From Robertkochia aurantiaca (GTDB lineage: Bacteria > Bacteroidota > Bacteroidia > Flavobacteriales > Flavobacteriaceae), in the NCBI RefSeq assembly GCF_020166495.1, contig NZ_JAINZS010000001.1:248001-312000 (forward strand): 64,000 bases of DNA. The letters are read 5' to 3'. The position numbers were made by a program, and so were the translations under genes. Shown in pieces: positions 1 through 64,000 of this stretch (within the stretch, counting starts at the first letter, position 1; each line of letters starts with the position of its first letter). Under the pieces are notes generated by a model, which did no database searches, was not told the origin of the DNA, and saw nothing but the letters and a program-made list of their open reading frames with translations.

Positions 1-1383
1 GATCATGGCAAAGACCTCCATCACGTTGAGCATATCCCGGTTATTACTGATGATATACCGGTTACACCCCTGTTCTCCGTTGTTATTCTGAATGGTTTTG
101 ATCGCGTAGATCGACTCAAGGGTTTTCCGCGCCATTTCATGTTTGAAAAGATTCGGATTCAGCTTGCCCTCTACTTTGGCGAGAACCTTGATCTGTTTTT
201 CCTTTGAAAGCTTTTCATAATCAGGCGGGAAAATATCCAGACCGAGATCCCTTGATTCCTTTACAATATTGGTGAACACATCATGATGCACCCTGGAATC
301 CTGGCGTATATCGAGACTGGCGAAATAGAAACCGAAGAGTTTCATTTTATTCAGCAGGTCATCCACCTCACTTACGAAAAGCGACTGATGCCGCGTAACA
401 AGTATTTCCCTGACCTCCTTCAGGGTATTGATCGACTCTTCAGCAGTAATAGTGGTTCTTCCGTTTTCAAGGAAAATATTTTCATAAAGTTTTGATTCCA
501 GATCGGTGATCAGCTCTTCCACCATTTTGAAGGTCAGCCTGCGACGCAGTTTCCTGACATCTCGGTAATAGTTTTTCAAAATGGTACTTCTTAAACGATC
601 GGCCACCTTTAGGGTGATCTCTGTTGTGACAAAAGGATTTCCGTCCCGATCACCTCCCGGCCAGAATCCCAGATTTAGCACCTGGTTTTCAAGTTCATCC
701 CGCTGGAAAAGATTTTGATCGATATAGTTGTAAATAGTACTTATCGATTGATAGAACACATTTTCAAGATACCATATCAGGCTTACGGCTTCATCGTAGG
801 GCGTTGGCTTTTCCTTCTTAAAAAAGGGGGTTTTGCCCAATTGAGCCAAAAGCTTTTTAATATAAACCAGGTCATTCTGGCGAATGGCTTCAGAAAGGTC
901 TGTAATGATCCCCAGAACAGAACCGGGATAGAATTGGGTCGGGTGTGCCGTAAGCACCGGTCTCACCTTAAAATGACGAAAGAACTCTTTGAGTCGCTCC
1001 TGCTTATTGCTCCCTTCGGCCTCCTCCTTGATATTCCGGAGCGTTCCGCGGCCATCCATGTTATTAACCACAGGGAAAGCAGCATCTTCAATAGCATCAA
1101 AAAGTACAACCTGTCTTTCTATATACTGAATAAACCTGAATAACAGGTCATAGCGTTCTTCGTCATTGGGGTTTTCCAGATATTTCGAAAAGAACTGTTC
1201 TACGATCTCTTCAGGGTTATTATTGGCTTCATACCCCTTTTCACAGATCTCAGTGAACAATGGCAACATCACCCCTGTGTTGGTGATCTCATCGAAGGGA
1301 AGGGTGATGAAAATACTGTTGTATATCTGGTACTTAGAAAGCACATGTTCATTGAATCGTTCTATCTTTGGTTTTCGAAGCAT
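1..1383 (-). CDS. ppc: Phosphoenolpyruvate carboxylase, 3' part cut off by window edge
   Basis: Carboxylates phosphoenolpyruvate to oxaloacetate in the cytoplasm, an anaplerotic step feeding the TCA cycle. Reading the minus strand from the ATG at 1383 gives 461 codons that stay open to base 1, about half of the roughly 850-900 residues usual for the family. Both N-terminal signatures are visible: TAHPTQF around residues 144-150, carrying the catalytic His, and FWPGGDRDGNPF around 239-250. The start follows the Lrp gene on the same strand, 82 nt downstream of its stop, with a terminator-like hairpin between them. The C-terminal half, including the second catalytic region and allosteric sites, lies outside the window. 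Identity is seen directly from the motifs and is secure. Confidence 0.95.
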   Translation of the reverse strand, partial: MLRKPKIERFNEHVLSKYQIYNSIFITLPFDEITNTGVMLPLFTEICEKGYEANNNPEEIVEQFFSKYLENPNDEERYDLLFRFIQYIERQVVLFDAIEDAAFPVVNNMDGRGTLRNIKEEAEGSNKQERLKEFFRHFKVRPVLTAHPTQFYPGSVLGIITDLSEAIRQNDLVYIKKLLAQLGKTPFFKKEKPTPYDEAVSLIWYLENVFYQSISTIYNYIDQNLFQRDELENQVLNLGFWPGGDRDGNPFVTTEITLKVADRLRSTILKNYYRDVRKLRRRLTFKMVEELITDLESKLYENIFLENGRTTITAEESINTLKEVREILVTRHQSLFVSEVDDLLNKMKLFGFYFASLDIRQDSRVHHDVFTNIVKESRDLGLDIFPPDYEKLSKEKQIKVLAKVEGKLNPNLFKHEMARKTLESIYAIKTIQNNNGEQGCNRYIISNNRDMLNVMEVFAMI

Positions 1384-1406
1384 AGTATATTTTTTAAAAA
1401 TTAAAA

Positions 1407-1437
1407 AGCCCTCTCAGGCATATTAGCTGAGAGGGCT
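1407..1437 (-). terminator. Intrinsic terminator after the Lrp gene
   Basis: An 11-bp perfect inverted repeat (AGCCCTCTCAG / CTGAGAGGGCT) with a 9-nt loop is followed on the minus strand by a T-rich tract (TTTTTAATTTTT). It sits 28 nt past the Lrp stop and only 24 nt before the ppc start, so ppc must either be transcribed from a promoter overlapping this hairpin or depend on read-through. Confidence 0.8.
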
Positions 1438-1464
1438 GAAATTCGTTAAAATTCCCAGTCAGCT

Positions 1465-1944
1465 TTATAAATTGCTGAAAATTGTATGCATGAGTCTTTT
1501 CTTATCGTTCAGACTCTCTTCAAGGGAAATCATTGTCTCTGTGCGACTTACGCCGTCAATGTCATCGATTTTGAAGATGATTTCTTTGGCATGTTTGGTG
1601 TCTTTAGCTCTGACCTTGCAGAAAATATTAAATTTCCCGGTTGTGATATGAGCTACGGTAATATAAGGAATCTCACTTAATCTCTCCAATACAAATTTGG
1701 TCTGGTGTGTCTTTTCCAGAAAGATACCTACATAGGCTATGAAAGAGTACCCCAGTTTCACATAATCAAGTGTCAGGGAAGATCCCTTGATGATGCCTGC
1801 ATCTTCCATTTTTTTAACCCTTACGTGCACTGTACCGGCTGAGATCAGCAACTTCTTTGCTATATCTGTAAAAGGCGTTCGGGTGTTGTCGATTAACATG
1901 TCAAGGATCTGATGATCAACCTCGTCTAGTTTAAATTTCGCCAT
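1465..1944 (-). CDS. Lrp/AsnC family transcriptional regulator
   Basis: A 159-aa feast/famine regulator. Residues about 5-60 form the winged HTH (LDEVDHQILDMLIDNTRTPF, then an AKKLLISAGTVHVRVKKM recognition region). Residues about 70-145 form the RAM ligand-binding domain (IAYVGIFLEK, then ITTGKFNIFCKVRAKD). Such proteins act as dimers or octamers and respond to amino acids; the effector here cannot be read from sequence. Length is normal for the family. It lies upstream of ppc on the same strand, separated by a terminator. Immediately upstream of its ATG the DNA is strongly AT-rich (TTTTTAATAATCTTTAATTA on the minus strand), consistent with a promoter region. Confidence 0.92.
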   Translation of the reverse strand: MAKFKLDEVDHQILDMLIDNTRTPFTDIAKKLLISAGTVHVRVKKMEDAGIIKGSSLTLDYVKLGYSFIAYVGIFLEKTHQTKFVLERLSEIPYITVAHITTGKFNIFCKVRAKDTKHAKEIIFKIDDIDGVSRTETMISLEESLNDKKRLMHTIFSNL

Positions 1945-2020
1945 TATTTTTAATAATCTTTAATTAAAACACAAATTAACTAAGAAAATCGCAAATTATA
2001 ACTAAATAAGCTGTGGTTTT

Positions 2021-3169
2021 TTACCGAAAACGATGTAGTAACATTGAATTATTCTCAAAAACCTCCTCTAGGAAGTCGGGAGTGATCTCTGCCGCCGCTC
2101 TGGATTCCATCCTGATCAAATCTGAAGAGACCTCAGAATGCCCGTATTTGTCATTCAAAGAACCAAAATCGGCCAGTTCGGGCCTAAAGATGATATTGTT
2201 GTTTTTCTTGACTTCTTTTAACTGTATTCCCAGGTTGACCTCCTCCCCCTCACTGAACCGGTATCCAGTGATGATCAGATCGTAGAATCGTTTTTCATTT
2301 TCGGGTATGGAAAAATAAGCTGTATGAGGAACCTGCAACGACTTTATCTCTATAAAGCCTTCCAGTAGCCGAACCAGGCTCATAGCTACATATTTGCGTG
2401 TATTTTCACGCATATAATCCCCGGGAAAATGACCTGCTTCGAACAAAATGGTGGGAATACCAAGAGACTGAAACTGGTCACCCACACAATTATCGTTAAA
2501 TGCGTCGTCATATCTCCCTACGCATCCCGGGATAAATTTCTCAAGGTACTCTCTCATAAGTGCGATAAGCCTCATACTTTGCTTGCGAACCTCTGTTACA
2601 CTTCTGTCAGGATCGACCGATGGCGAAAGAAATGATACAGTTGCCGGCTTGCGTGCACTACCTGCGCTAAAGATCGTACGCTGATCATGCAGGTTTAAAC
2701 AAAGTTGCGGATTAACCAGGTCAAGGGCTTTTCTGAGAAACCGGCTTTCCGGCTGTGTCAGATCTTTGGCATCCCTGTTCAGATCTACTCCGTTTGCATT
2801 GAACCGTGTATAGGCATTGGCTCCGTCAGGGTTTAAAACGGGGATAAAATAAAAGCTGATGTTTGATTCGAAATAATCTCTGAAGGCCTCATTCTGACGT
2901 ATAAAATACAAGAGATCAAGAAGCGCTTTCGTGGTGGTGCTTTCATTCCCGTGCATTTGAGACCAGGCCAGTATACGACGTTCACCAGAACCTATACGAT
3001 AGAGATATAAGGGTTCATCCTCTACAGACTGTGCCTGCAATTCCGGGTTCAGGAAGTCAAAAATTTGAAGAGCCTTGTAGATTTCGGAAGATGGTAAATA
3101 ACGCCCGTATACTTTCGGGTGTCTGAAATCATTCTCATATCCTTGTTCAAAGTATGTGGTGTGTGTCAT
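2021..3169 (-). CDS. M14 family zinc carboxypeptidase
   Basis: A metallocarboxypeptidase-fold hydrolase. Visible M14 elements are HGNEST (the HxxE zinc ligands), LNPDGANAYTRFNANGVDLN (substrate-pocket Asn/Arg region), LNLHDQ (third zinc-ligand His) and FEAGHFPGDY (catalytic Glu). I place the start at the ATG at 3169 (382 aa). The reading frame extends to a TTG at 3190, but that TTG lies inside an operator-like dyad and only five bases separate the dyad from the ATG. No clear signal peptide is seen, so it may be cytoplasmic; the substrate is unknown. It is divergent from the XRE regulator and shares its repeat-rich control region, so co-regulation is plausible. Confidence 0.88.
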   Translation of the reverse strand: MTHTTYFEQGYENDFRHPKVYGRYLPSSEIYKALQIFDFLNPELQAQSVEDEPLYLYRIGSGERRILAWSQMHGNESTTTKALLDLLYFIRQNEAFRDYFESNISFYFIPVLNPDGANAYTRFNANGVDLNRDAKDLTQPESRFLRKALDLVNPQLCLNLHDQRTIFSAGSARKPATVSFLSPSVDPDRSVTEVRKQSMRLIALMREYLEKFIPGCVGRYDDAFNDNCVGDQFQSLGIPTILFEAGHFPGDYMRENTRKYVAMSLVRLLEGFIEIKSLQVPHTAYFSIPENEKRFYDLIITGYRFSEGEEVNLGIQLKEVKKNNNIIFRPELADFGSLNDKYGHSEVSSDLIRMESRAAAEITPDFLEEVFENNSMLLHRFR

Positions 3170-3483
3170 ATATGTTACAAAGGTAAACAAGCCTTCAGTT
3201 ACAATTGTAAACGAAAGAAATTGACAAATGTAAACCTATTTAAAGCGTTGGTGATAATATTAAAACGGGGTACTGTTACATTCGTAAACACTTGAGCAGC
3301 AATGTCTTCGATATATCGCTAATTTTAGTTTATTAATTTGATAATCAATAAGTTAGGTGTGCTTATTTAAAGCTGCTATTCAAATATTTAACTAGTGTTT
3401 GTTAGTGATTTATCTACTATTTACAATTGTAATTATTTATTTTATTACATTTGTAACATACTAACGCGCTTAATTTGTTTACA
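3170..3483. promoter_or_regulatory. Divergent control region with about seven copies of a 15-bp dyad
   Basis: This 314-bp gene-free stretch separates the M14 peptidase and the XRE gene. Copies of a dyad with core TTACAnnnGTAA occur at 3174-3188, 3198-3212 (GTTACAATTGTAAAC, the most symmetric), 3221-3235, 3275-3289, 3420-3434, 3444-3458 and 3478-3492. The last covers the XRE ATG at 3484. Start-to-start spacing is repeatedly 23-24 bp. Copies at 3444 and 3221 contain TACATTTG, matching the Bacteroidota -7 box TAnnTTTG, on the plus and minus strand respectively; the copy at 3174 contains TACCTTTG on the minus strand. Inference: binding sites of the adjacent XRE protein, repressing itself and the peptidase. 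Confidence 0.7.
3427..3453 (+). promoter_or_regulatory. Probable promoter of the XRE-lipoprotein-TerC operon
   Basis: A TTG at 3427-3429 and TACATTTG at 3446-3453, 16 nt apart, resemble the Bacteroidota TTG/TAnnTTTG promoter. Each element is embedded in one of the dyad repeats, so a protein bound to the dyads would block RNA polymerase. The start codon follows at 3484. Confidence 0.55.
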
Positions 3484-3918
3484 ATGGTGAACAGTGATGA
3501 ATTTACAACCCGACTGGAAAAAATACTTGAATATTATGGCCTTACTGCCTCTGCCTTTGCAGACAGGATCGGTGTACAGCGATCTTCATTATCTCATCTT
3601 CTCTCAGGCAGAAATAAACCCAGCCTCGATTTCGTAATGAAAACCATTGATGAATTCAGAGAAGTAGATCTTTACTGGCTTTTAAATGGCAAAGGATCAT
3701 TCCCGAAATCTCCGGCAACGGTGATTCAAAATAAGGCGGGCACTGATCTCTTTTCTGATAATACTGATGAGAAATATGATTCTGAAGCGAAAGATTCAAA
3801 CGATCTTCCTCCTGCCGGGACTGCTGAAAATAATGCTTCCGGTGAGACTACTGAAAAACAGATAAGCCGCATTGTGATATTCTACAGTAATGGTACCTTT
3901 GAGGAGTTCAAAAAATAA
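3484..3918 (+). CDS. XRE family HTH transcriptional regulator
   Basis: A 144-aa DNA-binding protein with an N-terminal lambda-repressor-like HTH (residues about 8-60; ASAFADRIGVQRSSLSHLLS is the helix-turn-helix). A low-complexity acidic linker follows (about 75-120), then a short hydrophobic tail (SRIVIFYSNGTFEEFKK) that looks like a small oligomerisation or peptide motif. The start is the ATG at 3484; an in-frame TTG at 3475 also exists but lies within the last operator-like repeat. The stop is 5 nt before the lipoprotein gene, so regulator, lipoprotein and TerC form one operon. The surrounding dyad repeats suggest autoregulation (inference). The inducing signal is not evident; there is no LexA-like protease domain. 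Confidence 0.88.
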   Translation: MVNSDEFTTRLEKILEYYGLTASAFADRIGVQRSSLSHLLSGRNKPSLDFVMKTIDEFREVDLYWLLNGKGSFPKSPATVIQNKAGTDLFSDNTDEKYDSEAKDSNDLPPAGTAENNASGETTEKQISRIVIFYSNGTFEEFKK

Positions 3919-3923
3919 TTCTT

Positions 3924-4304
3924 ATGAAGTATCTGTGGCTGCTTTTACCGGCAGTATCACTGTTGTTGACCGGTTGTTACCAAAATGAAAGGAATTGTAC
4001 AAAATTCCATAACGGCACCTTTGAATTCTCTTACACCATAGAAGGGGAAAAACGAAGCAGTACCTTTGTTCGCAATGATTCCATGGAAATTGATTTCTAT
4101 GAGAACCGCACTGATACCAACAGCGTTCGCTGGCTCAATGATTGCGAATTCATCGTTAAAAAACTCAATGCAAATTCTATCAGGGAAGAAAAGCCGATTC
4201 ATATAAAAATTTTAAGTACCTCAGATAATTCCTATATTTTTGAATATTCCCTGGTGGGAGACAATAAGAACAAACAGAAAGGAAAAGCTACTAAAATCAA
4301 TTGA
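3924..4304 (+). CDS. Small lipoprotein of unknown function
   Basis: A 126-aa protein with a lipoprotein signal peptide (lipobox LLTGC, Cys18), so probably anchored in an outer or inner membrane leaflet. The mature part is small and beta-rich, with conserved-looking TSTFVRNDSMEI- and SVRWLNDCEFIVKKL-like segments; here these read SSTFVRNDSMEID and SVRWLNDCEFIVKKL. A second Cys pair (Cys24 region and DCEF) could form a disulfide. From memory, homologues in Flavobacteriia are sometimes labelled DNA topoisomerase IV, which this sequence does not support: there is no gyrase or topoisomerase domain. It lies between the XRE regulator (5 nt) and terC (2 nt), so it is co-transcribed with them. Function unknown. 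Confidence 0.82.
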   Translation: MKYLWLLLPAVSLLLTGCYQNERNCTKFHNGTFEFSYTIEGEKRSSTFVRNDSMEIDFYENRTDTNSVRWLNDCEFIVKKLNANSIREEKPIHIKILSTSDNSYIFEYSLVGDNKNKQKGKATKIN

Positions 4305-4306
4305 TC

Positions 4307-5125
4307 ATGTTTGAGATCTTCGCGAGCGCAGATGCGTGGGTTGCCCTTCTTACACTTACCTTCTTAGAGATCGTTCTCGGTATTGACAATATCGTTTTCA
4401 TATCGATCGCGGCCAATAAATTACCGAAGGAACAACAAAGAAAGGCTACCAATATCGGATTGTTGCTGGCAATGGTCCAACGTATACTGTTGTTAATGGC
4501 CGTCTCTTTTCTGGTAGGACTTAAGAATCCCTTCTGGTACATCGACAGTTCCTGGTTATCTGCGGGTATCAGCTGGCAAAGCGTCATCTTGTTCGCAGGA
4601 GGGTTATTTCTTCTATTCAAAAGCACCTCAGAAATACACGAAAAAGTAGAGCTACCCAGGCATGATGAGAAAGAACTAAAGAAAAAGAAGATTTCTTCCC
4701 TTTCCCATGCTATTTTTCAGATCATTATCATTGACTTCATTTTTTCGATAGACTCGATCCTAACAGCAGTGGGAATGACAAATGGAATCAGTCCTGATCC
4801 CGACGACGCCCTGGTGATCATGATTATAGCCGTTGTGATCTCTATCCTGGTAATGATGATATTCGCAAATGGTATCAGAAATTTTATCAACCGTCACCCA
4901 TCTATGCAATTGCTGGCGCTGTCATTTCTGATCCTGATAGGATTTATGCTCATAGCTGAGGCAGCTCATCTTTCGCATACGGTCATTTTCGGACAGTCGA
5001 TCGGGGCAATCCCAAAAGGTTACCTGTATTTTGCGATAGCCTTTTCTTTAGGGGTTGAAGTTTTAAACATGAGACTGTGCAAACGTACCGAGGTCTCTGG
5101 TGCTCTCGAGGAAGTCGATCATTAA
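4307..5125 (+). CDS. TerC family integral membrane protein
   Basis: A 272-aa inner-membrane protein with about seven hydrophobic segments. TerC hallmarks are the acidic membrane motifs EIVLGIDNIVFISI near the N-terminus and DFIFSIDSILTAVGM in the middle, whose Asp residues are thought to bind or move metal ions. The family is linked to tellurite resistance and, in other bacteria, manganese export and metal loading of exported enzymes. Start is the ATG at 4307, two bases after the lipoprotein stop. A charged loop (about 105-130, KVELPRHDEKELKKKKI) separates the two halves. It converges with the acylase gene, with 10 nt between stops. Substrate cannot be decided from sequence. Confidence 0.92.
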   Translation: MFEIFASADAWVALLTLTFLEIVLGIDNIVFISIAANKLPKEQQRKATNIGLLLAMVQRILLLMAVSFLVGLKNPFWYIDSSWLSAGISWQSVILFAGGLFLLFKSTSEIHEKVELPRHDEKELKKKKISSLSHAIFQIIIIDFIFSIDSILTAVGMTNGISPDPDDALVIMIIAVVISILVMMIFANGIRNFINRHPSMQLLALSFLILIGFMLIAEAAHLSHTVIFGQSIGAIPKGYLYFAIAFSLGVEVLNMRLCKRTEVSGALEEVDH

Positions 5126-5135
5126 TCTGCTAACA

Positions 5136-7241
5136 TCACTTTTCTCCCACATCAGGCTCAGTAAAAGATCCGTCTTTCAACACTTGTTTGGTGACCATAT
5201 GATTTTTTACATCTTCGGGATAAAAATAAACCTTGCGCAATTGTTTTTTGGAGAACAGCTCCAGCTGATCACCGAAATGAGGAGAGTCTCTTTGTGTCGA
5301 GTTCCCGTAACTTAACAAGGCATTTGCTTTGATCTTTTCCCCGAACTCGATAACCGAAACCCAGGAATCTCCCCCGGTCACCCAGGCTTGTTTCTCATTA
5401 GAAGCTCCCGGCCAGGCGACCCGGTAAATGCCCAGGTACCCCGGGCTTCCATTTGCGGGCAGGTTCTTACCGGCGTATTCAATACGGTAATAATCTCCCC
5501 ATGCTACGTCGATCTTTCCAAAATTCTCTTTCAGCTGAAGGGCAGCATTCTCCAGAACTTCCAGGGCTCTTGCAGGATCGGCGATTCCGTCAGGCGTATT
5601 TACAGGGTCATTCATGTTCCACGGTGTCGTGTAATTATTCGGGTCTTGTAAACCATAATTTCTTGCCCAATTGTAAAACAACAACATGCCTTTGCTATGC
5701 GTGTCTGCTTTCCTGTCCCATTTCTCAAGTACTGATACAGCCTCCTTTACTACGGGCGAGGTGGTTCCTGATGCTGCAAGGAAAAGATCATCTAAAAGCC
5801 GGTCAGCAGATTCAATATGGGTAGAATGTTTATAGTCAATCAGCTCTTCAAAGCTGATCTTTTCGTCGTTCATGATCATTTTGGCCGAACGCTGCGGTCT
5901 GAACCCCATGTAAACGGGGGCGAAATAGCCGGGGTAATCATCGGCATTTAGAACGGAAGGAATAGTGCTCGTCCACGGAGGGTCATTTGCATTCTGCAAC
6001 CAACCGCTTACAGGATTTTTTAGTTTCGGCAATTCTTCATAGCTGTGATATCCTGTCCAGATATTTTCAGAGCTGTTCCCCGGCACGATACCAGACCAAT
6101 AGTTCCAATCATTAATATTCCTTTTCGGGATTCGTCCATTATAGAGATAATATATATTTCCTTCCTTATCTGCGTATAGAATATTCCAGAAAGGAATCTG
6201 TGTTTTGCTTACCGCAGCCTCGAAATCCTGAAAATTTTCTGCCTGTCCCATTTCCCACCATTGCATTAGCATATTTTCTGCATCATACCCCGTTATCCTG
6301 ATAGCCAGAGCCTTATCTCCCTCCTGCTTCACCACCGGACCGTGTCTCGAATTGAGCACAACAAATTCATGTTCTTTGGAGGATCCATCAGCCTGGCGTA
6401 CTTCAACCGTTTTCACCTGCTTGTCGAAAGCAACTTCTTCCCCATCGATTACATAACCATTTTCCGTCAGCGTTAATTCATACAAATCGGCATTATCGAT
6501 CGTGTTATTGGTATGTGTCCATCCCAGCTTGTCGTTGAACCCTATTCCGATACCCGGTAATCCCACCAGGATACTGCCGTAAAGATTGGTGTTGTCAAGA
6601 TTCAGGTGATTTTCCCAGAACATGAATTCATCAGACCACGGGAGATGCGGGTTTTGTACCAGCATAGCATTACCGGTGGTTGTTCGATCAGGGCCTATTG
6701 CATACGCGTTTGACCCCAGTTCAGGCCATCTCTGACTGATCTGAAGCTCTCTTCCTGCAACAAACCTTGTGAAGATCACAAAGTGAGCATGCATAAGAAT
6801 ATCTTTCGGTGCTAGCGGAAGAATCCCTTTGTTTTCTTCCAGTATTGCCTCCGGATGCGAGCTCGCATAGTCGTTCAGACCCTTCACGAATGATTCGATC
6901 ATTCTTTTCTGATCCGGATCCTGTGTTTTAAGCCATTGGTCTGCCAGTTCTGAAAAACCAAGCGTACTCACCATGATATCACCGGGCAGATATTCTGCAC
7001 CCCAATGGCTGGCGGCCTCTCCTCTTGAATTCCCGAGTAATTTCAAAATGAGATTTGCGTGACTGTGCATCTGAGCCCAGCCCTGGGCATAAAACAATTC
7101 TTCAAAATCCTGTGCATAAATATGGGGTACTCCCCATTCATCCCATATGATATGCGTGCTCTTATCGTTCTGACCGAAAAGCGCCCCGGAAAAACACAAC
7201 AAAGTGATGATCCCGAAACTAAAAATGAATAATTTCTTCAT
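5136..7241 (-). CDS. Penicillin acylase family protein (peptidase S45), secreted
   Basis: A 701-aa N-terminal nucleophile hydrolase precursor with a Sec signal peptide (hydrophobic 4-22, cleavage near LFGQ). The alpha-chain begins with the usual DEWGVPHIYA. The nucleophile is Ser177 in ELGSNAYAIGP, where autocleavage would release the beta-chain; NPHLPW and the C-terminal SYGNSTQRDSPHFGDQ are typical S45 elements. Family members hydrolyse amide bonds of acylated amines such as penicillins or N-acyl-homoserine lactones; the substrate here is not determined. A long perfect inverted repeat lies 12 bp upstream of the ATG. A second, nonsense-interrupted acylase is found at 58145-60310. Complete and apparently intact. 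Confidence 0.93.
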   Translation of the reverse strand: MKKLFIFSFGIITLLCFSGALFGQNDKSTHIIWDEWGVPHIYAQDFEELFYAQGWAQMHSHANLILKLLGNSRGEAASHWGAEYLPGDIMVSTLGFSELADQWLKTQDPDQKRMIESFVKGLNDYASSHPEAILEENKGILPLAPKDILMHAHFVIFTRFVAGRELQISQRWPELGSNAYAIGPDRTTTGNAMLVQNPHLPWSDEFMFWENHLNLDNTNLYGSILVGLPGIGIGFNDKLGWTHTNNTIDNADLYELTLTENGYVIDGEEVAFDKQVKTVEVRQADGSSKEHEFVVLNSRHGPVVKQEGDKALAIRITGYDAENMLMQWWEMGQAENFQDFEAAVSKTQIPFWNILYADKEGNIYYLYNGRIPKRNINDWNYWSGIVPGNSSENIWTGYHSYEELPKLKNPVSGWLQNANDPPWTSTIPSVLNADDYPGYFAPVYMGFRPQRSAKMIMNDEKISFEELIDYKHSTHIESADRLLDDLFLAASGTTSPVVKEAVSVLEKWDRKADTHSKGMLLFYNWARNYGLQDPNNYTTPWNMNDPVNTPDGIADPARALEVLENAALQLKENFGKIDVAWGDYYRIEYAGKNLPANGSPGYLGIYRVAWPGASNEKQAWVTGGDSWVSVIEFGEKIKANALLSYGNSTQRDSPHFGDQLELFSKKQLRKVYFYPEDVKNHMVTKQVLKDGSFTEPDVGEK

Positions 7242-7253
7242 GATTTGGTGATT

Positions 7254-7275
7254 ATTTACTATAAATATAGTAAAT
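7254..7275. promoter_or_regulatory. 22-bp palindrome between acylase and mgtC-like gene
   Basis: Perfect 10-bp arms ATTTACTATA and TATAGTAAAT are separated by AA. It ends 12 bp before the acylase start codon (minus strand) and overlaps TATATTTA, which resembles a -7 box on that strand. Candidate operator for the acylase, possibly also for the divergent MgtC operon starting at 7390. Confidence 0.55.
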
Positions 7276-7389
7276 TATATTTGCTGTAATGGAGGTCGTA
7301 TTAACCTCCTATATAATCTGGTTAACATATATCATATAAACTTATACTTTAATTAAAGCTTTACTTTAATATCAACCTATGCCACCGAT

Positions 7390-7836
7390 ATGATAGAGGA
7401 AATCACAATGGACTGGGTGTTAACGAAGGAATTTATTCTAAGGGCTCTGCTGGCCCTGCTTTCAGGATTGCTCATCGGATTGGAAAGAGAGTTTAAAGGG
7501 AAAAGTGCAGGTCTGAAGACCAATGCCCTGGTGGCGTTGGGGGCTGCCATATTTGTAACGGCCTCCCTGAAATTCGCCGGTGAGGATTATGTTGACATGA
7601 CCAGGGTGCTCGGACAAGTCGTGGCAGGTATCGGTTTTCTGGGAGCCGGAACCATCATTCAGCAACAAGATAAGGTGAAGGGGCTTACCACAGCTGCCAC
7701 CATCTGGTGCAGTGCAGCATCAGGTTGCCTGTCGGCTCTTGGTATGTATGCTGAACTTTTATTTATAACTGCTATCGTGGTTGTTTTTAATTTCATCTTT
7801 GGCATAATCGATAAAAAGATCGGCCCTAAAAACTGA
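7390..7836 (+). CDS. MgtC/SapB family membrane protein
   Basis: A 148-aa inner-membrane protein with four to five hydrophobic helices and the MgtC signature GLLIGLEREFKGKSAGLKTN followed by ALVALGAAIFV and a Gly-rich VAGIGFLGAGTIIQ helix. It lacks the C-terminal ACT-like domain of Salmonella MgtC and is therefore the short SapB type. In pathogens MgtC inhibits F-type ATPase and supports growth at low Mg2+; in environmental bacteria the role is less clear. ATG at 7390 was taken, but the in-frame ATG at 7408 is also possible. First gene of a tight three-gene operon with pcm (9 nt gap) and the membrane protein at 8574. Confidence 0.9.
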   Translation: MIEEITMDWVLTKEFILRALLALLSGLLIGLEREFKGKSAGLKTNALVALGAAIFVTASLKFAGEDYVDMTRVLGQVVAGIGFLGAGTIIQQQDKVKGLTTAATIWCSAASGCLSALGMYAELLFITAIVVVFNFIFGIIDKKIGPKN

Positions 7837-7845
7837 TAGAAGTAT

Positions 7846-8565
7846 ATGAGAACAAAAAGGATCGTTGCCAGCACGAAATATTTGATCTTTATTTTACTTA
7901 GTCTTGGCATGGTGTCGTTAACCGCAGGGCAGAACGATTATGCTGCTGAAAGAAATGAGATGGTTGAGGAACAAATTCGAAACAGGGGTATTGCTGATAA
8001 AGATATTCTACGCGCCATGAAAACAGTTGAGCGTCATAAACTGGTACCTCCGGAACAAAGACGTTTTGCCTATGATGACCGCCCCCTGCCCATTGGTCAC
8101 GGTCAAACCATTTCACAACCCTATATAGTAGCTTTTATGACCGATGTTATCGATCCGCGATCAGATATGAAAGTACTGGAGGTGGGAACGGGATCAGGGT
8201 ATCAGGCGGCCGTGCTGGCAGAAATCGTTTCTCACGTTTACACCATTGAAATTATAGAGCCTTTAGCAAAAAAAGCATCTGATAACCTTAGAGAGCTGGG
8301 GTATGATAATATCACAGTAAAACATGCCGACGGTTATTTTGGCTGGAAGGAACACGCACCATTTGATGCCATTATCGTAACAGCAGCAGCCTCTTACATT
8401 CCCCCGGAATTGTTCGCACAACTTAGAGATGATGGCAAAATGATCATTCCGGTTGGTGCAAATTTTGCTCCTCAGCAACTCGTTCTGGTCACTAAAAGAA
8501 AAAATGGTAAGATGAAAACAAAAAACCTGATGCCAGTAAGGTTTGTTCCCTTTACCAGGGATTAG
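7846..8565 (+). CDS. pcm: Protein-L-isoaspartate O-methyltransferase with signal peptide
   Basis: A 239-aa SAM-dependent enzyme that methylates isoaspartyl residues in damaged proteins, starting their repair. SAM-binding motif I is VLEVGTGSGYQAAVLAE; the isoAsp-binding region is DRPLPIGHGQTISQPYIVAF, with the conserved QTISQP; DGYFGWKEHAPFDAIIVTAA is motif II. The first 29 residues are basic then hydrophobic (YLIFILLSLGMVSLTAGQ), indicating export to the periplasm, unlike the cytoplasmic E. coli enzyme. A cytoplasmic form from an internal start is less likely because the next Met is after the signal. It lies between mgtC-like and spermidine-synthase-like genes with 8-9 nt gaps, so the three are co-transcribed. 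Confidence 0.93.
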   Translation: MRTKRIVASTKYLIFILLSLGMVSLTAGQNDYAAERNEMVEEQIRNRGIADKDILRAMKTVERHKLVPPEQRRFAYDDRPLPIGHGQTISQPYIVAFMTDVIDPRSDMKVLEVGTGSGYQAAVLAEIVSHVYTIEIIEPLAKKASDNLRELGYDNITVKHADGYFGWKEHAPFDAIIVTAAASYIPPELFAQLRDDGKMIIPVGANFAPQQLVLVTKRKNGKMKTKNLMPVRFVPFTRD

Positions 8566-8573
8566 AACAGATT

Positions 8574-10973
8574 ATGAAAATTGCTTCCCGATTAACCATA
8601 AGCATTTTATTGCTTTCCATATCCATGATTGCATATCAGGTTACTCTTATGCGTCAGCTTTCTATTACCCAGTGGTACCACTTTGCTTATATGGTTATAG
8701 CCATTGCCATGCTGGGATTCGGTTTTTCCGGCACCTTCCTTGCCTTATTTAAAAGATGGTTATCGGCGACAGACCCGCAAAAGCAGTTATACGTGATCTC
8801 CATTATCATCATGATGTCGGGAATAAGTATGCCCCTCTGCGCAGAACTTTCAACACTTGAGCCAATACGTTTTGACAGTTATGAATTATTCGTCGATCGG
8901 GCTGTACCTCTGAAACTCGTCATAACCTGCCTGCTGCTAATGGTGCCGTTTTTCTTTACCGCGCTTGCCTTGGGACTCAGCTTTTACAGGTTCCCAAAAG
9001 ATATTGGTAAACTGTATTTTGCCAACCTTTCCGGTTCAGGCCTGGGCGCGATAGCGGTGCTTTTTCTTCTTTCGCAATTGCCGGTACGCCCTATCATTTA
9101 CTCCCTTGCATTGATTGCCTGGATTTCGGGCTTCTTATTGCTGCCATTTAATAAAAGATTCGTTATCAATAAAGGAGCTCTGTTCTCTTATTGTATCGCA
9201 TTCATCACTTTCACCACGATATTCTGGTTGCCTTCCCGGTCGGTGAACTCTCCTTACAAAAGTATCGAAACAGTTCTGCAGCTTCCTGACTCAAAAAAAG
9301 TCTATAGTAAGAACAGTATTTACGGACTAATCGAAGCAGTAAGGGCTCCTTCCCTGCGTTATGCTCCGGGTATCAGTATGATTTACACAGATACTATACC
9401 AAGGGTAGAGGCTCTGTTCAACAATGGTAATTGGCAGGGAACTATTCCTCTGGAACCTGCTTATGCTAAAAGAGCGCTCAGGTATACCACGCCGTTTATC
9501 CCTTTTGAATTGGCCGGCAAAGACAGGGCTCTCATCTTAGGTGATGGCACCGGAAACCGCAGTCTTTTGGCACACGAAGTGAGATACATTGGTATTACCG
9601 GAGTAGAAAGCATGCGTCCTGTTACAGAGCGGTATCAGGCTATAGTCGGAATTGTCAATAATGAACAGCATGCGGTATTCACCCGACATTTTCTCAATAA
9701 GACGAAAAACTCATACAACCTTATCAGCTTTCCTACATGCGGGGTTCCCGGCGGTGGAAGCGGGTTGAATGCTATCCAGGAAAACTACCTGTATACACGC
9801 GAAACTTTTAAAGAAGCAGCCGAAAGGTTGACTGCTGATGGGGTCATAGAGGCAAGCAGCTATATAGATTATCCTTACAGGGTTCCCTTGCGGTTACTTT
9901 CAACCATGTTCGAAGGAATTAAGGGAGAAATACCTGAGAATACTGATCCTGAAGATTATCTTCTGGCGGTAAGGAGCTGGAATATGATCAGCTATTTCTT
10001 TAAAAAAAATGGTTTTTCTCCTCAGGAATTAACTTTCGTGCGGCAGGAATGTGAGCAAAAAGGGTTCGATCCCCTGATATTTCCTGATTTGACCGTTGAG
10101 GAGCGTAGCTACAATAACGAGTTGGAAGATGAAAGTCTTTTTCGGGCTACAGACGCTATTTTGAACGGGCGGCTGAAAGAGTTTCAAAAAAATTACCCTT
10201 TCAAGATAGAAGCGGTTACCGATAACCAACCCTATTTCGCTCAATTTCTCAAGATCGAAAACCTGAGAGCTCTTTTAAGTACCTTCGGATTTCAGGGCAC
10301 AGGCTTTCTGGAATTGGGCTACCTCATTCTGCTGATCACGATATTACTGTTGATTTTCCTGGCTTTTTTAATGATCCTTCTCCCACTGATATGGAAAAGG
10401 TCGGCCGAGAAGTTACCCCTGTGGGTTGGGATCTATTTTCCGGCTATTGGCATCGGTTTTATGTTTACTGAGATCGTGCTCATACAACGCTTCATTCTCT
10501 TTCTTGAAGATCCGGTAATAAGTGTCTCAGTTGTAATAGGTTCCTTGCTCGCAGCATCTGGAGCAGGCAGTTATTTCTCAGAAACCGTCTCTTCTTTCGA
10601 CAGAACAGGATATGGAGTCTTCCTGATCCTGGTATTGATTCTCTGCGTCTATCCCTGGCTGCTTTCAACGGGTTTCGAGGCTCTTCATATGCTTAACAGC
10701 TGGCAGAGATATGCGGTATCTGCCGTATTGATCAGTCTTCCCGGATTTTGCATGGGAATGATGTTTCCTAAGGGTATGAAACAGCTTACAGGTTCATCTG
10801 TAAACCATATTCCATGGGCCTGGGGACTGAATAATTATTTTTCGGTGATCGCTTCTTCTGTGGCGGTTTTATTGTCGATAAACACAGGTCTTACCACGGT
10901 GTTTTACCTTGGCGCCGTTTGTTATCTTCTGGCAGCTTTCGCAATAAATCATCTTCAAAAAACCTCCCGATGA
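8574..10973 (+). CDS. Membrane protein with spermidine-synthase-like domain
   Basis: A 799-aa protein: an N-terminal block of about seven membrane helices (residues 10-230), a soluble domain (about 240-560) with a SAM-binding-like Rossmann segment (ALILGDGTGNRSLLAHEVRY then GVESMRPV), and a C-terminal membrane block (about 575-795). The soluble part resembles spermidine synthase in its LYTRETFKEAAERLTADGV region. The catalytic Asp expected in the preceding loop is not seen; the segment reads ISFPTCGVPGGGSG. It is therefore probably not an ordinary aminopropyltransferase. Possible roles are a membrane-embedded SAM-dependent transferase or a transporter-like protein. Last gene of the mgtC-pcm operon; its stop is 11 nt from the convergent parC stop. 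Confidence 0.8.
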   Translation: MKIASRLTISILLLSISMIAYQVTLMRQLSITQWYHFAYMVIAIAMLGFGFSGTFLALFKRWLSATDPQKQLYVISIIIMMSGISMPLCAELSTLEPIRFDSYELFVDRAVPLKLVITCLLLMVPFFFTALALGLSFYRFPKDIGKLYFANLSGSGLGAIAVLFLLSQLPVRPIIYSLALIAWISGFLLLPFNKRFVINKGALFSYCIAFITFTTIFWLPSRSVNSPYKSIETVLQLPDSKKVYSKNSIYGLIEAVRAPSLRYAPGISMIYTDTIPRVEALFNNGNWQGTIPLEPAYAKRALRYTTPFIPFELAGKDRALILGDGTGNRSLLAHEVRYIGITGVESMRPVTERYQAIVGIVNNEQHAVFTRHFLNKTKNSYNLISFPTCGVPGGGSGLNAIQENYLYTRETFKEAAERLTADGVIEASSYIDYPYRVPLRLLSTMFEGIKGEIPENTDPEDYLLAVRSWNMISYFFKKNGFSPQELTFVRQECEQKGFDPLIFPDLTVEERSYNNELEDESLFRATDAILNGRLKEFQKNYPFKIEAVTDNQPYFAQFLKIENLRALLSTFGFQGTGFLELGYLILLITILLLIFLAFLMILLPLIWKRSAEKLPLWVGIYFPAIGIGFMFTEIVLIQRFILFLEDPVISVSVVIGSLLAASGAGSYFSETVSSFDRTGYGVFLILVLILCVYPWLLSTGFEALHMLNSWQRYAVSAVLISLPGFCMGMMFPKGMKQLTGSSVNHIPWAWGLNNYFSVIASSVAVLLSINTGLTTVFYLGAVCYLLAAFAINHLQKTSR

Positions 10974-10984
10974 GTCAGTCGCAA

Positions 10985-13600
10985 TTAGTCAAGCTCCATA
11001 CTGATTTGTGAATCTGCACCTCCTTTTTCATCACCCTGAGAATCGACTTCCTCTTCATCTACCACATCGTAATCGGCAGCCTCCTTTTTCTCCGGTTCCT
11101 CGTAGGGTATCGGATCCAGAAGATTGATGTTTTTCACCTTATCAGGTGTAAGCTGATTCCCCAATGCCTTAATTCCTTTCACAGCGATGAACTCTTCGAG
11201 ATCTACCTCCAAATTAGGTTTCGGATCTTTTCCTCTTGGCTTGACGAACTCCACCTCAATACGAGGTTTCCAGTCTGTTGAAACCAATTCTAAAAAGGAC
11301 TTGGGATGCTCTGATATTATTACTTCTTCCTTTCCTTCGTTCTCTATCAGGAATCGCTTAACATGATAGCGCTCCTTTTCACCTTCATAATGCACGGCTG
11401 AAACTGGCTTTTCAGGATTCCATTTCTCGAGAACAACCATATTATCGTCGAAATGGGTGGTCAGCTCAGGAACGATGGTCTTCACCAGTCCGTCAGAATT
11501 TATGACCAACAACCTGTCTTCGCCCTTGAAGGCTCCCAGTAATTCTCCCCTTCCGTCTACATTGAGACGTTTTACAGTCTCATCGAACCATATTTTACGA
11601 GGTTTAAGGGTTGACACGCCTTTCTCCTTCAGCTCTATGCGTTTAACGGGATACTTGGTCACTATATTACCCTTGGAGTTACGGCCTTTGATCATGATAT
11701 CGGCAAAATCGATATCCCATTTCAGTTTCTTGATACTTCCTTTCTGTCTCAGGTGAACCGTTACCACCTCGGCCTCACCATTCGGATTGGCGGTAAAATA
11801 CAGAACGCTGGAACCGGCTTTACCTGTGGTCAGATCATACTCCCGGTCACGGGTCATGCTGGACACATAAAATCTTTTGATATATGTGGCTCCGCCTTTA
11901 CCATCTCTGTATATCATGTTGTAAATGGTGCGCTTGTCTTTCTTTTTAAAGACAGCCACATGAATAATATCCTTACCTACGAAGGTCTTGGAATCAACCT
12001 TGGTGACCATCATTTTACCGCTGGCGGTAAAAACTATAATATCATCTATATCGCTGCAATCACAGACATATTCGTCTTTTTTCAGAGAGGTTCCAATGAA
12101 CCCTTCTTCCCGGTTCACATACAGCTTGCTGTTTCGTATCACTACCTTTGATGCCTCGATATCATCAAAGATTCTGATATCGGTCTTGCGCTCACGGCCA
12201 CTGCCATAGTTCTTTTTCAGCTCCTTAAAATAATCTACGGCGTAATCGATCAGGTTATCGAGGTTAAACTTCACCTTTTCGATCTCTCCCTCCAGGGCTT
12301 CAATTTTCTGCTGGGCCTTATCGATATCGAATTTGGAGATACGTTTGATCCGTATCTCGGTAAGTCTAGCAATATCTTCTTCAGTGACTTCTCTTTTCAG
12401 ATGGCCGATATAAGGCTTTAACCCTTTATCTATCGCTTGTATAACACCTTCCCAGGTTTCCTCTTCCTCGATATCGCGGTAAATACGGTTTTCTATAAAG
12501 ATCCTTTCGAGAGAAGCAAAATGCCACTGCTCTTCCAGTTCCTGGAGCTGTATCTCCAGCTCTTTTTTAAGCAATTCCACCGTATAATCTGTTGACCTTC
12601 TGAGAATTTCAGAAACCCCGATGAACAGCGGTCTGTTATCTTCGATCACACAGGCAAGTGGTGATATAGAGGTTTCGCACGCTGTAAAGGCATACAGAGC
12701 ATCGATGGTCTTATCAGGAGATAAACCTGAAGGCAAATGAACCAGGATCTCTACTTCGGCAGCGGTATTGTCTTCAATACGTTTTACCTTGATCTTCCCT
12801 TTGTCATTGGCTTTAAGAATAGAGTCGATCAGGGAGGATGTATTTGTTCCGAAAGGTATTTCGTTGATCACCAGGGTGTTTTTATCCATCTGGGAGATCT
12901 TGGCCCTGACGCGTATACGACCGCCACGGTTCCCGTCATTGTAATTGCTTACGTCCATCTCCCCTCCTGTCGGAAAGTCGGGATACAGTTTGAACCGTTT
13001 ACCTCTTAAGTGTTTGATCGAGGCATCGATCAGTTCATTGAAATTATGCGGAAGAATTTTGGTGGAAAGACCTACAGCGATACCTTCAGCTCCCTGGGCC
13101 AGTAAGAGCGGGAATTTAACCGGCAGATTGATAGGTTCTTTCTTTCTCCCGTCGTAGCTCAACTGCCAGTCGGTGATCTTCGGACTATACACTACATCCA
13201 GGGCGAATTTTGATAGCCTGGCTTCGATATACCTGGATGCTGCGGCGCTGTCTCCGGTAAGAATATTACCCCAGTTTCCCTGAGTATCGATCAGCAGATC
13301 TTTCTGTCCGATCTGTACCATGGCGTCTCCGATACTGGCATCACCGTGAGGGTGGTATTGCATGGTATGCCCAACGATATTGGCTACTTTATTGTACCTG
13401 CCGTCGTCGAGTTCTTTCATAGAGTGCAGTATTCTTCGCTGCACGGGTTTAAATCCGTCTTCAATGGCTGGAACGGCTCTCTCCAGAATTACATAGGAGG
13501 CATAATCGAGAAACCAGTCCTTGTACATGCCACCAACTTTCGTAATGGTGTCTTGCTGATTATGATTTTCTTCGTTGTTCAGATTGTTTTCTTCAGACAT
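10985..13600 (-). CDS. parC: DNA topoisomerase IV subunit A
   Basis: An 871-aa type IIA topoisomerase breakage-reunion subunit that decatenates daughter chromosomes together with ParE. The active-site Tyr is Tyr124 in AAASRYIEARLSKF. The quinolone-pocket motif is HPHGDASIGDAMV, where the position equivalent to GyrA Ser83 is Ala, as I recall from other Bacteroidota. The C-terminal part carries the DNA-wrapping repeats (for example AEVVTVHLRQKGSIKKLKWD) and ends in an acidic low-complexity tail after about residue 830. It lies 40 nt downstream of parE on the same strand, so the two are one operon. The partner gene parE and the absence of a GyrA box favour topoisomerase IV over gyrase. Confidence 0.93.
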   Translation of the reverse strand: MSEENNLNNEENHNQQDTITKVGGMYKDWFLDYASYVILERAVPAIEDGFKPVQRRILHSMKELDDGRYNKVANIVGHTMQYHPHGDASIGDAMVQIGQKDLLIDTQGNWGNILTGDSAAASRYIEARLSKFALDVVYSPKITDWQLSYDGRKKEPINLPVKFPLLLAQGAEGIAVGLSTKILPHNFNELIDASIKHLRGKRFKLYPDFPTGGEMDVSNYNDGNRGGRIRVRAKISQMDKNTLVINEIPFGTNTSSLIDSILKANDKGKIKVKRIEDNTAAEVEILVHLPSGLSPDKTIDALYAFTACETSISPLACVIEDNRPLFIGVSEILRRSTDYTVELLKKELEIQLQELEEQWHFASLERIFIENRIYRDIEEEETWEGVIQAIDKGLKPYIGHLKREVTEEDIARLTEIRIKRISKFDIDKAQQKIEALEGEIEKVKFNLDNLIDYAVDYFKELKKNYGSGRERKTDIRIFDDIEASKVVIRNSKLYVNREEGFIGTSLKKDEYVCDCSDIDDIIVFTASGKMMVTKVDSKTFVGKDIIHVAVFKKKDKRTIYNMIYRDGKGGATYIKRFYVSSMTRDREYDLTTGKAGSSVLYFTANPNGEAEVVTVHLRQKGSIKKLKWDIDFADIMIKGRNSKGNIVTKYPVKRIELKEKGVSTLKPRKIWFDETVKRLNVDGRGELLGAFKGEDRLLVINSDGLVKTIVPELTTHFDDNMVVLEKWNPEKPVSAVHYEGEKERYHVKRFLIENEGKEEVIISEHPKSFLELVSTDWKPRIEVEFVKPRGKDPKPNLEVDLEEFIAVKGIKALGNQLTPDKVKNINLLDPIPYEEPEKKEAADYDVVDEEEVDSQGDEKGGADSQISMELD

Positions 13601-13640
13601 TCGATCAGTAAGATTTTATGAACGGGTTTTTCGGGCAGAA

Positions 13641-15494
13641 CTATTCCTCGATCACATCGAGCTCTACCTTCAGGTTTTCAATGATGAATTTTTGCCGGTC
13701 AGGGGTGTTCTTTCCCATATAGAATTCCAGCAGGCTTTCTATAGACATCGCTTTGTCGAGCATGACAGGATCCAGGCGGATATCGTCACCGATAAAATGC
13801 TGGAACTCATCAGGTGATATCTCACCAAGTCCCTTAAATCGCGTAATCTCCGGTTTTCCCTTGAGCTTTGCTATGGCAGCTCTTCGCTCTTCTTCACTGT
13901 AACAGTAAATGGTTTCTTTCTTATTACGCACCCTGAAAAGCGGGGTTTGAAGAATATACAAATGTCCTTCTTTGATCAGCTCGGGGAAGAATTGCAGAAA
14001 GAAGGTGATCAGCAGTAACCTGATGTGCATCCCGTCGACATCGGCATCGGTAGCGATCACGATATTGTTGTATCGCAGATCTTCCATCGATTCTTCGATG
14101 TTAAGTGCCGCCTGCAGCAGGTTGAACTCTTCGTTCTCATAGACGATCTTCTTGCTCATACCATAAGTATTGAGCGGTTTCCCCCTAAGACTGAACACGG
14201 CCTGAGTATTCACATCTCGCGACTTGGTGATCGATCCTGATGCTGAATCTCCCTCTGTGATGAAAAGGGTGGTGTCCAGCCTGCGATCTTTTTTCATATC
14301 GCCCAGGTGAATTCGGCAATCCCTTAATTTTTTATTGTGGAGACTCGCTTTTTTTGCTCTCTCCCTGGCCAGTTTCCGAATACCTGAGAGCTCTTTCCGC
14401 TCTTTCTCGGCCTGCATGATCTTACGTTGGATCTTCTCAGCCGTTTCAGGGTTTTTATGAAGGTAATTGTCCAGTTGAGTCCCAATGAAATCATTTACAT
14501 AGGTTCGCACAGTAGGCAGGTTTCCTCCCATATCTGTAGACCCCAGCTTGGTCTTTGTCTGGCTCTCGAAAACAGGTTCCATTACCTTGATGGAAATGGC
14601 CGAAATGATCGACTTCCTGATATCGGAAGCGTCATAATTCTTACCAAAAAAGTCCCTGACCGTTTTTACCACCGCTTCTCTGAAAGCAGCCAGGTGCGTT
14701 CCTCCCTGGGTGGTGTTTTGCCCGTTCACAAAAGAATGATATTCTTCGCTGTACTGGGTCTTACTGTGTGTAATGGCCACCTCTATATCATCACCTCTCA
14801 GGTGTATGATAGGATACAGCATATCTTCAGCATTGGTACTGTCTTCAAGCAGGTCTTTCAGTCCGTTTTCTGAATAGAACTTTTCTCCGTTGAAGACAAT
14901 GGTCAGGCCCGGATTGAGATACACATAATTCCTGATCATGCGTTCTATATACTCATTCCGGTATTTGTAGTTTTTGAAGATGCTTTCATCGGGAACGAAG
15001 GTAACCTTGGTCCCTCTTCTTCTGGAGGTTTCATCAAGTTGCTCTTCGTTCACCAGGTTCCCCTGCTCGAATTCAGCAGCTCTTGATTTACTATCACGGT
15101 TTGATTCGACTCTGAAGTAGCTCGACAAGGCATTGACCGCCTTGGTACCCACCCCGTTGAGTCCGACAGACTTTTTAAAGGCCCGGGTATCGTATTTCCC
15201 CCCGGTGTTCATTTTCGATACTACGTCGACTACCTTTCCCAGCGGGATACCCCGGCCATAGTCTCTCACCGTTACCCGTTCGCCCTGTACAGAGATCTCG
15301 ATGGTTTTCCCTGCTCCCATGACGAACTCATCGATACAGTTATCCAATACTTCCTTTACGAGAATATAGATCCCGTCATCGGCAGAAGAACCATCACCCA
15401 GTTTCCCGATATACATACCGGGACGCATTCGTATGTGTTCCTTCCAATCGAGCGATCGGATATTCTCTTCGGTATACTGTGTCGTTTCAGCCAT
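13641..15494 (-). CDS. parE: DNA topoisomerase IV subunit B
   Basis: A 617-aa ATPase subunit of topoisomerase IV. The GHKL ATP-binding elements are [24 protein letters not shown] and [15 protein letters not shown]. The TOPRIM elements are [23 protein letters not shown] and the metal-binding [15 protein letters not shown]. Length is normal for ParE, and GyrB-specific insertions are missing. Start ATG at 15494 gives [20 protein letters not shown], which fits the N-terminal arm that precedes [11 protein letters not shown]. It leads the parE-parC operon. A 202-bp gap separates it from ychF upstream; that gap contains a weak TATACT/AGTATA dyad (15522-15540). Confidence 0.94.
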
Positions 15495-15696
15495 AGTTCT
15501 TTCGAAATGGGTTTGTGCTAATATACTGTTTCGTAGTATAAAATAAAATACACCTTAAACAAAGTAATTAACAAGGAAATGCTGATTCCTGTTAAGAACC
15601 TGACAAAAAGTTGGTTAAAATAACAGAAAGCTGATAATATCCTAAAACAAGAGATCCGTAATCCGGAAATCAGGCGCTGAAATGACCTTCTGAAGA

Positions 15697-16788
15697 TCAG
15701 ACGTTAAAACGGAAATGCATCACGTCGCCGTCTTTGACGATATACTCCTTCCCTTCTACCCGCATCTTTCCGGCTTCTTTCACTTTGGCCTCACTGCCAT
15801 AAGAAGAATAATCGGCAAAGCTGATTACTTCGGCACGAATAAAGCCCTTTTCAAAGTCGGTGTGTATCACCCCTGCCGCCTGTGGAGCTGTCGACCCTAC
15901 AGGAACCGTCCAGGCCCTGACCTCCTTTTCACCGGCCGTGAAATAAGTCTGCAGATCCAGCAGCTTATATGCAGCCCGAATCAGTTTTGAAACCCCTGCT
16001 TCTTCCAGGCCGATATCTTCAAGAAACATCTGTCTTTCTTCGTAGCTTTCCAATTCTGCGATATCTGCTTCTGTAGCGACTGCCAGCACGAGTATCTCAG
16101 CATCTTCATCTTTCACTGCCTCACGAACCTGGTCGACATGGGCATTGCCTGATTTTGCTGAAGCCTCATCGACATTGCAAACATATAGTATTGGCTTTGC
16201 GGTAAGAAGCTGCAGACCTTCAACGAAAGGCTCCTCTTCTTCGGTCACCTCCACTGCTCTTGCAGAAATACCGCTTTCGAGGGCTTTTTTAAATTTGTCG
16301 AGTACGGCCTTTTCCTTCTGGGCTTCCTTATCTCCGGTCTTTGCAGCACGATTCACTTTATCCAGTCGTTTTTCAACCGTTTCAAGGTCTTTCAACTGCA
16401 ATTCGATATCGATGGTTTCTTTATCTCTTACGGGATTCACATTTCCATCAACGTGTACAATATTGTCATTTTCAAAACAGCGAAGCACATGAATAATTGC
16501 ATGACATTCGCGAATATTCCCAAGGAACTGGTTTCCGAGGCCCTCTCCTTTCGAAGCTCCTTTTACCAGTCCTGCAATATCAACAATTTCAACGGTGGCA
16601 GGAACCACTTTCTGAGGATTTACCAACGATTCCAGTTCTTCCAGACGGGTATCGGGAACGTTCACCACTCCCAGGTTGGGTTCAATGGTACAAAAAGGGA
16701 AGTTGGCACTCTGTGCTTTTGCGTTCGATAAACAATTGAACAGCGTTGATTTACCTACATTGGGCAGTCCTACGATACCGGCTTTCAT
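15697..16788 (-). CDS. ychF: Ribosome-binding ATPase YchF (Obg-like ATPase)
   Basis: A 363-aa TRAFAC-class P-loop protein that hydrolyses ATP rather than GTP and associates with ribosomes. Visible elements are the P-loop [12 protein letters not shown] (residues 6-17), [17 protein letters not shown] (switch II region) and, in place of a GTP-specifying NKx[10 protein letters not shown]. These are followed by a coiled-coil region (about 130-170) and a C-terminal TGS domain ([20 protein letters not shown]). Length is exactly that of the family. It is downstream of the ferredoxin gene on the same strand, separated by a strong terminator, so it has its own promoter. Confidence 0.95.
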
Positions 16789-16832
16789 ATATTCTGATTA
16801 TTTGGCCGCAAAAATAACATTATTACATAAAA

Positions 16833-16856
16833 AAATCCCCGGGACTCCGGGGATTT
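16833..16856 (-). terminator. Intrinsic terminator after the ferredoxin gene
   Basis: Perfect 10-bp stem AAATCCCCGG / CCGGGGATTT with a GACT tetraloop. On the minus strand it is followed by an unbroken T-run (bases 16835 down to 16829). It lies 21 nt past the ferredoxin stop and insulates ychF. Confidence 0.9.
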
Positions 16857-16877
16857 TAGAATTATTTAGTATACAAC

Positions 16878-17243
<366 letters not shown>

Positions 17244-17260
17244 TCACTGTTTCTAATGCG

Positions 17261-17310
17261 TAAATTTGCTCATTCAAAAATAAAGAGCACCTTATATATA
17301 CGCAAATTTA
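17261..17310. promoter_or_regulatory. Facing -7 boxes between ferredoxin and acyl-CoA reductase
   Basis: TAAATTTG at 17261-17268 on the plus strand and its inverted copy (CAAATTTA at 17303-17310, i.e. TAAATTTG on the minus strand) both match the Bacteroidota -7 consensus TAnnTTTG. They form a 9-bp perfect inverted repeat (TAAATTTGC / GCAAATTTA) 32 nt apart. The minus-strand box touches the reductase start codon, so transcripts from the two boxes would overlap. Neither has a convincing -33 TTG. Confidence 0.4.
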
Positions 17311-18371
17311 TGGATGATATTCACGGCAGAATAGAAGCTTTTGTCAGATTGGGGAAATTTATGTCGCAATTTTCACAACCAACTCCTGAGAAAACCGATG
17401 ATATTGCTGCTAACGACGAATTCTTTGAACGTTTTGACCAGGCAATAGAAGCTGCCTTCCACGCCAACTCCTGGTTTACCCGTGAAAATGTGGCGCACGC
17501 CTTGAAATCATGGTCTTCGGTTTTAACCGAAAAAGAACTCAAATCATGGATGTCATCTTACTTGCTGGAAGATTCAGAGCCTAAAAAGGTGGCCCTGATC
17601 ATGGCCGGAAACATTCCTCTGGTGGGGTTTCATGATCTTTTATGTGTGCTTATTACCGGTAATACAGCGCTTATCAAACCTTCATCAAATGATGAAAAGC
17701 TGCTTCCGGTACTTTTGGAGTATCTGCAGGAAGTATACCCTCCCTTCAGGAAGCGTATAATTATACAAAAGGAGAACCTCAAGGATTTCGATGCCGTTAT
17801 TGCGACGGGAAGCGATAATACCGCCAGATATTTTGAATATTACTTCGGAAGTAAACCCAATATCATCAGAAAGAACCGCAATTCTGTAGCCGTGCTCGAC
17901 GGAAGCGAATCTGCAGAACAGCTGGAAGCACTCGGAGAAGACATCTTCAGGTATTATGGCCTGGGTTGCCGCAGTGTATCAAAACTCTTTGTACCGGAAG
18001 GGTATGACTTCGATCCTCTTTTTCAGGCTGTTTATAAATTCAGGTATCTCATCGAAGAAGATAAATATGCCAATAATTACGACTACAATAAGGCCGTCTA
18101 CCTCATGAGCCTCTTCTCTCTCACTGAGAACGGATTTTTGATGCTGAAGGAAGATGAGTCATATGCCTCACCCATCGCCAGTGTCTTTTACGAAACTTAC
18201 ACAGATAAGAACAGCCTCAAAGAAAAGATCAGACAAGATGCTGATAAGATACAGTGCGTGGTCAGTAATGACTTTATCGAGGGAGAGGTGGCCTTCGGGC
18301 AAACCCAGCAACCCGGATTAAAAGATTATGCAGATGGGGTTGATGTGGTTCGATTTCTTTTAAGCGTGTAA
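17310..18371 (+). CDS. Acyl-CoA reductase, LuxC family
   Basis: A 353-aa aldehyde-dehydrogenase-fold enzyme expected to reduce acyl-CoA to aldehyde with NAD(P)H. The catalytic Cys is Cys220 in FRYYGLGCRSVSKLF; VALIMAGNIPLVGFHDLLCV and LIKPSSNDEKLLP are the nucleotide and CoA-site segments of LuxC-type reductases. The frame is open much further upstream (to 16890, antisense to the ferredoxin gene), but the ATG at 17310 gives the expected family length and N-terminus, so I use it. No LuxD or LuxE partners are nearby, so bioluminescence is not implied; the physiological substrate is unknown. In related genomes this gene commonly precedes serC (from memory), whereas here about 5 kb intervene. Confidence 0.88.
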   Translation: MDDIHGRIEAFVRLGKFMSQFSQPTPEKTDDIAANDEFFERFDQAIEAAFHANSWFTRENVAHALKSWSSVLTEKELKSWMSSYLLEDSEPKKVALIMAGNIPLVGFHDLLCVLITGNTALIKPSSNDEKLLPVLLEYLQEVYPPFRKRIIIQKENLKDFDAVIATGSDNTARYFEYYFGSKPNIIRKNRNSVAVLDGSESAEQLEALGEDIFRYYGLGCRSVSKLFVPEGYDFDPLFQAVYKFRYLIEEDKYANNYDYNKAVYLMSLFSLTENGFLMLKEDESYASPIASVFYETYTDKNSLKEKIRQDADKIQCVVSNDFIEGEVAFGQTQQPGLKDYADGVDVVRFLLSV

Positions 18372-18637
18372 ATCAACAGAATCCTGCTATAATGTATTTG
18401 AGAACATTATGCATGAGTGATCTGTAATTCGAAGTGTATTAAAGCCCAAAATCCATTCATGTCAGAATTCCTCCAAGAAGAATTCTGAGTATTCACAGAC
18501 TCTCCGAAGTCAATTTCCTGTTAAGTTATAGCTTTTTGAATTATACGGTGCAATGACCTTAATTTGCTATTTTAAATGTGGTTTTAACGTCTGATTTTCA
18601 GTAACTTTAATAGTCATCTGATCAAAAAATAATCATT
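18372..18637. other. Intergenic region with a hairpin and a promoter element
   Basis: 266 bp without a gene. A 9-bp perfect inverted repeat (TCAGAATTC at 18462-18470 and GAATTCTGA at 18480-18488) could form a hairpin but has no T-run after it. The sequence TTTTCAGTAACTTTAA at 18595-18610 is repeated exactly upstream of the next paralogue and is annotated separately. Confidence 0.5.
18595..18610 (+). promoter_or_regulatory. Shared promoter element of the first AraC-TPR gene
   Basis: TTTTCAGTAACTTTAA ends 27 nt before the ATG. The same 16 bases occur at 20740-20755, 26 nt before the ATG of the paralogue, while the surrounding intergenic DNA differs. TAACTTTA resembles TAnnTTTG, so this is probably the -7 region. 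Confidence 0.55.
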
Positions 18638-20599
18638 ATGGATACTGTTTCAGTTTCCATATCGTCAAACCCCATTATTGACAAACTCTCCAGGATTGTA
18701 ATTGAGAATTTGGATCGTGAAGATTTTGATGTACATACCTTCGCCCGATTATCGGGAATGTGCAGGTCAGGCTTATATCGAAAAATTAAGAAGTCTACCG
18801 GAAAATCGGTAACTGAATTTATACGGGATATCCGTTTGAAAAAGGCCCTTGAATATTTAAGAACCAGACAATTCACCGTCTGTGAGGTATCTTATATGGT
18901 AGGGTTTCACAGTCCGACATATTTTAATAAGTGCTTTAAAGACAAGTATGGTTTCACCCCGGGAGAAACTGTATTACATGAAATGGAGGTCGATGAACTA
19001 CTCTGTCACGAAGAAGTAAGCGCTCCTCATACAGTGACCATTCGATCAACTCCATGGGAACACCTATGGTGGTGGGTAGCTATCATCATTCTGCCTTTGG
19101 GAGCCTGGTATAACCTAAAAGCTCCGAATAAGTCATTACCGGTAAGCGAAGCGGTTTCGCAAAATATCAATAACCGGTCGATTGCGGTATTACCCATAAA
19201 GAACTGGACAGGGAATGAAAAGCTCGATTATATCTGTTATGGTGCAACCAATGCAATAATTTCTGAGTTGAGCCGAACCGGTTATTTTGAAAATATCTCT
19301 TCCATGCATAATGTTTTAAGCCTTAAAGATTCTGTTACCAGCAGTCGGGAAATTTCAGAAAAGCTTGGAGTAGCAAACATTCTTCAGGGAAGCCTGGAAC
19401 AATCAGGGAATAAACTGAAGTTTTCTGTTCAGTCAGTAATTCCTTCCACGGAAGAGATACAGTGGACCCACGATTATATCATCGATTGGGAGCCGGATGA
19501 AACTTTTGCCATGCAGAAACATATAGCTGAGGAGGTGATCAAATCGCTGGGAGCAAAAAAATATGCGCGAGATTTTTGGGTGCCTGAGCCCTATCTGCCT
19601 GAAACAACCTCCGCTAAGGCCTACGAGCTAAGAACCAGAGCCCTGTTTCAGGTTAGCAAATTTACAAAGCGCGGGTGGAAAAACGGGATAGCCTTATATG
19701 AAAAGGCCATAGAAGAAGATCCTGATTATTACCAGGCATATCGCGATCTGGCCTATGCCTGGAAATACGGAGGACTGATCTGGGCTTATTGCAAGCAAGA
19801 TGTCGCCTGGAGGAATTTAAAAAAATACCTGGCCAAGGCCATGACATATAATCCCGATAATGAAGAGTTCCTGATTCTATTAAAGGAGGGTTATTTTTAT
19901 TTTGAATTAAACTCTGATCCTGATCACAGAGACTATCCCCGTCTGAAGGAAATAAGGCTCGAAGATCATATAAACGATTTCGCCAAAAAAATGGGCCAGT
20001 ATCACAGGTCTATCGCGGTATTGGAAAGATCTTTGGAATTAGACCCTACCCTTTCGGCAAATAAAGCCTACCTGGCCATCAATTACCTCCTGTCAGGAGA
20101 GGAAGAAAAAGCAAGAAAATTAATCGATGAAAATTTTGAGTTTGGCAAAGATCAGATCGACTTTTTAAGAGAAGCTGCAAAGGTATATTTTTTGTTAGGT
20201 GATTACTCGAAAATGAGTCACGCAGTAGACACTTTCTACGCTACCTTCGAAGAACGTCCTCCTGCCATACAGTTCCTGAAGGCAATTAGCGCCGATAACA
20301 ACCGAAATCCTCTTGAAAGAGATCAGGTTATCGGTGCCTTGCGTCAAGCATATCTGGATAAAGAATCAGGTAGTCCGGCCTGGTTTTTGGCACTCTATTA
20401 TGCTCATAACAATAATATAACCGAAACCTTGGTATGGTTGCAACGATCTTACAAAGCGAGAGAGGTTGAAATGACCTGGCTGGCTCAGGAACCCTTACTT
20501 GAAATAGTCGGAAATCACCCGCGTTATATCGCATTACTTGACAGCATGAATTTCCCGAGAACCGCACGAAGATTCGTTTCTAATAATAATTCCCTTTAG
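18638..20599 (+). CDS. Membrane-anchored AraC-type regulator with TPR output, copy 1
   Basis: A 653-aa protein. Residues 10-112 are an AraC-type double HTH (LSGMCRSGLYRKIKKSTGKS; VCEVSYMVGFHSPTYFNKCF; KYGFTPGE), unusually at the N-terminus. Residues 142-160 are one membrane helix (EHLWWWVAIIILPLGAW). From 181 a SIAVLPIKNWTGNEKLDYI segment starts, of the kind found in CadC- and adenylate-cyclase-like sensor proteins. The rest (about 310-650) is helical with TPR-like repeats such as YEKAIEEDPDYYQAYRDLAY. Topology predicts cytoplasmic DNA binding and a periplasmic sensor, i.e. a one-component transmembrane regulator (inference). A paralogue follows 182 bp downstream with very similar sequence throughout. 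Ligand and target unknown. Confidence 0.82.
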   Translation: MDTVSVSISSNPIIDKLSRIVIENLDREDFDVHTFARLSGMCRSGLYRKIKKSTGKSVTEFIRDIRLKKALEYLRTRQFTVCEVSYMVGFHSPTYFNKCFKDKYGFTPGETVLHEMEVDELLCHEEVSAPHTVTIRSTPWEHLWWWVAIIILPLGAWYNLKAPNKSLPVSEAVSQNINNRSIAVLPIKNWTGNEKLDYICYGATNAIISELSRTGYFENISSMHNVLSLKDSVTSSREISEKLGVANILQGSLEQSGNKLKFSVQSVIPSTEEIQWTHDYIIDWEPDETFAMQKHIAEEVIKSLGAKKYARDFWVPEPYLPETTSAKAYELRTRALFQVSKFTKRGWKNGIALYEKAIEEDPDYYQAYRDLAYAWKYGGLIWAYCKQDVAWRNLKKYLAKAMTYNPDNEEFLILLKEGYFYFELNSDPDHRDYPRLKEIRLEDHINDFAKKMGQYHRSIAVLERSLELDPTLSANKAYLAINYLLSGEEEKARKLIDENFEFGKDQIDFLREAAKVYFLLGDYSKMSHAVDTFYATFEERPPAIQFLKAISADNNRNPLERDQVIGALRQAYLDKESGSPAWFLALYYAHNNNITETLVWLQRSYKAREVEMTWLAQEPLLEIVGNHPRYIALLDSMNFPRTARRFVSNNNSL

Positions 20600-20739
20600 T
20601 TAATAAATCTTGATCTGATCAGGTTGAATTTTGTGAGCTGCGTTTTAAAGAATTTTCAGCTATAATTCTAAAACAGGAACTCATCAAAACTATTGATTTA
20701 CAGTGTATTAGAAGCTTATCAGGGCCGATTTTAAGCAAA

Positions 20740-20755
20740 TTTTCAGTAACTTTAA
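20740..20755 (+). promoter_or_regulatory. Shared promoter element of the second AraC-TPR gene
   Basis: Exact copy of the 16-base TTTTCAGTAACTTTAA element found before copy 1, at nearly the same distance from the start codon. It implies that the pair was duplicated with its promoter and that each copy has its own transcription start. Confidence 0.55.
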
Positions 20756-20781
20756 GGTTCATCAATCAAAAATCTATCGCT

Positions 20782-22770
20782 ATGGGTAATCGGCCGGTTT
20801 CCATGCAATCTGATGTCTTAATAAAAACCCTTTCAAGAATTGTAAACGAGAATCTGGACAGGGAAGAATTTAACGTGGAAACTTTTGCCCAACTCTCAGG
20901 TATGTGTCGGTCTGAATTATACCGCAAAATAAAAAAGCATACCGGAAAATCTGTAACTGCGTTCGTGAGGGATATTCGCCTGAAGAAATCTCTTGAATAC
21001 CTTTCCCAGGGAAATCTGACCGCTTCTGAAGTTGCTTACAAAGTCGGATTCAGCAGTCCGACCTACTTTAACACTTGTTTTAAACAAAAATATGGCTTTA
21101 CCCCCGGAGAGGCTACCCACCACCCCAAAGAGGTAAAAGAAATTCTAAGGAAAAGTCCCTTAGAAAAAGGTAACAATTCCAGTCTGGCTATTTTGAGGCT
21201 GCCAGAAATAGTCATAGCGGTTATTTCAGCGCTTACCCTGGCATCGATTCTTTTACTTGTACACAAATACAGCTCAGAACAAAATCAGACCGACATCCCG
21301 GGTTCTGCCGTTTCTTCTGAGATAAACATGAATAAATCCATTGCGGTATTACCCCTGAAGAACTGGACCGGGGAAGAAGATCATGAATACATCGCATACG
21401 GGATCACCAATGCATTGATTACCGAACTAGTTCAAACAGGATACTTTGAAAGAGTCGCTCCCATCGGCTATGTCATGGCTTATAAAGATTCTCTGTTAGA
21501 TATCAGCCGAATAGCCAACAGTCTTAAGGTTGAAAATATTTTGCACGGTAGCGTTGAAAAGGCTGGTGATCAACTGAAATTTTCACTGGAATTCATACAC
21601 CCTGAATCGAACCATGTATTTTGGACAGATCAATTCATTATAGACTGGAAACCTGAAGAAACCTTCGAAATGCAAAATATCATCACTTCCAGTGTTCTTA
21701 TTGCTTTAAATCAAGATCAGGAATATCAACAATCCCCAATGTTTCCTGACGAAAGAAGAATCCCTGAAACCCCTTCTTCCAAGGCTTATGACTTAAGAGC
21801 CAGAGGCATCTATCAGACCACTAAGTTCACCAAAAGCGGATGGGAGAACGGGATACAACTACTTAAAAAGGCCGTAGAGGAAGATCCTGATTATTTACAA
21901 GCCTATCGAGATCTGGCCTATGCCTGGATGTATGGCGGATTTATATGGGCCTATGCCACTCAGGAAGAAAGTTGGTTGAATGCCAAAAAATATGCTTACG
22001 AGGCATTGTCCCTCAACCCTGATTTTACAGATATCCTGGTCCTTCTGAAAGAGGGTAGTTTTTATTTTGACCTGAAGGTTGATGCAATATCTGATGAATT
22101 CCCCGCTATGAATCAGATCAAACTGGAAAAATTTAATTTTGATGTAGCCTATAAACTGGGATATTTCGAGGATACAAAGAGAGCTCTTGAGAACTCTTTA
22201 AAGGTTAACCCTAATTTATCTACCAATTATGCCATCCTGGCCCTTACCTATTACCTTGAGGGAAATGATCAAACAGCCACCATGATACTTGATAACAATT
22301 ACGAACTTCATAAAGACGATATTAATTTTCTCAGGGAATCATCGAAAACCTATTATTATTTAGGCGCCTACGATAAAATGCAGATCGCGGTAGATGATTT
22401 TTACCAGACCTTCGTAGAAAGACCGTCTATTATTTTATGGTTAAAAGCCATACTATCAGACCGAAATGGTGATCATCTCGACGTTCGGAAGATAATAGAA
22501 GAACTTAGAACGCGCTTTGAAATGAAACAACCCGGAAGCCCGGGCTGGTTTCTCGCTTTATACTATGCTTATAAAGGTAACCGAGAGCTTACCATTGATT
22601 GGTTACAAAAATCGTATAAGAGAAGAGAGGTCGAAATGACATGGCTGGCACAAGAGCCTCAGCTTCGTTTCCTGAAAAATGATCCTGATTACAATGCGCT
22701 GCTCGACAGCATGAATTTTCCTGATTATGCCAGAAGACCTGAAACAATCAGGAAACCTGTCATAGACTGA
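20782..22770 (+). CDS. Membrane-anchored AraC-type regulator with TPR output, copy 2
   Basis: A 662-aa paralogue of the preceding gene with the same architecture: N-terminal AraC double HTH (10-112; LSGMCRSELYRKIKKHTGKS, KYGFTPGEATHH), one membrane helix (141-161; PEIVIAVISALTLASILLLV), SIAVLPLKNWTGEEDHEYIA from 186, then TPR-like helices (about 315-655). The most conserved stretches between copies are the HTH, the SIAVLP segment and the C-terminal REVEMTWLAQEP region; the juxtamembrane linker diverges. High HTH similarity suggests overlapping DNA targets, while the divergent linker and sensor could give different inputs (inference). The 3' neighbour is a small secreted protein on the same strand, a candidate target. 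Confidence 0.82.
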   Translation: MGNRPVSMQSDVLIKTLSRIVNENLDREEFNVETFAQLSGMCRSELYRKIKKHTGKSVTAFVRDIRLKKSLEYLSQGNLTASEVAYKVGFSSPTYFNTCFKQKYGFTPGEATHHPKEVKEILRKSPLEKGNNSSLAILRLPEIVIAVISALTLASILLLVHKYSSEQNQTDIPGSAVSSEINMNKSIAVLPLKNWTGEEDHEYIAYGITNALITELVQTGYFERVAPIGYVMAYKDSLLDISRIANSLKVENILHGSVEKAGDQLKFSLEFIHPESNHVFWTDQFIIDWKPEETFEMQNIITSSVLIALNQDQEYQQSPMFPDERRIPETPSSKAYDLRARGIYQTTKFTKSGWENGIQLLKKAVEEDPDYLQAYRDLAYAWMYGGFIWAYATQEESWLNAKKYAYEALSLNPDFTDILVLLKEGSFYFDLKVDAISDEFPAMNQIKLEKFNFDVAYKLGYFEDTKRALENSLKVNPNLSTNYAILALTYYLEGNDQTATMILDNNYELHKDDINFLRESSKTYYYLGAYDKMQIAVDDFYQTFVERPSIILWLKAILSDRNGDHLDVRKIIEELRTRFEMKQPGSPGWFLALYYAYKGNRELTIDWLQKSYKRREVEMTWLAQEPQLRFLKNDPDYNALLDSMNFPDYARRPETIRKPVID

Positions 22771-22990
22771 GATTATTTTTTAGTTGAAGGCAGAGTATGC
22801 GCTGAGCTTGTAAATAGGCTATACTTCATAAGTACTTTTTCACAAAAGCAACATAATTTAAAGGTTTCAATAAAATCTTGAAGTCCTTAGTTTATGTCTG
22901 CAATGATAATCAACTTAATTGATATGCAGGCACTTACTTAATATCGCAACTTTGTTTCTCAATCATTTATTAATCAAAAAACCAATTATT

Positions 22991-23494
22991 ATGAAGACTT
23001 TAATGACAGCAGTTATCGCTTTCCTGTTAACAGGAGCGATCTATGCACAGGAAACGGCAGTAGAGCTGGAGGATGTAACCGTCTCAGCAATAAACGACCA
23101 ATTCCTTCGCCTTGTGAACGATGATTACACTCCTGAGGTAGCCAAGGAGGTTCAGCTACAGGCTGCCATGTACGACCTTTTCAGAAATGCCCAGTACAGG
23201 ATTTCGGCCAGGCCTTTGACATTTGCTGAGTTCACCTGTTCAAACGGAAGTATGTATACCAATTTTAACCATGACGGTAAAATTGTAAGCTGCAGGGAAC
23301 GTTACAAAGATGTTGTTCTTCCCTTATCAATTCGCGAAATGGTATTCGAAGATCATGACGGATGGAGCCTTGAAAAAAATCAGTACCAGAGCTTCTTTAA
23401 GAATGATGAACTGATTAAAAGGGAATATCAGGTTAGTCTGGTCAGAGGCAAGGAAAAGAAAACCATGACCATCGATCTCAAAAACGAACAGTAA
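22991..23494 (+). CDS. Small secreted protein of unknown function
   Basis: A 167-aa protein with a clear Sec signal peptide (MKTLMTAVIAFLLTGAIYAQ). The mature part begins with ETAVELEDVTVSAIND, followed by a YDLFRNAQYRIS segment and a C-terminal beta-rich half with two Cys residues (TCSNGSMYTNF and VSCRERYKD) that may form a disulfide. I do not recognise a family. The frame is open from 22919, but the ATG at 22991 is the only start giving a signal peptide. A possible -7 box (CAACTTTG, 22947-22954) precedes it. It directly follows the two AraC-TPR regulators and is followed by a terminator, so it is a monocistronic gene that may be controlled by them. Confidence 0.7.
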   Translation: MKTLMTAVIAFLLTGAIYAQETAVELEDVTVSAINDQFLRLVNDDYTPEVAKEVQLQAAMYDLFRNAQYRISARPLTFAEFTCSNGSMYTNFNHDGKIVSCRERYKDVVLPLSIREMVFEDHDGWSLEKNQYQSFFKNDELIKREYQVSLVRGKEKKTMTIDLKNEQ

Positions 23495-23528
23495 TGAACA
23501 GAACTCTTTTTATGTTACCTGTAAACAG

Positions 23529-23562
23529 ATCCGGGGAGCTTTTCAAATCTCCGGATTTTTTT
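23529..23562 (+). terminator. Intrinsic terminator after the small secreted protein gene
   Basis: ATCCGGGGAG pairs with CTCCGGAT (two bulged G) around a 10-nt loop and is followed by a run of seven T. It separates this gene from serC. Confidence 0.8.
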
Positions 23563-23746
23563 ATTTCTTAAAACTCAATAATTCTGTTAAAGATTTCATT
23601 TAATTCGATTGTCGTCGGTTTCTGATAAAAATCTGTCAATACCGGAACGGAAAACAGGGTGAAAATTATGAATTTCTTACACCGCTATTCCCATATTTAT
23701 TACCAAATTTGTAGATGAGAGTAAACACAAAACCGACCTCGATTTT

Positions 23747-24811
23747 ATGAAAAAACACAACTTTAGCGCAGGACCCTGCATTCTTCCGCAGGAGGTCTTT
23801 AAAAAAGCCTCTGAAGCCATCATCGATTTTAACGGATCAGGCTTGTCCCTGATAGAGATCTCACACCGCTCAAAAGATTTCGTAGCCGTCATGGAAGAAG
23901 CCATGGACCTTGCCATTGAGCTGCTCGGCCTGCAGGGAAAAGGTTACAAAGCCCTGTTTCTTCAGGGAGGCGCCAGCCAGCAATTCCTGAATGTCGCCTA
24001 TAATCTGCTGGAAAACAAAGCCGCTTACCTAAATACAGGAACCTGGTCATCAAAGGCCATTAAAGAGGCAAAATTATTTGGTGACATAGTAGAGGTGGCA
24101 AGCTCGAAAGACAAAAATTTCAATTATATCCCAAAGGGTTATTCCATACCCAAAGATGCCGATTATTTTCACTGCACCTCGAATAATACTATTTTCGGGA
24201 CACAGATCAAGGATTTTCCTGATACAGAAATCCCCATGATTTGCGATATGAGCTCAGACATTTTTTCAAGGGAACTTGATTTCAGTAAGTTTTCGCTGAT
24301 CTACGCCGGTGCTCAAAAGAATATGGGCCCTGCAGGTACTGTTCTTGTGGTGGTTAAAGAATCCATTCTCGGAAAAGTTAGCAGGACCATCCCATCCATG
24401 CTTGATTACCGGGTTCATATCGAAAAAGAGAGCATGTTCAACACCCCTCCGGTTTTCGCTGTCTACACCTCTATGTTGACCCTTCAATGGCTGAAAAACC
24501 TGGGAGGTATCGCTGCTATCGAAAAGAAGAACGATGAAAAAGCTTCTCTCATCTATAATGAAATAGACAGAAACCCTCTTTTCAAAGGTTTTGCTGCAAC
24601 AGAAGACCGTTCGGTCATGAACGCGACCTTCAACCTGACCGATGAAAGCCTTAAGCCGAAATTTGATACCATGGCTAAAGAAGCCGGTTTAAACGGAATT
24701 AATGGCCATAGAAGCGTAGGAGGCTATCGGGCTTCCATGTACAATGCCCTACCCCTGGAAAGTGTCGAGGCCTTGGTTTCGGTCATGCAGGAACTTGAAA
24801 AACAAGCATAA
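23747..24811 (+). CDS. serC: 3-phosphoserine/phosphohydroxythreonine transaminase
   Basis: A 354-aa PLP enzyme for the second step of serine biosynthesis, also used in pyridoxal phosphate synthesis. HNFSAGPCILPQEVF is the standard N-terminus, LFLQGGASQQF binds phosphate, and the PLP-binding Lys lies in IYAGAQKNMGPAGTV. The C-terminal substrate site is NGHRSVGGYRASMYNA. Length is normal. A possible -7 box (CAAATTTG) at 23704-23711 lies about 36 nt upstream of the ATG. serA follows after 26 nt on the same strand, so serine biosynthesis is one transcription unit ending in the terminator at 25818. Confidence 0.95.
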   Translation: MKKHNFSAGPCILPQEVFKKASEAIIDFNGSGLSLIEISHRSKDFVAVMEEAMDLAIELLGLQGKGYKALFLQGGASQQFLNVAYNLLENKAAYLNTGTWSSKAIKEAKLFGDIVEVASSKDKNFNYIPKGYSIPKDADYFHCTSNNTIFGTQIKDFPDTEIPMICDMSSDIFSRELDFSKFSLIYAGAQKNMGPAGTVLVVVKESILGKVSRTIPSMLDYRVHIEKESMFNTPPVFAVYTSMLTLQWLKNLGGIAAIEKKNDEKASLIYNEIDRNPLFKGFAATEDRSVMNATFNLTDESLKPKFDTMAKEAGLNGINGHRSVGGYRASMYNALPLESVEALVSVMQELEKQA

Positions 24812-24837
24812 ATCATAACATCAGAAATATTTTTTAC

Positions 24838-25791
24838 ATGAAAGTTTTAGCTAATGACGGAATTTCTGCCAGTGGAATAAAAGCGCTGGAAGATGCCGGA
24901 TTTGAAGTGATCACCACCAAGGTTGCCCAGGAGCAACTGGCCAATTATATCAATGAAAACAACGTAGACGCCCTGCTTGTTCGCAGTGCCACCAAAGTGA
25001 GAAAAGACCTGATAGATGCCTGTCCTGATCTGAAACTGATCGGTCGCGGCGGGGTCGGAATGGATAATATCGATGTGGAATATGCCAAAGAAAAGGGCCT
25101 GCATGTGATCAACACTCCCGCAGCTTCATCGGCTTCTGTGGCAGAGTTGGTGTTTGCCCACCTGTATGGCGGGGTACGCTATCTTTTTGATGCCAACCGA
25201 AATATGCCTCTTGAGGGAGAAAGCAAATTCGGACAGTTGAAGAAATCATATGCCGGCGGAACCGAATTACGCGGAAAAACCCTTGGTATTATTGGTATTG
25301 GCCGAATCGGTCAAGAAACAGCCAAGATCGCGATTGGTGTGGGAATGAAGGTGGTTGCCTATGATCCTTTTATAGAAAGCATCGACATCCCACTGCATTT
25401 CTTTGACGGAAGATCGATGACCTTCAAGATCGACACCATCAGTAAGGAAGATCTGCTGAAACAAGCTGATTTTATCAGTGTACACGTTCCTGCACAAAAA
25501 GATTACGTGATCGGTAAAAAGGAACTTGAAATCGCTAAAGAAGGTGTAGGTATCATCAATGCTGCCCGTGGCGGAGTAGTTGATGAGGAAGCCCTGCTTG
25601 AAGCCCTTGAAAAAGGAAAGGTCGGATTTGCAGGTCTGGATGTTTTTGAAAACGAGCCAAACCCGGCGATCAAGGTACTTATGAATAATAAGGTATCTCT
25701 TACTCCTCATATTGGTGCTGCCACCAAAGAGGCCCAGGATCGAATCGGACTGGAACTCGCCGACCAGATCGTTAGCCTGCTTAAAAAGTAA
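24838..25791 (+). CDS. serA: D-3-phosphoglycerate dehydrogenase
   Basis: A 317-aa NAD-dependent 2-hydroxyacid dehydrogenase for the first step of serine biosynthesis. The NAD-binding motif is LGIIGIGRIGQETA; the catalytic Arg is in INAARGGVVDE, Glu in FENEPNP and His in LTPHIGAAT. VGMDNIDVEYAKEKG is the substrate-domain signature. It lacks a C-terminal ACT domain, so it is the short form without classical serine-binding regulation. The assignment to SerA rather than another 2-hydroxyacid dehydrogenase rests on its position 26 nt after serC. A strong terminator follows 26 nt after the stop. Confidence 0.92.
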   Translation: MKVLANDGISASGIKALEDAGFEVITTKVAQEQLANYINENNVDALLVRSATKVRKDLIDACPDLKLIGRGGVGMDNIDVEYAKEKGLHVINTPAASSASVAELVFAHLYGGVRYLFDANRNMPLEGESKFGQLKKSYAGGTELRGKTLGIIGIGRIGQETAKIAIGVGMKVVAYDPFIESIDIPLHFFDGRSMTFKIDTISKEDLLKQADFISVHVPAQKDYVIGKKELEIAKEGVGIINAARGGVVDEEALLEALEKGKVGFAGLDVFENEPNPAIKVLMNNKVSLTPHIGAATKEAQDRIGLELADQIVSLLKK

Positions 25792-25817
25792 GTATTCCTT
25801 TATTTAAAAAGTTGGGA

Positions 25818-25845
25818 GGCCGTCGGTTTTAAGACGGCCTTTTTT
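25818..25845 (+). terminator. Intrinsic terminator of serC-serA
   Basis: Perfect 7-bp stem GGCCGTC / GACGGCC with an 8-nt loop, followed by TTTTTT. The 220 bp between it and the next gene contain no other clear element. Confidence 0.9.
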
Positions 25846-26066
25846 ATTGGCTAATCTTATCATTACCAGAAAATAGCCCTGATTTTGATCTATCTTTAAA
25901 TATCAGCCCACTGGTAATTACATCTATGCACACTACTCCATCTTAGCGCTTTCATCAACCACCTGTTGGCAGACTCTATTTTCATTGAAAATCAAGAGCT
26001 TATATGGCATTATTATTGATCCTCTTCCAAATGATTCGTATATTATAATAAACAGCAATTAATCAA

Positions 26067-26537
26067 ATGAAATACATACAAACAATAATCCTCTTACTGT
26101 TAGTCATCATCATAGGCTGTGATACACAGAAAAGCGCTGTGAATGCCGATTCTGCAGATCTGGCCATCAGTGAGAAAGAAAAAGAAATTTTCCGGAGCAA
26201 GGAGCAGGATACCGTCACTATTGCAAACGATAGTGTCGAGTATGAGATAACCATAATAGAGCCGGGGTTTTACGCCTGGTTAAACAGTATCGCACAACCC
26301 AGGGGTTATTATTCTAAGGAATTCATGGAAAACAGGAACGATGTCTATGTGACAAACTGGAATATCAGGGCAACCCAACCCACCATCTACAATACCGACC
26401 TGTACCTGTGGCCCATAAATTACGACCCGTCAATCGATTACGGATACGAGGTTAACTACCAGTTATACAATTACTTCCTGTATTTTCAACGTAAATACAA
26501 TCAACGCCTGGGGCCCTTTTTACCTAGAATTAATTGA
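26067..26537 (+). CDS. DUF6146-type lipoprotein
   Basis: A 156-aa protein with a lipoprotein signal (lipobox IIIGC, Cys16). The mature part contains the aromatic-rich segments IIEPGFYAWLNSIAQPRGYY, YLWPINYDPSIDYGYEVNYQ and LYNYFLYFQRKYNQRLGPFL. I assign it to DUF6146, a family I recall as restricted to Bacteroidota; function unknown. The many conserved Tyr and Trp residues suggest a compact extracytoplasmic fold. The next gene, DUF6787-type, starts 26 nt after the stop; this pair is, to my knowledge, often adjacent in Flavobacteriia and near serA. Confidence 0.75.
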   Translation: MKYIQTIILLLLVIIIGCDTQKSAVNADSADLAISEKEKEIFRSKEQDTVTIANDSVEYEITIIEPGFYAWLNSIAQPRGYYSKEFMENRNDVYVTNWNIRATQPTIYNTDLYLWPINYDPSIDYGYEVNYQLYNYFLYFQRKYNQRLGPFLPRIN

Positions 26538-26563
26538 TTATCTTTGCAGCGAAATTTGATCAG

Positions 26564-26872
26564 ATGAAAAAATTGAAAGCACGCTGGGGAGTTGAATCCA
26601 ACTTCCAATTAGTCATCATTTTTATCGTTTTTGCCATTACCGGATCAACTGCTGCGAAGTTCGCCACGCCCGTAACCGAATTATTCGGGCTGCATGCCGA
26701 CAGCGCTTCCCCATGGGTATACTGGCCGGTGCGTATTCTGGCTATTTTTCCACTTTACCAGATTCTTCTGGTGTTCTTCGGCTGGGTGTTCGGTCAATTT
26801 GCTTTCTTTTGGGATTTCGAAAAGAAAATGCTTTCCCGACTTGGCCTCGGATTCATTGTGAATAAAAAATAA
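26564..26872 (+). CDS. DUF6787-type small membrane protein
   Basis: A 102-aa protein with two hydrophobic segments (NFQLVIIFIVFAITGSTAAK and ILAIFPLYQILLVFFGWVFG) separated by a short extracytoplasmic loop. It begins with a basic MKKLKARWGVES and ends in a basic KKMLSRLGLGFIVNKK tail, so both ends are probably cytoplasmic. It matches DUF6787 as I know it; function unknown. ATG at 26564 is used; the frame extends to 26534 but that would overlap the upstream stop. TATCTTTG at 26539-26546 could be a -7 box, giving this gene its own promoter. Confidence 0.75.
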   Translation: MKKLKARWGVESNFQLVIIFIVFAITGSTAAKFATPVTELFGLHADSASPWVYWPVRILAIFPLYQILLVFFGWVFGQFAFFWDFEKKMLSRLGLGFIVNKK

Positions 26873-26891
26873 TTTGTTTTTTTTTAACATT

Positions 26892-26920
26892 TACAAACCG
26901 TTTAAATACATAGGTTTGTA
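26892..26920 (+). promoter_or_regulatory. Inverted repeat overlapping the promoter of the TonB-receptor operon
   Basis: Perfect 8-bp arms TACAAACC (26892-26899) and GGTTTGTA (26913-26920) are 13 nt apart. The second arm contains TAGGTTTG (26911-26918), a match to the TAnnTTTG -7 box, only five bases from the ATG at 26924, so the mRNA may be almost leaderless. A dimeric repressor, such as a metal sensor, bound here would block transcription; this is inferred from layout. Confidence 0.5.
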
Positions 26921-26923
26921 GTG

Positions 26924-27226
26924 ATGAAAACTGTACCAACCATTCGGTTTTATGCTTCATTGCTCCTGTTGCTGTTTATTTTCACTAAAACAGCAGGAGT
27001 TCATGGCTTTACGCATCCTTCCGATGAAGATGGTACGGAACAATGTTTTGTCTGTGAATATGCGGTTATTCAAGCCGTGACTCCTTGCGATCATGAAGGA
27101 GAACAGGATTACCTCTCACAGCCGCTCACGACTATAGTTTCTATTGAAAAGACCTTCCATCGTTTTTTCTTTGTACGCAAATCCACTGAGAACAGACTTT
27201 TCAGTCGCCCTCCCCCTGTCGGATGA
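26924..27226 (+). CDS. Small His/Cys-containing exported protein
   Basis: A 100-aa protein with an N-terminal hydrophobic segment (FYASLLLLLFIFTKTAGVHG) that is a signal peptide or anchor. It continues with HGFTH, a CFVCEYAVI motif and later CDHEGEQ; the closely spaced His and Cys residues suggest metal binding. It ends in a Pro-rich RPPPVG. I do not recognise a named family, though similar small proteins precede metal-related TonB receptors in Bacteroidota. A GTG at 26921 is also possible. It is followed 57 nt later by the TonB receptor and shares the promoter with it, suggesting a role in metal sensing or handing over metal ions (inference). Confidence 0.65.
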   Translation: MKTVPTIRFYASLLLLLFIFTKTAGVHGFTHPSDEDGTEQCFVCEYAVIQAVTPCDHEGEQDYLSQPLTTIVSIEKTFHRFFFVRKSTENRLFSRPPPVG

Positions 27227-27283
27227 TCTAACCTGATCTGCGCTGACAATTAATAATTCCGAACCGGAAACCCTTTAACTTTT

Positions 27284-29692
27284 ATGAGATCAATTTTGTT
27301 ATCTGTCATCAGTATGTTGACAGGATTAACCCTATACGCACAGGATTGCGATGCCATCCTGATCGGAGATGTGGTAGATTTTCACGACGGTGATCCACTT
27401 GTCGGGGCTGTGGTTATTGCCATAGGAACCGACAAACAGGCCGTTACCGATTTTTACGGGAAATTTACCATAGACGGGGTGTGCAATGGAAAACTCAGCC
27501 TGCAGGTCTCCCATCCCCTTTGCAAAACCATTATTAAGGAAGTCATGATCGAAGGAAACAGCTATACAGAGATCAGGCTGGAGCACCATCTGGAGGAGCT
27601 TGGAGAGGTCGTTGTTACCGGGGAGTCTCTTGATACCGAAACCCGTACGGCCCAGGAAGCCGTATTGAAAACCGAAACCATCGAAAAGTACAGTGCAGGA
27701 AACCTGGGGCAGGCTCTTAAGGAAGTGAGCGGCGTCTCATCTCTGAGTACGGGAAGTACCATCGTCAAACCCGTTATTCAAGGCCTGCACAGCAGTCGTA
27801 TTATCATTATGAATAACGGAACCCGCCTTCAAGACCAGGAATGGGGTATCGACCATGCTCCAAACATAGATGTGAATACGGCAGGTCGTATTTCTGTGAT
27901 CAAGGGAGCAGCAGCTCTTCAATATGGAGGTGATGCTGTAGGAGGCACAATCGTGGTTGAACCCGGGAGAATAAATATGAACGATTCGATCTATGGAAAG
28001 ACCATACTCACAGGAGCCAGCAATGGACGCGGTGGCGGATTGACCAGTCAGATCACCAAAAGCTACGACAATGGCTGGTTCGTGAACCTGCAGGGAACCC
28101 TCAATCGCTACGGTGATTTCAGATCTCCCGATTATTACCTGACCAATACCGGTTTTTACGAAAAAAACTTCTCCATTCGAACCGGTTTGAATAAGTTCAC
28201 ATACGGGTTTTCTGCCAACTATTCTTACTTTGATAACAAGATCGGCATTTTAAGAGCGTCTCATATAGGGAACCTCCAAGACCTGGAAAGAGCTATCAAC
28301 AGCGATCAGCCACTGAGAATCGATCCTTTCTCTTATGATATCAATGCTCCTCGTCAACGGGTGATACACCGCCTGTTCAAGCTGGATTTCTTCAAGAGGT
28401 TCAGCGGCCTTGGCAAACTGGAATTACAATATGATTATCAACAGAACAATCGCCTGGAGTTCGATATCAGAAGGGGTGATGACAGCAATAAACCTTCGAT
28501 CGATCTGGAGCTGACCACTCATACATTCATGGCCGACCTCGATTTTGATTCCGGAAGGAACGTACATATGAAAACCGGGATACTTCTCAGGTATCAGGAG
28601 AACTTTCCCGATCCTGACACAGGGGTGCGAAGACTCATACCCGATTACGAAAAATACGAAGCGGGAGTGTATCTCACCGGATTGTGGAACCTGAGTTCAG
28701 ACCTTCTCCTGGAAGCCGGAGGGCGTTACGATTTTGTAAGAATGGATGCCCTTAAATTTTATGAGACCAGCCGTTGGAACCAGCAAAATTACCAAAGTGA
28801 TTTTGCAGGGATCATCATTGAAGACCTCGGAGACCAATTGCTAACAAACCCCGTTTTTGATTACCATAACCTGGCAGCCTCAGCAGGAGCCCGGTATCAT
28901 TTTTCTAATGAAGGGCAGCTTTCTCTGAACTATACCCTCTCACAAAGAGCCCCCAACCCGTCGGAACTTTTCAGCGACGGTCTGCACCACTCCAACGCGA
29001 CCATCGAGCTTGGCGACCTGAGAATAGATCAGGAAGTTTCTCATAAAGTTTCTCTGACAGTGGAAAAGAATATTGGAAAACTTTCCTTCAGTGTGGCTCC
29101 CTACCTGAATTATATCAATGATTACATATTTCTTGAACCTACCGGAGCTGAGCAAACCATACGCGGAGCTTTCCCGGTTTGGTCTTATAAACAGACCAAT
29201 GCCCGGTTTTTAGGGGTTGATCTCGATGCCGCCTATAGCTTTAACGAACACTGGAGTCTGTCGAATAAAACCGCCTTTCTGAAGGCCAAAGATGTAGGTC
29301 AGAACAGAGCTCTGATCGATATTCCTGCAGTGAATACCAGCACAACCCTGAGCTTCACCAAAAGATCATGGAAAGATCTGAGCATTAACCTGACAAGTGA
29401 TTATGTATTCCGTCAAAATGAATTTCCTGATAACAATTTTACTATAGAAGTTATTGAAAACGGCTCACTGGTTGAGAAGGAAGTAGATATCAGTACTCCT
29501 CCCGATGCCTATCACCTACTGGGTATCGACGCCAGGACCCGTTTTGAACTGGGGAATAACAGCGATCTCACACTCGGATTGATCGCTACCAACCTGTTCG
29601 ATACAAACTACCGTGATTATCTGAACCGATTGCGATATTATGCAGATGATCTCGGAAGAAACGTTCAATTACAAATTAAATTCACCTATTAA
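27284..29692 (+). CDS. TonB-dependent outer-membrane receptor, probably for a metal
   Basis: An 802-aa receptor: signal peptide (about 1-19), a carboxypeptidase-regulatory-like domain (about 25-110; LVGAVVIAIGTDKQAVTDFY), a TonB-box-like GEVVVTGESL near 110, the plug domain (about 130-230) and a 22-strand-type beta-barrel ending in the aromatic LQIKFTY. The plug segment STIVKPVIQGLHSSRIIIMN followed by GTRLQDQEWGIDHAP resembles ZnuD-like zinc/haem receptors, so metal uptake is the favoured role (inference). It is flanked by a His/Cys-rich small protein and a lipoprotein in one operon, with an operator-like inverted repeat upstream. There is no SusD partner, so polysaccharide uptake is unlikely. 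Confidence 0.9.
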   Translation: MRSILLSVISMLTGLTLYAQDCDAILIGDVVDFHDGDPLVGAVVIAIGTDKQAVTDFYGKFTIDGVCNGKLSLQVSHPLCKTIIKEVMIEGNSYTEIRLEHHLEELGEVVVTGESLDTETRTAQEAVLKTETIEKYSAGNLGQALKEVSGVSSLSTGSTIVKPVIQGLHSSRIIIMNNGTRLQDQEWGIDHAPNIDVNTAGRISVIKGAAALQYGGDAVGGTIVVEPGRINMNDSIYGKTILTGASNGRGGGLTSQITKSYDNGWFVNLQGTLNRYGDFRSPDYYLTNTGFYEKNFSIRTGLNKFTYGFSANYSYFDNKIGILRASHIGNLQDLERAINSDQPLRIDPFSYDINAPRQRVIHRLFKLDFFKRFSGLGKLELQYDYQQNNRLEFDIRRGDDSNKPSIDLELTTHTFMADLDFDSGRNVHMKTGILLRYQENFPDPDTGVRRLIPDYEKYEAGVYLTGLWNLSSDLLLEAGGRYDFVRMDALKFYETSRWNQQNYQSDFAGIIIEDLGDQLLTNPVFDYHNLAASAGARYHFSNEGQLSLNYTLSQRAPNPSELFSDGLHHSNATIELGDLRIDQEVSHKVSLTVEKNIGKLSFSVAPYLNYINDYIFLEPTGAEQTIRGAFPVWSYKQTNARFLGVDLDAAYSFNEHWSLSNKTAFLKAKDVGQNRALIDIPAVNTSTTLSFTKRSWKDLSINLTSDYVFRQNEFPDNNFTIEVIENGSLVEKEVDISTPPDAYHLLGIDARTRFELGNNSDLTLGLIATNLFDTNYRDYLNRLRYYADDLGRNVQLQIKFTY

Positions 29693-29707
29693 TTAAATTC
29701 AATCACT

Positions 29708-30247
29708 ATGAAAAACAGCAAATTATTAGCACTTATGTTCCTTGGAACAAGCCTGTTCACCTCCTGTTCAGATGACGATACCCCTGAGGTAATCAACGAA
29801 GAAGAGCTGATCACTCAGGTAACTCTTGACCTGACAGAAGTCGGTACCGGAACCACCCAAAGCGTGGTTTGGAATGTGGGCGAAGCCGCTCCAAACATTA
29901 CCATAAACAGCGGTAGTTCATACGAGGTCGAAGTCGGATTTTTCGATGCCTCTACCCCCAGCGATGTGGAAAACATCACCGAGGAGGTCATTGCAGAGGC
30001 CGATGAGCACCAGGTTTTCTACGAGATTGCAAACGCAAGCCTGGAAATCGATCCCGCTACAGATGATTTCGAAGACAGCAGTAATAATCCCGTGGGGATT
30101 CGTACCGTATGGACAGGATCAGGAACAACTGCGGGTGTGGTTCGCGTATACCTGATTCATGAGCCGGTAAGTAAAACAGGAAATACGCGTGGAGATTTCG
30201 GCGGAGAAACCGACGTTGAAGCCGATTTTAATATCATCATCAACTAA
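29708..30247 (+). CDS. Lipoprotein encoded with the TonB receptor
   Basis: A 179-aa protein with a lipoprotein signal (lipobox LFTSC, Cys20) followed by a very acidic stretch (SDDDTPEVINEEEL). The mature domain is beta-rich and strongly acidic (for example YEVEVGFFDAS, ENITEEVIAEADEHQVFYEI), ends in VEADFNIIIN, and has few basic residues. No catalytic motif is visible. The gene begins 15 nt after the receptor stop and ends 24 nt before a strong terminator, so it is the last member of the operon. A likely role is a surface or periplasmic metal- or ligand-binding partner of the receptor (inference from position and acidity). Confidence 0.75.
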   Translation: MKNSKLLALMFLGTSLFTSCSDDDTPEVINEEELITQVTLDLTEVGTGTTQSVVWNVGEAAPNITINSGSSYEVEVGFFDASTPSDVENITEEVIAEADEHQVFYEIANASLEIDPATDDFEDSSNNPVGIRTVWTGSGTTAGVVRVYLIHEPVSKTGNTRGDFGGETDVEADFNIIIN

Positions 30248-30271
30248 CTCCCGGAAAGCATAAAAAAGAAG

Positions 30272-30304
30272 ATCCCCATTTCCCGGCGAAATGGGGATTT
30301 TTTT
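30272..30304. terminator. Bidirectional terminator between convergent genes
   Basis: Perfect 11-bp stem ATCCCCATTTC / GAAATGGGGAT with a CCGGC loop. On the plus strand it is followed by TTTTTTT; on the minus strand by CTTCTTTTTT. It therefore can stop both the TonB-receptor operon and the small membrane protein gene ending at 30303. Confidence 0.92.
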
Positions 30305-30596
30305 ATGTAGTTGCCGCTTTGGCGGTCTTTTTACTGAAAACATAGGTATAAAACCACATCAGGGTAAAAGTGGGAATGATATCCAAACCAGGCACCAATT
30401 CTTCAACAAAACTGACTATCCCGGCTATCTGCCCTTTTCTGCTTTTGTACATTCTGGTCATAAGCCAGCCTGCTACGGGGGCCCAAAGAAAATCTGCAAA
30501 CTCTCCTATTCCGGGATAGAGGTAAGAAGCCATTCCTACCAGGTCGAAAAGGATTCCCAGTACAAGGAGGGAGTATTTTTTTCTTTTAGAATCCAT
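30303..30596 (-). CDS. Small conserved membrane protein
   Basis: A 97-aa protein with two or three hydrophobic segments (SLLVLGILFDLVGMASYLY; FLWAPVAGWLMTRMY; IIPTFTLMWFYTYVF). Short motifs DLVGMASYLYPGIGEF and EELVPGLDIIPTFT look conserved, and I have seen similar sequences in Bacteroidota, but no function is known to me. Start ATG at 30596 follows a basic N-terminus (MDSKRKKY). Upstream on the same strand is folE, 49 nt away, so it may be the third gene of the msrA-folE unit. Its stop lies inside the shared bidirectional terminator. Confidence 0.75.
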   Translation of the reverse strand: MDSKRKKYSLLVLGILFDLVGMASYLYPGIGEFADFLWAPVAGWLMTRMYKSRKGQIAGIVSFVEELVPGLDIIPTFTLMWFYTYVFSKKTAKAATT

Positions 30597-30645
30597 TTAT
30601 CAAATGTAAAAAAAGCAGGGGGTATTTAAAAACCCTGTGAACAGT

Positions 30646-31242
30646 CTATCCGAGATCTGAGCTGATCAATTTCAGGAACTCATTACGGGTTTCCTGCTTC
30701 TCGAATTGTCCTCTGAAACCTGAAGTGGTGGTTACCGAATTCTGCTTTTGAACACCGCGCATCATCATACACATATGAGAAGCTTCGATTACCACAGCCA
30801 CCCCTTTTGGTTTTAGCGTCTTATTGATACATTCAAGTATGTCATGGGTAAGGCGCTCCTGAACCTGCAGACGACGGGCAAAAACATCTACAATACGAGG
30901 CAACTTGCTCAAACCCACAATATATCCATCAGGAATGTAGGCGATGTGAGCCTTTCCAAAAAAAGGAAGCATATGATGCTCACATAAGGAATATAATTCG
31001 ATGTCTTTAACGATTACCATCTCGTTGTAATCTTCACGAAACATGGCGCTCTTCAATATGGCAGAAGCATCCTGATAATATCCCTGGGTAAGAAACTGCA
31101 TGGCTTTTGCCGCTCTTTCCGGCGTCTTTACGAGTCCTTCCCTTTCAGTGTCTTCTCCGAGTTCCTCTATGATTTGCTTGTACCGATTTCTTACTTCATC
31201 GGTTATTTTGATATTGTATTCTTCGAAGGTTTTATACGGCAT
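30646..31242 (-). CDS. folE: GTP cyclohydrolase I
   Basis: A 198-aa enzyme converting GTP to 7,8-dihydroneopterin triphosphate, the first step of folate/tetrahydropterin synthesis. [20 protein letters not shown] holds the zinc-binding Cys and His, and [18 protein letters not shown] provides the third ligand Cys and substrate residues; TSGFRGQF is near the C-terminus. The zinc ligands are complete, so this is the classical metal-dependent type IA enzyme. The ATG overlaps the end of msrA by 11 bp, indicating translational coupling within an operon; both read from the promoter at about 31820. Confidence 0.95.
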
Positions 31243-31795
31243 TAGTGGTGTTCTTTAGTTTTGATTTGTATAAGGTACGTAGTTTTTCCAATTTAGGATC
31301 GATGATCACCTGGCAGTAAGGCTGTGATCTGTTGTGTTTATAATAATCCTGGTGGAAGTCTTCAGCAGGATAAAACGGACCCGCAGGACTTAGTTCTGTT
31401 ACGATCTTACCGTTAAAGATGCGCTCCTCCTCCAACATCTCTATGAATGAACGGGCCTGCCGGCGTTCCTCCTCGGTATGATAAAATATCGCTGAACGGT
31501 ACTGACTTCCGATGTCATTGCCCTGCCTGTTCAATGTGGTCGGATCATGCGTGGCAAAAAAGATTTCGAGTAAACCCCTGAAGCTTATCACATCAGGATC
31601 ATAGGTGATTTTAACTCCCTCGGCATGTCCCGTTCTTCCGGTACATATCTCCCGGTAAGCAGGATTCTTTATGCTTCCGCCCGTATATCCCGAGACCACT
31701 TCGTGCACTCCTTCCAGGCGTTCGAAAACCGCCTCAGTGCACCAAAAGCAGCCGCCGGCCAGTAAGGCTGTTCTTAAATTGCTTTCTTCCTTCAT
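31232..31795 (-). CDS. msrA: Peptide-methionine (S)-S-oxide reductase
   Basis: A 187-aa enzyme that repairs oxidised methionine. The catalytic Cys lies in [58 protein letters not shown] and EDFHQDYY are the standard MsrA segments. No signal peptide is seen, so it is probably cytoplasmic. It starts the msrA-folE unit, overlapping folE by 11 bp. A 17-bp palindrome overlapping a -7 box lies 28 bp upstream of its ATG and may couple expression to redox or other stress (inference). Length and motifs are complete. Confidence 0.95.
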
Positions 31796-31818
31796 AGCAT
31801 TTTTCCAGTTTTGTTTAA

Positions 31819-31839
31819 CAAATTTATCAAATTGATAAA
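31819..31839 (-). promoter_or_regulatory. Palindrome overlapping the msrA-folE promoter
   Basis: TTTATCAA (31823-31830), one central base, and TTGATAAA (31832-31839) form a 17-bp perfect palindrome. TAAATTTG on the minus strand (31826-31819) matches the TAnnTTTG -7 box, so operator and promoter overlap by four bases, 24-28 nt before the msrA ATG. Confidence 0.5.
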
Positions 31840-31983
31840 CATTATAAGTCTTTTTAACTAAGTATTGGCAATTCCCTTAAACCAGGCCGCTTTTAGTCGT
31901 GCAATCAACAAGGGTATTTCAAAAAACATGCCTTTTGTTTAATACTCAGGGTTTGCTTATTTTCACGGGCTATTACATACTAC

Positions 31984-32646
31984 ATGATCCAAGCCACTAA
32001 TATACATAAGTCGTACGGCGATTTAGAAGTTTTAAAGGGTGTTGACATCAACATCGGGAAAGGAGAAATCGTCTCTATTGTAGGTGCTTCAGGAGCCGGT
32101 AAAACAACGCTTTTACAAATTTTAGGCACTCTTGATAAACCCGATGACCCTGCCGGTTGTTCCATACGTATCAACAAACAGGAAGTAAACAGACTCAATG
32201 ATAAACAGCTGGCGAGATTCAGGAATGACCATATAGGTTTCATTTTTCAGTTCCACCAGTTGCTCCCTGAGTTTACAGCCCTTGAGAATGTTTGCCTCCC
32301 GGCTTATATTCAAAAGAAAAGCAAAGCTGAAGCAGAGGCTCGTGCAAAAGAACTTTTGGAGTTCCTGGGGTTGGCAAACAGAATAGATCACAAGCCAGAT
32401 GCCCTTTCAGGAGGGGAACAACAACGGGTAGCCGTTGCCAGGGCCCTGATGAATAAACCCGATGTGGTGTTCGCAGACGAGCCCAGTGGTAACCTTGATT
32501 CTGAGGGAGCTGAAAAACTGCACCGCCTGTTCTTCGATCTGAGAGAGCAGTTCGGACAAACCTTTGTCATCGTTACTCATAACCGCGAACTGGCTGATAT
32601 GGCCGACAGAAAACTGGTTATGGTCGATGGGCTGATCGAACAATAA
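31984..32646 (+). CDS. lolD: ABC transporter ATP-binding protein, LolD type
   Basis: A 220-aa ATPase of the MacB/LolD subfamily, which extracts lipoproteins from the inner membrane or drives related mechanotransmission. Walker A is GASGAGKTT, the Q-loop lies in [18 protein letters not shown], the signature is [15 protein letters not shown], Walker B is [13 protein letters not shown] and the switch His is in [10 protein letters not shown]. The short length and [10 protein letters not shown] segment fit LolD. No permease gene (lolC/E) is adjacent; the membrane partner must be elsewhere, as is common in Bacteroidota. It is followed 13 nt later by the TIGR02757 gene. Confidence 0.9.
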
Positions 32647-32659
32647 AAAGGTTGCCAAT

Positions 32660-33433
32660 ATGTCAATACCCAAGGGGAAGGATTTAAAGTTATTTTTAGA
32701 CCAAAAAGCCGATTTTTACAACCGTCCGGATTTTATTGATACTGATCCTATTCAGATACCCCGCTCCTTTTCTCAGAAGGAAGATATAGAGATCTCCGGA
32801 TTCCTGGCAGCTACCATCGCCTGGGGAAACCGAACCAGCATTATCAATAATGCTAAAAAAATGATGGAGCTGATGGATGGAGCTCCCTTTGATTTTATTT
32901 CCAACCACACAGACGATGAGCTTCAGAAGCTTGTACCTTTTGTGCACCGCACCTTTAACGGTTATGATTTCATACAGTTCGCTCAAAGTCTTCAGCATAT
33001 TTACCGGGAGCATGGAGGCCTTGAAACCGTATTTGCCTCTGCAGCCTCAGGTCAAAACCTCCAGCCGGCGATCAGTACATTTAAAGCCATATTTTTTGAA
33101 AAGGAACACCTCCCCAGAACGCGTAAACACATCTCAGACCCCGTAAGGGGATCAGCTGCCAAGCGAATCAATATGTTTCTCAGGTGGATGGTAAGAAAGG
33201 ATGACAAGGGCGTCGACCTTGGTATTTGGAACTCCCTTTCCCCTTCACAGCTGTCTTGTCCGCTTGACGTGCATTCAGGTAAGGTTGCACGAAAGCTAGG
33301 TCTTCTCAAGCGCAAACAGAACGATGCCAAGGCAGTGATTGAACTTGATAAGGCCCTGAGAAAATTAAACCCCGAAGATCCGGTAGTTTATGATTTTGCA
33401 CTCTTCGGTCTCGGGGTATTTGAAAAGTTCTGA
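32660..33433 (+). CDS. TIGR02757 family protein
   Basis: A 257-aa protein of the DUF2400/TIGR02757 family, function unknown. The segments DFIDTDPIQIPRSFSQKEDI, EISGFLAATIAWGNRTSII, RMFLRWM-like NMFLRWMVRKDDKGVDLGIW and LSCPLDVHSGKVARKLGLL are recognisable. The LRWMVR...DxGxW...PLDVH arrangement resembles the helix-hairpin-helix DNA glycosylase/LigA-like fold proposed for the family, but this is from memory. It is co-oriented with lolD (13 nt gap), a pairing that I recall from other Flavobacteriia. It converges with the peroxidase gene, with 9 nt between stops. Confidence 0.85.
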   Translation: MSIPKGKDLKLFLDQKADFYNRPDFIDTDPIQIPRSFSQKEDIEISGFLAATIAWGNRTSIINNAKKMMELMDGAPFDFISNHTDDELQKLVPFVHRTFNGYDFIQFAQSLQHIYREHGGLETVFASAASGQNLQPAISTFKAIFFEKEHLPRTRKHISDPVRGSAAKRINMFLRWMVRKDDKGVDLGIWNSLSPSQLSCPLDVHSGKVARKLGLLKRKQNDAKAVIELDKALRKLNPEDPVVYDFALFGLGVFEKF

Positions 33434-33442
33434 CAACAGGCT

Positions 33443-35242
33443 TTACAATTGCTTTACCGGCACGTCTGTGAGGGATTTCATAAATGCCACCAGGGCCTTT
33501 TGTTCTTCTTCGGTTAAGTCAAGTTTATCAAAGGGAAGGGTTTGATGAGGCAGGTCCATTCCCAGTCCGGCTCCCCCACCCTGATTGTAAAAATCAACTA
33601 CCTGTTCAAGGCTGTCATAGACCCCATTGTGCATGTAAGGTGCCGTCAATGCCACATTTCTTACGCCTGGGGTTTTGAACATACCCTTATGTATCGGCTG
33701 TTCGAATTTCCAGAAAAACCCGAGATCGGTATCAAGACTGTTATTCGCTGCAGTAGCCGGCACTCCTATCACCTCTTTTTCGGTTTCCTTATAAAAAGGC
33801 GGTACCGTTCCGTTGGTCAGGGGTATGAAATGACAGGTAGCACAAAGAGCTTTTCCGGTAAACAGATTGAAGCCCTTCTTTTCCAGTTCGGTGTAAGTAT
33901 CAGCTTCACCCCTGATATTACGATCAAACTTTGAATTGAATCCGTTCAGGGTACTTATGTAGGAAGCTATAGCCTTTACCACCTCTGTGTTTCTCGCAGA
34001 TACCCCTCCATAGGCTTCTTCGAATAATCTGATATAAGCGGTATCCTTAAGAATTTCATCAGAAAAACGATGTACAGGAGTGTCGAATTCCTTTTCGTTG
34101 GTAAATACCATCCCCACCTGATCGATAATATTTTCGGCCCTTCCGTCCCAGAAGAAATTTTGCTGAAATGCAGCATTCACCAGCGTTGGAGTATTTCTTT
34201 GAAGAAGCTCTCCGCGATTATCAAAATTGACCCTCAGTTGGTCGGTCCACGCTTTCGACGGGAGGTGACAGGTGGCACAAGACATCTTTCCGTCTTGTGA
34301 TAAGTTCTTTTCGAAAAAGAGTTTTTCTCCAAGGGCAATCTGTTTTTCGTTTGGATCAGCATTTCTTGCAGGCGTAAAATACTTCAGGTTAAACGAATTG
34401 CTCTCAAAGAAAGTTGGTGCGTCAAAATTAAAAGGAAAGTCATCTCTTCCTTTCCATAATCCTGAACGCTTTCTCATCTCTACCCAACTACGAGTTAGAG
34501 GGTTCATATATTCCCTTATGAATTCATAACGATCGAAATTTTCAAAATCGTCTGATTTTTCAAGATATGTGACTGCCCTGGCGATAGTTTCTTTTAGTTT
34601 ACCATCAAGTTCAGGATCTTTCTCTTCCATTAAAGGCGAAAGGCTGGCACTGTAAACATCATTTAGAGAACGCAACGATTCGGCAGATTCGGTTATTCCG
34701 GCCTGACTTACCGGGGTATCAAATCCCGTAATGCCATGTGTGATGATACGCAATAATTGCTGATGTGTGCTTATAAAAAAACGCTCAGCATTGACTTCTC
34801 TCTTTTTTACCTGCCTCAGCAGGTTCTGCATCAAACCTCTGGTCACAAATACCTCATGCCTGAATAACCGATCATCATCGATGCCTTCATAGATACTTTC
34901 CTCTATTTTTTGAAGTCCGACGGGAGGCATGGTTCTGAGATTATCTTCCTTGAAAACAGGCAGTGCCGGTCCGTTTACACGATGTCCTACCTCCGGGTTC
35001 AGATAAGCTATAAAAGGCTCTGCCCGCTTAAAATTTATTCTTACCCGATGAAAGAGCTCCCTGGAATTCGAATGACTTGCAGTCATCTTTTCAAGGCTTT
35101 CAAGATCTTTAATTGCCTGTTCGAGGCTGGATTGGTAGTAGTCGTGTGCCGCAGTCCAATCGGGACCCAGCATAGTCTGAGGATTATTTCGGCATCCCGC
35201 GATGAGAACAGATAGCAGTAACAGTAAATAGGCTTTATTCAT
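33443..35242 (-). CDS. Di-heme cytochrome c peroxidase-like lipoprotein with N-terminal extension
   Basis: A 599-aa lipoprotein (lipobox LIAGC, Cys17). Two c-type haem motifs, CATCH at 322-326 and CATCH at 467-471, with LPSKAWTDQL, FFWDGRAENI and KTPGVRNVALTAPYMHNGVY, place residues 285-595 in the CcpA/MauG family of periplasmic di-haem peroxidases. The first 260 mature residues are helical and not part of normal peroxidases; an imelysin-like fold is possible. This extension makes the protein almost twice the usual 320-350 residues. It lies 79 nt downstream of the PhoX-like lipoprotein gene on the same strand, with a strong hairpin between them, so both are probably co-expressed at the envelope. 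Confidence 0.88.
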   Translation of the reverse strand: MNKAYLLLLLSVLIAGCRNNPQTMLGPDWTAAHDYYQSSLEQAIKDLESLEKMTASHSNSRELFHRVRINFKRAEPFIAYLNPEVGHRVNGPALPVFKEDNLRTMPPVGLQKIEESIYEGIDDDRLFRHEVFVTRGLMQNLLRQVKKREVNAERFFISTHQQLLRIITHGITGFDTPVSQAGITESAESLRSLNDVYSASLSPLMEEKDPELDGKLKETIARAVTYLEKSDDFENFDRYEFIREYMNPLTRSWVEMRKRSGLWKGRDDFPFNFDAPTFFESNSFNLKYFTPARNADPNEKQIALGEKLFFEKNLSQDGKMSCATCHLPSKAWTDQLRVNFDNRGELLQRNTPTLVNAAFQQNFFWDGRAENIIDQVGMVFTNEKEFDTPVHRFSDEILKDTAYIRLFEEAYGGVSARNTEVVKAIASYISTLNGFNSKFDRNIRGEADTYTELEKKGFNLFTGKALCATCHFIPLTNGTVPPFYKETEKEVIGVPATAANNSLDTDLGFFWKFEQPIHKGMFKTPGVRNVALTAPYMHNGVYDSLEQVVDFYNQGGGAGLGMDLPHQTLPFDKLDLTEEEQKALVAFMKSLTDVPVKQL

Positions 35243-35263
35243 GACGATTTCTTTTAATAAAGA

Positions 35264-35286
35264 GATCCCCGTATCATACGGGGATC
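35264..35286 (-). terminator. Near-perfect palindromic hairpin between PhoX-like and peroxidase genes
   Basis: GATCCCCGTAT and ATACGGGGATC are 11-bp perfect inverted arms with one base between them. On the minus strand it is followed by TCTCTTTATTAAAAG, a poor T-run, so it may be a partial terminator or an mRNA stabiliser within the operon. A GGTTGGTTGATTGGTTGGTG simple-sequence stretch (35289-35308) sits beside it, just after the PhoX-like stop. Confidence 0.55.
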
Positions 35287-35321
35287 CCTGGTTGGTTGAT
35301 TGGTTGGTGGTGGTGAGTCAC

Positions 35322-36875
35322 CTAGCGGGGTAACCCCTGCAGGATCACGATCTGTGATGCCTGGTCGTCTTCATAAACTGATGAGAAATCGTGCCCGTCA
35401 AGACTTTTAAAACTTTCATCTTCCCAGTAATGCGGCTGCAGAGCCAGAACGAAGGTATCGGGCTGACCGATTTTATCGCTGATATCTACAAGAGACCCGA
35501 ATTCACCGCTGAAGCCGGTACTGAAATCATTAGCCAGGTCTTGTCTTACTACCAGCTCAAGCACCTTCTGAGCGTTATTGCCATTCAGGTCTGTCTGGTA
35601 GATGTACGCAGCATGACCTCTGCTGAAACTGTTCGGATCTTCCTGTATGTAAACAAAGTTTTCAGTAACACAGATATTATCGGGACTTTGCAGCAAAGGC
35701 AGGTTTCCGTCCATATTATTGGTGTCGGTATTTCCGCTTACCACCTGGGTAAGCTTGCCCGTCAACGGAGCATCGGCATCCAGCTGAAGCCTGTAAACAG
35801 TGCCCCAGTCGTTATAAGTACCGCGCCCGGGCCCTCTTCCGGTTACGGCGAAGTAGACATTTCTTCCGTTAGCATCGCTTCCTTTTTGATAGTCAACATC
35901 TTCTACCCTCATAAAATGAGAAGCAAAAACCGCTTCTGAAGCATTTTCCATTTCTTCCTTGGTCAGGTCCTTTCCGTTAGGAATCTCAACAAATTCCACA
36001 TCATAGGTACTTCCGAAATCGAGATGTTCTTCGGTATAAGTAGTATTGGCAGTAGCATCAGTAACACCCCCGTTACCATCTGAAACCTGCTTCAGACGTA
36101 ATACATAGATCTTCCCGTTCTCCAGGTCATCATCTCCGTTTTCTGAGTAATAAAGGGTTACCTGCCCTTCAGAACCTGAAGAATCATCATCACCTCCAAT
36201 AATCACGGTTTTCCCGGCATAGGCATTTTGAGGAAGCGGAACGGCATTCTCCCACGAAAACTCACCTAAGGCATCAAGGCCAAAATCAGCATTCGGCCTA
36301 GGGTTTTCTACAAAAGGATCGATACCCTTTACATCGTAATTAATACTTTCTGAGGCAGAAAGGAACAGGTCCTTAGATCCTCCGTGAACGGCTGCTTCCC
36401 ACATAGTACCGGAACATTGGCGCGCGTAGTCTGCTACTCCTGAATTCAGAAGGTAGTCTCCTGAGACCGGATTCATAAATTCATCGAAACGAATGCGGGC
36501 TACGGCATAGCTGTCTTCACAGTTCACCACGTACATATACCCGTCACCATCTTTCAAAAAACCGGCTCCGTCTGCTGAACCCGCAAGCTGAAAATCCTCT
36601 CCGATGATATCAGGTGTACTGACCAGTGAAAAAGCTTTTACATAATTGAATTGGGGTGCAATGGCTACCAGGGGATCAAATCCTGATTTATTCTCGAAAA
36701 TGGTCGGTTGGGGTTCAAAATCTTTCCCGTCGGCTCCGTCCTGTCCGTCAAGACCGTCAATACCGTCACGACCGTCACGGCCATCAACACCGTCTTCAGG
36801 GCTACAGCTGAGCACCATTAAACCTGCTGTTAGCAACAGCCCGGCTTTCATAAAATTGGTAACATTCAAAGTCAT
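35322..36875 (-). CDS. PhoX-like (DUF839) lipoprotein with a Gly-X-Asp stalk
   Basis: A 517-aa lipoprotein (lipobox VLSC, Cys24). Right after the lipid anchor come eight consecutive Gly-X-Asp triplets (residues 29-52), a collagen-like stalk in which every third residue is Asp. The rest resembles the PhoX/DUF839 beta-propeller: YMYVVNCEDSYAVARIRF, GTMWEAAVHGGSKDLFLSAS, VYFAVTGRGPGRGTYNDWGT and LLQSPDNICVTENFVYIQED. PhoX enzymes are Ca2+/Fe3+ phosphatases; whether the catalytic site is intact cannot be judged by eye. First gene of the unit with the di-haem peroxidase. A repeated CCCTT motif lies about 50 bp upstream. Confidence 0.78.
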   Translation of the reverse strand: MTLNVTNFMKAGLLLTAGLMVLSCSPEDGVDGRDGRDGIDGLDGQDGADGKDFEPQPTIFENKSGFDPLVAIAPQFNYVKAFSLVSTPDIIGEDFQLAGSADGAGFLKDGDGYMYVVNCEDSYAVARIRFDEFMNPVSGDYLLNSGVADYARQCSGTMWEAAVHGGSKDLFLSASESINYDVKGIDPFVENPRPNADFGLDALGEFSWENAVPLPQNAYAGKTVIIGGDDDSSGSEGQVTLYYSENGDDDLENGKIYVLRLKQVSDGNGGVTDATANTTYTEEHLDFGSTYDVEFVEIPNGKDLTKEEMENASEAVFASHFMRVEDVDYQKGSDANGRNVYFAVTGRGPGRGTYNDWGTVYRLQLDADAPLTGKLTQVVSGNTDTNNMDGNLPLLQSPDNICVTENFVYIQEDPNSFSRGHAAYIYQTDLNGNNAQKVLELVVRQDLANDFSTGFSGEFGSLVDISDKIGQPDTFVLALQPHYWEDESFKSLDGHDFSSVYEDDQASQIVILQGLPR

Positions 36876-37175
36876 TTGATTAGTTTTTTGGTTTTATGCT
36901 GCCAAAATTATGTCACCTCCCCCTAAAGGGTGTTAAGGGGTTTTAGTCAATACATTATGTAAAGCTTATTCTAATGTTAAAACGTTAAGCCGAGGTTAGT
37001 ATTTAGACTCATTCCTGATTGTAAGAGCATATTCTGTCGATGTTTTCAAATCTCATACAACTGTAATCAATTGACCTTCAGCACATAAGTGTTTTGCCGG
37101 AAATCATAATCATCGCAGCACTCATGAAATGCCGCATAATTGGTTATTTTTAGCTGAGAATAAAATCAAAAACAT
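36876..37175. other. 300-bp divergent intergenic region
   Basis: No gene is seen between the PhoX-like gene and the S10 peptidase. Two tandem half-sites (TAAAGGG at 36924-36930 and TTAAGGGG at 36933-36940; CCCTTTA and CCCCTTAA on the minus strand) lie about 50 bp before the PhoX-like start and resemble the half-site spacing of response-regulator operators. TATTTTTA at 37145-37152 may be the -7 box of the peptidase. The remainder is AT-rich without recognisable structure. Confidence 0.4.
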
Positions 37176-38666
37176 ATGAAGCATACTTTATTTACGCTCG
37201 TTCTGGCATTCTTATGTACGGGTCTGCTGGGCGCGCAGGAACGAAAAATTCCTGTTGACACCATGGTTGTTACCAGTCATGAGGTCAATATCAAGGGAAA
37301 CAGTGTCAAATACAACGCAGCTACCGGTACTCTTCCTGTATGGGATGAGGACGGAAAGCCCATTGCAACCCTTTTCCACACTTATTATTATCGCACCGAT
37401 GTGAAGGATCGTACAGAAAGACCGCTTATCATTTCCTTTAACGGAGGCCCCGGTTCAGGTTCTGTCTGGATGCACATTGCCTATACAGGTCCGAAAGTGC
37501 TGAAAATAGATGAGGAAGGATATCCGATACAGCCTTACGGAATAAAAGATAATCCCCACTCCATATTGGATGTGGCAGATATCGTTTTCGTGAACCCTGT
37601 CAATACCGGATATTCGAGAATGATCGCAGATAAAGAAGGTAAGTACCCGGACAGGGAGAAGTTCTTCGGGATACGGCCTGATATCAAATACCTGGCAGAA
37701 TGGATCAATACTTTTGTAACCCGAAACAATCGCTGGCGTTCACCTAAATATATTATCGGTGAAAGCTATGGGGGCACACGGGTGGCCGGACTTGCACTGG
37801 AATTACAAAACAGCCAGTGGATGTATCTCAATGGGGTGATCATGGTATCGCCGGCTGATTATACGGTCTTACGCCGTGGCGGACCGGTGGCAGAAGCGAT
37901 GAACCTCCCCTATTATACCGCTGCTGCATGGCACCATAAGGCACTCCCTTCAGAATTACAACAGAAGGACCTGCTGGACATCCTTCCTGAATCAGAAGAG
38001 TTTACCATAAACACCCTTATTCCTGCTCTGGCCAAAGGTGGGTTCATCTCACAGGGAGAAAAAGAAGCTGTAGCCGAGAAGATGTCATATTATTCTGGTA
38101 TCTCGAAAGAAGTCATTTTACAGCAACACCTTTCTGTACCCAACCGGTTTTTCTGGAAAGAACTTCTGAGAGATAAGGGATATACCATTGGAAGATTGGA
38201 TTCAAGGTACCTGGGAATTGATCGTAAAGAAACCGGAGACGGACCCGATTACAGTGCTGAGCTGACCTCATGGTTACATTCGTTCACGCCTGCGATTAAT
38301 TATTACACGCAGGAAGTGCTGAAGTTCAGGACAGATGTGAAATACAATATGTTCGGACCTGTAAGACCGTGGAACAACGACGACGACAACACAAGGGAAG
38401 ACCTGCGCCAGGCGATGGCTCAAAACCCATACCTGAATGTTCTTTTCCAGTCAGGGTATTACGATGGGGCCACCACTTATTTCAATGCGAAATATACCAT
38501 GTGGCAGCTTGACCCCTCCGGTAAGATGAAAGAAAGACTTTCATTTGAAGGATACCGTAGCGGTCATATGATGTATCTCAGAAACGAAGATCTAGAAAAG
38601 GCCAATGACGATCTGAGAGCTTTTATCGAAAAGACCAAAACAGAAGGAGAACCGGCAAAGTATTAA
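37176..38666 (+). CDS. Serine carboxypeptidase, S10 family, secreted
   Basis: A 496-aa exported peptidase (signal peptide about 1-20, ending LGAQ) that should remove C-terminal amino acids from peptides. SFNGGPGSGSVWMHIAY forms the oxyanion region; the catalytic Ser is in YIIGESYGGTRVAGLA, Asp in FQSGYYDGATTYFNAKY and His in YRSGHMMYL. The architecture is complete. Family members are common in Bacteroidota and plants/fungi. The next gene, patatin-like, starts 4 nt after the stop, so the two are translated from one mRNA. It begins the long plus-strand run to 44869. Confidence 0.93.
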   Translation: MKHTLFTLVLAFLCTGLLGAQERKIPVDTMVVTSHEVNIKGNSVKYNAATGTLPVWDEDGKPIATLFHTYYYRTDVKDRTERPLIISFNGGPGSGSVWMHIAYTGPKVLKIDEEGYPIQPYGIKDNPHSILDVADIVFVNPVNTGYSRMIADKEGKYPDREKFFGIRPDIKYLAEWINTFVTRNNRWRSPKYIIGESYGGTRVAGLALELQNSQWMYLNGVIMVSPADYTVLRRGGPVAEAMNLPYYTAAAWHHKALPSELQQKDLLDILPESEEFTINTLIPALAKGGFISQGEKEAVAEKMSYYSGISKEVILQQHLSVPNRFFWKELLRDKGYTIGRLDSRYLGIDRKETGDGPDYSAELTSWLHSFTPAINYYTQEVLKFRTDVKYNMFGPVRPWNNDDDNTREDLRQAMAQNPYLNVLFQSGYYDGATTYFNAKYTMWQLDPSGKMKERLSFEGYRSGHMMYLRNEDLEKANDDLRAFIEKTKTEGEPAKY

Positions 38667-38670
38667 GACC

Positions 38671-39510
38671 TTGAATGATTATTCCAAATACCGCTATGGT
38701 TTTGTGCTCAGCGGTGGCGGGGCCAGAGGTTTTGCTCACCTGGGTGTTGCAAAAGCCCTGGAAGAAAAAGGGATAAGGCCCTCAGTGATCTCCGGCGTCA
38801 GTGCCGGAGCCATCTTCGGGGCTTATCTCGCCTCCGGAACCCCGATCGAGGAAACGATGGAGATTCTCAAATCCCATCGTTTTCTTGATATAAGCAGACC
38901 CCAGCTGCCAAAAACCGGCCTCTTCAATATGGATAAACTGGAAGGAGTACTGCAGTCGACTCTTGGGAATATCAATCTGGAAGAATTACCGGTTCCTCTG
39001 GTGATCGCTGCAACAGATATTCGAAAGGCCAGAATCAGATATTTTACAGAAGGAAGACTGTCCCGGTGTGTGGTTGCTTCGGCCTCCATACCGGTGGTTT
39101 TCACCCCGGTAAATATCGAAGGTGAATTCTATGTCGACGGCGGGGTCTTCACCAATCTTCCGGTGGCCCCGATCAAAGATAAGGTCGATTACATTATTGG
39201 TTGTAATGTAAGTCCTGTCGAGCAAGTAAATAAACTCGGAAATATTATCGACATCGCTGCACGTACTTTTCAGCTTAGTGTTAATGCCAATACCGAAAAC
39301 ATCAGTAAGCTATGCGATTTATACCTGGAGCCTGAAGGACTTGCTTCCTTTCCGCTTTTCGACACCTCAAAGGCCGATGAATTGTTTAAGATAGGTTATG
39401 ATTACACCAAAGCTCAGCTGGAGCATACAGAACCCGTACCAAATACCGGTTTCTGGGAGCGATTAAAGAAATGGTTTAATTTCACCTCTCTTACCATACC
39501 GGAACGATAA
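38671..39510 (+). CDS. Patatin-like phospholipase
   Basis: A 279-aa lipid acyl hydrolase. The oxyanion glycines are in VLSGGGARGFAHLGVAKAL, the nucleophile is Ser in ISGVSAGAIFGAYLA (GxSxG), and the dyad Asp is in FYVDGGVFTNLPV. There is no signal peptide, so it is cytoplasmic or membrane-associated. The start must be the TTG at 38671: no ATG or GTG occurs in frame between the upstream stop (38666) and the essential GGGARG motif, and the ATG at 38675 is out of frame. Co-transcribed with the S10 peptidase. The C-terminal basic/aromatic end (WERLKKWFNFTSLTIPER) could contact membrane. Confidence 0.92.
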   Translation: MNDYSKYRYGFVLSGGGARGFAHLGVAKALEEKGIRPSVISGVSAGAIFGAYLASGTPIEETMEILKSHRFLDISRPQLPKTGLFNMDKLEGVLQSTLGNINLEELPVPLVIAATDIRKARIRYFTEGRLSRCVVASASIPVVFTPVNIEGEFYVDGGVFTNLPVAPIKDKVDYIIGCNVSPVEQVNKLGNIIDIAARTFQLSVNANTENISKLCDLYLEPEGLASFPLFDTSKADELFKIGYDYTKAQLEHTEPVPNTGFWERLKKWFNFTSLTIPER

Positions 39511-39542
39511 AACATAGTATCTTTAAGTGCTAATCGATCACC

Positions 39543-41474
39543 ATGCAATTTAAACATCCTGAACTATTGTGGGCCCTGCTTTTGTTGGTCATTCCCCTGT
39601 TGGTTCACCTGTTTCAATTACGAAAATTCAGGAAAATTCCCTTTACCAATGTAGCCTTCCTGAAAAAGATCAGTATACAGACCCGTAAAAGCTCGCAGCT
39701 GAAGAAGTGGCTTGTACTCTTCTGTCGCATGGGGCTGCTTGCTTCTCTCATATTCGCATTTGCTCAACCCTATACCGGAGTTCCTGCTGATGAAGCAACT
39801 GAAAATTCGGTGGTGATATACCTCGATAACTCCTTCAGTATGCAGTTACCCGATGAAAACGGCAGCGAATTGCTTACCACCGCTGTCAATCAATTGATCG
39901 GCACCTACCCTGAAGATGTACCTGTGGTGGTCTTTACCAATGAAGAGACCTACCGGGGAAATGACATATCTGCGATTCAGAATGAACTGATCGATCTTCC
40001 CTACAGCCAGAAACAGCTTAGCCCTGAGGCCATAAAACTGAAAGCGCAAAGTCTGTACAGTCAGGAAAAAGATCGCAAGAGGGTCGTTCTTATTTCAGAT
40101 TTTCAGAATAAGCACGGCGAAAAAAACCGATTTAACGACTCTCTGGCCAGTACCTCATTTATACGAATGATCCCTGCCAACAGGAACAACATAAGTATTG
40201 ACAGTGTTTATATCAAACAGAGAACTCCTGAAAATATAAGCCTGGCAGTACAATTAACCGGAACAGGTGAGAATCCGGGGCTTACTCCCATCTCTCTTTA
40301 CAATGGCGATCAGCTGATTGCCAAAAACGGTATTGATATGAGCGAACGCCTTACTGCCGAAACCACTTTTATCATTCCGGTATCAGAGGAATTTAAAGGG
40401 AAAGTGCTCATAGAAGACAGTGGCCTGAAGTATGATAATGAACTCTTTTTCTCATTCAGCAGCCCGGAAACCATTCATGTAACAGCCATAAGCGAAAAGG
40501 ATTCCGTAAGTTTCCTGTCGAGAATCTTCACAGCTGATGAATTCAGCTTTACCCGCGTACAACCGGGCAAGATCGACTTTGACGAACTTTCCAGGCAAGA
40601 TCTTATCATACTGAACGAACCGGAGCAAATCTCAGTCGCCCTTCGTAACAGGCTTGTAGAATTAAAGGAAAACGGGGCCTCAGTGGTTATAATTCCTTCA
40701 GTGAACCCCGACTTGCCAAGTTATAATGCGTTGCTTACCGAACTCGGCCTCCCGGTGTTTGATAATAAAGGCCAGACCGTAAAAGTCATTACCTCCATTG
40801 CCTATGACCATCCCTTATTCGATGGTGTATTCGACGAGCGCACCGACAATTTTGAGTATCCTGAGGTTAGCATCAGCTACACGCTTTCAGCTTCTGCCAT
40901 TACGGCTCTTGATTTTTCTGACCGCAGCCCTTTTCTGGTGTCTGATGAGAGAAGCTATCTCTTCACGGCTCCCCTGAATCAGGAAAACAGTAATTTTCAG
41001 CGTTCACCCCTTGTGGTCCCGGTTTTTTACAATATGGGCATACAAAGTATACAATTGCCGAGACTATATTACTTAACCGGACGACAGAACACCTTTGATG
41101 TGGCTACCACCCTGGAAGAAGACCAAATACTGAGCATGCAGTCTGACCAGGCTTCTTTCATACCCCTTCAGCAAAGTTTCTCCAACAAGGTTACCGTTAT
41201 CACTGAAGAGAGACCCGAGAGCGATGGTCATTTCTACGTCACAAGTGACGATCAACCCTTGCAAACGATAAGCTATAATTTTCCCAGAGACGAAAGCATC
41301 CTGGAATACTCTGATGCAGATGCTCTTATCTCGCAGTCTGTTGAAACCTCAGTCGCAGGTGTATTTACCCAGTTACAATACGATTACAGGGAAGGTGCGC
41401 TTTGGAAATGGTTTGTTATTTTTGCATTGATATTCTTAGCAACCGAAATGCTTGTTTTAAAATTTTATAAATGA
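39543..41474 (+). CDS. BatA-domain membrane protein with von Willebrand A-like domain
   Basis: A 643-aa protein. The N-terminus is the Bacteroidota aerotolerance/BatA anchor (FKHPELLWALLLLVIPLLVH, then RKFRKIPFTNVAFLKK) with a second helix near 60-78. A VWA-like domain begins at VVIYLDNSFSMQLPD, having the DxSxS metal-site motif. The middle part is beta-rich (about 200-590), and a C-terminal helix (WKWFVIFALIFLATEMLVLKF) ends two residues before the stop. Such proteins sit in the inner membrane with a periplasmic domain; function is unclear. The stop overlaps the ATG of the next gene (ATGA), so the two are translationally coupled. A weak -7 box (TATCTTTA) lies in the gap before it. Confidence 0.87.
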   Translation: MQFKHPELLWALLLLVIPLLVHLFQLRKFRKIPFTNVAFLKKISIQTRKSSQLKKWLVLFCRMGLLASLIFAFAQPYTGVPADEATENSVVIYLDNSFSMQLPDENGSELLTTAVNQLIGTYPEDVPVVVFTNEETYRGNDISAIQNELIDLPYSQKQLSPEAIKLKAQSLYSQEKDRKRVVLISDFQNKHGEKNRFNDSLASTSFIRMIPANRNNISIDSVYIKQRTPENISLAVQLTGTGENPGLTPISLYNGDQLIAKNGIDMSERLTAETTFIIPVSEEFKGKVLIEDSGLKYDNELFFSFSSPETIHVTAISEKDSVSFLSRIFTADEFSFTRVQPGKIDFDELSRQDLIILNEPEQISVALRNRLVELKENGASVVIIPSVNPDLPSYNALLTELGLPVFDNKGQTVKVITSIAYDHPLFDGVFDERTDNFEYPEVSISYTLSASAITALDFSDRSPFLVSDERSYLFTAPLNQENSNFQRSPLVVPVFYNMGIQSIQLPRLYYLTGRQNTFDVATTLEEDQILSMQSDQASFIPLQQSFSNKVTVITEERPESDGHFYVTSDDQPLQTISYNFPRDESILEYSDADALISQSVETSVAGVFTQLQYDYREGALWKWFVIFALIFLATEMLVLKFYK

Positions 41475-42730
41475 ATCTTCACTTAAAATCAGCCAAATTA
41501 ATCGAAGCCGGACATCCTCAGAACGGGGAAAAGGTAGATATCCTGATCACTTCAGGTAAGATCTCTTCGATAAAAAAGAATATTGAAACCCCTGATGGTT
41601 ACGAGGTGTATGAACATGAAGATCTGCACGTTTCGAGTGGTTGGTTTGACAGCAGTGTAAGTTTTGGGGAGCCGGGATACGAAGAGCGCGAAACACTGAA
41701 CAACGGTTTACGAACCGCTGCCCTCAGCGGATTCACCGCAGTGGCCGTGAATCCCGAAACCAACCCGGTCACTGACCATAATGCTGCCGTTAATTTCCTG
41801 AAAAGCCATTCGGGCCTTCATGGAGTATCCTTATATCCGGTAGGTGCACTTACTATGAAAAGTGAAGCGATCGATCTGGCTGAACTTTTTGATATGAAAA
41901 ATGCAGGTGCGGTTGCCTTTGGAGATTACAAAGTACCTGTTAGCAATGCGAATCTGTTAAAGATTGCCCTGCAATATGCCTTGGGCTTTGATGCCCTTGT
42001 CATGTCATTTCCGCATGACCTGTCTATTGCAGGAAAAGGTGTGGTAAATGAAGATGCCTCCTCTACCCGTCTCGGTCTCAAGGGTATCCCGGCACTTGCC
42101 GAGGAACTCAGAATAAGCAGAGATCTCTTTATTCTGGATTATACCGGAGGGAAACTCCATATTCCCACTATTACCACAGCGAGATCGGTTCAGTTAATCA
42201 GAGATGCTAAAAAACAAGGATTGAATGTTAGCTGCAGCGCAGCGGTACATCACCTTTTCCATACCGATACCAAACTGGAAGAATTCGATACCCGTTACAA
42301 GGTTTTACCACCACTTCGAAATGAAGACGATCGTAAAGCACTTATAGAAGGGGTAAAAGATGGTACCATCGACTTTATCACCAGCGATCACCGACCAATC
42401 GATATCGAAAATAAAAAAGTCGAATTTGACCATGCCCTTTACGGTACCGTAGGGCTGGAATCGGCATTCGGGGCTTTGAACACCTTGTTGCCGGCAGAAA
42501 CCTGTGTGGCAAAATTGACTGCAGGGAGAGAAAGATTTACCGGAAACAGCCTCTCGATTCAGGAAGGAAATGAAGCAGATCTGACCCTTTTTGAAACCAA
42601 ATCAGAATATACATTCGATAAGGATCATATCTTATCTTCATCATTAAACAGTGCCTTTCTCGGGGAATCGCTAAAAGGTCGTGCCCTCGGTATTATCGCC
42701 AATCAAAAATTCACCGCCTATGACCGTTAA
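41471..42730 (+). CDS. Dihydroorotase-like protein lacking the metal-binding HxH
   Basis: A 419-aa amidohydrolase-superfamily protein closest to dihydroorotases. Where active enzymes have D-x-H-x-H-x-R-E-P-G, this one reads FDSSVSFGEPG (residues 59-69): both zinc-binding His are Ser and the substrate Arg is Gly. The TxK carbamate region reads GALTMKSEA, and the conserved TSDHRP is retained. It is therefore probably inactive as a dihydroorotase, like the structural PyrC' homologues that support aspartate transcarbamoylase, or has another role (inference). A functional PyrC should be elsewhere. It is coupled to the BatA-domain gene (4-bp overlap) and overlaps the next ORF by 11 bp. Confidence 0.85.
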   Translation: MNLHLKSAKLIEAGHPQNGEKVDILITSGKISSIKKNIETPDGYEVYEHEDLHVSSGWFDSSVSFGEPGYEERETLNNGLRTAALSGFTAVAVNPETNPVTDHNAAVNFLKSHSGLHGVSLYPVGALTMKSEAIDLAELFDMKNAGAVAFGDYKVPVSNANLLKIALQYALGFDALVMSFPHDLSIAGKGVVNEDASSTRLGLKGIPALAEELRISRDLFILDYTGGKLHIPTITTARSVQLIRDAKKQGLNVSCSAAVHHLFHTDTKLEEFDTRYKVLPPLRNEDDRKALIEGVKDGTIDFITSDHRPIDIENKKVEFDHALYGTVGLESAFGALNTLLPAETCVAKLTAGRERFTGNSLSIQEGNEADLTLFETKSEYTFDKDHILSSSLNSAFLGESLKGRALGIIANQKFTAYDR

Positions 42731-43049
42731 AGACGCCGCTGCCGGGAAAACCACGGCTATAATAGCCTATTGCACCCTCATCGGTACACTGATAGCACTT
42801 TTTATGAATCTGGAAACCAAAAACGATTTTGCCCGCTTTCACATCCGGCAGGCTTTCGGTATTCATTTGCTGTTCTGGCTTTTAGGATATGTTGTCGGGA
42901 ATTTCGATTCGCTCATGGTCTCAACAGCATTCTGGTTAGGCATCTTTGTGCTTTGGCTCTATGGATTTATAGGTGCCGTACAGGAAAAGGAAAATCAGAT
43001 ACCTGTTATAGGAGAGTATTTTCAGCGATGGTTCACCTTCATTAAATAA
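42720..43049 (+). CDS. Small membrane protein, DUF4870-like
   Basis: A 109-aa protein with three hydrophobic helices (TAIIAYCTLIGTLIALFMNL; FGIHLLFWLLGYVVGNFDSL; STAFWLGIFVLWLYGFIGAV) joined by FARFHIRQAF, the characteristic loop of the DUF4870/YpbS-like family of three-helix proteins. The C-terminus is VIGEYFQRWFTFIK. Start ATG at 42720 overlaps the end of the preceding gene by 11 bp; the frame is open from 42681, but that start lacks the family N-terminus. Part of the BatA-dihydroorotase-like-esterase operon. Function unknown. Confidence 0.8.
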   Translation: MTVKDAAAGKTTAIIAYCTLIGTLIALFMNLETKNDFARFHIRQAFGIHLLFWLLGYVVGNFDSLMVSTAFWLGIFVLWLYGFIGAVQEKENQIPVIGEYFQRWFTFIK

Positions 43050-43067
43050 TTAAAAACAATTTACATT

Positions 43068-43727
43068 TTGACCCAAAAATCTCTGAGTCTCGAACATCTT
43101 GTAAGACCTTCATCTATCACAGATCAAAAACCTCCGGTACTTTTTATGCTGCACGGATATGGCAGCAATGAAGAGGACCTCTTTTCTTTCTCCGGCGAAT
43201 TACCTGATGAACTTTTCATCATCTCGGTAAGAGCTCCCTATGACCTCATGCCTTTTGGACATGCCTGGTACTCTATCAATTTCGATGCAGCTGAAGGGAA
43301 ATGGAGCGATGATGAGGAAGCCAGGAAATCACGAGATTTGATCCTCCAATTCATTGAAGAAGCTTGTGAAGCCTATGGCCTTGATACAGACCGGGTCAGC
43401 CTGCTGGGTTTCAGTCAGGGAACCATACTCAGTTATGCCGTAGCTCTCAGCTATCCGGAAAAGATCAGAAATGTTATAGGTCTGAGCGGATACGTGAACG
43501 AGCGTATCTTGTCACCCGGTTACGAGAACAAAGATCACAGTCATCTGCAGGTATACGCCTCTCACGGTTCGGTTGACCAGGTGATTCCCGTGGAATGGGC
43601 ACGCAGAGTACCTGGTATCATGAAAGATCTGAATATTTCCCATGAATATGAAGAATTCCCCGTGGGTCACGGTGTGGCTCCACAGAATTTCTATTCCCTT
43701 AAAAACTGGTTAACAAAGAAGATCTGA
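43068..43727 (+). CDS. Carboxylesterase/phospholipase-type alpha/beta hydrolase
   Basis: A 219-aa cytoplasmic esterase of the acyl-protein-thioesterase/phospholipase-carboxylesterase group. The nucleophile is Ser in LLGFSQGTILSYAVA, the Asp lies in ASHGSVDQVIPVEWA and the His in FPVGHGVAPQN. The oxyanion segment is FMLHGYGSNEEDLF. The start is TTG at 43068, because the first Met is inside the HGYG strand and no ATG or GTG start occurs upstream in frame. It starts 18 nt after the DUF4870-like stop and is followed by a lipoprotein after 2 nt, so it belongs to the same operon. Confidence 0.9.
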   Translation: MTQKSLSLEHLVRPSSITDQKPPVLFMLHGYGSNEEDLFSFSGELPDELFIISVRAPYDLMPFGHAWYSINFDAAEGKWSDDEEARKSRDLILQFIEEACEAYGLDTDRVSLLGFSQGTILSYAVALSYPEKIRNVIGLSGYVNERILSPGYENKDHSHLQVYASHGSVDQVIPVEWARRVPGIMKDLNISHEYEEFPVGHGVAPQNFYSLKNWLTKKI

Positions 43728-43729
43728 AC

Positions 43730-44869
43730 ATGCACAAAACACACCTTCTGCTCGTATGTATGATTTTGACGGCTTTTTCGGCTTGCCGAAATGAAGACTC
43801 GTCTGATAAAACAGCTAAGAATATGTATAAAGGATTTGAATTCTACGTAGGCACTTATACCGAAGGAGAGAGCAAGAGCGAGGGGATCTATAAATACCGG
43901 ATAGATGCAGAAGGTCAACTGGACAGCATGGGTCTTTGGGCAGCAACACCCAACCCTTCCTTTCTGAGCCTGGCTGGAAACGGACCTTTTTTACTGGCCG
44001 TAAATGAAATGGCTAATGCTGAAGGACAGGGCACCGTTACCGCATTTAGAATTACTGACAGCAGTCTTGTGGCCACATCGTCTGTGAGAAGTGGCGGGGC
44101 TCATCCCTGTTATATACAAACGCGCGGCACCCTGGTTCTGGTGGCAAACTATACCGGTGGAAATATCATGGCTGCCCGGCTTGATGAAAAGGGCGTGCTT
44201 ACTGAAGCCCTTTCAACCGTGGATTTTGAAGGCTCCGGAACGCATGAAAGGCAAGAATCTCCGCATGCGCACAGCATTCAGTTTCTCGGTGCTACTGATA
44301 CCATTTTAACAGCTGACCTGGGAACAGACAAAATATGGTTGCATAAACTGGAAGATCAGAAATTAGAACCGCTTTTTGATTCTCAAAGTTACATCAGTCT
44401 TAATTCTGAATCAGGCCCGAGACATCTCGATCGTCATTCAAACGGTCAAATCTATGTATTGAATGAACTCAGTAATACCATAAACGTATTGCAGGAAGCC
44501 TCTTCAGGCCGTTTTGAGATTACGAGTTCACATGAGCTGCTCAGGGAGACAGATACGGTTAACTCCTTAAGTGCAGATATTCACCTGAGCCGTGATGAAA
44601 GATTTTTATACGCCAGTACGCGTGGAGCCAATACCATTACTGCTTTTGAAGTAAAAAACGACGGAGATCTTTTTAAAATCGCCACCTATGATTTGCCCGG
44701 AGACTGGCCGAGGAATTTTGCCATCACCCCTGATAACAACTTTATCGTGGTAGCCCATCAGAACAGCAATGATCTGGTGAGTTATCGCAGAGACACAAAT
44801 ACAGGTGAATTGACCCTGGTTGACCAAATCCATGCCCCCGCCCCCGTTTGTATTCGATTCAGTGAATGA
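43730..44869 (+). CDS. Lactonase-family seven-bladed propeller lipoprotein
   Basis: A 379-aa protein of the 6-phosphogluconolactonase (YbhE/Pgl) propeller family, here with a lipoprotein signal (lipobox FSAC, Cys19). Recognisable repeats are EFYVGTYTEGESKSEGIYKY, GGAHPCYIQTRGTLVLVANY, GSGTHERQESPHAHSIQF, SGPRHLDRHSNGQIYVLNEL and DWPRNFAITPDNNFIVVAHQ. Cytoplasmic family members hydrolyse 6-phosphogluconolactone; this exported form probably acts on other lactones or binds ligands. The gene starts 2 nt after the esterase. It is convergent with the AraC gene, whose stop begins on the very next base. Confidence 0.88.
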   Translation: MHKTHLLLVCMILTAFSACRNEDSSDKTAKNMYKGFEFYVGTYTEGESKSEGIYKYRIDAEGQLDSMGLWAATPNPSFLSLAGNGPFLLAVNEMANAEGQGTVTAFRITDSSLVATSSVRSGGAHPCYIQTRGTLVLVANYTGGNIMAARLDEKGVLTEALSTVDFEGSGTHERQESPHAHSIQFLGATDTILTADLGTDKIWLHKLEDQKLEPLFDSQSYISLNSESGPRHLDRHSNGQIYVLNELSNTINVLQEASSGRFEITSSHELLRETDTVNSLSADIHLSRDERFLYASTRGANTITAFEVKNDGDLFKIATYDLPGDWPRNFAITPDNNFIVVAHQNSNDLVSYRRDTNTGELTLVDQIHAPAPVCIRFSE

Positions 44870-45787
44870 TCAGGTATATCGGGAAGTTCGAAATTGCTGC
44901 TGATAAGCTCCCGGAGAAAGCTCTTTGATTCTTTTGAAAACCCGGTTGAAATAGGACCGGTTTTCGAAACCACATCGCATAAATACCTCTTTCACCTTCA
45001 CTTTGGGATCTTTCAACAGGCTTGCTGCGAGTTTAATACGTTCGTTATTTATGAAATCGGTGGGCGACAGACCAAGCTCATTTTTAAACACCCTGTAAAA
45101 GTTTGAAGCACTCATACAGGCCTTCTCACTCAGGTATTCAATGCTCAGGGATAAATGAAGGTTATTGCGAATATGATCGACAATAAAGGCCATGCGATTC
45201 GAACTGCTTAGCTGCAATGCCTTTTCATCATAAATCTTTCGCGTATTTGTCTGCATGATCCTTATGATCAGTTCCTGAAGCATATTATTGACAAAGAAAT
45301 CTTTAGAGGGATGGTTTTCGGCAAACAAAAACAATAAACGCTGAAGTATCTGGTAGATACCGGCGTCATTGGTAAAATGAAAGTTGTAATCGACCATGCT
45401 CCATTCCTGCTTTTCTGCCATTGGCATGTTCTCATTCATAAGTCTGATCACTTTTGCGATCTTTTCCTTGCTTACCGCCATTGCCAGACAACGCGTCGGA
45501 TCATCCTGACGGGCCTCCGGAAAATCAATACACATAACTTCTCCTGAAGGAAGAATGAGTGATTCCCCTGGCAGAAAATCGAAACTGTTATGATCTCTCA
45601 GGTGCATGACCTTTTTACCTCTGATCATACTTGCCAGTACAGGCTCGTCGAATTGTAACATAACACGCTCTGCCCTCTTATGCGTTTCGAATATATGCAT
45701 GGCAGCATTCTCGAGTGTGTAAGAGGTTTGATTTTCAACCAGGTGCTCCAGCTTCCTGTTTTTAAAAAATCCTTCAGGTAATTCCAT
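44870..45787 (-). CDS. AraC family transcriptional regulator of the aldehyde dehydrogenase
   Basis: A 305-aa regulator with an N-terminal ligand-binding domain (residues about 20-160; HLRDHNSFDFLPGESLILPS, FPEARQDDPTRCLAMAVSKE) and a C-terminal AraC double HTH (about 205-300; SIEYLSEKACMSASNFYRVF, then EVFMRCGFENRSYFNRVFKR). It is divergent from the aldehyde dehydrogenase gene with 217 bp between start codons, where two kinds of direct repeat are present. Inference: it senses an alcohol or aldehyde and activates the aldehyde dehydrogenase-DUF779 operon. Its stop TGA abuts the stop of the lactonase-like gene, giving zero spacing. Confidence 0.9.
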   Translation of the reverse strand: MELPEGFFKNRKLEHLVENQTSYTLENAAMHIFETHKRAERVMLQFDEPVLASMIRGKKVMHLRDHNSFDFLPGESLILPSGEVMCIDFPEARQDDPTRCLAMAVSKEKIAKVIRLMNENMPMAEKQEWSMVDYNFHFTNDAGIYQILQRLLFLFAENHPSKDFFVNNMLQELIIRIMQTNTRKIYDEKALQLSSSNRMAFIVDHIRNNLHLSLSIEYLSEKACMSASNFYRVFKNELGLSPTDFINNERIKLAASLLKDPKVKVKEVFMRCGFENRSYFNRVFKRIKELSPGAYQQQFRTSRYT

Positions 45788-45822
45788 TGTAAGAATCTAT
45801 CATAATAAAATATGCGTATTAA

Positions 45823-45947
45823 ATATGGGTAATATTTGAGATATTATAAATAAAATAAGGCGATAATTATGAATATCTCGACTTATAATACGATTGTTCA
45901 CAAAATTGATAGAATAGTTCACATATGATATGCTATATATGGGTAAT
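45823..45947. promoter_or_regulatory. Direct repeats in the AraC-aldehyde dehydrogenase control region
   Basis: ATATGGGTAAT occurs at 45823-45833 and 45937-45947, exactly repeated and 114 bp apart. GTTCACA occurs at 45896-45902 and 45917-45923, 21 bp apart, i.e. on the same helix face. The paired half-sites and their spacing are typical of AraC-family binding sites and of DNA looping; assignment to the adjacent regulator is inferred. Confidence 0.55.
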
Positions 45948-46004
45948 TTCCACAGTAGTCATAATTGACTTATAACCAGACATTAACAATTAAAATCAAA
46001 CATT

Positions 46005-47528
46005 ATGAGCAATGTTAAAACACGGGAAGCCGGTACAATCAGCAAACCAGAATTTAAGCCCAGGTACGACAATTATATCGGAGGGGAATGGAAAGCTCCG
46101 GTAAAAGGAAATTATTTTGATAATATTTCACCGGTAGACGGAAATGCTTTTACCAAAGTTGCCAGATCCACTGCTGAAGATATAGAACTGGCTCTCGACG
46201 CAGCATGGAAGGCGGCTCCTTCATGGAACACTTCTTCTGCTACAGAACGCAGTAACATGTTGTTAAAAATCGCAGACGTAATCGAAAGAAACCAGGAAGG
46301 ACTGGCGCGTGCCGAGACCTGGGATAATGGTAAACCCTTCAGAGAAACCATGAATGCTGATATTCCTCTTGCTGCTGATCATTTCAGGTATTTTGCAGGG
46401 GTTATTCGCGCTGAGGAAGGAACAGCCAGTGAACTGGATCATAATACCGTTTCGATAAACATTCCTGAACCCCTGGGTGTTGTTGCCCAGATCATTCCAT
46501 GGAACTTTCCGATTCTGATGGCAGCCTGGAAGATCGCTCCGGCACTGGCTGCAGGAAATTGTGTGATTCTTAAACCTGCCGAACAGACCCCTACGAGCAT
46601 TCTGGTTCTTGTGGAACTTATCGAAGGAATACTCCCTGCAGGAGTCTTGAATGTGGTAAACGGATTTGGTACCGAAGCCGGTAAGCCCCTTGCCTCGAAT
46701 CCCCGTGTCAATAAAGTGGCCTTCACGGGTGAAACCACTACCGGACAGTTGATCATGCAGTATGCATCAAAGAATATCGTTCCGGTTACCCTGGAACTTG
46801 GTGGGAAATCACCTAATGTGTTTTTCGAAAGTATTATGGAGGCTGATGATGAATACTTTGACAAGTGTCTGGAAGGAGCTGTCATGTTTGCATTTAATCA
46901 AGGTGAGGTATGCACCTGCCCCTCCAGAATGCTGGTACAGGAAAGCATTTTTGATCAGTTCATGGAGCGGGTGGTAAAAAGAACCAAAGCCATTAAACTT
47001 GGTCACCCTATGGAACAGGATACCATGATGGGAGCTCAGGCATCTAATGATCAGTACGAGAAAATTCTCAATTATATCAATATAGGTAAGGAAGAGGGAT
47101 GTGAGGTACTCACCGGCGGCGAGGCAGCCTACATAGAAGGCCTCGAAGGAGGATATTATATACAACCCACCATCCTGAAAGGAAACAATAAGATGCGGGT
47201 CTTTCAGGAAGAAATCTTCGGACCCGTCGTATGCGTGACCTCCTTTAAAGATGAAGAAGAAGCCATTGCGATCGCTAACGATACTCTTTATGGTCTTGGT
47301 GCAGGTGTATGGACCAGAGACACTCATCAGGCATATCAGATATCGAGAGCCATCAAGGCCGGCAGGGTTTGGGTGAATTGCTATCATGCCTATCCTGCGC
47401 ATGCACCTTTCGGTGGCTATAAAAAATCCGGTATTGGTCGGGAGACGCACAAAATGATGCTAAATCATTATCGTCAGACCAAGAATATGCTAATCTCCTA
47501 TGACAAAAAAGCCCTTGGCTTTTTCTGA
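46005..47528 (+). CDS. NAD-dependent aldehyde dehydrogenase
   Basis: A 507-aa enzyme that oxidises aldehydes such as acetaldehyde to acids. [20 protein letters not shown] holds the nucleotide-site Asn, [15 protein letters not shown] the general-base Glu, and [16 protein letters not shown] the catalytic Cys; [18 protein letters not shown] and [15 protein letters not shown] are C-terminal signatures. The CxC in EVCTCPS and the overall sequence match the ExaC/AldB acetaldehyde dehydrogenase group. It is divergent from its likely AraC activator and is followed 9 nt later by a DUF779 gene, a common partner of this aldehyde dehydrogenase type. Confidence 0.93.
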
Positions 47529-47537
47529 AACCATCTA

Positions 47538-47918
47538 ATGACAGAAAGAGTTCTGATAAGCAAAGAGGCCGAAGAGGTTGTAAACCGGCTCAGAGAAGAA
47601 TATGGTGAACTCATGTTCCATCAAAGCGGTGGGTGTTGTGACGGCTCCTCTCCTATGTGTTTCCAAAAAGGAGAATTACTGCTCGATGACAGTGATGTAT
47701 GGCTGGGAACCATTGCCGGTTGTGATTTCTTTATATCCAAAGACCAGTTCGAGTACTGGAAACATACTCAACTAACCGTTGATATCACTCAAGGAAGGGG
47801 CTCAAGCTTCAGCCTTGAAATCCCCCTGGGCCTGAGATTTGTAATCAAGTCCCGCTTATATCACAAGGAGGAATCAAATAATTTGACTCCTGTAAAGAGT
47901 GCTACTGAAATAAATTAA
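47538..47918 (+). CDS. DUF779 family protein
   Basis: A 126-aa protein of the DUF779 family, which is frequently encoded next to aldehyde dehydrogenases; function unknown. The motif MFHQSGGCCDGSSPMCFQKG contains three Cys that could bind a metal or take part in redox chemistry. LGTIAGCDFFISKDQFEYW and DITQGRGSSFSLEIPLGLRF are further conserved parts. The gene starts 9 nt after the aldehyde dehydrogenase stop, so it is co-transcribed and probably controlled by the AraC regulator. A terminator follows 23 nt after the stop. Confidence 0.92.
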   Translation: MTERVLISKEAEEVVNRLREEYGELMFHQSGGCCDGSSPMCFQKGELLLDDSDVWLGTIAGCDFFISKDQFEYWKHTQLTVDITQGRGSSFSLEIPLGLRFVIKSRLYHKEESNNLTPVKSATEIN

Positions 47919-47940
47919 CATTGGTTTGGTGTTTGGTAAG

Positions 47941-47980
47941 AAGACCTGTCCCGGGTAAAAAGGACAGGTCTTCTTTAATT
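47941..47980 (+). terminator. Intrinsic terminator of the aldehyde dehydrogenase operon
   Basis: Perfect 11-bp stem AAGACCTGTCC / GGACAGGTCTT with a 10-nt loop, followed by CTTTAATT, a moderate T-run. It lies between the DUF779 stop and the YitT gene. Confidence 0.8.
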
Positions 47981-48042
47981 TATTACTATCTCCCTAGGTG
48001 ATAGTTAATTGATATATCTTTAATGTTAGAAATCTGAGCACA

Positions 48043-49026
48043 ATGAATCCCATCCTCAAGCAGTATATCATAGAAAGACTCCGAAAGAAACACCTGGCTG
48101 AAAAAGACCGGAATAAAGCAAGCGAGGAACGGATTCGCAAAAGAGCCAGAGAGCTGGAGATCGAGATCTCTCATGAATTCACTGATTTTATCTATGGTAT
48201 GATCGGGATACTGTCGGCAGCCTTCGGACTCAAAGGGTTTCTCATACCCAACAAATTCATCGATGGCGGGGTCATGGGTATCTCACTGATCGTAAGTACG
48301 GCAGGTGATCTGTCCTTACCCATACTGATCTTTCTTTTCAACCTGCCCTTCCTAATACTAGCCTATTATGCGATTGGTAAACGCTTTGCCATTAAAAGTA
48401 TTCTTGGGATACTGCTGCTGTCATTGCTGGTGTACCTGCTTCCGGTACCCATGATCACAGATGATAAGGTGCTGGTAAGTACATTCGGAGGGTTCTTCCT
48501 GGGGCTTGGTATCGGTATGGCCATTCGGGGGGGTGCCATTATCGATGGGACCGAAGTACTCGCCATCTACCTGAGCCGAAAATCGTCGTTAACCGTTGGT
48601 AATATCATTCTGATTTTTAACCTGTTCATTTTTTTGAGCGCGGCCTATATTTTATCCATCGAAATCGCCCTGTATGCCATACTCACCTATTTTGCAGCTT
48701 CGAAAACCATCGATTTCGTTATTGACGGGATTGAAGAATACACCGGAGTTTCCATCATTACCGACAACTGGGAAGAGATGCGACGAACCATTGTTGAGAA
48801 GATGGGGCGTGGGTGTACCCTGATAAGCGGTAAGAGAGGTTACGCGCCTGAGGGCTACCCTCTGAAAAACACCATGATCGTCTATACAGTAATCTCCCGG
48901 CTGGAATTGTCACGGCTTAAAACCGAGATCGACAAGGTCGACAAGAAAGCCTTCGTCGTGATGACCACGGTAAAAGATACGGTAGGTGGCCTCGTCAGAA
49001 GAAAACCCATCGAGAAGATTAAATAA
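48043..49026 (+). CDS. YitT family membrane protein with DUF2179 domain
   Basis: A 327-aa inner-membrane protein: a basic cytoplasmic N-terminal region (about 1-45), five to six membrane helices (about 48-220; IYGMIGILSAAFGLKGFLIP, FIDGGVMGISLIVSTAG, FGGFFLGLGIGMAIRGGAII) and a C-terminal soluble DUF2179 domain (about 235-310; GRGCTLISGKRGYAPEGYP, VVMTTVKDTVGG). The family is widespread and of unknown function, with transport sometimes proposed. DGTEVLAIYLSRKSSLTVG is a typical conserved loop. It stands alone, after the terminator of the aldehyde dehydrogenase operon, and converges with the next gene. Confidence 0.9.
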   Translation: MNPILKQYIIERLRKKHLAEKDRNKASEERIRKRARELEIEISHEFTDFIYGMIGILSAAFGLKGFLIPNKFIDGGVMGISLIVSTAGDLSLPILIFLFNLPFLILAYYAIGKRFAIKSILGILLLSLLVYLLPVPMITDDKVLVSTFGGFFLGLGIGMAIRGGAIIDGTEVLAIYLSRKSSLTVGNIILIFNLFIFLSAAYILSIEIALYAILTYFAASKTIDFVIDGIEEYTGVSIITDNWEEMRRTIVEKMGRGCTLISGKRGYAPEGYPLKNTMIVYTVISRLELSRLKTEIDKVDKKAFVVMTTVKDTVGGLVRRKPIEKIK

Positions 49027-49032
49027 ATATAA

Positions 49033-49959
49033 TCATAGCTTTTTATTGCATTGCTTTGAAATGAAGCCCTTAAGATCTTCTTTAAAACTTTGATTTAAAC
49101 CGGTTCCTTCTGGGTTCAATAATGCATGTCCTGCCTCCGGATAAACATGTACCTGCAGGTCTTGCAGCCCTTCTTCCCTGATCCTTTCCAAGCTTCGCTC
49201 CACCGGGCAATTGGTATCACCTCCTCCGTAGGCAATAAATACGGGTGAGGGTACTTCTTTCCAGTAAGGAAGCGGATCAAAATCGATCAGAACAGAAATA
49301 TCTTCCCTGTTTTTTAGTTTTTCAACAGTAAGAGGCGCCAGAGCTTCAGCCACAAACTCCCATGTATATTGTCCGATATTATGCACTTCTTCAAAGTGTA
49401 ACTGGTATTTGGCCGTACTCAGAGTACCCGAAAGATCGATAACAAAATCTACTCCCGGTCTTTGCAAAGCTGCAACCGGAGCAACCCACCCCCCCTGGCT
49501 CACTCCCATAAACCCCACACAATTAAACTGGTCTTTATAGTTCTTCATTATAAAATCGTAAGCTGCGGTAGTATCACCGGCAAGCTCTTCAATACTGCTG
49601 CCTTGCCAGCGACCCTCTGATCTCTCACTGCCACGTTTATCAGGAAGTAATACAGATATTCCTGAAGATTGCAAAAGCTGAACCAGGCTGAGGTACCAGC
49701 TATTGTCACGATGGCTGCTACCCGAACCATGTACCATTATCACAAGAGGACCATTTTCAAAGCCATTATCAGCTTCAAACAGCATCCCTCCAAGACTGAG
49801 ATCCGACTCATAATTTCGAAATTGTACCTCTGAAAAAGTTAAAGAATCAAGCGAGGTACCTTTAAAATATTTAAGAGGCTCTTCCGCACCTTTAATAATT
49901 AATGGGAGAATTAGAAAGATAAAAATGACGGCTCCAAAAATCCATACCCATTTCTTCAT
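49033..49959 (-). CDS. Alpha/beta hydrolase with membrane anchor
   Basis: A 308-aa hydrolase with an N-terminal hydrophobic segment (MKKWVWIFGAVIFIFLILPL) that acts as signal or anchor. The oxyanion motif is VIMVHGSGSSHRDNSWY, the nucleophile Ser lies in FMGVSQGGWVAPVAAL, the Asp in IAYGGGDTNCPVERS and the His in YPEAGHALLNPEG. The frame extends to 50076, but the ATG at 49959, one base after the upstream stop, is the start that gives a signal. It is the last gene of the five-gene minus-strand cluster. It resembles dienelactone-hydrolase/acyl-peptidase-like exported hydrolases; the substrate is unknown. Confidence 0.88.
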   Translation of the reverse strand: MKKWVWIFGAVIFIFLILPLIIKGAEEPLKYFKGTSLDSLTFSEVQFRNYESDLSLGGMLFEADNGFENGPLVIMVHGSGSSHRDNSWYLSLVQLLQSSGISVLLPDKRGSERSEGRWQGSSIEELAGDTTAAYDFIMKNYKDQFNCVGFMGVSQGGWVAPVAALQRPGVDFVIDLSGTLSTAKYQLHFEEVHNIGQYTWEFVAEALAPLTVEKLKNREDISVLIDFDPLPYWKEVPSPVFIAYGGGDTNCPVERSLERIREEGLQDLQVHVYPEAGHALLNPEGTGLNQSFKEDLKGFISKQCNKKL

Positions 49960-49960
49960 C

Positions 49961-51658
49961 TTAAAGTGCTGATTTTTCCAGGTTCCGGCGATAACCCGGT
50001 CCCTTGACAAAGCGACCCGGTGTTTTTCCGGTATGCGAACCGTTATCAAGCACCTGCGTACCGTTGACAAAAACATGGATCATTCCTTCCGCCAGTTGAT
50101 GAGGATCCTCAAAGGTGGCTTTATCAGTAATTTTTTCAGGATCAAAAACCACAACATCGGCATAATAACCGGGCTTGAGAACTCCACGGCGTGATATATT
50201 GAGTTTGGAAGCAGGCAGCGCAGTTAGCTTATAGATCGCTTCCTCCATGGGGATCACCTGTTCATCTCTCACATATTTTCCCAGCAGACGGGCAAAATTC
50301 CCGTATGCCCTCGGGTGGGTACTGGATTTTAAAAATACTCCTTCAGGTGCCATGGAACCGGCATCTGATCCAAAGGTCATATAAGGCAGTTGAATCTGTC
50401 GCTTCACATTGTCTTCGTTCATAAGAAAATAGACGGTTCCTACCCTGCTACCATCTTCTATAACGAGGTCCATGGCCGTCTCTTCAGGACTCATGCCTCG
50501 CATTTCTGCTACTTCGGCCAGCGTTTTCCCAGTCAGATGTTTAAGGCTGTCATTCTTAAAACCAACCAGCAGTAATTTGTCGGCACTGCCCGCTGCATGA
50601 TAGAGGTTTTCCCAATCGGTTGCCTTGGTTTCCATTTCGGCTTTTACTTTTTTCCTGATCTCAGGGTCTTTTAGTCTTTCTGCCCAGGCCTCATACCCGC
50701 CTTCCTGCACCCAGGGAGGCATGGAAGCATCAAGGCCGGTCGCACCGGCTGTATAGTTATACATATTTGCAGCTACCTCCAGTCCGGCGTTTCTGGCCGA
50801 ATCGATCTTTTCAATGACCGCATCCAGCTTATTCCAGTTTGATTTTCCTCCCTGCTTCAGGTGATAGATCTCTGCAGGTATCCCGGCTTCATGAGCGATC
50901 TGTATCAGTTCGTCTATGCTCTCGAGCAGCTTTTCGCCCTCACTCCTTATATGCGAAATATACATCCCGTCGTAGGCTGCTGCCTCTTTCGAAAGTGCGA
51001 TCAGTTCTTCTGTATCAGAATAGAATGCAGGGGCGTAGATCAGTGATGAGCCTATCCCGAGTGCTCCTTCTTCCATGGCCTGCCTCACGAGTAGCTTCAT
51101 GCTGTCCAGCTCTATTGCGGTAGGTTTACGATCTTCGAAACCAACAGTATGAATACGAAGGGTGGTGGCTCCGACAAAGGAAGCCACATTGGTGGCTATG
51201 CCTTTATCTTCCAGATACTGCAGGTACTCCCCCAGAGTGGTCCATTCGATATCGAACTGAATATCACCCTGCTCTTTCTTTTGCTGCTTTTTCATCTTTT
51301 CAGTCAAAGGGCCCATAGACCATCCTTCACCGAATACCTCCAGTGTCACCCCTTGTTTTATATCTCCCATAGAACGACCATCTTCGATCAGAGATATGGT
51401 GGCCCAGCTCAGCATATTGATAAAGCCCGGGGCCACAATATTCCCCTGGGCATCGATCACCTTTTCACCGGAACCTCCACCGGGCTCACCTATATAGGCA
51501 ATGGTGTCGGCGTTTATCCCGATCTCGCCCGAAAAAGGTTCCCGTCCTGAACCATCATAAACAGTGGCATTGGTAATAAGTATATCGTATGTGTCCTGCT
51601 CCCCACATGCAGTGAGCAATGTTGCTGATAAAAGACAGAGAATAATAAGGTCTCGCAT
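49961..51658 (-). CDS. D-aminoacylase-like amidohydrolase lipoprotein without HxH
   Basis: A 565-aa lipoprotein (lipobox LLTAC, Cys18) of the N-acyl-D-amino-acid deacylase family. The family's APGFID-x-H-x-H reads APGFINMLSW (residues 76-85), so the two metal-binding His are missing. Other expected residues remain: His in MYISHIRSEGEK, His in AEIYHLKQGG and Asp in TFGSDAGSMAPEG. This variant recurs in Bacteroidota, as far as I recall, and may use a single metal ion. It begins 74 nt after the short-chain fatty acid transporter stop and ends one base before the hydrolase start, so substrate deacylation and acyl uptake may be linked (inference). Confidence 0.87.
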   Translation of the reverse strand: MRDLIILCLLSATLLTACGEQDTYDILITNATVYDGSGREPFSGEIGINADTIAYIGEPGGGSGEKVIDAQGNIVAPGFINMLSWATISLIEDGRSMGDIKQGVTLEVFGEGWSMGPLTEKMKKQQKKEQGDIQFDIEWTTLGEYLQYLEDKGIATNVASFVGATTLRIHTVGFEDRKPTAIELDSMKLLVRQAMEEGALGIGSSLIYAPAFYSDTEELIALSKEAAAYDGMYISHIRSEGEKLLESIDELIQIAHEAGIPAEIYHLKQGGKSNWNKLDAVIEKIDSARNAGLEVAANMYNYTAGATGLDASMPPWVQEGGYEAWAERLKDPEIRKKVKAEMETKATDWENLYHAAGSADKLLLVGFKNDSLKHLTGKTLAEVAEMRGMSPEETAMDLVIEDGSRVGTVYFLMNEDNVKRQIQLPYMTFGSDAGSMAPEGVFLKSSTHPRAYGNFARLLGKYVRDEQVIPMEEAIYKLTALPASKLNISRRGVLKPGYYADVVVFDPEKITDKATFEDPHQLAEGMIHVFVNGTQVLDNGSHTGKTPGRFVKGPGYRRNLEKSAL

Positions 51659-51732
51659 GGTTGGTCGTTTTTATAATGACCCTTAAATATACAAAACCGC
51701 CGCGATCTTATGAGAAATTTTCTACATAAGCC

Positions 51733-53133
51733 TCAGAGGGGCCAGAACATAACCAACGAAAACTGAATGATAAAGAACAACAAAAATGGTACGATCAGGT
51801 ACCCCATGATATCCCTGGCCTGTATGCTGATCCCTTTAGCCATCACAGGAATTACCAGAAGAAGAAAAAATGGCTGGAGCAGGTTGCTCAGCGATTCTCC
51901 ATATGCAATCGCCATGGCAGACCGCGCAATCATTGCATTGGCCGAAGGGCCGCCCTGTGCTTCGGCCATGGCTTTTACCGCATTAAGAATACTGGGGCCT
52001 ATAACGGCAAATTCACCCCCGGCCGAGGGAATGGCAAAATTCACCAGCCCCCCGGTGACAAAGGCATAACCGGCGAAATTTTCCTGGCTGGCGAAAGTTG
52101 CCAGTAACTGAGCAAAGCGGTCGGCCAGACCTGTATTGATCATAATTCCCATGATTCCCGCATAGAAAGGAAATTGAAAGAGTATAGCTGAAACATTACT
52201 GCTGGCTCTTTTCATCGCAATTCCGTAACGCAAGGGCGTTTGATGCAAGAGCATTCCTAACATGAGGAAAATAAAAATCATAATATTCAGGTTCAGATCG
52301 GCCCCACGATTATAAAAATGCCAACTGATATAACTAAGACCTGCCAGGGCTATAAGTGCCTGTAATAAAATACTGTTATTCAGTCTGTCTGAAAATACCG
52401 GTTCGGGCATACTCATCGCATCTGCTTCTTCTCTGATACTTGTTTCCTTTAGTGCCCCCTGTCGTTTATCAAGTAATTCGGGAAGCTCCTTTCCCCTGCT
52501 CTGTCGCGGCCTGAGCAAAAACATAATGGCAGGAGTCAGCAGAACGATAAGAATGATCATCACCAGATTTAAGCCGCTACCGAGTGTAAGGCCCGTATCA
52601 ACCGTTTCTTCCAGAATGCCTGCCTCGATTATAAAGTTGCCTTCTGTATTGAGCAATAAGGGTATACTGCTCGAAAGGCCTGTCACCCATCCTATGAATG
52701 AACAATAAACGCATGCTATGAGATAGGGATAATGAACTCCTTTTACCCGTAAGGCCAGCTCTCTACCTATAACGGCCGGAATAATGATCCAACCCCAGCT
52801 CACCATGCACAATAAGGTTCCGGACAGGGTTACGAATAAATAGACCTGCCAGGGTTTGCTCACGGCTCTGCCCAGGCGATCGATCTGTTGGCTCAGAAAC
52901 GGAGAGAGAGCGATGCTGTAACCCGTAATGACCAGAAGCACCATCTGCATCCCGAATTCCAGTAACAGCCAGAAACCGTCGTACCAGCCTTTCAAAATAT
53001 CGATCATATCTACCGGCATGGCCCATAAGGCTGCCACTGCGGTTATGATAGTTAGTAATAAGGCGAAAACGAAAGCATCAGGCATGCTTTTACGGTAAAT
53101 GTCAGTAAAGAGGTTGCCGATTCGTTCAATCAT
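51733..53133 (-). CDS. Short-chain fatty acid transporter, AtoE family
   Basis: A 466-aa integral membrane protein with about 11-12 helices, belonging to the AtoE/TIGR00366 family for uptake of acetoacetate and short-chain fatty acids. Signature segments are MIERIGNLFTDIYRKSMPDA, FVFALLLTIITAVAALWAMP, GGLVNFAIPSAGGEFAVIG and a C-terminal FLLFFIIQFSLVMFWPL. The segment GGEFAVIGPSIL with its Ser/Gly residues is a probable substrate site. The ATG overlaps the stop of the upstream glycosidase gene by 4 bp, so the two are translationally coupled. Confidence 0.9.
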   Translation of the reverse strand: MIERIGNLFTDIYRKSMPDAFVFALLLTIITAVAALWAMPVDMIDILKGWYDGFWLLLEFGMQMVLLVITGYSIALSPFLSQQIDRLGRAVSKPWQVYLFVTLSGTLLCMVSWGWIIIPAVIGRELALRVKGVHYPYLIACVYCSFIGWVTGLSSSIPLLLNTEGNFIIEAGILEETVDTGLTLGSGLNLVMIILIVLLTPAIMFLLRPRQSRGKELPELLDKRQGALKETSIREEADAMSMPEPVFSDRLNNSILLQALIALAGLSYISWHFYNRGADLNLNIMIFIFLMLGMLLHQTPLRYGIAMKRASSNVSAILFQFPFYAGIMGIMINTGLADRFAQLLATFASQENFAGYAFVTGGLVNFAIPSAGGEFAVIGPSILNAVKAMAEAQGGPSANAMIARSAMAIAYGESLSNLLQPFFLLLVIPVMAKGISIQARDIMGYLIVPFLLFFIIQFSLVMFWPL

Positions 53134-53942
53134 AATCCTTTAACTTTCAGGGGTTGCTTTTCAACAAGTATAAGAGCATTGGCCACCGGCCTCTCCCCTT
53201 CACTGTCACTGGGTTTGTTCAGCACCCCTCTGTGTTGCATCCAAAGGGTGGTTGACCCTCCTCCATCAAGATTAAGAGCATCTTTGCATCCCAGCCCAAT
53301 CATAAAGCCCTGCAGCTCTTTAAGGCTCATTCCGGCAGCTCCCGGTTGCCTTCCGTCAACAGCCACCAAATACACAAACTGCCCGTCACTTCCTATGGCA
53401 GATCGCGGATGCCTCTTATCGACAAATGCCGGTCTTTTCGGCAGACCGATGAATTTTCCTTCCTGCAATAAACGTGGGCCTGAAGCAAGCACGGCTTTTT
53501 CCTTCGCAGACTGCCTGTAATACGAATCGGGTTGTTTCTCTTCCAGCCATACCTCTCCTTCCTTACCAATGACCACAGAGGCATTTATAAGATCATTTTC
53601 CCTCGGGGGAAGAGAACGACCAAAAAACTCGTCGTTACGCTCTGCATAGGTAACGAGCTGAAAGGTTTTTGTATTAAAAAAGCTTCCGTTTATAGCAGCC
53701 AATGCTCCGGCTGACTTCGCAAACTGAGAAGTGGTCCTGGGTTGCAGGGTGTCAAAAACCACCTGGAATTCATAGTCCCTCAAAAGATCGGTATCTATGA
53801 TCAAAGCGGTAATCTGCTGGGGGGACCCGTACAAAGAATCATTGAAACGATACATTTGAATCTGATCAGAGCCTTGTGCCCGTAACAGATCAAATACAAA
53901 TACGACAAATAGTGGTAGCAGCTTATATTTCAGATAAGGCAT
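53130..53942 (-). CDS. Phosphodiester glycosidase family protein, secreted
   Basis: A 270-aa exported protein (signal peptide about 1-22, ending LLRAQ) of the NAGPA/phosphodiester glycosidase family. Known members release sugars linked by phosphodiester or uncap N-acetylglucosamine-phosphate. Characteristic segments are AAINGSFFNTKTFQLVTY, KRHPRSAIGSDGQFVYLVAV, VDGRQPGAAGMSLKEL and the C-terminal ALNLDGGGSTTLWMQ, which is the conserved NxDGGGSxT active-site motif. It starts 8 nt after the small membrane protein and overlaps the transporter by 4 bp. The context suggests processing of an exported acylated or phosphorylated glycan (inference). Confidence 0.87.
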   Translation of the reverse strand: MPYLKYKLLPLFVVFVFDLLRAQGSDQIQMYRFNDSLYGSPQQITALIIDTDLLRDYEFQVVFDTLQPRTTSQFAKSAGALAAINGSFFNTKTFQLVTYAERNDEFFGRSLPPRENDLINASVVIGKEGEVWLEEKQPDSYYRQSAKEKAVLASGPRLLQEGKFIGLPKRPAFVDKRHPRSAIGSDGQFVYLVAVDGRQPGAAGMSLKELQGFMIGLGCKDALNLDGGGSTTLWMQHRGVLNKPSDSEGERPVANALILVEKQPLKVKGL

Positions 53943-53949
53943 ATTTCGA

Positions 53950-54150
53950 TTAAAATGCTTGGGTTCGGTATAAAAAATAGAAAACGGCTATCAGAACAAA
54001 CAGTATGATACCGGTTACGGTAAACTTCTTCATGTCTTTCGGTTTCATTTCCTTTCCTTCAGCCCTTGATTTGGCTCTTTGCTGCAGAAATACAAACAAG
54101 AGTACGACTGCGAGTACGATCAGTGCGTATATCAAGTATAATACATTCAT
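53950..54150 (-). CDS. Small membrane protein of unknown function
   Basis: A 66-aa protein with two hydrophobic helices (YLIYALIVLAVVLLFVFLQQ and FTVTGIILFVLIAVFYFLY) separated by a basic cytoplasmic loop (RAKSRAEGKEMKPKDMKK). No motif is recognised. It is probably real because it ends 7 nt before the phosphodiester glycosidase start on the same strand and has a clean two-helix design. It would be the first gene of the cluster; the region upstream (54151-54305) holds the promoter. Confidence 0.65.
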   Translation of the reverse strand: MNVLYLIYALIVLAVVLLFVFLQQRAKSRAEGKEMKPKDMKKFTVTGIILFVLIAVFYFLYRTQAF

Positions 54151-54305
54151 AAGTCTGCGTACTTTCTTTTCAAAATGAGTAAGTTAAAAATCTGATATTA
54201 AGCGTGTTATTCACGCTTAAACAAATTGATCTGCCGTATCTTTATCAAGCTCTACACCTTTCTTAGGCACCATCTGACTAAAGCCTGCTTACAAAGAACC
54301 GGCCA

Positions 54306-54629
54306 ATGCAGACTAAAGATATATTTTTTTGCTTATTTCTGATCCTGAGCACAGGATTAATCGCGCAAACGATGAATGAAAAGCCTGAAGTAGATATTCA
54401 TAATGATGAAGGCCTTACCCTTTCAATTCTGGGTAATCTCGCGATGGAACATCAGGATATGAAAAGAGCTCACATGCTTTTTCAGCAAAATATCGCTGTC
54501 GACCAGAACGATCTGCTGGCGATCGATGATCTTCTTTGTTATTACAGAATAAAAGCTTTAAAGGCTCAGATCAGCTATTACGAGAAAAGAAAAAGGTCTG
54601 CAGAAGGCCCTGGTTTCTATTTCAGGTAA
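54306..54629 (+). CDS. Small secreted protein, single TPR-like hairpin
   Basis: A 107-aa protein with a signal peptide (DIFFCLFLILSTGLIAQ) and a short helical mature domain (LTLSILGNLAMEHQDMKRAH then MLFQQNIAVDQNDLLAIDDL) that looks like one or two TPR helices. The C-terminus is basic (YYEKRKRSAEGPGFYFR). The family is not recognised. It stands alone on the plus strand between divergent and convergent neighbours, with a gene-free gap of about 100 bp after it. Its signal peptide makes a real gene likely, but support is moderate. Confidence 0.55.
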   Translation: MQTKDIFFCLFLILSTGLIAQTMNEKPEVDIHNDEGLTLSILGNLAMEHQDMKRAHMLFQQNIAVDQNDLLAIDDLLCYYRIKALKAQISYYEKRKRSAEGPGFYFR

Positions 54630-54734
54630 TAATTTGAGTTATCTAAATGGCCGGCGTATTTTATTTTTCTCCTGTAGAAAGGGAACCAAGGCCCGTAAAC
54701 TCAACTTGCTGTAATCAAGAGAAGAGCCTCAGCG

Positions 54735-55349
54735 TTACGCTTTTCTTTTCATCACTACAAAAGTGAACTCCTGAAGACTTCCGGAAGGAGTCTGGTGTTT
54801 TACCACTTCTTCAGAGAGGGGAGAAAAGTTTTCCTGAAAGAGCGAAAAAAGCTGTTCCGGGCCGTATCGTCGAATGGTCAATCCGCTGCATTTTTCCGGA
54901 CCGTTCACCCCGAAGGTTCCCAATATGAGATATCCACCTGGAAGTATATGTGCTGTTGCTCCATCCCGATAAGCGGTGATAGCATCATCATCTGTAAGGA
55001 AATGAAAGGAAGCCCGGTCATGCCAGACCATGAATCGCTTTTCTGTGGTGAATTCACTGGAGTCTGCCCGGAGATAAGTGATCTTATCACCCAGACGCTC
55101 CCTGACCCTCTTCAAAGCCGTTTCTGAAATATCGAGCAGGGTGATATCGGTATAACCCTTGTTAATCAAATGGTCAACAAGGCGGCTGTCTCCGCCACCC
55201 ACATCCAGTATAGAGGCGTTTTTTGCAATGCCGGTATTCTCTATAAGCGCCATAGACTTTTCAGGCAATGCCTCGTACCAACTTACCCGTGTGGTATCCT
55301 TAGTCTGGAAAACCTCTTCCCAGTGTTCCTTCCTTTCATTTGGTTTCAT
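54735..55349 (-). CDS. SAM-dependent class I methyltransferase
   Basis: A 204-aa cytoplasmic methyltransferase. Motif I is ASILDVGGGDSRLVDHLI, followed by DITLLDISETALKRVRERLG and ITYLRADSSEF (SAM adenine/Asp contacts); MVWHDRASFHFLTDDDAIT is a post-I segment seen in thiopurine/tellurite-type and small-molecule methyltransferases. The first residues MKPNERKEHWEEVFQTKDTT resemble a family of Bacteroidota/Proteobacteria methyltransferases whose substrate is not established. It is the next minus-strand gene after the class C serine hydrolase, 49 nt away. Confidence 0.87.
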   Translation of the reverse strand: MKPNERKEHWEEVFQTKDTTRVSWYEALPEKSMALIENTGIAKNASILDVGGGDSRLVDHLINKGYTDITLLDISETALKRVRERLGDKITYLRADSSEFTTEKRFMVWHDRASFHFLTDDDAITAYRDGATAHILPGGYLILGTFGVNGPEKCSGLTIRRYGPEQLFSLFQENFSPLSEEVVKHQTPSGSLQEFTFVVMKRKA

Positions 55350-55398
55350 GAAAAAAATAATTTTTAAGACGCTAAAGGTAATTTAAATCAACCGAACA

Positions 55399-56592
55399 TC
55401 ATTCTCCGGTCATACGGGAAATATATTGCCACATCCGGTCATGCAGTTCCAAAGGAACCTCGGAACCATCGGGAGAATCACCCAACCGTATCACCACCAG
55501 ATTCTGACTTGGAACCACGTCGATGTATTGTCCGTTCAGCCCCGCAGCAACGATCATATCTGCAGGACCTGAAGGGGAAAGAGAGCTTTGAAATACATTA
55601 TTGGAACCCGGTAGCTTGATTTCCTCTTTCCCATTGAGCCACCAGAGATACCCATATGAAGGATTCAGTTCCTGAGAGGTACTGATCATTTGCTGAAAAT
55701 ATTGAGAATCACTCATGATCACCTGTTCTTCCCAGTTCCCTTCATTCAGGATCAGGAGTCCGAAACGGGCTGCATCCCTGGCAGTGCTCCAATAAACATT
55801 GTTATAACCAAAAGGCTCCCAATACCCCTCCATCCCAATTCTGGATTCCAACTGGGTTTCAGACCAAGTTTCGAATTCTGTTCCCGTGGCGGCACTGATA
55901 ACCGCGTCAAGTAAGGTATAGGGAGCATTGTGATAGTACCATTGTGAACCGGCATCTGTACGATATTCCAGGCACTCAGGGTCGGTGCAGAAAGGATCCT
56001 GTACCCGATAATCCAGTCCGGTAGTCATGGTAAGTTGATTTTCTACGGTTATGAGAGATTCCTTATCTGGTTCCATACTTGTCCATCCCTCGCCCAGATA
56101 ATCAGAGGTTGGATCCTGAATGGAAAGATATCCCTGCTCCTGAGCCAGTCCTGTAAGAAAAGATGTGATGCCCTTTCCTGCCGAAGCCCAGTACCATACG
56201 GTCTGGCTGTCAAAGGTATCATTCCCGCCAAAGTTTTGCCCCCAATATTCTTCTATCACGATACGACCGTCTTTGATCAAAAGGAAAGCACTACTTTGCT
56301 CTTGTTCCATAAAGTCTAACAATTCGTCCCGCGCGTTAAGGTCCCATCCCAGTGATTCAGGGCTCAGGGTTTCCCACGCTTCCGAACCAAGAGGCGGAAA
56401 ATAAAGGGTTGCCGTATCAGGTGAGTCATCATTATCCTGATCAGGCGGCGTTTCCGGTGTTTCGGGAGTTTCTTCATCTACCGGGACTTCAGGAGAGATA
56501 AATGCCTCATCTACAGATTCTGTGCTGCAGGACGATAAAGAAAAGAACAGAATACTGATAATATAAAATGTAAAAGGGAAATGTGGTGTTCT
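55399..56592 (-). CDS. Class C beta-lactamase-type serine hydrolase, lipoprotein
   Basis: A 397-aa lipoprotein of the beta-lactamase/esterase (class C, PBP4*-like) family. The catalytic SxxK is in WYWASAGKGITSFLTG, YxN in GSQWYYHNAPYTLLDA, and a His-x-Gly-like third motif is unclear. The frame runs up to a TTG at 56640, but that TTG is part of TAGATTTG (56645-56638), a good -7 box, so transcription would start downstream of it. The GTG at 56592 gives a proper lipoprotein signal (lipobox LSSC), so I use it. Such enzymes hydrolyse peptides or esters; a true antibiotic-resistance role is not implied. Confidence 0.82.
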   Translation of the reverse strand, partial: RTPHFPFTFYIISILFFSLSSCSTESVDEAFISPEVPVDEETPETPETPPDQDNDDSPDTATLYFPPLGSEAWETLSPESLGWDLNARDELLDFMEQEQSSAFLLIKDGRIVIEEYWGQNFGGNDTFDSQTVWYWASAGKGITSFLTGLAQEQGYLSIQDPTSDYLGEGWTSMEPDKESLITVENQLTMTTGLDYRVQDPFCTDPECLEYRTDAGSQWYYHNAPYTLLDAVISAATGTEFETWSETQLESRIGMEGYWEPFGYNNVYWSTARDAARFGLLILNEGNWEEQVIMSDSQYFQQMISTSQELNPSYGYLWWLNGKEEIKLPGSNNVFQSSLSPSGPADMIVAAGLNGQYIDVVPSQNLVVIRLGDSPDGSEVPLELHDRMWQYISRMTGE

Positions 56593-56637
56593 CACGAATA
56601 ATGATGCTTCTGTAAAATAATACTTCTTATCTAACTT

Positions 56638-56645
56638 CAAATCTA
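56638..56645 (-). promoter_or_regulatory. -7 box of the serine hydrolase gene
   Basis: TAGATTTG on the minus strand matches TAnnTTTG and lies about 46 nt before the GTG at 56592. It argues against the alternative TTG start at 56640, whose bases are part of this box. Confidence 0.5.
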
Positions 56646-56787
56646 TTAATTAATTGTCTTTCAGACCGTTAAAAAGAAGTGAATTACTCTGAATCATATT
56701 AGAAAACCATCATCCAAACCCGTTCTTACCCGCTCTCAGGTACCGCTATTTCATGGTTTATCGGGGTGATATACCCTTCAAACCTAC

Positions 56788-57900
56788 CTAATTTACGTGA
56801 TAGCTCTGAGCCATGGTTTCCCTGGCCCTGAAAATGGTATATCTTTTCTGATCGAGAGGATAGTCCCAGCATCCCATACGGTGATGCATTTCTCCACCGA
56901 AGCCGTTTTTGAAACGATACAGACCATACATAGGGTGTTGCGGATCATTGTTTGGTGCCGTTCCAAACATATCATATTCCGTACATCCATGTGCCTTAGC
57001 TTTCTTTATACCCTCCCATTGTACCGCATAACTGGCCATCAGATTTCTTTTTTGACCGGAAGTTGCTCCAAAAAGATACGTTCCCCTGTTACGTGAAAGG
57101 AGCAGAAACATGGCCGCAAGGGGATCTCCCTCATGTTCTGCAATGAGAAGACTGACATCGACGCACGATTGTTTTTCCGATTCGAACACCTGTTCAAAAC
57201 CTTCTTTTCCATGCAGGGTAATTCCGTTGCGTCTGGCTGTTTCCCGGTACAGGTCATACCAGGTATCGAGTTGTTCTTCACCGTATGAACGAACTTCCAC
57301 GCCCTTTCGTTGAGAAACGCGAACGTTGTAGCGGGTTTTGGCCTTCATTCGCTTGAGCAGCTGTTCTTCGCTCTTATGCAGATCCAGAAAGAAAGTGTTA
57401 ACAGGTAGGTTATCACTTTGACATTTAACCAGATTCCAGTTTTCGGTATTGAAGTTTAACCTGAACTCCTGGCTTCGGGATTCGGGTGGCCCCATCCACT
57501 GGCCTTCTTCATTATAATAATCTTCTTCCCTGCTCCATTGGTTTTCCCACGGCAGGTCATAACGTATTAGAAAACATTCCGCAGGCAAATGTTCTTTCAG
57601 CACTTCTGAAAATTCCTCCAGAAAATAGCCATGGTTTTCTGCATCAGGTTCCAGCTTGGGTCCGTAAGGCACATATGCAACACAATGATCTTTATGGGTA
57701 TACTGCAATAAGACCAGAATATCTTCGGTCGCCTTGTTACCATCGGCATTTACCTTTAGCAATCTTTCATCGGCTTCATAATGAAAAGCCAGGGGACGAA
57801 TACCCTGCCTGCTTTTCAGATTCGCCCAAAAAGATGTTTGCTGAGGCACGTTCGAAGATCTTAATTCCTGAACAGGCTTTTCAAGGAAACTACAACTCAT
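56788..57900 (-). CDS. FemX-like GNAT aminoacyltransferase
   Basis: A 370-aa protein of the FemA/FemB/FemX family. In Gram-positive bacteria these add amino acids to peptidoglycan precursors using aminoacyl-tRNA. Typical parts are LRSSNVPQQTSFWANLKSRQ, LDLHKSEEQLLKRMKAKTRY, LIAEHEGDPLAAMFLLLSRN and YDMFGTAPNNDPQHPMYGLY, which are the FemX substrate and acetyltransferase-like cores. In a Gram-negative bacterium this probably aminoacylates a lipid or cell-wall precursor or another polymer; the substrate is unknown. It lacks the coiled-coil arm of the Gram-positive enzymes. ATG at 57900 fits. A 244-bp gene-free gap precedes it. Confidence 0.88.
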   Translation of the reverse strand: MSCSFLEKPVQELRSSNVPQQTSFWANLKSRQGIRPLAFHYEADERLLKVNADGNKATEDILVLLQYTHKDHCVAYVPYGPKLEPDAENHGYFLEEFSEVLKEHLPAECFLIRYDLPWENQWSREEDYYNEEGQWMGPPESRSQEFRLNFNTENWNLVKCQSDNLPVNTFFLDLHKSEEQLLKRMKAKTRYNVRVSQRKGVEVRSYGEEQLDTWYDLYRETARRNGITLHGKEGFEQVFESEKQSCVDVSLLIAEHEGDPLAAMFLLLSRNRGTYLFGATSGQKRNLMASYAVQWEGIKKAKAHGCTEYDMFGTAPNNDPQHPMYGLYRFKNGFGGEMHHRMGCWDYPLDQKRYTIFRARETMAQSYHVN

Positions 57901-58144
57901 GTTTAATTGTTTTCAAAGAGCGCCAAACTAAATTTATTAACGAGAACCGCAATGAAAAATCATCGTCACAGCTTATCGATTTATAGACAAGACTTATATC
58001 CATCAGCTTTGCAGCTGATCAAACGTTTGAAATATGAGCTGGCAACCGCATCAGTTCCTTGAAACGGTCATTGATTGTTCTTATGAAAACTGTTCAAAAC
58101 ATAAAGATGGATAATGTCTGCAAAGAATCGTTAAGGCCAACTTT

Positions 58145-60310
58145 TTATTGAACATTCTTTATGAAATCAGAGGGCCTGTAGCTTTTGGTTTTGTTCATTA
58201 GAAGGCTGTCTTTTACAAAAGGGACATTTCTGAACTTTTCTTCCACAAAAGTTTCCATCTGGTCATTATAATGTGGTGAGTTTCTCTCATTGGTGGCAGC
58301 CCCGTACTGATGTATGGCCTCTGAGCTTACAAGTCCGTTATCATCCCAGCTAACGACCATGGTGAATCCATCTCCTGCCTGGTCTGCTCGTGTTCCCTCT
58401 TCGGTCATAACACCGGGATATACGGCTCTGAGAACATCGGGACCTCCTGCTATCGGCAAACTTTTTGTGCCTCTCTCCAATCTGCTTATCCTCCCATATG
58501 CTACTTCTGTAGTACCATAATGATCAAATAAGAGAGACACACCCTTTTCAAAGGCCCGGCTCATCTCTTCGTACGTGGCACGATTTCCTTTGCTTTGAAC
58601 CGGTTCAAGAATAAACAGGGCAAGGGCAGCGTTTTTATTATCCTTATCGAAACTGAGATCCCACTGTTTCAGCTGCTCAACAGCTTTTAAATATACGCTG
58701 TCTGTAAACTCATTTTGCGGCTGTGTTTGCAACCATTTTGAGAGCATCGTTGCCTGTACCGATTCCTGGTGATACCTTTTATCAAACTTTACCCTGATCA
58801 GGTCTTCCCTGCTTATATGCTGCTGCTTTCTCAATAAGGCTTCGATCTGTATCGACCGGTTGGTTTGATTTAGTTCTATACCCATCGAAGACGGGAAATC
58901 ATCTGCATCAGGCTCGTCTGTTCCATCGGTGGCATGAAAGGGGGTGTTATTGGCATTAAATACCAGGCCGCTCTCCGGATTAACGGTTTTAGGCATTTGC
59001 CCGAATGACCTGTAATTTTTCCAGATCAGTTCCTCTCGATCTCCCGGCAGATGTTTTTGCCATTCCCACTGCCCGACTCGTTCAGGAAACATCGCATTGT
59101 AATAATGGGCTATATTCCCTTCTTTATCGGCATAAATATAATTGATACTGGGCATGGCCTGCATTTTCAAAGCCTCTTCGAACTCCTGCATATTGCTGGC
59201 TTTGTTAAGACGATACATAAACTCCAAAGTTCTAACTTCTCCTTTCCCGGCCCATTTTATGGCAAAGTTCCCTGCATCGGTTTGCAAAACGGGACCATGA
59301 CGGCTGATCTTGATATCTTTTTTGAATGTCCAACGTAACGGACCCAAAAACCGGATCAGTATGGGTACGGTGCGATGATCAAAATCCAGCCATTTTCCTT
59401 CAAAGAGATATTGGTTTTCGTTTTCCGGATTCAATTCCAACCTGTATATATCTACCAGGTCAGGCTTGTTTACCGTATTTGCCCACCCCAGTTGATCGTT
59501 ATGTCCGTGTATGATAACCGGGGAACCCGGAAAGGTTCCGCCTGCCATATTCCAGCCTTCTTCAGAGTGCAGCCTTGCTTCATACCAGGAAACAGGACCG
59601 CTGAGAGGTTGATGAGAATTGATAAGTAAATGGGTTTGTCCCTCTTTTCAGCGGTGCGGTGCGATCGCGATTCCCTGACTTCCTAACTGTAAATCCTGAG
59701 TTTCTCTCCACTGAAAGCTTAGCGGTGGTGTTTTCGCCAGCTCGTGTGTTTTGCGCTGGTCATTTAGTTCACCAAGTATCTTATCAAAACCATAAAACAT
59801 GGGTGTTTTAAAGGTGAAGCCGGCAACGATGTCTTTCCCGGTGACAGGAAAAAGAAATCTGGAAAATTCATCTGCACGGGTGGCGGCATAGAGATTTACA
59901 CCATCTGCGTAGGCGTCAGCTATCGCCTTAATTTCAGCAGGAACCTGTTCATCATAATTCGTTTCTATGGCCTCCCACACCCCCATAAACCCCACCACGT
60001 AATCGGTTTTAGCCGCACTGTAGCCATATTCAGATGCCAGTAAGCCCCGGGTGGCAAGAAGTACATCGTGAATGGTGGCAAAATCATCTTCACTATGTGC
60101 AAAACCCAGCCCAAAGGCTACATCTGTATCGGTTTCTCCGTATATATGTGGTATTCCCAGTGAGTCACGGATGATCTCAACACGGTAGTCGGAAGCTTTC
60201 TCAGTATAATAACTCAGATCTGCTGAGGCAGGAAGCGTAATCCAGGCAATGCCTAAGCACAACCCAAAAGATGCTGCAATAAATAGAAAAAATCGGGTGA
60301 TAATTCTCAT
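58145..60310 (-). pseudogene. Second penicillin acylase, interrupted by one in-frame UGA
   Basis: A 722-codon frame of the penicillin acylase (S45) family read from 60310. It starts with a signal/anchor (IITRFFLFIAASFGLCLGI), then VEIIRDSLGIPHIYGETDTD and the nucleophile Ser211 in DLQLGSQGIAIAPHR. Codon 221 is TGA (59650-59648), ten codons after the nucleophile; the same frame then continues with [39 protein letters not shown] and the rest of the beta-chain to 58145, which ends in [14 protein letters not shown]-like residues. Family members usually have Ser or similar at this position, so TCA to TGA explains it. Either a recent nonsense mutation, a sequencing error or stop read-through. No frameshift is present. 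Confidence 0.85.
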
Positions 60311-60409
60311 CAGGCTTTATTAGAAATGCCTAATATCTGAAAAATATTATGAAGCTTACGGTACAACTAACACCTGAAAATGATTTTTTCTTTATCTGAG
60401 CTAAAAGGT

Positions 60410-60682
60410 TTAATCTGCAGTAGTGGGATCAATCACCGAACTGACACGGTTTATAGCATTTGCTGGGAAACCACCTTTTTGTGCATGTTCCTTGATATGT
60501 GCCTCGTCGGGTGCTATATACACACAGTAGACCTTGTCACCTGTGACGAAACTTTGTACCCATTGAATCTCGGGTCCCATTTCACGCAATACTCCGCATG
60601 ATTTCTGTGAGATACCCTGAAGTTCTTCCTGAGAAAGATATCCGGCTCCCTGGAGTTCTCTTTCGATAATAAATTTTGGCAT
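60410..60682 (-). CDS. DUF4242 family protein
   Basis: A 90-aa protein of the DUF4242 family, which includes a putative nickel-binding protein in Streptomyces. MPKFIIERELQGAGYLSQEE and FVTGDKVYCVYIAPDEAHIK are the expected segments; the fold is a ferredoxin-like dimeric alpha/beta barrel type. No signal peptide, so cytoplasmic. It is 99 bp upstream of the broken acylase and downstream of the cyclase-family gene on the same strand. Function is unknown; the small size and family fit are convincing. Confidence 0.88.
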   Translation of the reverse strand: MPKFIIERELQGAGYLSQEELQGISQKSCGVLREMGPEIQWVQSFVTGDKVYCVYIAPDEAHIKEHAQKGGFPANAINRVSSVIDPTTAD

Positions 60683-60862
60683 GATGAACGTTGTTTATTG
60701 GTATTGGGCTATGTAATTCCTTTAGCCTTTTGGCGCATGTAATCACACGGCTCCGTACCTGATTATTGGTTTTCCTAAAGTTACAATAATCTGTTCAAAT
60801 AAACCGAATCAAACAATTGAATAACAATTAGTTAAGCAGGATACGTCACTTAAACTAAAACT

Positions 60863-61552
60863 TTAATCAAAGACAGCAATTGCTCTGACCGGTGAACCTG
60901 TTCCTCCTCTCAGTTTTAATGGAAGTCCGATGAATTGAAAAGTCCCTCTTCCCAGAAGAAGTTCAAGGTTGATCAGGTTCTCATAATGGGTAAATTTACG
61001 ATCCCCGCAGATTCGGTGCACCTCCTTGTTCGATACTCCAGAAACCCCCGGGGCCATGGTTTCCACTCCAAAAGAAACGATCTCCCGGTCGGCGAGCCAG
61101 TGTGTGGCCGCAGCACTAAGTCCGGGTCCGTTTATCCAGTTTTCTGTATGAAAATATTTGGCATAATGCCCGGTACATATCAATACGATACTGCCGGGAA
61201 CTATTTTTTGGCCGCTTTTTCTGAGCGCCTCCTCCAGATCGCCGGGCTCGATAAGTTCTTTAAGCCCCTTATGCCTTAGGTCCAGACAGATTGCCTTATT
61301 ATAAAACGTACGCAAAGGCATTGAATCTATCGAAATTCCTGAATTCTCTTTAGTCATGTGATTGAGGGCATCTACATGACTTCCGGTGTGTTCTCCCATT
61401 TCAAGACGATAAACGCTGGGTGTCTTTCCGGCAGATTCATCTTCTCCTGCCCATTCTTCGTGAGTGGCGTGTACCTGTATTTTTACTTCGGGCAATCCTT
61501 TATAAACCGGCATTCCGTCGTAGATCTCCTGGCTGAGGTCGATTATTTCCAT
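60863..61552 (-). CDS. Cyclase family protein (kynurenine-formamidase-like)
   Basis: A 229-aa metal-dependent hydrolase of the cyclase/kynurenine formamidase family. The metal motif is MGEHTGSHVDALNHM (H-x-G-x-H-x-D), and VLICTGHYAKYF, SFGVETMAPGVSG and FQFIGLPLKLRGGTGSPVRA are further signatures. Similar enzymes hydrolyse N-formylkynurenine, isatin or amide cyclic substrates; the specific substrate is not clear. The frame extends to 61657 inside the preceding gene, but the ATG at 61552, 13 nt after that gene's stop, gives the right N-terminus (MEIIDLSQEIYDGMPVYKG). It is the second gene of a unit with the M14 peptidase. Confidence 0.9.
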   Translation of the reverse strand: MEIIDLSQEIYDGMPVYKGLPEVKIQVHATHEEWAGEDESAGKTPSVYRLEMGEHTGSHVDALNHMTKENSGISIDSMPLRTFYNKAICLDLRHKGLKELIEPGDLEEALRKSGQKIVPGSIVLICTGHYAKYFHTENWINGPGLSAAATHWLADREIVSFGVETMAPGVSGVSNKEVHRICGDRKFTHYENLINLELLLGRGTFQFIGLPLKLRGGTGSPVRAIAVFD

Positions 61553-61565
61553 GTTCAGATATTTT

Positions 61566-63380
61566 TTACCATTCCCTGTACACCGGAATAAGATTCCATT
61601 CTTTATCCATATAAGGCGTTTGCGTATAGAACCAGCGAAAGATCGCATCAGGATCATTGGCGAAGCTTGAATCTTTCTCCTTCTTTTCCAGAAATCGTGT
61701 TTTCAGGTCTTCGTTGTTCTTCAGCATTTTTGCTGCCATCGGTTCCATGATGTATGATTCGATATATTCCGTACGCGAAAGCACCTGATGCAAATACCCC
61801 CACTGGAAAAAACTGTCAGGCGACCCGGGCTCAAGCAGCAGGGCTGCCAGTTCCCCTAAGGGCTGGTCAGCGGGTACCCGAACCGATCCTGCAGGTAACC
61901 TCACCTTCCTTTTTACCGGTGTTATCTCAAAGTCGCTATATCGCACACGGCCTTCGTAAGGGGACGTAGCAAGGGCAAATCTTTGAATGCTGTCCTGCTC
62001 CAGTTCCTTTTCGACCATGGTTTCTGTCGTTTCCATCTTAATACCGTGGGTTTTAAGCTTGTTTATGATATCCTGCCATTGAGCCGGGATCCAGTAGGCC
62101 TTTGGAACGCTAACCTCCTTCATAGGCTTGTTCATCCTGAAAACCGGTATTTCTTTTTGCATGGGCTCTCCCAGCCATTCCACATACGACCTGCCGGTTA
62201 TGTCTGAAATCCTCGCTCTGCTCTTTATTCCTCTGAAAAGAATAGTATCTGAAGCCGTCGGGTTGTAGCCATATTCCAGTACCAATGACTGAGGCCTTAG
62301 ATTTTTATCACTCTCGATGGCAGCACGGAGTTGCTCTTTTTCTGCTGTCAGTAATCTGAGGCTTCCTTCGATGAGCACGTAAGTGCCCAGTACCCTTCTT
62401 CTGAATGGCTTCAGACTGTGATTTTCAATGAGAACGGTGGGAAGGTGACGGGCATCTCCATAGGCATTGGAAAACCTGGGTGAAAAGGCAAACTCCACAT
62501 TACCGTCACTGAAATCTTTTCCGTTTCTGGCAAACAGCAAAGGTCCCGGGATATGACCATGATCAGCAAGCACCCGGTCTATCTCTGTTCGGTAGCTTTT
62601 CTCAAGCCATTCTTCAACAGCAGGTGAATACCCGGTATCGCCTGTATAACCGTAGGTGATGTCGTATTGATAGTCAGCCCCGTCGGTTACATGAACATCG
62701 ATATACAGATCAGGATCATACTGGTTGATAACCCCGATCACGGCCTGAATCCCTTCGGTTTCCATTTTACTGTAATCCCTATTCAAATTCAGATTCCTTG
62801 AATTCGTACGCCAGCCCATTTCCCTGGGACCGCGCTGGTTCACACGACCATAACGGCTTCTTCTCTCATGACCGTCGGTATTGAGAATGGGAATAAAGAG
62901 CAGTCGGCTGTTTTCTAAAATTTCCTTTTTGTTTCCGTGAGCCATGTCTCTCAACAGCATCATGCCGGCATCTTTTCCGTCGATCTCTCCCGAATGTATA
63001 CCAGCCTGAACCAGCAGAACAGGCACTTCAGATGCTGCGATCTCTTCCGCAGAGAAAAGACCGTCACCTGAAGCTATAATCATTCTGATCTCTCTTCCCT
63101 GGGCACTCTTGCCTATCACTACAGATCTCAGAATTTCTGAACTTTCACAAAGCTCATTCAGCCAATTCATGGTTTTCTGGTAATCGGGCGATTCGATATA
63201 TCCCGATATTTCGAAAGGAGTGGCCCATTCAGCATCGGCTGTTTTGAGAAGTTTCTCGCTTTCTCCCTCCCAATTTCCCAACGGAGGCATCACGTCTTGA
63301 GCCAAAACCGGGCTGGATATTAGTACACAAAAGAGGTATATGAATAAAAAAGTGACGAACGTAAGAAACCGGGATAGCAT
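61566..63380 (-). CDS. M14 family metallocarboxypeptidase, secreted
   Basis: A 604-aa exported peptidase (signal peptide about 1-28, ending VLAQ). GIHSGEIDGKDAGMMLLRDM holds the HxxE zinc ligands, LNTDGHERRSRYGRVNQRGP and SRNLNLNRDYSKMET the substrate residues, IDVHVTDGADYQYD the third ligand His, and VLIENHSLKPF the catalytic Glu. A C-terminal extension of about 230 residues (from around residue 370) has no catalytic motif and may be a beta-sandwich. Family members are common in Bacteroidota and cleave peptides at the C-terminus. Followed 13 nt later by the cyclase gene. Confidence 0.9.
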   Translation of the reverse strand: MLSRFLTFVTFLFIYLFCVLISSPVLAQDVMPPLGNWEGESEKLLKTADAEWATPFEISGYIESPDYQKTMNWLNELCESSEILRSVVIGKSAQGREIRMIIASGDGLFSAEEIAASEVPVLLVQAGIHSGEIDGKDAGMMLLRDMAHGNKKEILENSRLLFIPILNTDGHERRSRYGRVNQRGPREMGWRTNSRNLNLNRDYSKMETEGIQAVIGVINQYDPDLYIDVHVTDGADYQYDITYGYTGDTGYSPAVEEWLEKSYRTEIDRVLADHGHIPGPLLFARNGKDFSDGNVEFAFSPRFSNAYGDARHLPTVLIENHSLKPFRRRVLGTYVLIEGSLRLLTAEKEQLRAAIESDKNLRPQSLVLEYGYNPTASDTILFRGIKSRARISDITGRSYVEWLGEPMQKEIPVFRMNKPMKEVSVPKAYWIPAQWQDIINKLKTHGIKMETTETMVEKELEQDSIQRFALATSPYEGRVRYSDFEITPVKRKVRLPAGSVRVPADQPLGELAALLLEPGSPDSFFQWGYLHQVLSRTEYIESYIMEPMAAKMLKNNEDLKTRFLEKKEKDSSFANDPDAIFRWFYTQTPYMDKEWNLIPVYREW

Positions 63381-63431
63381 GTAAGTATTTTTCTGAATTT
63401 CGGCTAAAAGTACGATAAATTGAAAAATGAA

Positions 63432-64000
63432 TCAGATCACGTACATTCTGCTTAATATTCCTCGTGGGCGTGAAAGAGCAGGGTTAGCTACAATGCGGGG
63501 ATCCTGGTTCAGCAACGAACATAGTGCTTTAAACAATTTCTTTTCTTTGGAAATGAAGTCATGAGGCTCTTCAAAAAAGCTTTCAAGTGAAACAGCAAAT
63601 AACTCCATCAGATTGGTTCCTGCATATTTACGCAATACCTGATGATCTTTTTGTCTTACCTCCTCCAGCTGAACACGGGCTTCTTCCAGCCAGTCATATA
63701 ATTTGCTGTCGCTAAAGAATTTCAGAAATCCTGCACGCTTGGCATTTTCAATGACCAGGCAATGCCCGAATTCATGTATTGCCAGGTTGATCGCATCAGA
63801 GGTATACCTGAATCCATGTGCCACCTCCGGCCAGGTCATTGTAACCTTTTTGAACCTTGCATTTACGTCGCCCGTGAAATAGTGGGGAATATTCGCATAT
63901 GAATATTCTTTGGGAGTCACCACTATGGTTTTAAAGCTCAGAAGTCGAAAATTACTGTATCCGAAGGTTAGTTGTACAAAAGCACTGGATATCACAAATT
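63432..64000 (-). CDS. MtfA-like zinc peptidase (M90), N-terminus outside window
   Basis: A partial protein: the frame is open to the right edge, so the N-terminus is missing. Visible are SSAFVQLTFGYSNF, IVVTPKEYSYANIPHYFTGD, ARFKKVTMTWPEVAHGFRY and the zinc site AIHEFGHCLVIEN (HExxH), typical of the MtfA/Mlc-titration-factor family of cytoplasmic metallopeptidases. In Enterobacteria MtfA binds the sugar repressor Mlc; Bacteroidota homologues probably have other partners. A GTG at 63995 could be taken as a start, but the preceding codon is also open, so truncation by the window is more likely. It ends 51 nt before the M14 gene. Confidence 0.85.
   Translation of the reverse strand, partial: FVISSAFVQLTFGYSNFRLLSFKTIVVTPKEYSYANIPHYFTGDVNARFKKVTMTWPEVAHGFRYTSDAINLAIHEFGHCLVIENAKRAGFLKFFSDSKLYDWLEEARVQLEEVRQKDHQVLRKYAGTNLMELFAVSLESFFEEPHDFISKEKKLFKALCSLLNQDPRIVANPALSRPRGILSRMYVI

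Follow-up and report, generated by a model that had tools for sequence, protein, structure and literature searches.

Results

The locus and its dyad array

The window, the whole stretch of 64,000 nucleotides of Robertkochia aurantiaca DNA that was analysed, contains a gene for an XRE-family regulator that lies divergent to a gene for an M14 zinc peptidase and is followed by genes for a small lipoprotein and a TerC-family membrane protein (Table 1). The two divergent ATG codons (M14, 3169 on the minus strand; XRE, 3484) are separated by 314 bp and not by the 323 bp given in the first-pass annotation, but the array of seven dyads that it described between them is present, each copy one base off the start assigned to it. 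These TTACAnnTGTAA-like dyads span 3175-3490 and follow one another at distances of 24, 23, 54, 145, 24 and 34 bp, so the step of 23-24 bp does occur three times among the six. From dyad 1 to dyad 7 they carry 1, 0, 1, 1, 0, 0 and 2 mismatches to TTACANNTGTAA. As had also been described, dyad 1 starts 5 bp from the M14 ATG, while dyad 7 extends into the XRE gene and takes in its ATG.

The array stands out from chance. Within 3170-3492 there are six dyads with at most one mismatch, versus a mean of 0.10 and a maximum of 3 in 5000 dinucleotide shuffles, and the rest of the window has a single such dyad, at position 37055. The genome-wide motif scan that had been proposed as a check finds exact TTACANNTGTAA at 10 places in the organism's own genome, 3 of them in the array (reversed-pattern control, 4). 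The 16-mer GTTTACANNTGTAAAC with up to three mismatches occurs 187 times, versus 135 for its reversed pattern, and its two-mismatch places number 9, again with 3 in the array. Thus, given the counts in the window and in the genome, the motif is locally concentrated and is no genome-wide feature.

Table 1. Features of the locus (window coordinates; dyads are given as 12-mer cores)
Feature	Position	Strand	Remarks
Divergent M14 zinc peptidase	2021..3169	-	presumed second target
Operator dyad 1 (putative), TTACAAAGGTAA	3175..3186		includes minus-strand -7 box TACCTTTG (3178-3185)
Operator dyad 2 (putative), TTACAATTGTAA	3199..3210		
Operator dyad 3 (putative), TGACAAATGTAA	3222..3233		includes minus-strand -7 box TACATTTG (3225-3232)
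Operator dyad 4 (putative), TTACATTCGTAA	3276..3287		
Operator dyad 5 (putative), TTACAATTGTAA	3421..3432		
Operator dyad 6 (putative), TTACATTTGTAA	3445..3456		plus-strand -7 box TACATTTG (3446-3453); predicted start site ~3458
Operator dyad 7 (putative), TTACAATGGTGA	3479..3490		two mismatches; spans XRE ATG (3484-3486)
XRE regulator, 144 aa	3484..3918	+	HTH ~residues 4-70, disordered linker, C-terminal beta hairpin 129-143
Small lipoprotein	3924..4304	+	no family match; presumed co-transcribed with XRE
TerC-family membrane protein	4307..5125	+	presumed co-transcribed with XRE

The XRE protein matches Pfam HTH_19, HTH_3 and Phage_CI_repr, all above cut-off. In its predicted structure the HTH domain is modelled with confidence and the C-terminal hairpin, which has the conserved motif RIVxFYxDGTF, fairly so, with a disordered linker between the two. 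The nearest solved folds include those of C.BclI, C.AhdI, SinR, 434 Cro, P22 c2 and DdrO (best E 3.3e-3, the fold search giving no match with E below 0.001). Together, the Pfam and fold matches identify an HTH domain of the XRE/CI type. The protein is not taken for a HigA antitoxin, which scores 20.9 bits in NCBIfam against a cut-off of 47.7, and its neighbours are the lipoprotein (no match), TerC and M14; PADLOC returned weak HTH matches only. The M14 protein has one weak match in the PDB, to a putative carboxypeptidase, and Rfam reports no known RNA element at the gathering threshold in window positions 1-12000. In one relative (L002) an MgtC-like gene follows the lipoprotein gene, at the position that TerC occupies in the window; the window's own gene at 7390-7836 is presumably MgtC-like as well, judging by its sequence.

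Conservation of the array with the XRE gene

The XRE gene is detected in 378 of 395 Flavobacteriaceae genomes (E 1e-12). We compared 95 related XRE loci, namely 29 beyond the window's own (60 genomes searched, own included; 52 with a match) and 66 from a contig search, a set that contains near-duplicates (e.g. L003/L035) and about 25 similar Flavobacterium loci. Counted over 330 bp upstream of XRE plus 12 bp, and allowing one mismatch, at least one dyad is found at 94 of the 95 and at least two at 85, and the array is conserved. Dyad density at the same loci is 10.6 per kb upstream of XRE versus 0.12 per kb elsewhere (344 dyads in 32.4 kb versus 72 in the remaining 586.6 kb), and shuffles of the upstream stretches predict 10 dyads where 344 are observed.

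Likewise, of 20 further XRE relatives (16 belonging to other families, 4 to the same one), 19 have at least one dyad, the sole exception being L119; these are 20 of the 22 matches that previously had no locus, G013 and G019 being left out. None of 12 XRE paralogues has a dyad (13 were taken, of which L107 was dropped as it was not located by BLAST). Distant relatives of Bacteroidota type occur in records titled Glaciecola amylolytica (L091), Chitinophaga pinensis (L079) and Chryseobacterium gleum (L089), and the organism names on these records may be wrong.

As for the neighbours, a divergent M14 gene is found at 71 of the 95 loci (26 of the 29 and 45 of the 66), including all of L031-L070. 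The lipoprotein and TerC genes stand beside XRE at only part of the related loci, and neither has a match at E 1e-5 in the Flavobacterium loci. The TerC and lipoprotein genes, proposed earlier as parts of a host operon, are presumably co-transcribed with XRE here; the conserved partner of XRE is the divergent M14 gene. Dyads remain with XRE even at loci without detected M14 or Lrp. Repeated dyads at the XRE gene's own promoter are both conserved and dependent on the gene, with one exception at a contig edge that is described below.

Natural loss of XRE

Where M14 is kept and XRE is missing (14 loci, 330 bp upstream of M14), 12 loci have no dyad and two, L187 and L190 of the same genus, have one; each of 54 XRE-positive loci has 2-6, so the two distributions do not overlap. 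The XRE-positive side was drawn from 57 loci, comprising 29 (L002-L030) and 28 of the 66 others, a choice that limits near-identical Flavobacterium; L014, L016 and L020 have no M14 match and were not used, and the rows L003/L035 and L021/L063 are identical. Seventeen genomes of the family have no XRE match. G412 (no M14) and G654 (only a longer M14 paralogue) were excluded, as were G464, in which M14 and XRE are broken at contig edges and an XRE fragment was found, and G572; G049 (locus L182), of another order, without synteny and with 0 dyads, was left out, and G312 was added. The G572 locus (L192) is the exception mentioned above. No XRE gene was detected there, yet six dyads stand before M14, within positions 1-236 at the contig edge, where just 236 bp of upstream DNA are present; it was not entered in the loss test. 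We take this for an assembly gap that may hold its XRE gene; the locus may also be a counter-example.

The lipoprotein and TerC genes still adjoin M14 at 9 of the 14 XRE-negative loci and an Lrp gene lies beside M14 at all 14, and the loss therefore concerns XRE itself. A -7 box near the M14 ATG is seen at 8 of the 14, versus 45 of the 54 XRE-positive loci. The M14 tree calls for 8 changes of XRE presence, of which at least 5 fall on well-supported branches and are most simply explained by loss; two of its XRE-negative rows, L194 and L195, form long branches that join each other. All 5 of the independent pairs go in the expected direction, which with only 5 pairs gives p 0.0625.

Promoter boxes inside the dyads

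The box of the primary sigma factor reads TAnnTTTG and occupies -12 to -5 of the start site, according to passages of a study of F. psychrophilum (PMC9723704). In the window, the two dyads said to contain such a box on opposite strands do so, and a third box, in dyad 1 on the minus strand, had been overlooked (Table 1). While TTACATTTGTAA has the -7 box in one direction and TTACAAATGTAA in the opposite one, the two look alike to a symmetrical dimer.

Over 72 loci, window included, the XRE-side dyads with a box number 57 pointing toward XRE and 5 pointing away (69 have neither), and those on the M14 side 67 toward M14 and 22 away (84 neither). When relatives are collapsed into 39 clusters of one row each, the ratio of outward to inward boxes is 28:5 on the XRE side and 35:15 on the M14 side (Fisher p 1.2e-6); of the 50 informative dyads on the M14 side, 15 have the box in the wrong direction. 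Outward -7 boxes overlap the dyads on the XRE side at 55 of the 72 loci, as judged from predicted start sites; the other 17, e.g. L061-L069, have no box-bearing dyad on that side, and most of them keep the start-codon dyad.

Dyad 5 contains a candidate -33-like TTG (3427-3429), with 16 nt between it and the -7 box; the spacing in F. johnsoniae is reportedly 17-23 nt. For B. thetaiotaomicron, the published passages describe a -33 element at variable spacing. On the XRE side of related loci the next upstream dyad, if any, is usually 35-36 bp off and not 24, while on the M14 side the 24-bp pair recurs, so that a TTG often stands at this distance there. It is conceivable from these patterns that a -33 box lies within a dyad on the M14 side.

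The start-codon dyad

Where the match begins with residue 1 (72 loci), a dyad arm immediately precedes the XRE ATG at 63. With each cluster reduced to one row (29 rows), 27 of the 28 Asn codons at position 3 are AAC, whereas elsewhere in the genes AAC accounts for 98 of 252 Asn codons (p 1.5e-10). At position 2, 25 of the 29 codons have the ending TA, as do 28% of the Val, Ile and Leu codons elsewhere in the genes. The 9 loci without an arm before the ATG form a mixed control (at codon 3, AAC in 5, AAT in 3 and GAT in 1; at codon 2, the TA ending in 8), so the totals make the codon argument look stronger than it is. Plausibly the operator fixes XRE codon 3, and the codon 2 bias possibly has some other cause.

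The start-codon stem (3475-3497) folds on its own at -6.2 kcal/mol with the AUG in the loop. Of three loci folded, the best mRNA fold contains this hairpin in the window and in L045 and lacks it in L033, and none of the longer folds stands out against shuffles (z -0.76, 0.61 and -0.68). The folding predictions leave a translational layer acting through the hairpin possible.

Spacing and further targets

Neighbouring dyads less than 60 bp apart (n=70) are separated by 24 bp in 22 cases and by 34-36 bp in 26. These two spacings differ by about one helical turn, and therefore suggest that adjacent dimers cooperate side by side; promoter geometry may also contribute to the spacings.

Exact TTTACANNTGTAAA occurs at 60 places in 37 genomes, versus 26 for the reversed pattern; 16 of the 60 are at the XRE locus, leaving 44 versus 26, a small excess. 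A wider regulon is not borne out, as of the 21 off-locus places inspected out of 44 (20 loci) 13 fall within reading frames, and none of the proteins beside them recurs between loci; across these places and the exact-pattern scans no recurrent second target was found. The organism's own genome has lone exact dyads upstream of one gene (L204:1001-1012) and beside another (L203:1001-1012), which we take to be fabI-like and biotin-synthase-like, respectively, from their first protein residues. The former was set aside as a target, given that a dyad with at most one mismatch lies upstream in only 4 of 30 loci, own included, and is not conserved.

Discussion

The array is real, conserved and functionally coherent, and we consider it highly probable that its dyads are operators of an autoregulated repressor of the CI/SinR fold, the XRE protein, that would occlude two divergent promoters. 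A dimer of the CI/Cro/SinR-type HTH would bind GTTTACAnnTGTAAAC-like dyads and cover the -7 box needed by sigma. The Bacteroidota -7 box TACATTTG forms part of TTACATTTGTAA and would be masked by a dimer bound there. Since one box points toward XRE and two toward M14, the protein would repress its own operon, which here also takes in the lipoprotein and TerC genes, as well as the M14 peptidase gene on the other side. The dyad over the XRE start codon would in addition block or road-block the protein's own gene. Neighbouring dimers would cooperate, given the spacings of 24 and 34-36 bp, and each genome appears to offer the protein a single target region. The conserved C-terminal hairpin may be the part that senses the signal. 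Cross-genome comparison brings out the sites, their dependence on XRE, the orientation of the boxes, the codon-3 bias and the lack of a recurrent second target; we infer binding by XRE, repression and cooperativity. The earlier proposal that XRE operators lie over bases used by RNA polymerase, so that the two would probably compete, is strengthened by the conservation of the array, its absence from paralogues, its disappearance with XRE, the outward boxes and the want of a recurrent second target.

Could the dyads instead be operators of another regulator that recognises TACA/TGTA, either a BlaI/MecI/CopY-type repressor or the neighbouring Lrp/AsnC protein? Passages of PMC7253601 give TACANNTGTA as the CopY operator core and TACA/TGTA as that of BlaI/MecI, there are three BlaI-family genes in the organism's own genome, and an Lrp gene adjoins M14 at all of L031-L070. 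Yet 11 of the 14 XRE-negative genomes have BlaI-family genes, and all 14 have Lrp beside M14, with 0-1 dyad. The BlaI family therefore does not explain the array, and as the dyads moreover accompany XRE into loci without detected Lrp or M14, another owner is very unlikely. That the dyads are mere symmetrical promoter boxes or mRNA hairpins we hold to be extremely improbable. The TACATTTG box alone makes up most of a dyad, and two of the three loci folded have the start-codon stem in their best structure, but boxes survive without a dyad at 8 of 14 XRE-negative loci, most dyads lie upstream of predicted start sites and share one common consensus, and the hairpin is absent from the best fold of L033, the three longer folds being unremarkable.

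It is also unlikely that XRE binds the array and activates M14, or acts as an activator at low and a repressor at high dose. The C proteins of restriction-modification systems behave in the latter way, the C.BclI and C.AhdI structures are among the nearest folds, and on the M14 side several dyads stand upstream of the box that is closest to the M14 gene. However, many conserved dyads contain -7 boxes, which fits occlusion, and M14 persists in 14 genomes without XRE, at 8 of which a -7 box lies close to its ATG. Taking repression by occlusion as the preferred reading, one may go further and picture a family-wide threshold or bistable switch with a single target, built from a palindromic -7 box, in which operator, promoter and start codon would share the same letters, dimers would be phased at 24/35 bp, the operator may fix the initial M-V/I/L-N, and the M14 and XRE promoters would flip together on a signal read by the hairpin; as a whole this picture is doubtful, the more so for the mixed codon control.

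What does the array add? A regulator that is nearly universal in the sampled Flavobacteriaceae gains a predicted operator and a short target list. Its losses form a natural deletion series, in which the array goes with the XRE gene and the promoter box stays at 8 of 14 loci, and which is therefore a good model for operator decay after loss of the protein; the locus is also a model for a possible constraint at the DNA level on a protein's first codons. The class of mechanism, an autoregulated CI-type repressor with overlapping promoters, is well known. Within the literature searched, this XRE family, its operator and its layout appear undescribed: a full-text search, with most subscription papers outside its reach, gave, among the papers listed, no title or abstract start concerning this regulator.

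Several known systems invite comparison. The repressors of lambda (CI), P22 (c2) and 434 act from several operators over divergent promoters and regulate their own synthesis, and XRE shares with them the HTH fold, operators over divergent promoters and presumably autoregulation. Unlike the lambda-type arrays, the present one belongs to a gene detected in 378 of 395 Flavobacteriaceae genomes, faces a peptidase in place of a second repressor and has Bacteroidota -7 boxes inside its putative operators. The resemblance to phage switches noted in the first-pass annotation thus stands for fold and layout, but, judged by the M14 peptidase as divergent gene and by the detection of XRE in nearly all genomes of the family, the locus does not look like a phage lysis-lysogeny switch. 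SinR and the restriction-modification C proteins are likewise small HTH regulators with local or own-gene control; XRE presumably resembles them in this and differs in that no restriction-modification gene is found among the neighbours tested and in its extra C-terminal hairpin.

The operators of CopY, BlaI and MecI have nearly the same core as the XRE dyads, TACANNTGTA, in the passages of PMC7253601, but their regulator, Penicillinase_R (PF03965), is of another family, and such a system is rejected, as Penicillinase_R genes are present in 11 of the 14 XRE-negative genomes despite the lost array. The nearest described system that we met is that of the Bacteroidetes LexA-like SOS repressors, which, according to passages of PMC8565304, combine an S24 peptidase domain with a GGA-N5-TCC or CTAA-N5-TTAG operator and an SOS regulon. 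XRE is not such a LexA, in that Pfam gives it no S24 domain at E 0.001, its site is TTACA-N2-TGTAA and, as far as found, it has one target region. Both are nonetheless chromosomal phage-type HTH proteins of the same phylum, XRE being a putative repressor, with palindromic operators of fixed spacer, and several of the LexA promoters in PMC8565304 carry two or more operators, as does the XRE array.
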